Assembly (NCBI RefSeq): GCF_001996165.1 | Contig: NZ_MUFP01000003.1 | Span: forward strand, 39,404 to 71,818 | Direction: 5' to 3' | DNA length: 32,415 nt | DNA from: Salinivibrio proteolyticus | GTDB taxonomy: Bacteria > Pseudomonadota > Gammaproteobacteria > Enterobacterales > Vibrionaceae | Part shown: piece by piece, positions 1-32,415 of the stretch | Layout: the number at the start of each line of letters is the position of its first letter | Position numbering within the stretch: position 1 is the stretch's first letter | The notes under the pieces: model-generated | What the model was told of the DNA's origin: nothing | Database searches by the model: none | What the model saw: only the letters and a program-made list of their open reading frames with translations | Made by a program: the position numbers and the translations under genes

Positions 1-562
1 CAAGATGGCGCGTCAATTCCAAGACCAAGGCAAATCGGTGATGCTAGCTGCTGGTGACACCTTCCGAGCCGCCGCTGTCGAGCAACTTCAGGCTTGGGGC
101 GAGCGTAATCACGTACCTGTGATTGCCCAGCACACCGGCGCTGACAGTGCCTCTGTGCTTTATGATGCGATTGAGGCGGCGAAAGCCCGTAATGTGGATG
201 TGGTAATTGCCGACACCGCGGGACGCTTGCAAAACAAAGCCAACTTGATGGAAGAGCTGCGTAAAATTGTGCGTGTAATGCAAAAACTGGATGTTGGCGC
301 GCCGCATGAAGTGATGCTGACCCTTGATGCTGGCACCGGACAAAACGCGATCAGCCAAGCGAAACTGTTTAATGACATTGCGCCGCTAACCGGTATTACC
401 CTCACAAAATTGGACGGGACCGCCAAAGGTGGCGTCATTTTTGCCGTGGCTGAACAATTTAATATTCCCATCCGCTATATTGGGGTAGGCGAAGGCATTG
501 AGGATCTTCGCACCTTCAATGCCAATGACTTTATCGAGGCCTTATTTAGCCGGGAGGAGTAA
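1..562 (+). CDS. ftsY: Signal recognition particle receptor FtsY, 3' part (5' end outside window)
   Basis: C-terminal part of the SRP-receptor GTPase that docks ribosome-nascent-chain/SRP complexes at the inner membrane. The reading frame is open at the left edge, so the acidic N-terminal domain, N domain and P-loop lie upstream. Visible NG-domain landmarks are the DTFRAAAVEQL block, the DTAGRLQNKANLMEEL block (G3 and following), TKLDGTAKGG (G4) and the closing GVGEGIEDLRTF segment followed by the usual short C-terminal helix. It ends at TAA 560-562, two bases before the GTG of ftsE, and the ftsE ribosome-binding site lies inside its last codons, so the two are translationally coupled. The ftsY-ftsE-ftsX-rpoH order is the standard gammaproteobacterial one. 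Nothing odd is seen. Confidence 0.97.
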   Translation, partial: KMARQFQDQGKSVMLAAGDTFRAAAVEQLQAWGERNHVPVIAQHTGADSASVLYDAIEAAKARNVDVVIADTAGRLQNKANLMEELRKIVRVMQKLDVGAPHEVMLTLDAGTGQNAISQAKLFNDIAPLTGITLTKLDGTAKGGVIFAVAEQFNIPIRYIGVGEGIEDLRTFNANDFIEALFSREE

Positions 563-564
563 CC

Positions 565-1233
565 GTGATCCAGTTTCAGCAGGTCAGCAAAGCCTATCGA
601 GGCGGCCGCCAAGCACTGCAAAAAGTGAATTTCGACTTGCCTAAGGGTGATATGGCGCTACTTACCGGCCACTCTGGCGCGGGAAAGAGCACCTTGCTGA
701 AGCTGATTTGTGCCATTGAGCGGCCCAGTGATGGGCAGATTTTTTTCAATGGTCATGATATTTCTCGGATCCCTCGTCAAGATGTTCCCTTTTTGCGCCG
801 TCATTTAGGGATCATCTTTCAAGATCACAAGCTATTGATGGACGCGACTGTGTATGAAAACGTCGCGCTCCCTTTGCGTATTGAGCAACAGTCAGACAAC
901 GAGATCAAAAAGCGGGTTTCGGCGGCGCTGGATAAAGTCGGCTTACTGGATAAAGCGCGTTGTTATCCTATTCAGTTGTCAGGGGGTGAACAGCAACGTG
1001 TTGGAATTGCCCGTGCGGTGGTGAATCGTCCCCAAGTGCTGCTGGCCGATGAGCCAACCGGTAATTTGGATGCTGCATTATCGGCGCAAATCATGGAGCT
1101 CTTTCGCTTGTTCAACCAAGTGGGCGTTACCATTCTAATGGCCACCCATGATACGTCCTTGCTTGAACAATATCGCCATTTGCGTCGTTTTGAACTCAAT
1201 CAAGGCAGCTTGGCGGAGGTACGTCATGGCTGA
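565..1233 (+). CDS. ftsE: Cell division ABC transporter ATP-binding protein FtsE
   Basis: ATPase subunit of FtsEX, which works at the septum to activate periplasmic murein hydrolases through EnvC-type partners. The 222-residue length is normal for the family. Walker A is GHSGAGKS at residues 35-42, followed by the Q-loop region (IIFQDHKLL), the ABC signature LSGGEQQR and Walker B VLLADEPTGNLD. The start is GTG at 565, preceded by GGGAGGAG at 552-559 with good spacing. The gene overlaps the ftsX start by 8 bp. It is surely cotranscribed with ftsY and ftsX. Confidence 0.97.
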   Translation: MIQFQQVSKAYRGGRQALQKVNFDLPKGDMALLTGHSGAGKSTLLKLICAIERPSDGQIFFNGHDISRIPRQDVPFLRRHLGIIFQDHKLLMDATVYENVALPLRIEQQSDNEIKKRVSAALDKVGLLDKARCYPIQLSGGEQQRVGIARAVVNRPQVLLADEPTGNLDAALSAQIMELFRLFNQVGVTILMATHDTSLLEQYRHLRRFELNQGSLAEVRHG

Positions 1234-2170
1234 AGGCTTTGTACAAACCCAGCGCCGACACGCACGCGCGGCATGGCAAGATCTCTTTCAACGCCCGGTT
1301 GGGAATTTGCTCACTCTGACGGTACTGGCCGTTGCCCTGTCTTTGCCAGTCACTTTCTACTTACTGGCTAAAAACGTCTTGGCAGTGACCGACCAATGGC
1401 ACAACCCAGCGGAGTTGAGTGTCTATCTTGATAAAGCGCAGACCGAGGCACAATCGCAAGCCCTTGCTAGCGATATTCGCGGTTGGTCTGATGTGGCCAG
1501 TGTGACCTATATTTCGCCTTCACAAGGGCTCGATACTTTGCGTGTCCAACGTGGCTTTGAGCAGGCCGTTAGCTTGCTCGACAACAACCCACTTCCGGCG
1601 GTGTTAGTGGTCGTGCCGCGCGTCGATGTGTCTGACTCTGACAGCGGAACACAGGTTGCGCTCAGCCAAGTGGCGCAAGGGTTATCGGCGAAGCTCACTG
1701 CATTGGATGGTGTCGAAGAGGTTCGTCTCGACAGCGATTGGCTAGCCAGACTGGAAGCGATCAAGCACATTGCTATCACCTTGGCTTGGTTGTTCTCGGG
1801 GCTGATGCTGGCAGCGGTGCTGCTAGTGGTCGGCAATACCCTGAGGCTACAGGTGCTCCATCATCAATCCCGTATTCAAGTGATGAAGATGGTGGGGGCA
1901 ACCGACAGCTTTATTTTGCGTCCCTATCTCTACATGGGCGCTTGGTTAGGCGGATTGGCGGCGGTGTTGGCATGGGTGATTACCGCATTAAATACGTTTT
2001 TAATGGATGCGGCGGTTAGTCAATTGGCACAGCTTTATGACAATCGCTTTACGCTCACCGGACTTGGTTGGGATGAATCTTTGCTATTGTTGATGGTGTC
2101 CACCTTATTAGGGGTGTTGGCCGCGGTGTTGGCGACACGTCGTCATCTAAAAGAAATTGAACCTGTGTAG
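1226..2170 (+). CDS. ftsX: Cell division permease-like protein FtsX
   Basis: Membrane subunit of FtsEX. At 314 residues it has the FtsX layout: a basic cytoplasmic N-terminus, a first membrane segment near residues 33-50, a large periplasmic domain (about 51-195) that in the family contacts the hydrolase activator, and three more membrane segments in the C-terminal half. The reading frame is open further upstream, but the ATG at 1226 (protein MAEGFVQTQ) has a GGCGGAGG ribosome-binding site and overlaps ftsE by 8 bp, which is the usual coupling; the longer frame would lie inside ftsE. No terminator is visible after the gene, and rpoH follows 120 bp later. Confidence 0.96.
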   Translation: MAEGFVQTQRRHARAAWQDLFQRPVGNLLTLTVLAVALSLPVTFYLLAKNVLAVTDQWHNPAELSVYLDKAQTEAQSQALASDIRGWSDVASVTYISPSQGLDTLRVQRGFEQAVSLLDNNPLPAVLVVVPRVDVSDSDSGTQVALSQVAQGLSAKLTALDGVEEVRLDSDWLARLEAIKHIAITLAWLFSGLMLAAVLLVVGNTLRLQVLHHQSRIQVMKMVGATDSFILRPYLYMGAWLGGLAAVLAWVITALNTFLMDAAVSQLAQLYDNRFTLTGLGWDESLLLLMVSTLLGVLAAVLATRRHLKEIEPV

Positions 2171-2209
2171 ACTTATTGCGGTCATAGAGCACGAGACACA
2201 CAACAGGGC

Positions 2210-2237
2210 TTGCAGTTTTACCCCGCTTGGGTATATT
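2210..2237 (+). promoter_or_regulatory. Candidate sigma-70 promoter of rpoH
   Basis: TTGCAG (2210-2215), a 16-bp spacer, then TATATT (2232-2237), about 50 bp before the rpoH start. The match to the -35/-10 consensus is good. Position and spacing fit a housekeeping rpoH promoter. No clear sigma-E or CRP site was found beside it. This is a consensus match only. Confidence 0.45.
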
Positions 2238-2290
2238 TTTGCATGCTTAATCAGCAATTCGGTCTTCGACGATTCGGAAACGAGGTTTGA

Positions 2291-3154
2291 ATGACAAAAG
2301 AGATGTACGCACTGGCCCCCATCGCACAGGATAACTTAGACAGTTACCTGCAGGCGGTGAATAGCCACCCCATGCTCACTGCCGAAGAGGAGCATGCGTT
2401 GGCCGAGCGTCTCCATTACCATGGTGATCTTGAGGCAGCGAAATCGCTGATCCTCTCACACTTGCGTTTTGTTGTTCATATCGCCCGTGGATACACCGGA
2501 TACGGCTTACCCATGGCAGATTTAGTGCAAGAGGGTAACATCGGCTTGATGAAAGCGGTCAAACGCTTTAACCCAGAAGTCGGCGTTCGCCTTGTCTCCT
2601 TTGCGGTGCACTGGATCAAAGCCGAAATTCACGAGTACGTGCTGCGTAACTGGCGTATCGTTAAAGTGGCAACCACCAAAGCACAGCGTAAGCTGTTCTT
2701 TAACCTGCGCAAAAACAAAAAGCGCTTGGGGTGGTTTAACAACGATGAAGTGAACATGGTGGCGGAGCAACTTGGTGTTGATGCAGCAGAAGTCCGCGAG
2801 ATGGAAGCACGTCTCGCCGCGCAAGATGCGACCTTCGAAGCCCCAGCAAACGCCGATGATGAGCGTGATGGCGCCGCCATGGCTCCAGTCTACTATTTAG
2901 AAGACAAGAGCTCTGACGTTGCGGCCTCGCTAGAGGCGGAAAACTGGGAATCGCACGCGAACCGTCGTCTTGCCCATGCACTGGCTGCATTGGATGAGCG
3001 AAGCCAACACATTGTTCGCGCACGTTGGTTGGATGATGACAAGGCCACGTTGCAAGACTTGGCGGATCATTACCAAGTGTCGGCTGAGCGGATTCGCCAG
3101 CTTGAAAAAAATGCGATGAAGAAATTGAAACACGCCATGGGTGACGCTCTATAG
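2291..3154 (+). CDS. rpoH: RNA polymerase sigma-32 factor RpoH
   Basis: Heat-shock sigma factor directing transcription of chaperone and protease genes. The 287-residue length matches the family. Region 2 is present ([14 protein letters not shown] near 78-90 and the [16 protein letters not shown] segment). The diagnostic RpoH box QRKLFFNLR is at residues 132-140, and it separates this protein from RpoD and RpoS. The C-terminal region 4.2 helix-turn-helix is [21 protein letters not shown]. The ATG at 2291 gives the expected N-terminus ([10 protein letters not shown]). It follows ftsX as in other enteric and Vibrio genomes and is closed by a strong terminator. Control by mRNA structure and by DnaK/FtsH is known for the family but cannot be read here. 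Confidence 0.98.
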
Positions 3155-3172
3155 CGCTATCCATGCGAATAA

Positions 3173-3196
3173 ACCGGCCTGCGGGCCGGTTTTTTT
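3173..3196 (+). terminator. Rho-independent terminator after rpoH
   Basis: Stem ACCGGCC (3173-3179), loop TGCG, stem GGCCGGT (3184-3190), followed by a T run. A strong GC stem 18 bp after the rpoH stop. Confidence 0.93.
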
Positions 3197-3205
3197 ATAT
3201 CTGTT

Positions 3206-3333
3206 GATCATCAGAGTCGGAAAGTTTCACGCAACTTATTCACAGCTTATCCATGATCAGATCTATATCTAGTGGATCCTCTTCGACGATCTTCGCTTAT
3301 CAACGCAATCCACACCTTTTTCCACAGACGATC
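3206..3333. other. Intergenic GATC and DnaA-box-like cluster before glpE
   Basis: The 316-bp gap between rpoH and glpE has no gene. This 128-bp part holds six GATC sites (3206, 3255, 3260, 3275, 3288, 3330), far above the chance rate of about one per 256 bp. It has one perfect DnaA-box match to TTATNCACA (TTATTCACA, 3236-3244), a one-mismatch box TTTTCCACA (3318-3326), and weaker relatives TTATCCATG (3247-3255) and TTATCAACG (3297-3305). ATGATCA occurs at 3253-3259 on the plus strand and, as its complement, around 3205-3211. Such a mix resembles Dam- and DnaA-responsive regulatory DNA. A role in replication timing or in glpE expression is inference only. The rest of the gap (3334-3470) holds a TACAAT hexamer at 3387-3392 that could be the glpE -10 element, and an inverted repeat GCCGCT/AGCGGC at 3393-3411. 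Confidence 0.4.
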
Positions 3334-3470
3334 AATAAATAACCATAACCTAACCTGTCTAACAAGCGAGGCGGCCTAAACTCAGGTACAATGCCGCTTA
3401 TAACGAGCGGCGCGATAGCATCGTGCTACATAACTTTGGGAATAACTCTGTGAGTGGAGTGGAATTAGGT

Positions 3471-3803
3471 ATGGATCAGTTTGCTCATATCTCTGTGACC
3501 GATGCGTGGGAAATGCTGCGTGATGATCAGCAAAATGCAGTATTAGTGGATATTCGCGATCCACAAACCTTTCAAGTGGCGCACTCTCAAGGTGCCTTTC
3601 ACTTAACCAACGACACCTTGGTCGCCTTTATGGATCAGGTCGACTTTGATCAACCCGTACTGGTGATGTGCTACCACGGCATTAGCAGCCAAGGGGCGGC
3701 ACAGTATTTAATTAACCAAGGGTTCGAGTCTGTCTACAGTGTCGATGGTGGCTTTGAGGCTTGGCATCGTCAGGCCCTGCCGACTGAGTCAGGACTGGAA
3801 TAG
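3471..3803 (+). CDS. glpE: Thiosulfate sulfurtransferase GlpE (single-domain rhodanese)
   Basis: Small cytoplasmic rhodanese that moves sulfane sulfur from thiosulfate to a thiol or cyanide acceptor. At 110 residues it matches the E. coli protein closely from MDQF through the VDIRDPQ and AFHLTNDTL blocks. The active-site loop is CYHGISS with the catalytic cysteine at residue 67, and the C-terminal GGFEAWHRQ segment is typical. The frame is open further upstream, including a GTG at 3450, but the ATG at 3471 reproduces the known N-terminus; its Shine-Dalgarno is weak. Fifteen bases separate it from glpG, so the two probably form an operon. Its physiological link to glycerol-3-phosphate metabolism is by neighbourhood only. 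Confidence 0.93.
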
Positions 3804-3818
3804 GCGCAAGGAGCCTCT

Positions 3819-4649
3819 ATGCAAAAAATGGCGGTACTGCCTAACGCTCGGCTGGCGCAGGCATTTGTCGATTATGCAGCAGCGCATAAGGTGGCGATTG
3901 AACTGGCTCCGGAAGCGGATGCCCAAGTGGCGTTATGGCTGGTCGATGACAGCCAAGCCGCCTGGGTTGAACAAGAACTGGCCCGTTTTGTGGCGGAGCC
4001 TATGCATAGCCGCTATCAAGCTGCTTCTTGGCAGGTAGCGGAAACCCGTCACGCTCGGTTTCATTATCCCTCCGCAGGGTTATGGCAAACGGTGAAAGAC
4101 AAATCTGGACCAGTGACGATTACCGTGATGATCGCGTGTGCCGCCTTGTTTGCCATGATGATCTTGGGCGGGTTTGAGGTCGTCGTGCGCAGCTTGCTGT
4201 TTCCCGCTGACAGCGAGCAGCGCTGGCAATTGTGGCGGTTGTTTAGTCACGCCTTGCTTCATTTCTCGGCGCTACACATCGTCTTTAACTTGCTGTGGTG
4301 GTGGGTACTTGGGGGACGTATCGAGCAACGGGCTGGTGGCAGCAAGCTGATGCAGATTTTCCTCTTTGCCGCCCTTTTTTCCGGTCTGGGGCAATATTGG
4401 CTGGAAGGGCCTTATTTTGGCGGCTTATCCGGCGTGGTTTACGCGCTTTTAGGCTATTTATGGTGGTTAACGTGGCTCGCCCCCGAGCGCGGGTTAACCA
4501 TTGAGAAACCGTATGTCGTGTTTATGTTGGCATGGTTAGTGATTGGGTTCTTCCAACCACTGGGTATGAATATCGCCAATATGGCGCACGTGTTTGGTTT
4601 AGGCGTCGGTTGCTTACTCGGCCTTTGGGATGCCAAACGCGCGGCCTAA
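3819..4649 (+). CDS. glpG: Rhomboid intramembrane serine protease GlpG
   Basis: Inner-membrane protease that cleaves within transmembrane helices. At 276 residues it has the cytoplasmic N-terminal domain of enteric GlpG (about 1-90) and a six-helix rhomboid core. The catalytic serine is S204 in the GGLSG motif and the histidine is H257 in NMAHVFGL. H153 and N157 in HIVFNLLWWW correspond to the oxyanion and loop residues of the family. It starts at ATG 3819 after AAGGAG and ends just before a strong terminator, so glpE-glpG is a closed unit here, unlike the glpEGR arrangement of E. coli, where glpR follows directly. Confidence 0.96.
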   Translation: MQKMAVLPNARLAQAFVDYAAAHKVAIELAPEADAQVALWLVDDSQAAWVEQELARFVAEPMHSRYQAASWQVAETRHARFHYPSAGLWQTVKDKSGPVTITVMIACAALFAMMILGGFEVVVRSLLFPADSEQRWQLWRLFSHALLHFSALHIVFNLLWWWVLGGRIEQRAGGSKLMQIFLFAALFSGLGQYWLEGPYFGGLSGVVYALLGYLWWLTWLAPERGLTIEKPYVVFMLAWLVIGFFQPLGMNIANMAHVFGLGVGCLLGLWDAKRAA

Positions 4650-4675
4650 CATTGTCCGTCAAACAAACGCAAACG

Positions 4676-4703
4676 AAAAAGAGCAGATTACTGCTCTTTT
4701 TTT
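4676..4703 (+). terminator. Rho-independent terminator after glpG
   Basis: Perfect stem AAAAAGAGCAG (4676-4686), loop ATTA, CTGCTCTTTTT (4691-4701) with further T residues. It separates glpEG from glpT. Confidence 0.93.
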
Positions 4704-4721
4704 ATTCGAACGCACATTTTT

Positions 4722-4761
4722 ATTGTTCTAGATCGATAATTTATGTTCGGATTCACGGTTT
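4722..4761 (+). promoter_or_regulatory. Two tandem GlpR-operator-like sites upstream of glpT
   Basis: Using the GlpR operator consensus I recall (WATKYTCGWW and its inverse), 4722-4741 matches 16 of 20 positions and the directly abutting 4742-4761 matches 14 of 20, with a left half-site TATGTTCGGA (4742-4751) matching 9 of 10. A TTCGAA palindrome at 4802-4807 may be a further half-site. The sites lie about 120-160 bp before the glpT start, and glpR itself is the next gene after glpT. A clear CRP site or -10/-35 pair was not found. Confidence 0.5.
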
Positions 4762-4882
4762 TTGTTTTCATTTTGAGTAAATATTCCACCCGTTGAGCGT
4801 ATTCGAATATTTCAATGCTCACTCTTTTGATTTGTAACCCTTTTACCTATCCATCGCGTACATCTTACTGAGGAACCCTCTC

Positions 4883-6244
4883 ATGTTTGGAATCTTTCGT
4901 CCGGCACCTCACCGGCAAAGATTGCCAGAATCGCAAGTCGGCTCAACCTACACCCGACTGCGTTGGCAATTGTTTATTGGTATTTTTATCGGTTATGCCG
5001 GTTACTACCTAGTGCGTAAAAACTTCAGCTTGGCGATGCCATTTCTTATTGAAGAATATGGTTTTAGCCGCGGCGATCTTGGCTTTGCATTAGCTGCTGT
5101 CTCGATCGCTTACGGTCTGTCCAAGTTCCTCATGGGCAGCGTGTCTGACCGCTCTAACCCTCGCTACTTCTTAAGTGCTGGCCTGTTAATGTCATCGTTG
5201 GTGATGTTCTGCTTTGGCTTTATGCCGTGGGCAACCAGCAGTATTACCATCATGTTTATCCTGCTGTTTATTAACGGTTGGGTGCAAGGCATGGGCTGGC
5301 CGGCTTGCGGGCGTACCATGGTGCACTGGTGGTCACGCCGCGAGCGTGGTGAGTTGGTGTCTGTTTGGAACGTGGCGCATAACGTGGGGGGCGGCTTGAT
5401 TGGTCCGCTATTCTTGCTTGGCCTGTGGCTGTTCAATGACGACTGGCGTGCCTCTTTCTATGTCCCGGCGTTTTTTGCAGCCTTGGTCGCGGTATTCATC
5501 TGGTTAACCCTACGCGATACCCCGCAATCATGTGGTTTGCCACCGATTGAAGAATACAAAAACGACTATCCAGAAAACTACGACGAAGAAGCCTTTGAGA
5601 AGGAAATGACCGCCAAAGATATCTTCGTGACGTATGTGCTGAAAAACCGTCTTTTGTGGTACATCGCGATTGCTAACGCCTTTGTCTACTTGATTCGCTA
5701 TGGCGTATTGGACTGGGCACCTGTGTATCTGGATGAAGCCAAAGGCTTTACCGTCGATAAGTCCTCATGGGCTTACTTCCTCTACGAGTGGGCGGGGATT
5801 CCGGGCACACTGCTGTGTGGTTGGATGTCAGATAAGTTCTTCAAAGGGGCACGAGCGCCGGCGGGTGTGCTGTTCATGGTCTTAGTCACCTTGGCGGTAT
5901 TAGTCTATTGGTTTAACCCTGCAGGCAATCCGGGCGTCGATATGGTCGCGCTGGTGGCGATTGGCTTCTTGATTTATGGTCCTGTGATGCTGATCGGCTT
6001 ATATGCGCTTGAGCTTGCACCGAAAAAAGCGGCCGGTACGGCGGCAGGTTTAACCGGACTATTCGGTTACCTCGGTGGTGCTGTGGTGGCCAATATTGCA
6101 TTGGGTTATACCGTGGATCACTTTGGTTGGGACGGTGGCTTTATGCTCCTTACCGGTGGCTGTATCTTGGCGATTTTCTTCCTATGCTTAGCATGGGTAG
6201 GTGAGAGCCGAGTGCGTCGTGAGTCACCGGCACATGCTGCCTAA
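4883..6244 (+). CDS. glpT: Glycerol-3-phosphate:phosphate antiporter GlpT
   Basis: Inner-membrane major-facilitator transporter (organophosphate:phosphate antiporter family) that imports sn-glycerol 3-phosphate in exchange for phosphate; in E. coli it is also the entry route for fosfomycin. At 453 residues it is collinear with E. coli GlpT (452). Substrate-site residues are present: R45 in LVRKNF, H166 in [10 protein letters not shown] and R272 in [10 protein letters not shown]. The central cytoplasmic loop carries the conserved [19 protein letters not shown] segment. Twelve hydrophobic segments are evident. ATG 4883 is preceded by a GAGGAACC ribosome-binding site. No glpQ follows; a terminator and then glpR do. 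Expression is probably repressed by GlpR through the sites at 4722-4761. Confidence 0.98.
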
Positions 6245-6258
6245 ACAATCAGTCTTGG

Positions 6259-6276
6259 CATTGCCCATAGGCAATG
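6259..6276 (+). repeat. Small perfect inverted repeat after glpT
   Basis: CATTGCC (6259-6265), loop CATA, GGCAATG (6270-6276), 14 bp after the glpT stop and 12 bp before the terminator stem. Probably an mRNA 3'-end hairpin; it has no T tract of its own. Confidence 0.55.
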
Positions 6277-6288
6277 AGTAAACTAGAA

Positions 6289-6314
6289 AGCCCCCGTGAC
6301 CGCGGGGGCTTTTT
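6289..6314 (+). terminator. Rho-independent terminator between glpT and glpR
   Basis: Stem AGCCCCCG (6289-6296) pairs with CGGGGGCT (6303-6310), followed by TTTT. Very GC-rich. It sits only 15 bp before the glpR start codon, so glpR needs either read-through or a promoter embedded in this stretch. Confidence 0.9.
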
Positions 6315-6329
6315 GTAAGGGGAGATGCA

Positions 6330-7121
6330 GTGAAGCAAAACAAACGTCATCAGCAAATCATTGATCTGGTTAAGTCACAAGGATACGTGAGCACGGAAGA
6401 CTTGGTTGAGCGCTTCAATGTCAGCCCGCAGACGATTCGACGCGATCTCAATGAATTGGCCGCAGAGAACCACATTCGCCGCCATCACGGTGGGGCGACC
6501 GTACCGTCGAGTTCGGAAAACACCGCGTATGCAACGCGTAAGGTCTTACAGCAGCACGAAAAAGACACCATTGCTCAAGCTTTGGTGAAGCACATTCCGG
6601 ATGGCGCAACCTTGTTTATTGATATCGGCACCACACCGGAGGCGGTCGCGCGCGCGTTACTCAATCACCATAACTTACGGGTGGTGACCAATAACTTAAA
6701 TGCCGCTGCTATCTTAATGCCCAAGCAGGATTTCACCCTGATTATTGCAGGGGGCGAAGTGCGCAACCGTGACGGGGGTATTGTGGGTGAAGCTACCCTC
6801 GATTTTATCTCCCAGTTCCGCCTCGACTTCGGCATTTTGGGGATCAGTGGCATTGATGATGATGGGTCGCTGCTCGATTTTGACTACCACGAGGTACGTG
6901 TCAAAAAAGCGATTCTAGATAACAGCCGCTGTGTGATGCTGGCTGCCGACCATACCAAGTTTGGTCGTAATGCCATGGTGAATCTTGGCAACATTACCCA
7001 ACTCGATATGGTCTTTACCGATGCCGAGCCACCGAGCAATGTGCGCGATATGTTGTTAGCGCAAGGTGGCCACCTTGAAGTGGTGCCCAGTGATGCTGAG
7101 CAAGATGCGTTATCCGCGTAG
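6330..7121 (+). CDS. glpR: DeoR-family glycerol-3-phosphate regulon repressor GlpR
   Basis: Transcriptional repressor released by glycerol 3-phosphate. At 263 residues it has the N-terminal DeoR helix-turn-helix (VSTEDLVERFNVSPQTIRRDLNEL, about 20-43), the RRHHGG wing, and the C-terminal sugar-phosphate-binding domain with IDIGTTPEAVA, GGEVRNRDGGIVG and DYHEVRVKKA blocks nearly identical to E. coli GlpR. The start is GTG at 6330, preceded by AAGGGGAG, giving the expected MKQNKRHQQI N-terminus. It faces the FliL-like gene convergently with a 14-bp gap. The likely target in this window is glpT. Confidence 0.97.
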   Translation: MKQNKRHQQIIDLVKSQGYVSTEDLVERFNVSPQTIRRDLNELAAENHIRRHHGGATVPSSSENTAYATRKVLQQHEKDTIAQALVKHIPDGATLFIDIGTTPEAVARALLNHHNLRVVTNNLNAAAILMPKQDFTLIIAGGEVRNRDGGIVGEATLDFISQFRLDFGILGISGIDDDGSLLDFDYHEVRVKKAILDNSRCVMLAADHTKFGRNAMVNLGNITQLDMVFTDAEPPSNVRDMLLAQGGHLEVVPSDAEQDALSA

Positions 7122-7135
7122 CGGATAACGATCGC

Positions 7136-7555
7136 TTATTGGTATAGGTACTTGGTAAACAAGAGATCGGCGAGAATGCGTCGATTGGTTTCTGCTAATA
7201 AGAGCTCATTGACGCGCTCTAGGCAGGCTTTACGGATTGCTTCTCGACCGGATAGCGATTTTATCTTGGTGACGGTTTGCTGACTCAAGGTCTCGATGAT
7301 GGCATCACGGATCAGCGGCGCATGATATTCCAGCTCACGCACCAGTTTCGGGTCATCGACCATCAGCTCCACTTTGACATTGATAAAGCCGAGCCGGCTC
7401 CCCTCAGTGACATAGTTGGTGGTGATCTCAGGCTCTAGGGAAAAGTAGCTGTATTTGGGCGCTTGTCCATCACCCTCTGCTTCAGCGAACACGGCCGAGC
7501 TGGTCAGTAATAATAGGCCGACCAAGGCCATCCATAAGGTTTGAATCTTTCTCAT
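7136..7555 (-). CDS. FliL-like secreted or lipid-free periplasmic protein
   Basis: 139 residues from ATG at 7555 (MRKIQTLWM). The N-terminus looks like a cleavable signal peptide: RK, then a hydrophobic core, then a likely cut after AVFA near residue 24. The rest (YFSLEPEITTNYV, LGFINVKVELMVDDPKLVRELEYHAPLIRDAIIETLS, LLFTKYLYQ) matches the FliL family of flagellar basal-body-associated proteins, whose canonical members stabilise the stator. It is not in a flagellar cluster; its neighbours are glpR and ubiC. Vibrios commonly carry this extra FliL-like gene next to ubiC. A longer frame upstream has no ribosome-binding site and would spoil the signal peptide. Its actual role is unknown. Confidence 0.85.
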   Translation of the reverse strand: MRKIQTLWMALVGLLLLTSSAVFAEAEGDGQAPKYSYFSLEPEITTNYVTEGSRLGFINVKVELMVDDPKLVRELEYHAPLIRDAIIETLSQQTVTKIKSLSGREAIRKACLERVNELLLAETNRRILADLLFTKYLYQ

Positions 7556-7713
7556 ATCCACCCAGCAATTCAGTTGCTCATATGATAGGGTTAGGCCGCC
7601 CTGCATTCTCCAATCGGGACTGGCTTGCTACAATTGCCAGCCGAGTATAGCAATATTGTAAGCCACCGAGGGGATGAAGCGGGCGAATTTTGCGCGATGT
7701 GGCACAGGAAACA

Positions 7714-8256
7714 ATGTCGGATTTAAATCAAACCTATTTGGCGGCGCTGAAACAAGCGCGCTGGGAACGACCAGATATCGCCGCGTTAAAACGCTCTCAA
7801 CATGGGAGTTGGTTACTCGAATCGCATTCGATGACGGCTCGACTCAAGCGCCACTGTCAGCGCTTTGATGTGGATGTGGTCAACGTGTATCAACTGACGC
7901 CGGATAAACTTACCACGGATGAAGTGGCATTAATCGGTCACGAGGCGTGCGTGGTGCGTGAAGTGATCTTAAAGGGAGACGGCCACGCATGGGTTTGTGG
8001 GCGCACGCTGTTGCCCGCTTCCACGCTTGAAGGACAAGGCGGTTACTTGAACGCCCTAGGCGCCGTGCCGTTAGGCCAGCATGTCTTTAAACAGCGCGCA
8101 TCGCGCCGTGATGCGATTGAAGTGGCGGAAGTAACGATGCCAACGGGTGGCCTTCAGGCGCGTCGCTCGCGGCTTTGGCTACATAACCGTCCGATGTTGG
8201 TGGCGGAATTGTTTTTACCTGATTCGCCCATGTACGGAAAGGAGATCCCCGCATGA
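7714..8256 (+). CDS. ubiC: Chorismate pyruvate-lyase UbiC
   Basis: Cytoplasmic enzyme splitting chorismate to 4-hydroxybenzoate and pyruvate, the first committed step of ubiquinone synthesis. It is 180 residues from ATG 7714 (MSDLNQTYL), slightly longer than E. coli UbiC. Family blocks include [22 protein letters not shown], the [11 protein letters not shown] segment and [11 protein letters not shown] near the C-terminus, where the catalytic glutamate lies. ATG 7714 is preceded by CAGGAAACA; an in-frame TTG at 7690 is less likely. It overlaps ubiA by 4 bp (ATGA), so the two are translationally coupled and pass 4-hydroxybenzoate to UbiA. Confidence 0.95.
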
Positions 8257-9107
8257 GCCCTAAGTTAGTGGCGCTGGCTCAACTAGCCCGCCTTGACCGC
8301 CCGATTGGGACCTTATTATTTTTATGGCCAACCTTGTGGGCCTTATTTTTGGCTGCCGACGGTCTACCGCCCTTCGATGTGTTGGCAGTTTTTGTACTGG
8401 GCGTATACATGATGCGAGCCGCCGGATGCGTGATTAATGACTATGCGGACCGTCATTTTGATGGCCATGTTAAACGCACCAAGGACAGGCCACTGCCGTC
8501 TGGACGTATTAGCGAAAAAGAGGCGCTCGCGCTCTTTTTTGGCTTGGTTCTCGCCTCGTTTGCGCTGGTATTAACGCAAAACCTGTTGACCATTCAACTG
8601 TCCTTTGTCGGCGTCGCCTTGGCGTTTGTCTATCCCTTTATGAAGCGTTATACCCACCTTCCTCAATTGGTATTGGGGCTGGCGTTTAGTTGGGGGATCC
8701 CGATGGGATTTGCCGCCGTACAAGACACCATTCCTCCCGTTGCGTGGCTTTTGTTTATGGCAAATAACTGTTGGATCATTGCCTACGACACCCTTTATGC
8801 CATGGTCGACCGAGATGATGATTTGAAGATCGGGGTGAAATCGACCGCCATTTTATTTGGCCGTTGGGACAAAGCGGCGATTGGTGGTTTGCAATTATCG
8901 ACACTGTTACTGCTGATGTTGGTGGGGAATTGGCTGTCCCTATCGGCAGGTTTTCATTGGAGCTTGCTGGCCGCGTTTGTGTTGTTTGTTTACCAGCAGT
9001 ATTTAGTGCGTGAGCGAGAAAGAATGCCTTGCTTTCAGGCGTTTATGAACAATAACTATGTGGGTTTGGTGATTTTTATGGGCGTCTTAGCCGGCGTATA
9101 CCTCTAG
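8253..9107 (+). CDS. ubiA: 4-hydroxybenzoate octaprenyltransferase UbiA
   Basis: Inner-membrane prenyltransferase that attaches the polyprenyl tail to 4-hydroxybenzoate. At 284 residues with eight or nine hydrophobic helices, it carries both aspartate-rich motifs: [19 protein letters not shown] near 60-80, and YAMVDRDDD near 183-191. It is coupled to ubiC by an ATGA overlap and closed by a bidirectional terminator shared with plsB. Confidence 0.97.
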
Positions 9108-9129
9108 GCAATCACTGACCCTGACACAT

Positions 9130-9156
9130 AAAAAAGGCGCATCATGCGCCTTTTTT
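9130..9156. terminator. Bidirectional terminator between ubiA and plsB
   Basis: A-tract, GGCGC stem (9136-9140), loop ATCAT, GCGCC (9146-9150), T-tract. It is symmetrical, so it can end transcripts from both strands, and lies between two convergent genes. Confidence 0.93.
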
Positions 9157-9175
9157 AGTGCTCAATATCGGGTGC

Positions 9176-11641
9176 TTATTGCCCGCTATCGGACTCGGTG
9201 TTTTCTGCGCGGCCCGTCAGTGGCTGGTTCAGCACGGCCTGAATGGTGAGCTGGACTTCCGGTGAAATCAGCCCACATACCAAATCATTCAGTGCTTGGA
9301 TGCGCTCAGCATTGGCTTTGGCATCATCATCGAGATAGCCTTGCTCACGGAGTGTATCCACAAAGGTACTGAACACGCCTTTATCAAAAAACTCTGGCGC
9401 GTTGATCCCGTGTAGGCGGCTTAAACGCTGTGCCAACATTTGGCTGTGTTTTTCCAGTTCACGCTTTTCAATATGCGGCTGGTGGGTGTACAAGGTCAAC
9501 GTAATTGCATAGCGCTGCAAGGTTTCGACGATGGTACGCCCCAGCAATTGCAACTCACCCAGCTTGGCATTGTTCATGGTCACTTTATCGTCGTTACAAC
9601 AAATCAGCGACTGTGCCTGCATAGCATGCAATAGCGCATCAAAGTAGCTATCTAAGCTGGCTTGGTCAAAACTCATAAACAGCTCGGCTTTGAGCAGCGG
9701 ATAAAGCTGCTGTACGCAGGCGCGTAAGCCACTTTGGCTGATGGTTTTGTGGGTGATCAGGATCTGCGCAATCAATGAAGGCAGCGCCACCAAATGGATC
9801 ACGTTGTTGCGATAATAGGTCATCAAAATCGCTTGCTGACGGTTCAGCGAGATCACATCGCCCATGGTGTCTTTCTCGACCACAAACTTATTCAGTGACA
9901 ACGCATGGTCGACTAAGTCCGCGGGACTGTCTTGCGGCACACTGCAACAGGCCGAATACGGCGCTTGTGTAAGCAGCTGTTGATACACCGCCAGTTGGGT
10001 CTCCAATGCCTCACGGCTTAAGGCGCGCTGGCGCGAGGCCAGCAGCGCGGTGGCACAAAGGGTCAGGGCATTAGTGGCGGCCGCATCGTTAATCCGAGTC
10101 ATCACTTTTTCAGCCAAGTCATTGACCACTGGGTTCATCCAAGCGGGTTTCTGCGGCTCGATCGGATTGATGTAATCATGCCAGTCCGGCACCTTGTCGT
10201 TTAGGTGTTGGTTCAGTGGAATAGGCTCGCCAAAGTTGACGTACCCCAGTCCGTAGTCACGCAGCTTGCGCACAATGCCTACCACTTGACCAAAGCTTTC
10301 TTTCTCTTTGCGTTGGCCTTGCAGCTCTTTGGCGTAGGTGCTGACCTCCATCACGTGTTCGTAGCCAATATAGACGGGCACCAAGGTGATTGGGCGTTGT
10401 TGACCGCGAAGCATGGCTTGCAAGGTCATGGCAAGCATCCCCGTTTTCGCCGGTAGCAAGCGGCCTGTGCGTGAGCGGCCGCCCTCGGAGAAGTACTCGA
10501 CCGAATAGCCGCGGGCAAATAACTCTGCCAGGTATTCACGGAAAACGGTGGAATACAGGCGGTTGCCTTTAAAGCTGCGACGAATAAAGAAGGCGCCACC
10601 ACGGCGGAATAAGGGCCCAGCCGGGAAGAAGTTAAGGTTTACGCCGGCGGCAATATGCGGCGGTACCAGCCCTTCTTTATACAGCACATACGACAGCAAT
10701 AAGTAGTCCATGTGTGAGCGGTGGCAGGGCACATAGACAATTTCATGGCCGTCTTGCGCCAACTGACGCACGCGCTCGGCGTTATTGACATTGATGCCTT
10801 GGTATAGCTTGTTCCACAACCAAGTCAGCAGGCGATCACTATAGCGAATCAAGCGATAGGAGAAGTTGGCGGCGATCTCTTCCATCATATCGACCGCTTC
10901 TTTGCGCACTTTCTCAACCGAAACATTGCGGCTTTGCGCTTCATCATGAACCACTTTGTCGATCGCTTTCGACGCCAGCAGACGCTTAAAGAGTAAGGCG
11001 CGATTCGGGAGGCGAGGTCCCGAGGCAGCGAGTTTTTGACGCGAGAAGTGGATCATCGCCACCCGCGCGAGTTTATGCGCGATCGCTTGGTCGGTGCCGT
11101 GCTTGTCGGCCATATAGCGTAGCGATACCGCTTGGCTGATACGCACCATGCCATCACGGCCACGGGTCAGAATGGTCCACAGTTTCTCAGGGCCATTCAT
11201 GGCGCGCAAAATCGCTTGATCACGCTGCGTTTCGTTGCCCGGGTCCCGTTGCCACAGCACCGAGGCGGGGACGAGCTGAATATCTAGCTCACTATCTTGA
11301 CGATGAAGATTGAGTAAATCTTTAAAATGCGCCAATGAACGGGCAGGTAAATCTTGCTGACCACTAAATACCTTACGGCCGTGGCTAATAAACACGTAGC
11401 GCGGCAAGGTAGTATCCCCAATGGTAAGGGGCTTTAACGGATCAGGTAGCCCTTGACGCAAACAGGTGCGCCTGAGGGTCAGCAAATCCGTGTGGGAGTG
11501 AAACGGCAGCACATAGACGATGGGCCGTGTTAACGATAGATTGAGCTGCTCAATTGGTTCGGATGGAATACAGTGGGTTTTTACCCATGCAGAGAGCGGC
11601 AAATTCAATAGCTTATAATAGAGTTTTTGCCAGAGAGCCAT
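9176..11641 (-). CDS. plsB: Glycerol-3-phosphate O-acyltransferase PlsB
   Basis: Inner-membrane enzyme that acylates the sn-1 position of glycerol 3-phosphate, the first step of phospholipid synthesis. It is 821 residues from ATG at 11641 ([17 protein letters not shown]), matching the E. coli N-terminus; the frame is open 34 codons further but without support. The acyltransferase core carries the H-x4-D motif in [11 protein letters not shown], the [12 protein letters not shown] block, and [13 protein letters not shown]. The conserved C-terminal half, including [14 protein letters not shown] and [12 protein letters not shown], is intact. A GAGGCG ribosome-binding sequence precedes the start. 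It diverges from lexA across about 200 bp. Confidence 0.97.
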
Positions 11642-11800
11642 AACGGTTAGCGCCTCAAAATCAAAATGCGCGCCAAGGATAGCAGAAAAGTACGGCGAAC
11701 TCGCAACGAAAGGTCGGGAAATTACGCTAACCCGCCGTTTCAAGCCACAATGAGATCCGCTTCTCGCTGCGCGAATTAGGCCTTTTCAAGCATTTAATTA

Positions 11801-11836
11801 CTGGATATACTCACAGTTAACTGTATAAAAAGACAG
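11801..11836 (+). promoter_or_regulatory. Two tandem LexA (SOS) boxes in the lexA promoter
   Basis: CTG-N10-CAG at 11801-11816 (CTGGATATACTCACAG) and at 11821-11836 (CTGTATAAAAAGACAG), spaced 20 bp start to start as in E. coli lexA. Box 1 contains a TATACT hexamer that may be the -10 element. Box 2 ends 8 bases before the ATG and its CAGG tail forms the AGG of the ribosome-binding site. Confidence 0.88.
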
Positions 11837-11844
11837 GTAAGAGC

Positions 11845-12471
11845 ATGAAGCCGTTAACCGCGAGACAACAGCAGGTTTTTGATTTAATCAAAGCCCATAT
11901 CGAAGAGACAGGGATGCCGCCGACCCGTGCCGAGATTGCTCGTCAGTTGGGTTTTCGTTCCGCGAACGCGGCGGAAGAGCATCTAAAAGCCTTAGCCCGT
12001 AAAGGGGTGCTGGAGATTATTCCCGGCGCGTCACGAGGCATTCGTTTGATTTGCGAAGAAGAAGTGGTCGCCCCAGAAGATCAAGGTTTGCCGCTGATTG
12101 GTCGCGTGGCGGCTGGTGAGCCGATATTGGCGCAAGAGCATGTCGAAAGTCATTACCAAGTTGACCCTGCCTTGTTCAAACCGCGCGCTGACTTTTTATT
12201 ACGCGTCAATGGCATGAGCATGAAAGACATCGGCATCCTAGATGGCGATTTACTGGCGGTGCACAAGACCCAAGATGTGCACAATGGCCAAGTCGTTGTT
12301 GCTCGCGTTGATGACGATGTGACCGTGAAGCGTCTTGAGAAAAAAGGCGCGCAAGTGGTATTGCACGCTGAAAATGATGAATTTATGCCGATCTCGGTGG
12401 ATTTAACCGCACAATCACTGACCATTGAAGGCGTGGCTGTGGGTGTGATCCGTAACGCCGATTGGATGTAA
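11845..12471 (+). CDS. lexA: SOS repressor LexA
   Basis: Repressor of the DNA-damage response that self-cleaves when RecA is activated. At 208 residues it has an N-terminal winged helix (about 1-70, with [23 protein letters not shown]) and a C-terminal S24 peptidase fold. The scissile Ala90-Gly91 bond lies in GRVAAGEP. The catalytic serine is S125 (NGMSM) and the lysine is K162 (VTVKRLEK). It autoregulates through the two SOS boxes just upstream. In E. coli dinF follows directly; here the next genes are a methyltransferase and the oxidase cluster, and dinF is 9 kb away. Confidence 0.98.
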
Positions 12472-12549
12472 TAGGTTTCTGGCACGGTCGCCGCTCGCCC
12501 GTGATTTGACCGCGGTTAAAAAAACACCTTTGCATTATTGCTCAAGCAA

Positions 12550-12579
12550 ACGATAATTATTATCATCTATAATTATCGT
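12550..12579 (+). promoter_or_regulatory. Fur-box-like inverted repeat over the methyltransferase promoter
   Basis: Perfect 11-bp arms ACGATAATTAT (12550-12560) and ATAATTATCGT (12569-12579) around TATCATCT. The segment 12552-12570 matches the 19-bp Fur box at 13 positions and contains the GATAAT hexamer. Possible promoters, TTGCTC (12538-12543) -N17- TATCAT (12561-12566) or TTGCAT (12530-12535) -N16- GATAAT (12552-12557), are both covered by it. The repeat ends 14 bp before the start codon. Zur or another metalloregulator remains possible. Confidence 0.6.
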
Positions 12580-12593
12580 ATGTGGAGGTGTCC

Positions 12594-13388
12594 GTGCGTA
12601 CTCAACAGCATTCTGTTCCTAGCAAGCTATTTAAGCCGATGTGGCTGCGCAGCCGTGAGAGCCTTACCGATGATGGGGTGATTTACGATCCGGTGGCGGC
12701 TGCAGCCTGTCAGGGATGTGTTCTCCAGCCTGAATGTGATTGGCACAACTTGGATCAAACCCAGTTGCTTTATGCCACGCTTACCAGTCAATGTGATGCG
12801 ATTGTAAAACAATTCTTAGCCCAGCATCCCACCGCGTGGATTATCAACGTGGGAGGCGGACTCGATACCCGTTTTTACCGTCTCGACAATGGCCGTTGCC
12901 GTTGGCTAGAAGTAGATGTCGACGAAACCTTACTCTGGCGTGAGCGACTCTTTCATACCAGTGAACGGTTTCGGATGGTGCAGGGCTCGGTCAGGCAGCT
13001 TGATTGGCTGGATCAGTTAGCGGTACCTGCCGGTCACCCCACCATGCTAATTTGTGACCAAGCCTTACTGGAGTGCAGTAACCGCGAAATTTCAGCCTTT
13101 TGCCATCATATCAGCCGCCACTTTCCGCAAATGGAAGCATGTTTAGTGCTGGCGGGGGACAAATGTCATACTCGCATGGGACAAAAGCTGGGCTGCGAAC
13201 AGTACCAACATGGTTTTGCCGACCCGAGAATGGCGATCGTGAACGCATTGCCGTGGGCGTGCCGTGTAGAAGAAAAATCACCGCTCGATAAACCCTGTCC
13301 CCGTTGGCGGTTGTGGCAACGTGCATTAGCGGCCATGCCACGCTATCGTCTCCGTTTCACGCCTGTTGTCCTTCATATCGAGTTATAG
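12594..13388 (+). CDS. Cysteine-rich class I SAM methyltransferase, leucine carboxyl methyltransferase-like
   Basis: 264 residues. The segment VGGGLDTRFYRL (86-97) followed by WLEVDVDE (104-111) is the SAM-binding signature of the LCMT/PPM-type O-methyltransferase family, and DQALLE (155-160) fits motif IV. The start is GTG 12594, chosen because GGAGG (12584-12588) lies five bases upstream; an in-frame GTG at 12582 would overlap that site. Thirteen cysteines occur, about 5% of residues, including a CQGC-x5-C cluster at 39-48 that could bind metal. It is preceded by a Fur-like operator, suggesting expression under iron or metal limitation. The substrate is unknown. The neighbours are lexA and the oxidase operon, which give no clue. 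Confidence 0.8.
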   Translation: MRTQQHSVPSKLFKPMWLRSRESLTDDGVIYDPVAAAACQGCVLQPECDWHNLDQTQLLYATLTSQCDAIVKQFLAQHPTAWIINVGGGLDTRFYRLDNGRCRWLEVDVDETLLWRERLFHTSERFRMVQGSVRQLDWLDQLAVPAGHPTMLICDQALLECSNREISAFCHHISRHFPQMEACLVLAGDKCHTRMGQKLGCEQYQHGFADPRMAIVNALPWACRVEEKSPLDKPCPRWRLWQRALAAMPRYRLRFTPVVLHIEL

Positions 13389-13589
13389 CTTTTCGCACTA
13401 TCGTTTTTCTGCCGTCGTGCTCACACTAGGTGGGCACGTGTCTGGCTTTATGATCTTTTTCGCCGCGATTCTTTGTCCTTTTCGCCATCCTTGCCTAACT
13501 TAATTGTAAATAAAACGTTAACTATCGTTAGTGATTGTATCTGTGCGTATTCTCGCCAGCGTCAGTCATGAGTGAGGCAGGAGGAAGCC

Positions 13590-14741
13590 GTGTTGAGGCG
13601 CCGATTACTACTTTTGATAGGGACAATGCTCCTTCCTGCAGTGGGTGTGCATGCTGCAGAACGAGAAGGTTGGAACCTCACCCAAGGGGTCACGGCCATC
13701 AGTCAGCAGGTGTATGACCTGCACATGACCATCTTTTATATCTGCGTTGCGATTGGTGTGCTGGTGTTCGGGGTGATGTTTTGGGCCATTATCCGCCATC
13801 GTAAATCCAAAGGCGCTAAACCTGCCTCATTCCATGAAAGCACTAAGGTAGAAATTGCGTGGACGCTCGTGCCGTTTTTGATTTTGGTGGGTATGGCAAT
13901 TCCGGCCACCCGAGTGTTACTCGATATGGAAGACACCACCGAGCCGGACCTGACGGTGCAGGTCACGGGCTCACAATGGAAATGGCATTACCGCTATTTT
14001 GACCATGACGTTGCCTTTTTTTCTCTGCTTGCCTCCAGCCCCGAACAAATCCGCAATGAAAGACAAAAGCGTGACACCTATTTACTCGAGGTCGATCAGC
14101 CTCTGGTGTTGCCAGTCGGGCGCAAGGTGCGCTTTTTAATCACCTCACAAGATGTGATTCATTCGTGGTGGGTGCCCGCCTTTGCGGTGAAGAAAGACGC
14201 TAACCCCGGTTTTATTAATGAGGCATGGACCAAAATTGATAAGCCCGGCATTTATCGCGGCCAATGTGCAGAGCTGTGCGGTAAAGACCACGGCTTTATG
14301 CCGATTGTGGTGATCGCCAAGCCGCAAGAGGAATTTGATGCTTGGGTGCAAAAAACGGCGCTAGCACAGCAAAAAGCGCGCGAAGAGGAGCAACGTTTGC
14401 TGGACATGGAAATGCCGATGGATGAGCTGATGGCACTTGGCAAAGAGGTGTATGACAGCCGCTGTGGCATGTGTCACCAAAGCGAAGGACAAGGGATGCC
14501 GGGCGTGTTCCCCGCGTTGGCCGGCGCTGAGATTGCCATTCAACCGGATAGGTTGGTCGATCATATTGATATTGTCGTCAACGGCAAAGCAGGCACCGCC
14601 ATGCAAGCGTTTGGTCCGCAATTGTCGCTCAAAGAATTGGCGGCGGTGGTGACCTATGAGCGCAATGCGTGGGGCAATGACACCGGTGATACCGTACAAG
14701 CTGCGCAAATCAACGCGGTGAAGTCAGGTGAAGATCTTTAG
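13590..14741 (+). CDS. coxB: Cytochrome c oxidase subunit II with fused cytochrome c (caa3 type)
   Basis: 383 residues from GTG 13590, which has GGAGG five bases upstream (13580-13584) and gives a clean signal peptide (MLRRRLLLLIGTMLLP...VHA). Two membrane helices (about 46-70 and 90-112) anchor a periplasmic cupredoxin domain. CuA ligands are H191 (IHSWW), C226, C230, H234 and M237 in CAELCGKDHGFM, and the electron-entry segment is WKWHYRY. A C-terminal cytochrome c domain carries CGMCH at 292-296, with M338 a candidate axial ligand. The fusion marks a caa3-type enzyme receiving electrons from cytochrome c. It is the first gene of the oxidase operon and lies 9 bp before coxA. Confidence 0.96.
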   Translation: MLRRRLLLLIGTMLLPAVGVHAAEREGWNLTQGVTAISQQVYDLHMTIFYICVAIGVLVFGVMFWAIIRHRKSKGAKPASFHESTKVEIAWTLVPFLILVGMAIPATRVLLDMEDTTEPDLTVQVTGSQWKWHYRYFDHDVAFFSLLASSPEQIRNERQKRDTYLLEVDQPLVLPVGRKVRFLITSQDVIHSWWVPAFAVKKDANPGFINEAWTKIDKPGIYRGQCAELCGKDHGFMPIVVIAKPQEEFDAWVQKTALAQQKAREEEQRLLDMEMPMDELMALGKEVYDSRCGMCHQSEGQGMPGVFPALAGAEIAIQPDRLVDHIDIVVNGKAGTAMQAFGPQLSLKELAAVVTYERNAWGNDTGDTVQAAQINAVKSGEDL

Positions 14742-14750
14742 GAGCGCGTG

Positions 14751-16352
14751 ATGACAGATACTACCCCAGATACCTTGCATGACGATCATCACCACAAACC
14801 GCGTGGGATCATGCGTTGGGTGTTGACCACCAACCACAAAGATATTGGCTCCATGTATCTGATTTTTAGCTTCACCATGTTTTTACTGGGTGGGGCGATG
14901 GCGATGGTTATTCGTGCTGAGCTTTTCCAGCCCGGCCTGCAACTGGTTGAGCCTAACTTTTTCAACCAAATGACTACAGTACACGGCCTGATCATGGTGT
15001 TTGGCGCGGTGATGCCCGCGTTTACCGGTTTGGCTAACTGGATGGTGCCGATGATGATAGGGGCGCCGGACATGGCGCTGCCGCGGATGAATAACTGGAG
15101 CTTTTGGATCCTGCCGTTCGCGTTTTTACTGCTTATTGGTTCCTTGTTTATGGAAGGCGGCGGCCCTAACTTTGGCTGGACGTTTTACGCGCCGCTGTCG
15201 ACCACTTATAGCCCAGACAGTACTGGCCTGTTTGTCTTCGCCCTGCATATTATGGGGATAAGCTCGATCATGGGGGCCATCAATGTGATTGTCACCATCA
15301 CCAATATGCGTGCGCCGGGCATGACCTACATGAAAATGCCGCTGTTTGTTTGGACGTGGCTGATCACCGCCTTTTTGCTCATTGCAGTGATGCCCGTATT
15401 GGCGGGCGCAGCCACCATGGTGCTTACCGATAAATACTTTGGGACCAGCTTTTTCGATGCCGCGGGGGGCGGCGATCCAGTTTTGTTTCAGCATATTTTC
15501 TGGTTCTTTGGTCACCCCGAGGTCTACATCATGATTTTGCCAAGCTTTGGCATTATCTCGGCCATTGTCCCTGCGTTTTCACGGAAGCGCCTGTTCGGCT
15601 ATAGCTCGATGGTGTATGCCACCGCCTCGATTGCGGGGTTAAGCTTTTTGGTGTGGGCGCACCATATGTTCACCACCGGGATGCCTGTGTTTGCCGAATT
15701 GTTTTTCATGTTCTGCACCATGCTGATCTCGGTGCCGACTGGGGTGAAAGTCTTTAACTGGGTCGCCACCATGTGGCGGGGATCCTTGACCTTTGAAGTA
15801 CCCATGTTGTTTGCAATTGCCTTTATTGTGCTGTTCACCATCGGCGGGTTTTCGGGCTTGATGCTGGCAATCACGCCGGTCGATTTTCAGTATCACGATA
15901 CTTATTTTGTGGTCGCGCATTTCCACTATGTGCTGGTTTCGGGGGCGGTGTTCTCGATTATGGCTGCGGCTTACTACTGGCTCCCCAAGTGGACCGGCCA
16001 TATGTTTAATGAAACCTTGGCCAAGTGGCACTTTTGGTGCTCGGTGATTTCGGTCAATGTGCTTTTCTTCCCCATGCACTTTCTGGGACTGGCGGGGATG
16101 CCACGCCGGATCCCCGATTATGCCCTGCAGTTTGCCGATGTGAACGCCATTGTCAGCATCGGTGGCTTTGCCTTTGGTTTATCGCAACTTATTTTCCTCG
16201 TGGTGGTGATCAAATGCGCGCGCGGCGGTGAACCTGCTGCGGCGAAGCCGTGGGAGGGTGCCGAAGGGCTGGAGTGGACCGTGCCTTCACCCGCACCGTA
16301 TCACACCTTTGAGACACCACCGGATCTAGAGGAGACGCGCCATGGCCACTGA
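14751..16352 (+). CDS. coxA: Cytochrome c oxidase subunit I
   Basis: Catalytic heme-copper subunit reducing oxygen to water and pumping protons. 533 residues and twelve helices. Low-spin heme a ligands are H78 (TVHGLI) and H392; H390 binds heme a3 in VVAHFHYVLVSG. CuB ligands are H255 with the cross-linked Y259 (GHPEVY), H304 and H305 (WAHHMFTTG). E257 of GHPEV, the D-channel residues in GAPDMALPRMNN, and K333 in the PTGVKVFNW segment define an A1-type oxidase. ATG 14751 has AGGAG at 14740-14744; the preceding GTG at 14748 is too close. It overlaps ctaG by 11 bp. Confidence 0.98.
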   Translation: MTDTTPDTLHDDHHHKPRGIMRWVLTTNHKDIGSMYLIFSFTMFLLGGAMAMVIRAELFQPGLQLVEPNFFNQMTTVHGLIMVFGAVMPAFTGLANWMVPMMIGAPDMALPRMNNWSFWILPFAFLLLIGSLFMEGGGPNFGWTFYAPLSTTYSPDSTGLFVFALHIMGISSIMGAINVIVTITNMRAPGMTYMKMPLFVWTWLITAFLLIAVMPVLAGAATMVLTDKYFGTSFFDAAGGGDPVLFQHIFWFFGHPEVYIMILPSFGIISAIVPAFSRKRLFGYSSMVYATASIAGLSFLVWAHHMFTTGMPVFAELFFMFCTMLISVPTGVKVFNWVATMWRGSLTFEVPMLFAIAFIVLFTIGGFSGLMLAITPVDFQYHDTYFVVAHFHYVLVSGAVFSIMAAAYYWLPKWTGHMFNETLAKWHFWCSVISVNVLFFPMHFLGLAGMPRRIPDYALQFADVNAIVSIGGFAFGLSQLIFLVVVIKCARGGEPAAAKPWEGAEGLEWTVPSPAPYHTFETPPDLEETRHGH

Positions 16353-16869
16353 GTCTGCGCGCTCCGTGCGCCGCTTACTGCTGCTCGCCGTGGCGATGTT
16401 TGGCTTTGCCTTTGCCTTGGTGCCTTTGTATGACGTGTTCTGTGAAGTCACTGGGATCAACGGTAAAACCGACAATGAGGCCGCCGCATCCAGTGCGGGT
16501 ATTGACCAAGATCGCTTGGTGACCATTGAATTTATTGCCTACATCAACCCGGGAATGCGCTGGACGTTCGAGCCCCAAGTTAAACGTATGCAGGTACACC
16601 CCGGTGAAACCCATACCATCAACTACCTAGCCACCAACAATGCGCGCTATGACACCATTGGCCAAGCGGTGCCTTCGGTCTCACCCGGGATAGCCGCGCA
16701 ATACTTGAACAAAATTGAATGCTTTTGTTTTAACCGTCAGCCTTTACCGCGTGGCGAGGATGCGGCTTTGCCCCTCGTGTTTTACGTGGATCCTGAGCTG
16801 CCGGATGACATTAACCACTTAACGCTGGCCTACACCTTGTTTGATGTGACCGCCAGCGCCAAGGAATAA
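16342..16869 (+). CDS. ctaG: Cytochrome c oxidase assembly protein CtaG/Cox11
   Basis: Membrane-anchored copper chaperone that delivers copper to the CuB site of subunit I. 175 residues: one N-terminal membrane helix (about 10-29), then a periplasmic immunoglobulin-like domain. The copper-binding pair C127/C129 lies in IECFCFNRQPL, the family hallmark, with a further conserved cysteine at 34 (YDVFCEVTGING). It starts inside the end of coxA, so translation is coupled. Confidence 0.96.
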   Translation: MATESARSVRRLLLLAVAMFGFAFALVPLYDVFCEVTGINGKTDNEAAASSAGIDQDRLVTIEFIAYINPGMRWTFEPQVKRMQVHPGETHTINYLATNNARYDTIGQAVPSVSPGIAAQYLNKIECFCFNRQPLPRGEDAALPLVFYVDPELPDDINHLTLAYTLFDVTASAKE

Positions 16870-16879
16870 GGAGGCGCTC

Positions 16880-17746
16880 ATGGCGACGCCTGAACGTTAT
16901 TATGTCCCTGCGGCGAGTATTTGGCCGATTGTTGGTGCGGTGGCGCTGTTCTTGATTGCCGCTGGCGCAGGTGCCACGGTGGGCGGTTTATTTGGTGGCA
17001 ATGGCCCTTGGCTGTTGCTGGCCGGCACCGTACTTATTTTGGTTATGCTCACCGGTTGGTTTCGCGACGTGATCCGCGAATCCATGCAAGGGCTGTACTC
17101 GGCCCAAATGGACCGCTCTTTTCGCCAAGGAATGAGTTGGTTTATTTTCTCTGAAGTGATGTTTTTTGGCGCCTTTATTGGTGCGCTCTTTTATGCCCGC
17201 TTTATCGCCGTTCCGTGGCTGGGGGGCGCGAGTAACAATGCGATGACGGCCGCGGTATTGTGGCCAGATTTCGTCGCTCAGTGGCCACTCACGTTGACCC
17301 CGGGCGGGATTGAAACCACTGCGATGCCTGCGATGGGGTTACCGCTGTTAAACACCTTTATCCTCCTGACCTCTTCTGTGACGCTCCAGATTGCCCATAC
17401 CGCGATGGAGAAAAATCAACGGGGGCGAATTAAAAGCTTCCTATTGGCCACGGTGTTATTAGGCGCATTGTTTATGTTTTTTCAGGGTGAAGAATATATC
17501 CATGCTTACCAAGAAATGGATCTACGTCTCGACTCTGGGGTCTATGGCAACACCTTTTATTTATTAACTGGGTTTCATGGCCTACACGTTACATTAGGCA
17601 CCATCATGTTGTTTGTGATTTGGTTACGTGTATTACGCGGCCACTTCACGCCGACACAACACTTTGGTTTTCAAGCCAGTGCTTGGTATTGGCACTTTGT
17701 TGATGTGGTGTGGTTATGCTTGTTCGTTTTTGTATACATCTTATAG
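16880..17746 (+). CDS. coxC: Cytochrome c oxidase subunit III
   Basis: Non-catalytic core subunit that supports proton uptake and stabilises the enzyme. 288 residues with seven hydrophobic helices. Typical segments are YYVPAASIWPIVG at the N-terminus, SEVMFFGAFIGALFYAR carrying the conserved glutamate, QGEEYIHAY, GFHGLHVTLGT and WYWHFVDVVWL at the C-terminus. A GGAGG site precedes ATG 16880 by five bases. It ends one base before the convergent DUF2909 gene. Confidence 0.97.
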   Translation: MATPERYYVPAASIWPIVGAVALFLIAAGAGATVGGLFGGNGPWLLLAGTVLILVMLTGWFRDVIRESMQGLYSAQMDRSFRQGMSWFIFSEVMFFGAFIGALFYARFIAVPWLGGASNNAMTAAVLWPDFVAQWPLTLTPGGIETTAMPAMGLPLLNTFILLTSSVTLQIAHTAMEKNQRGRIKSFLLATVLLGALFMFFQGEEYIHAYQEMDLRLDSGVYGNTFYLLTGFHGLHVTLGTIMLFVIWLRVLRGHFTPTQHFGFQASAWYWHFVDVVWLCLFVFVYIL

Positions 17747-17747
17747 C

Positions 17748-17954
17748 TCAATAGGGGCGTGGGTTGGGGGTAATCCAGCCCATTGAGAGCGCCAATAAAA
17801 GCAGTAAGAAGATACAGACGGAAAATAAAACGCGACGGCCCAAAAAGCGAGATAAAGGCACGGAGCGATCGCCATTGAGCAAGACAGGAATGGCACGAAA
17901 TAAGTTAAACAAAATAAAGATCAGCAAACAAATCAGAATAGCTTTGACCAGCAT
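17748..17954 (-). CDS. Small twin-transmembrane protein, DUF2909 family
   Basis: 68 residues: two hydrophobic helices (about 3-25 and 42-62) joined by a basic loop (NGDRSVPLSRFLGRR). The pattern and the location between coxC and surf1 fit the DUF2909 family found in oxidase clusters. It is on the opposite strand to its neighbours, yet has its own strong ribosome-binding site (AAGGAGCG reading from the surf1 side) and a conserved sequence, so it is a real gene and not a shadow. Function unknown; a small oxidase-associated or assembly protein is plausible. Confidence 0.82.
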   Translation of the reverse strand: MLVKAILICLLIFILFNLFRAIPVLLNGDRSVPLSRFLGRRVLFSVCIFLLLLLALSMGWITPNPRPY

Positions 17955-17981
17955 AAGCGCTCCTTAGCGCAATAGGTAATC

Positions 17982-18725
17982 ATGAAACAAGGACGGCGAA
18001 TGGGGTTTCTGATATTGACTGTGGTTGTGGTCGCGCTACTCGTCAAGTTAAGTCATTGGCAATGGACGCGTGGCGTGCAAAAAGCCCAACACTTGGCACA
18101 GTTTGATGCCAATCAAGCCCCCAACTCACTTTCAGGCATGGTGCGAAAAGGCCAACGGTTGGCGCTCGACGGCCAGTTTCGCCCTGAATTTGCCGTGTGG
18201 CTGGATAATCAGACCCACCAAGGTCAGGTTGGCTATCGCCTTTTTCTTCCTTTTGTGCCGAGCCAACAGCCATCGCCGAGTCAACAGCCATCGCAATGGT
18301 GGCTGGTGGAATTGGGCTGGGTGGCCGCGCCAGCATTGCGCCGCTTGCCGGCCGTGCCCGCGTTGGCATCGCGCTACCAACTGTCTGGCTTTGTCGATAC
18401 ACCCTCTGAGCGGGTGGTACTCAAGGAAGAAACGGCATCGCACGCCTGGCCCGCTCGGGTTCAGCGCATTGATTTAAAAGTACTTAACGCCCAACTGACA
18501 ACGCTGAATACGCAGTGGTTGATACGGACAGAAACATTGATGGATGTGACCACGCCGAGTCGGGATGCCTTGGCGCAAGCGGGGATTACGCCGGTGTGGC
18601 AGCCGGTGGTGATGCCACCGGTAAAACATTATGGCTATGCCTTGCAATGGGCACTCATGGCGCTCGCAGTCAGTATTGGCGCGGGCATCTGGTGGCACAA
18701 AACAAAACAGAGGGAAGCGGTGTGA
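17982..18725 (+). CDS. SURF1-family cytochrome oxidase assembly protein
   Basis: Inner-membrane factor helping heme a insertion into subunit I. 247 residues with a helix at each end (about 7-23 and 219-237) and a periplasmic domain between, as in the family (LDGQFRPEFAVWLDNQTHQGQVGYRLFLPF; WLVELGWVAAP; YGYALQWALMALA). A proline/glutamine-rich insertion encoded by an 18-bp tandem repeat (18258-18293) interrupts the domain after the first third. Its stop overlaps the start of the next gene (GTGA). Confidence 0.92.
   Translation: MKQGRRMGFLILTVVVVALLVKLSHWQWTRGVQKAQHLAQFDANQAPNSLSGMVRKGQRLALDGQFRPEFAVWLDNQTHQGQVGYRLFLPFVPSQQPSPSQQPSQWWLVELGWVAAPALRRLPAVPALASRYQLSGFVDTPSERVVLKEETASHAWPARVQRIDLKVLNAQLTTLNTQWLIRTETLMDVTTPSRDALAQAGITPVWQPVVMPPVKHYGYALQWALMALAVSIGAGIWWHKTKQREAV
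18258..18293 (+). repeat. In-frame 18-bp tandem repeat inside SURF1
   Basis: Two copies of CCGAGYCAACAGCCATCG (18258-18275 and 18276-18293) differ at one base and encode PSQQPS twice. A recent duplication in a loop region. Confidence 0.9.
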
Positions 18726-19243
18726 AAGGACGCATGACGCTCCTAGCATTGATTGGTATTTTTGTCCTGCCTGTGGTGGTGGCGAAATTGGTGCTAGAGC
18801 AAAGCTGGTATGAAAAAGGGGTCACTAATTACGGACAGTTTCTCGCTGAGCCGGCGACCTTGAATTGGTTGCCTGAGCAAGGTCATTGGCGATTAATATA
18901 CCGAGTGCCAGAGCAATGTGATTCGGTATGTGAGCAAGCCCTGTTTCAGTTAACACAAATTCCGATTGCGGTCGGCAAAGAGCGCGATCGGGTCACTAGC
19001 GTGGCACTGACAAGCTCGATCCCTAACGCACCGGAGGTACTGACATGGCAAATCCTGACGACGGAGCAGGCGCAGGCATGGCAGCAGCAAGCATTTGATA
19101 AAAATACCATTTATCTTAGCGATCCGATGAATAATGTGGTGCTGGCCTATCCTGTCAGTGACGATAAAACGAAGTGGGTGGCGCAAGGCAAAGGTTTATT
19201 GCGTGATCTCAAACGGCTTCTTAAATTGTCGAAGGTAGGCTGA
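18722..19243 (+). CDS. Sco-like/thioredoxin-like oxidase assembly protein
   Basis: 173 residues from GTG 18722, which overlaps the surf1 stop and follows a GAGGGA site; the reading frame is open further upstream but there only inside surf1. One N-terminal membrane helix (about 5-23). The periplasmic part holds C66-x3-C70 in EQCDSVCEQALFQ, followed by an alpha helix and VGKERDRVTSV, a pattern recalling the CxxxC copper site and fold of Sco proteins. Proteins of this kind sit between surf1 and ctaA in many proteobacterial oxidase clusters. A role in delivering copper to, or reducing, the CuA site is inference. Confidence 0.75.
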   Translation: MKGRMTLLALIGIFVLPVVVAKLVLEQSWYEKGVTNYGQFLAEPATLNWLPEQGHWRLIYRVPEQCDSVCEQALFQLTQIPIAVGKERDRVTSVALTSSIPNAPEVLTWQILTTEQAQAWQQQAFDKNTIYLSDPMNNVVLAYPVSDDKTKWVAQGKGLLRDLKRLLKLSKVG

Positions 19244-19245
19244 TT

Positions 19246-20268
19246 ATGGCAACGCGTCGCTACCAACTCGCCGTCTTATCGACACTGATACTGGCCGTGC
19301 TGGTGGTTGGGCTTGGCGCGTTTACCCGCCTTACTGAAGCGGGGCTGGGCTGCCCAGACTGGCCCGGATGCTATGGCCATTTGGCAGTACCGGCCAGTGA
19401 AAGCGCGCAATCGGTCGCCATGTCGCGTTTTCCTGATGCGCCGCTTGATATCAATAAAGCATGGAATGAAATGTTGCACCGCTACGTGGCGGGCACCTTA
19501 GGGCTGGCGATTTTTGCGTTGGCGTGGATCAGCTGGCGACGTCCTGACTATCAGGCTTTACGACCACTGACCACCTTGCTCAGTGTAGTGGTCATCGCGC
19601 AAGCCGCCCTAGGGATGTGGACCGTGACTTTAAGTTTGATGCCGGTGGTGGTGATGGCGCACTTACTCGGTGGTTTCACCACGGTATGCTTGCTAGTTTG
19701 GCTGGCGGTGGCGACAGGCGCGCTCCGATTGCCTGTGTTTTCGATGTCGTCATCGGCGCGCCGCGTGGGCACGTTGGCTTTGGTCGCGGTGATTGTGCAA
19801 ATCGGTCTCGGTGGCTGGACCTCCGCCAACTATGCCGCCACCGTCTGCACTCAGCTACCTATCTGCGAAAGCCCTTGGTGGCAGCTTTTCACCCCCTCCG
19901 CTTTTCATCCCGTCAGTCCTCTTAGCGAAACCTATCAATTTGGCGTGCTGAACCATGCCGAGCGGGTGACCATTCATGCCACCCACCGTCTGGGCGCCAT
20001 GGTGGTCACTGTATTCGTGCTCGCTTGGGCATGGATGCTGTGGCGTGCTGGGGGGCGCGCGCTGGCAATGGCAGTGAGTGGTGTGCTGGCGATGCAAATT
20101 ACGTTAGGGGTGACCAATGTGGTTGCGCTACTGCCGCTGAGTGTGGCGGTGGCACACAACTTAGGGGGATTATCACTGTTGGTTACGTTGCTGATCACTC
20201 GGCGTTTATCTCTTTCCTCGTCACTATCCCAAGGAGCTCGTGATGGCACAGTTTCAACGTACCGCTAG
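19246..20268 (+). CDS. ctaA: Heme A synthase CtaA/COX15
   Basis: Inner-membrane heme protein that oxidises the C8 methyl of heme O to make heme A. 340 residues and eight helices. Characteristic items: [19 protein letters not shown] with C36 and C42, [13 protein letters not shown] with the essential E75 and the heme-ligand H78, HATHRLGAM and VAHNLGG in the second half, and a second cysteine pair in VCTQLPIC. It follows the Sco-like gene by 2 bp and overlaps ctaB. Confidence 0.96.
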
Positions 20269-21145
20269 TGTTTCGACACGGGTTGGCGCCAATTGGCGTG
20301 ATTATTACGAGCTGACCAAACCGCGTGTGGTTGCTATGTTGCTTCTCACCGCGTTGGTGGGCATGTGCTTAGCCACTCCCGGCTGGCCACCTTGGTCGGC
20401 GGTGCTGGTGGGATTATTTGGCATTGGTGCGCAAGCCAGTGCCGCGGCGGTGTTTAATCACGTTATCGACTGGAAAATTGACACGAAAATGCAGCGTACC
20501 CGCCATCGCCCCGTAGCCGAGGGACGAGTCAGTCAAGGCGCCGCGTTGGCCTTTGCGGTGATACTGATGGTGATGGGATTCATTGCCTGTTGGTGGCTGA
20601 ACCCACTCACGGCTTGGCTAACGTTTGCCAGTCTAGTCGGGTATGCGTTGGTGTATACCCAATGGCTTAAACCCGCGACCCCGCAAAATATCGTGATTGG
20701 CGGGTTGGCGGGTGCAATGCCGCCTTTGCTAGGCTGGACCGCGGTGACCGGAGAGCTTCACGCCCACGCGCTGCTGCTGGTGATGATCATTTTTACGTGG
20801 ACGCCGCCTCACTTTTGGGCGTTAGCGATACATCGCCGCCATGATTATGCCAAAGCCGATGTGCCGATGCTGCCTGTCACTCATGGGGTAGGGTTTACCC
20901 AAACTATGGTCTTGCTTTACACCCTACTGCTGGTCATCGTGGGCATTTTCCCTTGGCTGACCGGGATGAGTGGTTGGTTGTATCTGGTAGGGGCGACCAC
21001 GTTAAATCTGGTCTTTGTCGGTTACGCTTGGCGACTGAAAACCCAGTCGCAAAAAGGCATCGCGTGGCAGACCTTTAAGTTCTCGATATGGCATATCTTC
21101 GCGACCTTTGTGGTGCTCCTTGCCGACCACGCGTTGCGCTATTAA
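20243..21145 (+). CDS. ctaB: Protoheme IX farnesyltransferase (heme O synthase)
   Basis: Membrane prenyltransferase that converts heme B to heme O, the substrate of CtaA. 300 residues with about nine helices. The UbiA-superfamily motif [19 protein letters not shown] is near 74-92, and [26 protein letters not shown] is the family's second conserved loop. ATG 20243 is chosen because AGGAG (20232-20236) lies six bases away; the gene overlaps ctaA by 26 bp. Also called cyoE. Last gene of the oxidase run. Confidence 0.96.
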
Positions 21146-21149
21146 GGGG

Positions 21150-21398
21150 CTACTTTAGCCCTTGCGCCGACAGCACGGTGGCTTTGTCGGCGACAAAAGA
21201 CACTTTGATATGCTTACCATCGCCGCCCCACACACAGTGGGTTAAGCCCATGGTGTCGTCGCATTGGCTAGGCTCGCCAATGTGGCTCACAACCGCGTCA
21301 TAGCTCATGCCCACTTCGAGCTGATCGTAGTTTTGCTTGGTCACTTTCGAGCAACCCGCTAGCAATACCGCCAACACACAGGCAAAAAATACACGCAT
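21150..21398 (-). CDS. Small lipoprotein, BamE/SmpA-like fold (DUF3862-type)
   Basis: 82 residues. A lipobox LLAGC places the lipidated cysteine at residue 16. The mature part has YDQLEVGMSYDAVVSHIGEPSQC-DD, typical of the small BamE-like (DUF3862) lipoproteins. AAAGGAAAGG precedes the start. It converges on ctaB with a 4-bp gap and diverges from dinF. Function not established; likely tethered to the outer or inner membrane. Confidence 0.8.
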   Translation of the reverse strand: MRVFFACVLAVLLAGCSKVTKQNYDQLEVGMSYDAVVSHIGEPSQCDDTMGLTHCVWGGDGKHIKVSFVADKATVLSAQGLK

Positions 21399-21617
21399 AA
21401 CCTTTCCTTTTTTACAGAGGTGATGAGCCTAGTTGGCGCAATGCAACTGATGCAGTGCAATGGCCGCTCGTCGATTAGATTGTCGCAATGGTACACTGCT
21501 GCATCGATAAGGGCCACCCGCTGACCTTGCCGGTTATCGCTGCAATCGTGTTCTTTATCAAAAATGATACATCATCCTGACGCATAGCGTGGCGTCCAAT
21601 ATTGAGAACGAGGAAGT

Positions 21618-22958
21618 ATGTGGCAGTCTCTCACTCAGCGTGAGCTTCATTGGCGGGTCTTATCGCTGGCTTTACCTATGGTGATCTCCAATATCACCGT
21701 CCCCCTGTTAGGGTTAGTGGATGCCGCGGTGATCGGCCACTTAGACCATGCATGGTATTTAGGTGGTGTGGCGGTTGGCAGCACCATGATAAATGTGACC
21801 TTTTGGCTGTTGGGCTTTTTGCGTATGGCGACCACCGGGTTTACCGCGCAAGCCTATGGCGCGAGTGATAACCGTGAGTTGGCGGCCACCTTTGTGCGTG
21901 GCGCGTCCTTAGCGGGCTTGCTGGCTGTACTGTTGATCGCGCTGCATGTGCCTATTTTAGAGGGGGTGATGCACTTTAGTGATGCCAGCGCCGAGGTGAA
22001 ACATTACGCGAGCCAGTACTTCTCCATTCGGATCTTTAGTGCGCCGGCGACCTTGATGAACTTGGTGATCATGGGTTGGCTACTGGGGGCGCAAAATGCG
22101 CGCCAGCCGATGTGGCTGCTGATTGTGGTTAACAGTGCCAATATTGTCCTTGATTTGCTGTTTGTGGTGGGTCTCGATATGAAAGTCGAAGGAGCTGCTG
22201 CAGCGAGTGTGGCTGCCGATTATCTCGGCCTCATGTTGGGGCTCTATTTTGTCAAAGGTATCTGGCAATCGCGTCAGTTACCGACCGTTCGGTCGGTGTT
22301 TGAGCGCGGGCTAACTGGGATGAGCCGCTTGCTTAAGCTTAATCGAGACATCTTTTTACGCAGCCTTAGCTTGCAGTTGGCGTTTACCTTTATGACCTTC
22401 CAAGGGGCGACACTCGGTGATGACATTGTGGCCGCCAATGCGGTGCTGATGAGTTTTCTGATGCTGATTTCTTTTGCAATGGACGGCTTTGCCTATGCGA
22501 TGGAGGCAATGGTGGGTAGAGCGATTGGCGCGCAGAGCAAGTCTGCGTTGTTGGTGTCATTGATAGGTAGCACGTTTTGGTCGTTGGTGATTTGCCTGGC
22601 TATCACGCTGGCATTTGGTGTGGCAGGCCGTCACATCATTGCGCTGATTTCTGACATCGAGGCGGTGCGTGACCAAGCGGCGCGTTATTTACCTTGGCTA
22701 GTGGCCATGCCTTTAGTGTCGATGTGGTGCTTTTTGCTCGATGGTATCTTTATTGGTGCGACGCGGGGTAAAGACATGCGCAATGGGATGTTCGTCGCCA
22801 CCGCCGGCTTTTTTGTTGCATGGTGGCTAGCGCAAGATTGGGGCAATCACGCCCTGTGGTTAGCGATGCTTACTTTTATGGCGCTACGAGGGCTCAGTCT
22901 CGCGGTGTGCTTTGTTTACCACTGGCGACGAGATAGCTTTTTTGACGTCACGCACTGA
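21618..22958 (+). CDS. dinF: MATE-family efflux transporter DinF
   Basis: Inner-membrane sodium- or proton-coupled multidrug exporter of the DinF branch. 446 residues and twelve hydrophobic helices, with the family start LALPMVISNITVPLLGLVDAAVIGHL and the internal repeat SLQLAFTFMTFQGATLGDDIVAANAVLMSF. ATG 21618 is preceded by GAGGAA. In E. coli dinF is cotranscribed with lexA; here it is separate and no CTG-N10-CAG SOS box was found in the 219 bp upstream. That gap holds only a short palindrome (21564-21575) of unknown meaning. A bidirectional terminator follows. Confidence 0.93.
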   Translation: MWQSLTQRELHWRVLSLALPMVISNITVPLLGLVDAAVIGHLDHAWYLGGVAVGSTMINVTFWLLGFLRMATTGFTAQAYGASDNRELAATFVRGASLAGLLAVLLIALHVPILEGVMHFSDASAEVKHYASQYFSIRIFSAPATLMNLVIMGWLLGAQNARQPMWLLIVVNSANIVLDLLFVVGLDMKVEGAAAASVAADYLGLMLGLYFVKGIWQSRQLPTVRSVFERGLTGMSRLLKLNRDIFLRSLSLQLAFTFMTFQGATLGDDIVAANAVLMSFLMLISFAMDGFAYAMEAMVGRAIGAQSKSALLVSLIGSTFWSLVICLAITLAFGVAGRHIIALISDIEAVRDQAARYLPWLVAMPLVSMWCFLLDGIFIGATRGKDMRNGMFVATAGFFVAWWLAQDWGNHALWLAMLTFMALRGLSLAVCFVYHWRRDSFFDVTH

Positions 22959-22971
22959 GACCTATCAACAA

Positions 22972-22997
22972 AAAAACAGGCCAGTTGGCCTGTTTTT
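22972..22997. terminator. Bidirectional terminator between dinF and nfuA
   Basis: AAAAACAGGCC (22972-22982), loop AGTT, GGCCTGTTTTT (22987-22997). Perfect stem, symmetrical A and T runs, between convergent genes. Confidence 0.95.
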
Positions 22998-23016
22998 GCG
23001 ATGGAAGGGCAGCGTC

Positions 23017-23601
23017 TTAATAGTAAGAGTGATCGCCACGCGCGTGCTCGGTCACATCGCGCACACCCTTTAGCTCGCCGCTGAACTCGGCCAGCAACTG
23101 CTTTTCGATCCCTTCTTTTAAGGTCACGTCTACCATTGAACAGCCATTGCAACCGCCACCGAATTGCAAAATCGCCACGGCGTCATCGGTGATTTCAATC
23201 AAGTTAACATGGCCGCCATGGCTGGCAAGCTGTGGGTTGACTTGGCTTTGAATCACGTAATCAACACGCTCCATCAAAGGCGCATCGGAGGCCACTTTCC
23301 GCATTTTCGCATTCGGTGCTTTCAGCGTCAGCTGTGAGCCCATTTTATCGGTGACAAAGTCGATTTCCGCTTCGTCTAAAAACGGTAGGCTTAGCTCATC
23401 AATGAAAGCAGAGAAGCCGTTGAATTTGAGTTCGGTATCGCTGCTTTCTACTGCTTCGGGTGGACAATAAGAAACACCGCACTCGGCGTTTGGCGTGCCT
23501 GGGTTAACCACAAACACGCGAATATTGGTGCCCTCGGGCTGTTGCTCAAGCAACTTCACAAAGTGGCTTTGTGCATTTTCTGAAATTTTGACTTCTGACA
23601 C
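23017..23601 (-). CDS. nfuA: Fe-S biogenesis protein NfuA
   Basis: Iron-sulfur cluster carrier that delivers 4Fe-4S clusters to target enzymes under stress. 194 residues from GTG at 23601 ([10 protein letters not shown]), in line with Vibrio and E. coli NfuA. The N-terminal A-type-like domain (1-100) is degenerate, with C41 and C46 in [13 protein letters not shown]. The C-terminal Nfu domain carries the cluster-binding C151-x2-C154 in [11 protein letters not shown]. The frame extends 21 codons upstream, but an AGG ribosome-binding site sits before the GTG and the extension has no similarity. An IscR-type site directly precedes the start. Confidence 0.96.
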
Positions 23602-23606
23602 GACAA

Positions 23607-23631
23607 ATACCTGACTAATCCAGTGTGTTTT
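23607..23631 (-). promoter_or_regulatory. IscR type-1-like site upstream of nfuA
   Basis: Against the type-1 IscR consensus I recall (ATASYYGACTRWWWYAGTCRRSTAT), 23607-23631 matches 20 of 25 positions read on the plus strand, including the first 13 without a mismatch (ATACCTGACTAAT). It ends 6 bp from the nfuA start and overlaps its ribosome-binding site. E. coli nfuA (yhgI) is a known IscR target, which supports the call. Confidence 0.6.
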
Positions 23632-23706
23632 GTACAGTGTACTCCGGTTTTTACTTGCTATCACCCCTTGTTCAATGTGGCTAATTTATGGTCACTGCGG
23701 TTTATC

Positions 23707-24423
23707 TCAAGGGAGCTTGGTCCGCGCAATACAATAAATATCGACCCGTTTCGCACCCGCTCGGCGCAACAAACGGCAAAGTTGACTGACCGTTTCTCCG
23801 GTTGTCACCACGTCGTCGACAAGCGCAACATGCTCTGCCGGCAATGCACCGTGCAAGCGAAATGCCCCGCGCAGGTTCTTCAGTCGCGCAGATCTATCCA
23901 ACCCTTGCTGAGGCGAGGTATGGCGAGTACGCCTTAGATAGTGATTGACGACTTGGCTGCCGAGCCGCTGTTGTAGCGCCCATGCCAGATGGGCGCTTTG
24001 GTTAAAGCCGCGTTGTAGCCGTCGCCGCCAGTGTAAGGGAACAGGCAGTAAGACTGGGGCTGGCGTGTCGATTTTCTCGCTGAGCAGCGTGGCGAACGGA
24101 AGGGCCAGCTCGAAGTCTCCTTGATATTTAAAGCGGTGAACCAAATCAGGGAGCGGGTCGAGGTAGGCACTGATCGCGGTAAGCGTATGCCACGCAGGTG
24201 GATGGCTGAGGCACTGACCACAATGTGTTTGAGGGGTGAGCACCGGCAAGCCACAACATTGACACCCGTAGGCCTGATGATGTTTATCCCAGCACGCATC
24301 GCAGCACAAGGTGTGATCGGCAGGGAGGGATAAGCGACACACGGGGCACTGATGGGGCAAAGATTTGCCCCTAATGCTTTGCCAAACGCCAGCAAGGCGA
24401 GGGGGATGAATTGCTGGTATCAT
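23707..24423 (-). CDS. ComF family protein (phosphoribosyltransferase-like; GntX/ComF)
   Basis: 238 residues from the ATG at 24423, which has AGGA at good spacing; an ATG six bases upstream abuts its own AGG. The N-terminal part carries zinc-finger-like cysteine pairs (CPVC, CCDAC, CQCCGLPV, HCGQC). The C-terminal phosphoribosyltransferase domain has VLLPVPLHWRRRLQRGFNQS and the PRPP loop ALVDDVVTTGETVSQ. Required for DNA uptake in naturally competent relatives (ComF) and called gntX in E. coli. It diverges from bioH with only 40 bp between start codons, so the promoters must overlap or lie within. Confidence 0.92.
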   Translation of the reverse strand: MIPAIHPPRLAGVWQSIRGKSLPHQCPVCRLSLPADHTLCCDACWDKHHQAYGCQCCGLPVLTPQTHCGQCLSHPPAWHTLTAISAYLDPLPDLVHRFKYQGDFELALPFATLLSEKIDTPAPVLLPVPLHWRRRLQRGFNQSAHLAWALQQRLGSQVVNHYLRRTRHTSPQQGLDRSARLKNLRGAFRLHGALPAEHVALVDDVVTTGETVSQLCRLLRRAGAKRVDIYCIARTKLP

Positions 24424-24463
24424 AGCCATCCTGATGAAAAAGAGTACAAAGGCAGTGTAAAGC

Positions 24464-25252
24464 ATGGCGTTATGTGATTGGCAATCTTACGGACAAGGCC
24501 CCGATCTGGTTCTCATTCATGGTTGGGGAATGAACAGTGCTGTTTGGTCGCTTATCTTGCCGTATCTCACTGCAAACTACCGAGTTCATTGTGTTGACTT
24601 GCCCGGATTTGGGTTGAGCCCCGCACAGCCGGGGCTTGATTTAGAACAACTGGCACAAGTGTTGCTTAAAGAATCACCAGCGCAAGCAACTTGGTTGGGC
24701 TGGTCACTGGGCGGATTGGTGGCCACGCAAGCGGCCCTGCTCGCGCCCCATCGTTTGACGGGGCTCGTGACGGTCGCAAGCTCACCCAAGTTTGTCGCGG
24801 AACCGGGATGGCGAGGCATTAAACCCGCGGTGCTGAATGCATTTGCCTCACAGCTTGAGCAGGATTTTTCTTTGACCGTGGAGCGATTTATGGCGCTGCA
24901 GGCCATGGGGTCGCCCACTGCGAAGAAAGACATTAAAGCGCTCAAGCAGGCAGTGTTTTCACGACCTGCACCGGATCCTCAGGCTCTGGCCGATGGTTTG
25001 CAAATACTGGCTTCGGCGGATTTACGTCAAGCATGCCAGTCAATTCGCTTACCTTGGCTGCGGTTGTACGGTCGCCTCGACGGGTTGGTACCTGTCGCCG
25101 TGGCGGGACAGATGGACGCTTGGGTACCTCATTCACCGAGTGAGGTCTTTGCACACAGTGCCCATGCCCCTTTTGTCACTGAGCCTGACGGTGTGGTAGA
25201 CAGGCTCACCGCCTTTCTGGCAACCAATTGCCGCCCTGACTGCGCGCGCTGA
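24464..25252 (+). CDS. bioH: Pimeloyl-[ACP] methyl ester carboxylesterase BioH
   Basis: Alpha/beta hydrolase that removes the methyl group from pimeloyl-ACP methyl ester, ending the disguised fatty-acid phase of biotin synthesis. 262 residues. The catalytic triad is S81 (GWSLGG), D206 (YGRLDGLVP) and H234 (HSAHAPF). The oxyanion segment is LIHGWGMNSAVW, and the whole sequence is collinear with E. coli BioH. ATG 24464 fits; its Shine-Dalgarno is weak. The rest of the biotin genes are not in the window, as is usual for bioH. Confidence 0.95.
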   Translation: MALCDWQSYGQGPDLVLIHGWGMNSAVWSLILPYLTANYRVHCVDLPGFGLSPAQPGLDLEQLAQVLLKESPAQATWLGWSLGGLVATQAALLAPHRLTGLVTVASSPKFVAEPGWRGIKPAVLNAFASQLEQDFSLTVERFMALQAMGSPTAKKDIKALKQAVFSRPAPDPQALADGLQILASADLRQACQSIRLPWLRLYGRLDGLVPVAVAGQMDAWVPHSPSEVFAHSAHAPFVTEPDGVVDRLTAFLATNCRPDCAR

Positions 25253-25273
25253 ACGATTTTTGGCAGAATTGAC

Positions 25274-25300
25274 TAAATCTTGTCATTCCTCTGCCGATAA
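25274..25300 (+). promoter_or_regulatory. Near-consensus sigma-28 (FliA) promoter
   Basis: TAAA (25274-25277), exactly 15 bp, then GCCGATAA (25293-25300). The -10 octamer is identical to the flagellar sigma-28 consensus and TAAATCTT matches TAAAGTTT at six of eight positions. It lies 40 bp before the start of the 115-residue ORF. The expected transcription start is near 25307, giving a leader of about 34 nucleotides. No competing sigma-70 pair with proper spacing was seen. Confidence 0.75.
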
Positions 25301-25340
25301 GTTAACTATGTCACTTGCTCTGGTATGAGGAGAGACCATA

Positions 25341-25688
25341 ATGAACGTAGGCAACGTTGGGCAGTCTCAGGCCTATCATCCACAGTCGATGAAGCCAAAA
25401 TCGCCGCCGCAAACGCAACCAAATGCGGACAAAGAGGTCAAAGATACAAAGCCCGCTGAGACAGCGGCCACCCCAGCGGTGAAAGACGTCAAGGATGCGA
25501 AAGCAGCCAAAAACGCTGAAGGCGTTGACAAGTCTAAAGAGAAATCATCGGTCGAATCCTTTACTTATGGCGCGTTGGGCATGGACCATCCGGAAAAAGT
25601 GAAGGAAAACGATGATACCGCCTATAACGCAGGACAATTTTTGTCTGCGCTGGGAACAATAGGCACAATACTCGCGGTTGTCGTCTAA
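25341..25688 (+). CDS. Uncharacterised small protein, probable FliA-dependent gene
   Basis: 115 residues, not recognised. Residues 1-60 are low-complexity, rich in lysine, proline, alanine, glutamate and aspartate (repeated KD-V/T-K motifs such as VKDVKDAKAAKN), and probably unfolded. Residues 70-95 form a short charged stretch, and the C-terminus (GQFLSALGTIGTILAVVV, 98-115) is hydrophobic enough for one membrane helix. No signal peptide. A good ribosome-binding site (GAGGAGAG) precedes ATG 25341, and a sigma-28 promoter lies upstream. Presumably cotranscribed with the next gene 64 bp on. It may be a flagellum- or motility-linked accessory protein; this is inference. Confidence 0.75.
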   Translation: MNVGNVGQSQAYHPQSMKPKSPPQTQPNADKEVKDTKPAETAATPAVKDVKDAKAAKNAEGVDKSKEKSSVESFTYGALGMDHPEKVKENDDTAYNAGQFLSALGTIGTILAVVV

Positions 25689-25752
25689 ACTATAAGGAGA
25701 CGAGGCCGGACTGACAACGAGGCCTTCAGCTGATGTTGGGAGGTAGCATCAG

Positions 25753-26226
25753 ATGAATATATCGCCAGCAAGCGTCAGTATCCCAACTGTCGCGCCATCG
25801 GTGAACCCGCCAACTGAGCAAGTTGCGCGGGAAAATCGCGTGCGCGAAAAAATTGTTCCGACCAAACAGCCACCCGCGTTGGATCATGAAAAACCCGCGA
25901 CGGAGCAAGACAAGCAACTGCGTAATCCCTCTTGGGATCCGTCACAGCATCCCAATTATTCTTTCGACTATACCCCCGAGTCCTTTCAAGACGCAGACTA
26001 CAACGGCGCCAATGTTGCTAACCGCATTGATGCTATCACTCGTAGCGAGCCCGGAGACGAGGCGCGACCAGAAAACGGCTATCCGTTGGGGCTAAAAATG
26101 CCCGAAGAGGTGTTGGAGAAAATTGAGCAACTGCAAAGATTTGAACGCACTCGTGCGGTGGTCGCGATGCGCTACCAGCAAGCGACCGTGGCGAATATGC
26201 CTTCAGAAGTGTTGATTGTGATTTAA
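25753..26226 (+). CDS. Uncharacterised conserved small protein, second gene of the FliA-driven pair
   Basis: 157 residues. Proteins like this are found beside bioH in vibrios, sometimes with misleading names such as Lon protease; no protease motif is visible. Residues 1-60 are proline-, threonine- and charge-rich and probably disordered (MNISPASVSIPTVAPSVNPPTE). The middle has aromatic-acidic repeats (SWDPSQHPNYSFDYTPESF), and the C-terminal third is helical (MPEEVLEKIEQLQRFERTRAVVAMRYQ) with a hydrophobic end, PSEVLIVI. GGGAGG (25739-25744) precedes the ATG at 8-bp spacing. No promoter of its own was found, and it ends before a strong terminator, so it closes the two-gene unit. Confidence 0.75.
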   Translation: MNISPASVSIPTVAPSVNPPTEQVARENRVREKIVPTKQPPALDHEKPATEQDKQLRNPSWDPSQHPNYSFDYTPESFQDADYNGANVANRIDAITRSEPGDEARPENGYPLGLKMPEEVLEKIEQLQRFERTRAVVAMRYQQATVANMPSEVLIVI

Positions 26227-26253
26227 GCTCTGTCCATTGAGCCGATTGACGTT

Positions 26254-26285
26254 AAAGCCCCGCCAAGACGAGCGGGGCTTTTTTG
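26254..26285 (+). terminator. Rho-independent terminator after the small-ORF pair
   Basis: AAAGCCCCGC (26254-26263), loop CAAGACGA, GCGGGGCTTT (26272-26281) and more T. It may also serve the convergent tex transcript, though with only a short T run on that side. Confidence 0.93.
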
Positions 26286-26290
26286 CGTCG

Positions 26291-28606
26291 TTAAGAGCGC
26301 TTGGCGCGGGCAAAGGCATCAGCCATGCTTCCGCCGATAGGTGCGGCGGGTTGACGAGGCGCCTTGCGTGATGGGCGATACTGTCCCGCTTTGTGGTTAT
26401 CGCCTTGTCCTTGGGACGCACTGTCGCCTGAAGGGGTATCGTCCAAACGCATGGATAAGCCAATCCGTTTGCGCGGAACATCCACCTCCATCACTTTGAC
26501 CTTAACCACATCTCCGGCTTTGACCACCTCGCGAGGGTCACTGACAAAGCGATTCGATAGGGCGGAGATGTGCACCAAACCGTCTTGGTGAACCCCAACA
26601 TCGACAAAGGCGCCAAAGTGCGTCACGTTGGTCACTACACCTTCCAGTTGCATACCGGGCTTCAGATCGCTGACTTGATTGATGCCTTCCGCAAAGGTGG
26701 CGGTCTTAAACTCAGGACGCGGATCGCGGCCGGGTTTTGCCAGCTCGTTAAGCACGTCGGTGACCGTGATTGCCCCAAAGCTGTCATCCGCAAACTCTTT
26801 CGCGTTCAGGCCTTGCAAGAAACGGCTGTTACCGACCAGCGCCTCGACGGCTTTGCCGGTTTTCTCCGCAATGCGTTTGACCAAAGAATAGGTTTCTGGG
26901 TGAACGCCAGAGCGATCCAGCGGGTTGGCACCATCCATTACCCGTAAAAAGCCCGCACATTGTTCGAATGCTTTAGGGCCAAGACGCGGCACTTTCAGCA
27001 GGGTTTTACGATCGCCAAAGCGGCCATTTTCATCACGAAAAGCGACAATATTTTGCGCCATGGTTTGGCTTAAGCCAGCGACACGAGTCAGGAGTGGCGC
27101 CGATGCACTGTTCAGATCCACCCCGACCGCGTTCACACAGTCTTCGACCACAGCATCGAGTTTTTTGGCAAGCTGACTTTGAGAGACATCGTGTTGATAT
27201 TGGCCTACGCCAATTGATTTCGGGTCAATTTTAACCAGTTCGGCCAGTGGATCTTGCAAGCGGCGGGCGATAGAAACGGCACCACGCAGCGAGACATCAA
27301 GGTCTGGAAACTCATTGGCGGCTAATTCCGATGCCGAATACACAGAGGCACCTGCCTCACTGACCATGACGGTCTGAATGGCTAAACCAGCCTGACTTAG
27401 CATGGTTTTGGCAAACGCTTCAGTCTCGCGGGAGGCGGTGCCGTTGCCGATCGCGATGAGGTTGACCTGATGACGTTTAATTAAATTGAGCACCGTCTTG
27501 CTCGCGCCATCTACGTCGTGACGTGGGGCGGTAGGATAAATGGTGGCAGTATCGAGCAATTTCCCCGTACCGTCCACTACGGCCACTTTACAGCCAGTAC
27601 GCAAACCCGGATCGATGCCGAGCGTACAGCGTGGTCCCGCGGGAGCGGCCATCAGAACGTCTTTTAGGTTGGCGGCAAAGACATCAATGGCGTCGCTTTC
27701 GGCCCGCTCTTTCAAACTGGCCATAAGCTCAGTCTCAAGGTGCATGAGTATTTTGACTCGCCACGCGAACGCGATAACTTGCTTACGCCAACGATCGGCG
27801 GGCGCACTGCCCAAGGATAAGCCGTAATGCTCGGCAATCATGGTTTCGCAGATACTGCCTTTACTGTCTGCTTCTTGGTCTGGGTCAGCGACTAAGGCCA
27901 GTTGTAAGACGCCTTCGTTACGGCCACGGAGCATGGCTAAGGCACGGTGAGAAGGCACTTTAGCGATCGGCTCTTGATGATCGAAGTAGTCTTTAAATTT
28001 CGCCCCAGCCTCTTCTTGGCCTGTGACAACACTTGCGCGTAACACCGCGTATTGGTTGAGATATTGACGAATTTTATCGAGCAAGGCGGCATCTTCAGCG
28101 AGGCGCTCCATCATGATGGCGCGGGCGCCGTCGAGTGCTGCCTTGGTGTCGGCGATGCTCAGCTCGGGATTGAGATAGGATTGGGCGAGTGTGTCAGGGT
28201 CTTGCGACGCGTCTTGCCATAAGGCCTCGGCCAAGGGTTCTAGGCCTGCTTCAATGGCAATCTGTCCTTTGGTACGACGCTTGGGTTTATAGGGCAGATA
28301 GAGATCTTCCAAGCGGTTCTTGCTGTCTGCCGCCAAAATGTCGCGACGCAAGCTATCGGTCAGTTTACCTTGCTCATCAATCGATTTTAGGATGGTATCA
28401 CGCCGAGCCTCCATTTCGCGCAAGTACACTAAGCGTGTTTCCAGCGTGCGCAGTTGGCTGTCATCCAGCCCTTGGGTGGCTTCTTTTCGATAGCGAGCAA
28501 TAAAGGGGACGGTATTTCCGTCATCGAGCAGCGCAACGGCGGTTGCGACCTGGTTGGGTGAGACATTGAGCTCTTTAGCCAGGGTTTGAGTCAGTTGACT
28601 GTGCAT
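26291..28606 (-). CDS. tex: Tex/YhgF family RNA-binding transcription accessory protein
   Basis: Cytoplasmic nucleic-acid-binding protein related to eukaryotic Spt6. 771 residues from ATG at 28606 (MHSQLTQTL), preceded by AAAGGAT. Domains in order: N-terminal helical region with [20 protein letters not shown], a YqgF-like RNase H fold ([22 protein letters not shown], near 330-350), helix-hairpin-helix segments ([19 protein letters not shown] and [22 protein letters not shown]), and a C-terminal S1 domain ([30 protein letters not shown]) ending in a basic, glutamine-rich tail. It lies downstream of greB, another transcription factor. Confidence 0.96.
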
Positions 28607-28630
28607 GCATATCCTTTTGTAAACAAGCAC

Positions 28631-28650
28631 GGCAGTACCGCAGTACTGCC
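28631..28650 (-). repeat. Strong hairpin between greB and tex
   Basis: GGCAGTAC (28631-28638), loop CGCA, GTACTGCC (28643-28650): a perfect 8-bp GC-rich stem. On the transcribed (minus) strand it is followed by GTGCTTGTTT, a poor T tract, so it is at most a weak terminator or attenuator and may instead be an RNA-processing or stability element. Confidence 0.6.
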
Positions 28651-28681
28651 ATTGAATCTGTTTCTTTGACCCTTGTGGTCG

Positions 28682-29176
28682 TTAAGGTTCCCGTGAGTCG
28701 GTCTCTGTTGGGTAAGTGATTGCATTGACGAACCAATGCTTCTCGCCTTCAGGGGTTCGGACCACCACCTCATCATCGACCGCTTTTTTGAGCAGGGCGC
28801 GCGCCATGGGCGCATCAATGGAGATGTAGTCTTTGCGATCGTAAATCTCATCAGGGCCAACAATCCGAAAGCGTTTGATATCGCCCGCCTCGTTTTCAAT
28901 TTCTACCCAAGCGCCAAAAAAGACCCGCCCTTCTTGTTGGGGCGAGTAGTCGACAATGGTGAGTTCATTCAGCCGCTTGCGCAGATAACGGACGCGGCGG
29001 TCAATTTGCCGCAGCAAGCGCTTGTTGTAGGTGTAGTCGGCATTCTCTGAGCGGTCGCCTAAACTTGCCGCCCAACTGACAATTTTGGTGATCTCTGGGC
29101 GTTTTTCATGCCACAGGTGGTCATGTTCCGCTTTGAGTGCGTTAAACCCTTCACGGGTGACCAGTTTGGTTTTCAC
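28682..29176 (-). CDS. greB: Transcription elongation factor GreB
   Basis: Stimulates cleavage of back-tracked RNA by RNA polymerase. 164 residues from GTG at 29176 (MKTKLVTREGF), preceded by AAGGAG at seven bases. The tip of the coiled coil holds the acidic D41 and E44 in SLGDRSENADY, and the longer basic segment RRVRYLRKRL favours GreB over GreA. The C-terminal FKBP-like domain (GAWVEIENEAG...IVGPDEIYDRKDYISIDAPMARALL) is complete. It diverges from ompR across 228 bp, the usual gammaproteobacterial greB/ompR layout. Confidence 0.95.
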   Translation of the reverse strand: MKTKLVTREGFNALKAEHDHLWHEKRPEITKIVSWAASLGDRSENADYTYNKRLLRQIDRRVRYLRKRLNELTIVDYSPQQEGRVFFGAWVEIENEAGDIKRFRIVGPDEIYDRKDYISIDAPMARALLKKAVDDEVVVRTPEGEKHWFVNAITYPTETDSREP

Positions 29177-29404
29177 GCAGCGTCTCCTTAACCCTCGCGA
29201 AGCCTCAATAAGTGGTGCAATCTCAACGAGCAAATTACAAGAACCGAGCAAGCTTGTCGAGGCAACACTCGGTAACAATTTCTTCGTTGTTTCGTGGCGG
29301 AACCATCAGTGTCAATCCGCGCAAATGTGGCAAAATCCGGTATGATTACAGCAATGACTGCTTGATTTGTCGGCAGATAACCGCATTGAGTATGAGGGTT
29401 AACC

Positions 29405-30121
29405 ATGCAAGAAAACTATAAAATCCTAGTGGTGGATGATGATATGCGTCTGCGTTCGCTACTGGAGCGTTACCTAACTGAGCAGGGCTTCCAAGTGCGC
29501 AGTGTGGCCAATGCCGAACAGATGGATCGCTTGCTCGCGCGGGAAGCCTTTCACCTGATGGTCTTGGATCTGATGCTGCCGGGTGAAGATGGCTTATCTA
29601 TCTGCCGCCGTTTGCGTCAGGCGAACAACCAATTACCGATTTTAATGCTCACCGCAAAGGGTGATGAAATTGACCGCATTGTCGGATTAGAAGTGGGTGC
29701 GGACGATTACTTGCCCAAGCCATTTAATCCACGGGAGCTATTGGCGCGCCTCCGTGCTGTCTTGCGCCGCCAAACCATTGAAGCGCCGGGCGCACCGAGT
29801 GCAGACACCAAGGTGGTCGAATTTGGCGAGTTTCGCCTAAACCTCGGTACACGGGAAATGTTCCGCAACGACGACCCGATGACGTTAACCTCGGGCGAAT
29901 TTGCAGTCCTCAAAGCGCTGGTAACCAATGCGCGCGAGCCGTTATCACGCGACAAGTTGATGAATATGGCGCGCGGACGTGAGTACTCCGCGATGGAACG
30001 CTCCATTGACGTGCAAATCTCGCGATTGCGCCGCATGATTGAAGAAGATCCGAGCAAGCCACGTTATATCCAAACGGTGTGGGGGCTGGGCTACGTGTTT
30101 GTCCCTGACGGCGAGGTCTAA
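29405..30121 (+). CDS. ompR: Osmoregulatory response regulator OmpR
   Basis: DNA-binding response regulator controlling porin and osmotic genes. 238 residues. Receiver domain: acidic D11-D13, phospho-acceptor D55 (VLDLMLPGEDG), K105 (PKPFNP). The winged-helix output domain (130-236) includes TSGEFAVLKALVTNAREPLSRDKL and ERSIDVQISRLRRMIEEDPSKPRYIQTVWGLGYVF. A possible -10 hexamer TATGAT is at 29341-29346, but no good -35 was seen. Three bases separate it from envZ, so they form one operon. Confidence 0.98.
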   Translation: MQENYKILVVDDDMRLRSLLERYLTEQGFQVRSVANAEQMDRLLAREAFHLMVLDLMLPGEDGLSICRRLRQANNQLPILMLTAKGDEIDRIVGLEVGADDYLPKPFNPRELLARLRAVLRRQTIEAPGAPSADTKVVEFGEFRLNLGTREMFRNDDPMTLTSGEFAVLKALVTNAREPLSRDKLMNMARGREYSAMERSIDVQISRLRRMIEEDPSKPRYIQTVWGLGYVFVPDGEV

Positions 30122-30124
30122 GCG

Positions 30125-31459
30125 ATGCGGATGTCGCCGCGCACCAACTTTGCCCGCACGCTTTTGATTTTGGCTGGCCTATTGATTGCCAGCCAAGTTT
30201 TTTCTTATCTCACCATCGTCAATTATGCCCTGCTCCCCAGCTTGCAGCAGTTTAATAAGATCTTGGCTTTTGAAGTGCGCTTGATGCTGGAAGAGGATTG
30301 GACGCTGAAAGACGGGGAAGTGCTGCACTTGGGTGAGCCTGTGCGGCGGCAACTGCTGGAACAAATTGGGGTGACCTTACATGCTCCTAACAGTGACGCC
30401 GCAGGTGCTTACCAAGACGCGATGCAGATAGATTATCTCAGTGCGCGGATGAGCGAAGAGCTGGGAACGCCGACCGAAGTGCGCCTTGTCAGTGGTGAAG
30501 ACAGCTATGTGCTGTGGTTAAAGTTTGACGCCATTGATGACTTTTTGATGCGTATTCCGCTTTCCGAACTGCATCAAGACGATTTTGCGCCCCTTTTCCA
30601 ATACAGCCTGATTATTGCGTTGCTGGTGATTGCAGGTGGTTGGCTGTTTATCAAGATGCAAAATCGCCCACTGGTGACCTTAGAGCGTGCTGCGTTAGAT
30701 GTGGCTGAAGGCCGGTTTCCTGAGCCAGTCGCCCCAAAAGGCGCCTCTGAAATTCAAGCGGTAACAGTGGCGTTTAATAAAATGTCTGCAGGCATACGTA
30801 AACTCGAAGAAGATCGCGCCTTGCTGATGGCAGGGGTGAGCCATGATTTGCGTACGCCGCTGACGCGCATTCGCTTGGCGACCGAAATGATGTCGCCGGA
30901 CGATGAATACCTTGCCGATAGCATCACTAAAGATACCGAAGAGTGCAACGAGATCATCAATCAGTTTATGGATTATCTGCGCTCGGTGCAGCAGCAAGAC
31001 CCTGATCCGGTGGATTTAGCGAGCATTTGTCGTGATGTAGCGAATAGCCAACAGCTGGTGGGTATCGAGATGGATACCGAGTTGCTGCCTTTGTATGGCG
31101 AGTTGTATGCCAACTCAGTGGCGCTTAAGCGAGCCGTGACTAACTTGGTGGTTAATGCGGTCCGCTATGGCAACGGTTGGGTACGTATTCGTTGTGGCAG
31201 TACCGCCGATCATACCCATCAATGGGTCGAAGTTGAGGACAATGGGCCGGGCATTGATGCGAGCCTCGAAGCGTCGCTTTTCCAGCCGTTCACGCGGGGG
31301 GATTCGGCTCGTGGTAGCGAGGGAACCGGACTGGGACTCGCCATTGTGAAACGGATTGTGGAACAACTGCGCGGCGATATTCGCTTGTCTTCCCGTACCG
31401 AAGGAGGGCTGAGGATCCAGATGACATTTCCGGTCAATCAAGGGCGAGCTAAAAGCTAG
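30125..31459 (+). CDS. envZ: Osmosensor histidine kinase EnvZ
   Basis: Inner-membrane sensor kinase/phosphatase partner of OmpR. 444 residues: helix 1 (about 12-35), periplasmic sensor (36-157), helix 2 (158-177), HAMP (178-230), and a dimerisation domain with phospho-accepting H240 in [20 protein letters not shown]. The ATP-binding domain has N box [13 protein letters not shown]1 box [10 protein letters not shown] box and G2 box [17 protein letters not shown] (seen as [10 protein letters not shown]). The start is ATG 30125 with weak Shine-Dalgarno, relying on coupling to ompR. No terminator follows before the GntR gene. Confidence 0.96.
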
Positions 31460-31485
31460 TGTGCGCGTTGCCACGTTTTCTTCAT

Positions 31486-31545
31486 GGCCTATTCGCGAAG
31501 GCGGATAGGCCGACCATACTGTCGTATAGAACTAATACACATACT
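31486..31545 (+). promoter_or_regulatory. Putative operator region of the GntR gene
   Basis: GGCCTAT (31486-31492) and its inverse ATAGGCC (31505-31511) form a 7-bp inverted repeat. A third GGCCTAT starts at 31548, overlapping the start codon. GTAT-N7-ATAC (31524-31538) is a second dyad. CATACT (31540-31545) could be a -10 element. Such dyads fit autorepression by a GntR/YtrA regulator; the assignment is tentative. Confidence 0.35.
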
Positions 31546-31552
31546 ATGGCCT

Positions 31553-31948
31553 ATGCGACTTTGTTTAGATAAAAACGATCCTACCCCGAAATTTCAGCAA
31601 TTGATTGAGCAAATCCAGCGTCAGATCGCCAGTGGTGCGCTGCGCTCTGGCGAGCGGTTGCCGTCGGTACGCGTGCTGGCGCGAGAGTTAAAGATGAATC
31701 CGATGACGGTCTCGCGCAGTTATCAGCAACTTGCCGAGCAAGGATGGTTAGAGCGAGTGCGAGGCGTTGGGATGAAAGTCAGCCAGCAAGCGCGTCCTGC
31801 TGAGCCTCATCAACGGTTGCAATATGTACAAGCGCCATTGGCACATTTTATTCAGGTGGCCAATCAAGCCGGATATAGCAAATCCGAGGCCATGGCGTTA
31901 GTCATGGCCCACTGGGAGAGCGATATCGGCGATCATGCGTTGGAATAA
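31553..31948 (+). CDS. Short GntR-family (YtrA-like) transcriptional regulator
   Basis: 131 residues from ATG 31553 (MRLCLDKNDPTPKFQQL), chosen because the family starts here; the frame is open 23 codons upstream with no ribosome-binding site. The N-terminal winged helix has IYQQ-like KFQQLIEQIQRQIASGALRSGERLPSVRVLARELKMNPMTVSRSYQQLAEQGWLERVRGVG. The effector part is only about 50 residues with no large ligand domain, which is typical of the YtrA subgroup. YtrA genes usually sit beside ABC transporter genes; none is here. No Shine-Dalgarno precedes the start. Its end overlaps the convergent recG by 16 bp. Confidence 0.85.
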   Translation: MRLCLDKNDPTPKFQQLIEQIQRQIASGALRSGERLPSVRVLARELKMNPMTVSRSYQQLAEQGWLERVRGVGMKVSQQARPAEPHQRLQYVQAPLAHFIQVANQAGYSKSEAMALVMAHWESDIGDHALE

Positions 31949-32415
31949 TGGGTTTTATGGCCAAGCCAACGTGCGATGATTGCGGCGGCGTGTTGCGGAT
32001 AGTGTTGATGCAGGTGGTGCGCTAACTTCTGTACCTCAGGGATCAGCGCTTGGTCACGCACCAGATCGGCAATTTTAAACTCGGCCAAGCCGGTTTGTCG
32101 GGTGCCGAGAAGCTCGCCGGGCCCACGAATATCGAGATCGCGCTGTGCGATCACAAAGCCATCATTGCTTTCGCGCAGGACGCCCAAGCGTTGACTGGCG
32201 GTTTTAGACAAAGGGGCATGATACAAGAGCACACAGTGACTGGCGACGGAGCCTCGACCGACACGGCCCCGTAGTTGGTGGAGCTGTGCCAACCCGAGCC
32301 GCTCGGGGTTTTCAATGATCATCAAACTGGCATTAGGGACATCGACGCCCACTTCAATCACGGTAGTCGCTACCAACAAATGCAGCTCCCCTTGCTTAAA
32401 GGCTTGCATGACTGC
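31933..32415 (-). CDS. recG: ATP-dependent DNA helicase RecG, C-terminal part (5' end outside window)
   Basis: Branch-migrating helicase acting on stalled forks and recombination intermediates. Only the last 160 residues are in the window. Helicase motifs V and VI are present (LLVATTVIEVGVDVPNA and QLHQLRGRVGRGSVASHC), as is the TRG-type segment (NDGFVIAQRDLDIRGPGELLGTRQTG) typical of RecG and Mfd. The protein ends in HYSNA as E. coli RecG ends in RYSNA. The tail overlaps the end of the convergent GntR gene by 16 bp. Confidence 0.96.
   Translation of the reverse strand, partial: AVMQAFKQGELHLLVATTVIEVGVDVPNASLMIIENPERLGLAQLHQLRGRVGRGSVASHCVLLYHAPLSKTASQRLGVLRESNDGFVIAQRDLDIRGPGELLGTRQTGLAEFKIADLVRDQALIPEVQKLAHHLHQHYPQHAAAIIARWLGHKTHYSNA

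What the first reader, a model, noticed from the sequence alone, without database searches (positions are those of the whole stretch)
25274..26226. Flagellar sigma-28 promoter driving two uncharacterised small proteins next to bioH
TAAA-N15-GCCGATAA is present with exact spacing and a perfect -10 octamer, 40 bp before a 115-residue ORF and in one unit with a 157-residue ORF closed by a terminator. Neither protein has a recognisable domain. The genes are in a housekeeping neighbourhood (bioH, tex), not in a flagellar cluster. If real, they belong to the late flagellar regulon and could be an undescribed motility, chemotaxis or surface-associated pair.
Basis: partly seen in the sequence, partly recalled or inferred. 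Interest (0 to 1): 0.72.

Follow-up and report, generated by a model that had tools for sequence, protein, structure and literature searches.

The report
Two orphan flagellar-regulon genes beside bioH
Two small genes lying between housekeeping genes of a marine bacterium carry a conserved flagellar switch sequence and are missing from sampled relatives that lack the matching switch protein, so they look like overlooked members of the flagellar programme.

Summary
In detail: TAAA-N15-GCCGATAA at 25274-25300, ORF1 (115 aa), ORF2 (157 aa), terminator. Of 59 distinct ORF1 relatives, 39 carry a strict and 53 a relaxed sigma-28 motif within 150 bp upstream, in several unrelated neighbourhoods. In the own genome, promoter-like copies of the motif precede flgM, pomA, motX, a chemoreceptor-type gene, a DnaJ-domain gene and ORF1. 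Of 296 Vibrionaceae genomes 20 lack FliA; none of these 20 has ORF1 or ORF2, against 236 and 272 of 276 with FliA; the losses are few (two clades, two single genomes). ORF2 is no complete orphan: its first 70 residues match SprA-related proteins (PF12118), which hold the same slot after bioH in other families of the order, but it lacks their HExxH core. A Campylobacter SprA-related protein reached the supernatant only with a flagellum (passages of PMC5223770). Best reading: late flagellar genes, ORF2 being a protease-less SprA relative, probably exported through the flagellum. Transcription and export are unmeasured; ORF1's role is open.

The parts
25274..25300 (+). sigma-28 (FliA) promoter-like element, TAAA-N15-GCCGATAA
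   Evidence: conserved in relatives
25301..25340 (+). short leader with Shine-Dalgarno (GGAGAG); by eye more conserved than the DNA before the promoter
   Evidence: alignment of 28 upstream regions; no notable RNA fold
25341..25688 (+). ORF1, 115 aa: hydrophilic N-terminal part, conserved C-terminal FTYGALGMDHP..DD..Y.AG..LSA.GTIG segment ending in a hydrophobic stretch
25557..25685 (+). conserved C-terminal segment of ORF1 (residues 73-115)
   Evidence: 14 of the 15 columns invariant in 21 sequences lie here
25753..26226 (+). ORF2, 157 aa: protease-less relative of SprA-related proteins
25753..25962 (+). ORF2 residues 1-70, homologous to the N-terminus of SprA-related proteins
   Evidence: hhalign probability 97.7, E 1.3e-12 for one comparison
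26137..26199 (+). ORF2 residues 129-149, weak match to the extreme C-terminus of SprA-related proteins
   Evidence: score 17.3 against a best of 11.0 in 60 column shuffles, E 0.0026, probability 11
26254..26284 (+). intrinsic terminator closing the unit
   Evidence: same neighbour in relatives
26291..28630 (-). tex, convergent downstream neighbour (context)

Best explanation
The element is a working FliA (sigma-28) promoter that makes ORF1 and ORF2 late flagellar genes, transcribed once FlgM has been exported and sigma-28 is free (probability about 0.9; inferred from conservation, not measured). ORF2 is the Vibrionaceae form of a SprA-related protein that has kept the N-terminal segment, and perhaps the short C-terminal tail, without the HExxH core (N-terminal homology and shared place after bioH shown; tail only suggestive; whether the core was lost or gained is not settled). 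Since a SprA-related protein of Campylobacter jejuni needs the flagellum to reach the medium, the shared N-terminus is probably a flagellar type III export signal and ORF2 is probably exported to act on or outside the filament (inferred, about 0.5). ORF1 is a separate family; its hydrophilic, nearly cysteine-free body with a hydrophobic C-terminal helix fits either another late export substrate or a tail-anchored membrane protein (undecided).
For: Motif with exact spacing. Conservation: 24 of 27 ORF1 loci in named genomes; 39 of 59 distinct ORF1 genes strict, 53 of 59 relaxed, within 150 bp upstream, while the 59 loci hold 45 strict places in 692,934 bases of both strands, so by area about 0.6 would be expected in the 8,850 upstream bases. 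The gene changes place and keeps the element: after bioH in Salinivibrio, Enterovibrio, Grimontia, Veronia and Photobacterium; after an rlmA-like gene in Vibrio-like genomes; and in 5 of 9 loci fetched from three other families, in one of them divergent from a chemoreceptor-type gene. Where ORF2 stands without ORF1 it has its own relaxed motif in 14 of 19 loci. Own genome: TNAA-N15-GCCGATA has 26 sites against 9 for the reversed pattern; the six outside long ORFs with a gene starting within 160 bp precede flgM, pomA, motX (all above NCBIfam cut-offs), a HAMP/Cache chemoreceptor-type gene, a DnaJ-domain gene and ORF1. Presence: ORF1 236/276 with FliA, 0/20 without; ORF2 272/276 and 0/20 (Fisher without phylogeny 7e-16 and 2e-27). 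SprA link: PF12118 at 2e-42 to 7e-44 in the three long relatives tested; hhalign 97.7; bioH upstream in 18 of 20 long-form loci. Export: CJM1_0395, a SprA-related protein, absent from flgG supernatants in two C. jejuni strains (passages of PMC5223770). Cysteine: 0 in 17 SprA-like proteins (5304 aa), 1 in 21 ORF2 (3265 aa), 2 in 28 ORF1 (3284 aa).
Against: No transcript, fliA-mutant or secretion data. FliA loss is clustered: two supported clades (8 and 10 genomes) plus G011 and G193, so perhaps 2-4 events; G011 and G193 also lack bioH. Forty genomes with FliA lack ORF1. Six of 59 ORF1 genes show no motif, nor by the same patterns do 4 of the 9 loci from other families or 5 of 19 stand-alone ORF2 genes. 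SprA-like loci show no clear element: none evident by eye in L132-L134 beyond a TTCGATAA in L132, and one distant weak site in the 7 loci scanned; so the sigma-28 link may belong to the Vibrionaceae form only. The export result is for one distant species, whose protein was not compared with these here; its mutant had wild-type motility, so a motility role is not implied. Low cysteine also fits disordered proteins, and some window neighbours are low too (OmpR 1 in 238, GreB 2 in 198). Structure models are poor (mean pLDDT 53.9 and 57.0).
Confidence: 0.6

Rival explanations
1. Late flagellar genes, but neither is exported: ORF1 is a tail-anchored inner-membrane protein and ORF2 a soluble cytoplasmic protein, tuning the motor, chemoreceptor array or pole.
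For: ORF1's last 19 residues are its most hydrophobic stretch, mean hydropathy 1.4-1.9, in 21 of 21 sequences; the model's only long helix lies there (low confidence); in one relative ORF1 is divergent from a chemoreceptor-type gene.
Against: Near absence of cysteine; N-terminal homology of ORF2 to a family with a flagellum-dependent secreted member.
Confidence: 0.3
2. The sigma-28 link is real, but ORF2 is a decaying remnant of SprA without function of its own.
For: The HExxH core is missing in Vibrionaceae and in the short forms L106/L131, L146, L149 and L151.
Against: ORF2 is in 272 of 276 FliA-bearing Vibrionaceae genomes; 25 columns are invariant in 25 aligned members; it has its own motif in 14 of 19 loci without ORF1.
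Confidence: 0.07
3. Chance motif: the genes are ordinary constitutive genes, and their co-absence with FliA reflects gene loss in a few lineages.
For: The exact pattern alone is not enriched genome-wide (4 against 3); FliA loss is phylogenetically clustered.
Against: 39 of 59 ORF1 genes carry the strict motif where about 0.6 is expected; it follows the gene to new loci; 18 of the 20 FliA-less genomes keep bioH and 19 keep tex while lacking both small genes.
Confidence: 0.03

Closest known systems
SprA-related family, PF12118 (C. jejuni CJM1_0395 is called a member in PMC5223770)
   Same: Homologous first 60-70 residues, same place after bioH, near absence of cysteine, possibly the same C-terminal tail.
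   Different: ORF2 lacks the central HExxH domain and does not match PF12118. None of the 154 PF12118-positive genomes in a draw of 340 from the order is in the window's family; at least 20 genomes of that family were in the draw.
Flagellar co-expressed determinants (Feds) of C. jejuni
   Same: Sigma-28-dependent non-flagellin proteins, described as secreted (passage in PMC5223770).
   Different: No sequence comparison was made; sigma-28 dependence and secretion of ORF1/ORF2 are predicted, not measured.
Flagellinolysins (proteolytic flagellins)
   Same: Precedent for a metallopeptidase domain as an optional central insert in a flagellum-exported protein (PMC5595980, search listing and start of abstract only).
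   Different: Those are flagellins; no relation of the SprA/ORF2 ends to flagellin was found in the searches made.
FlgM anti-sigma-28 factor
   Same: Small protein whose gene has the same promoter-like motif in this genome (L175).
   Different: FlgM (PF04316) is not among the families listed for 21 ORF1 or 25 ORF2 members at E <= 1.

Membership tests
FliA (sigma-28) regulon | -35 TAAA-like and -10 GCCGATAA-like element at 15 +/- 1 spacing upstream of the gene | tested here: met
   consensus itself recalled and checked against flgM, pomA and motX of the own genome
FliA (sigma-28) regulon | element conserved in orthologues | tested here: met
   39 of 59 strict, 53 of 59 relaxed; 24 of 27 in named genomes
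FliA (sigma-28) regulon | gene absent where FliA is absent | tested here: met
   0 of 20 FliA-less genomes have ORF1 or ORF2; few independent losses
FliA (sigma-28) regulon | transcription depends on FliA | not testable with these tools
   needs RNA from a fliA mutant
SprA-related (PF12118) | match to the PF12118 model | tested here: not met
   not among the families listed for 25 ORF2 members at E <= 1
SprA-related (PF12118) | HExxH metalloprotease motif | tested here: not met
   absent in ORF2; present in all 17 long relatives used
SprA-related (PF12118) | shared N-terminal segment and location after bioH | tested here: met
   ORF2 is held to be related to the family but is not filed as a member
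Flagellar type III export substrate | export depends on the flagellar apparatus | not testable with these tools
   only by analogy with CJM1_0395
Flagellar type III export substrate | hydrophilic N-terminus without a hydrophobic signal | tested here: met
   mean hydropathy of residues 1-60 negative in all 46 members; not specific
FlgM | match to PF04316 | tested here: not met
Flagellar rod/hook protein C-terminus (PF06429) | homology of ORF1 to the small rod-like gene that precedes SprA elsewhere | tested here: not met
   score 12.0, column shuffles reach 19.1

The most novel reading that the evidence does not exclude
SprA-type proteins are a modular flagellar export scaffold: short conserved ends carry the protein out through the flagellum and the protease core is optional cargo. 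Vibrionaceae use the scaffold without the protease (ORF2), together with a new small late protein (ORF1), and so possess a sigma-28-controlled flagellar secretome outside the flagellar clusters.
Probability: 0.3. Interest if true: 0.72.

Novelty: new variant of a known kind. Interest (0 to 1): 0.55.

Why it matters
ORF2 is kept in 272 and ORF1 in 236 of 276 sampled Vibrionaceae genomes that have FliA, and neither in the 20 that lack it. If the regulon assignment is right they are late flagellar genes that lie outside the flagellar clusters and that no family library used here names. The link to SprA ties them to the open question of which non-structural proteins bacteria send through the flagellum, and gives a simple test in harmless marine strains.

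Tried and rejected
Pfam, NCBIfam and PHROGs searches of ORF1 and ORF2 gave nothing usable. Solved-structure searches gave nothing for ORF1 and only E 0.07 and 0.25 for ORF2, taken as chance. ORF1 as a derivative of the small rod-like gene that precedes SprA in other families was tested and dropped. ORF1 as a FlgM relative, suggested by a short motif seen by eye, found no support. AlphaFold models of both were too poor for a fold search, so none was run. A first MAFFT alignment placed ORF2's C-terminus on the HExxH region; the tail-to-tail match seems better placed, but neither is strong. Loss of ORF2 by deletion together with bioH was considered: 18 of 20 FliA-less genomes still have bioH, but in none of the 19 with a tex locus does bioH lie in the 1.3-1.6 kb held beyond tex, so the interval was rearranged and a linked loss is not wholly excluded for ORF2; ORF1 is unlinked to bioH in 16 of 16 fetched g12 loci.

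Literature. The tags VC2716, VC2717, VP0135, VV1_0850 and VF_2434 were guesses from memory. VC2717, VP0135 and VV1_0850 occur in no held paper; the single paper with VF_2434 is about fish immunity and was not opened. VC2716 was sought only together with other terms and is not settled. Searches for a Vibrio FliA regulon, Feds, SprA and related terms listed no paper that I recognised as naming these genes; listings are capped, and most subscription papers are not held. PMC3948606 (V. fischeri motility screen; passages) has no occurrence of bioH in its main text; its supplements were not open. PMC11870540 (Campylobacter motor; term search) has no occurrence of SprA. PMC7911332 (passages) was used only for FlgM export releasing sigma-28.

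Full report
What is there. The closest named relatives at this locus are Salinivibrio species (ORF2 65-79% identical); that the window is Salinivibrio is inferred from this. Between bioH (24464-25252, +) and tex (26291-28630, -) lie TAAA-N15-GCCGATAA (25274-25300), ORF1 (25341-25688, 115 aa), ORF2 (25753-26226, 157 aa) and a terminator hairpin (26254-26284). The motif is unique in the window and absent from 100 shuffles.

Is the promoter real? A single match proves little: in the whole genome the exact octamer pattern gives 4 sites against 3 for the reversed pattern. Three further tests were made. First, conservation. Of the 30 loci, 27 carry ORF1 (one, L023, frame-broken); 24 of these 27 have TAAA-N15-GCCGATA at the same place, L005 and L009 have TCAA-N15-GCCGATA and L022 has TAAA-N15-GTCGATA. 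L025, L033 and L034 have no ORF1; L025 keeps GCCGATAA. The 59 loci together contain 45 strict places in 692,934 bases of both strands, so about 0.6 would be expected in the 8,850 upstream bases.

Second, the element travels with the gene. In the genus g12 (probably Vibrio) none of 16 fetched ORF1 loci has bioH or tex in the DNA held. In the 14 of these scored ORF1 follows an rlmA-like methyltransferase gene, directly or after one further gene (named from reading the sequence), and 9 of the 14 show a CAAGTTTT stretch at the right distance before G[CT]CGATA; L067, L072, L074, L075 and L084 depart from that. Outside the family, 14 of the 28 ORF1-positive genomes in a draw of 247 from the order belong to three other families. 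Of nine such loci fetched, L162, L165, L167, L168 and L170 have the strict motif; L163 and L164 have only near forms and L166 and L169 none. In L162 the divergent neighbour is a chemoreceptor-type gene. In the 19 loci where ORF2 follows bioH without ORF1, 14 have a relaxed motif within 260 bp upstream of ORF2; L086, L087, L092, L102 and L103 do not.

Third, a positive control. In the own genome TNAA-N15-GCCGATA has 26 sites against 9 for the reversed pattern; one site (L196) was not scored by my script. Most of the rest lie inside long ORFs. Six lie outside long ORFs with a gene starting within 160 bp: flgM, pomA, motX, a HAMP/Cache chemoreceptor-type gene, a DnaJ-domain gene and ORF1; L179 and L184 have no such gene. 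So in this genome the motif, when placed like a promoter, mostly marks late flagellar genes.

Co-occurrence with FliA. In 296 Vibrionaceae genomes drawn evenly from a larger group, FliA (TIGR02479, E <= 1e-40; 274 above the curated cut-off) is missing in 20. None of the 20 is in the list of 236 with ORF1 or of 272 with ORF2. The four with FliA but no ORF2 are G001, G002 and G192 (1.1-2.6 Mb) and G151 (74% complete). For G245, G258, G271 and G285 the absence of ORF2 is read from their not being among the matches, since the tool did not print the last four misses. Fisher p-values without phylogeny are 7e-16 and 2e-27. A tex tree puts the FliA-less genomes in two clades of 8 and 10 (both 100/100) plus G011, whose place is unsure; G193 has no tex match. 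So perhaps 2-4 independent losses. bioH survives in 18 of the 20, though not beside tex.

What the proteins are. The libraries know neither. The ORF2 profile matched 55 of 345 genomes of the order, 25 of them Vibrionaceae. I read 25 of the other loci. Twenty hold long forms, one of them (L137) frame-broken after its HExxH; 18 of the 20 have bioH upstream and 9 have tex in the DNA held, while L145 and L152 have neither. The three long forms tested match PF12118 SprA-related at 2e-42 to 7e-44, and their small upstream neighbours match the flagellar rod/hook C-terminus weakly (PF06429, E 0.006-0.02, below cut-off). The five short forms (L106, L131, L146, L149, L151) have no HExxH and follow bioH; whether the core was lost or gained, and how often, was not worked out. 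Profile comparison aligns ORF2 residues 1-70 with the SprA-like N-terminus (probability 97.7, E 1.3e-12 for that single comparison). The last 50 residues align with the SprA-like C-terminus at score 17.3, above all 60 column shuffles (best 11.0) but with probability only 11; this tail match was first seen by eye. PF12118 is found in 154 of 340 genomes of the order, none of them in the window's family, of which at least 20 genomes were in the draw.

How it probably works. PMC5223770 (passages only) reports the SprA-related CJM1_0395 of Campylobacter jejuni in supernatants of wild type but not of an flgG mutant, in two strains; the deletion mutant grew and moved like wild type and adhered less well to cultured cells. 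From this the shared N-terminus is a candidate flagellar export signal; CJM1_0395 itself was not compared with ORF2. ORF1, ORF2 and the SprA-like set are nearly free of cysteine (2 in 3284, 1 in 3265 and 0 in 5304 residues); eight other window proteins have 1-12 each, OmpR with 1 in 238 being the lowest. I recall, without a source from these calls, that flagellar axial proteins are cysteine-poor. ORF1 ends in a hydrophobic stretch (mean hydropathy 1.4-1.9 over the last 19 residues in 21 of 21 sequences), which fits a membrane tail as well as an exported helix. Structure models are of low confidence.

Verdict. Membership of the late flagellar regulon is well supported by sequence evidence. Co-transcription of the two genes is likely in Salinivibrio (64-bp gap, one promoter-like element, one terminator) but unmeasured. 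Export of ORF2 is a reasoned prediction, and ORF1's role is undecided. Against the reading stand the few independent FliA losses, the 40 genomes with FliA but no ORF1, the loci without the motif, and the lack of a clear element at the SprA-like loci examined.

Noticed in passing
L023 2607-2846 (Veronia nyctiphanis) against L024 (V. pacifica): ORF1 is frame-broken in V. nyctiphanis while its promoter-like element and ORF2 remain.
   Followed up: no
L009 (Salinivibrio socompensis), around 3001-3490: The ORF2 reading frame appears broken in this draft genome.
   Followed up: no
L025 2760-3005 (Photobacterium ganghwense): ORF1 is gone but GCCGATAA and part of the conserved leader remain ahead of ORF2.
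   Followed up: partly
window 25301-25346 and relatives: The ORF1 leader (TTGCTCTGG..GGAGAGACCATAATGA) looks more conserved than a Shine-Dalgarno needs; perhaps a post-transcriptional control site.
   Followed up: partly
18 loci (L132-L138, L140-L144, L146, L149, L150, L152-L154): A small protein (about 77-112 aa) with a rod/hook-like C-terminus precedes the SprA-like gene.
   Followed up: partly
L137: SprA-like frame broken shortly after the HExxH motif, while close relatives are intact.
   Followed up: no
G349 (L149): A genome with a short HExxH-less form after bioH also has a PF12118 gene elsewhere, suggesting duplication or relocation.
   Followed up: no
L191 1501-2753 (own genome): A DnaJ-domain protein gene with TCAA-N15-GCCGATA 48 bp upstream: a further possible late flagellar gene, or chance.
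   Followed up: no
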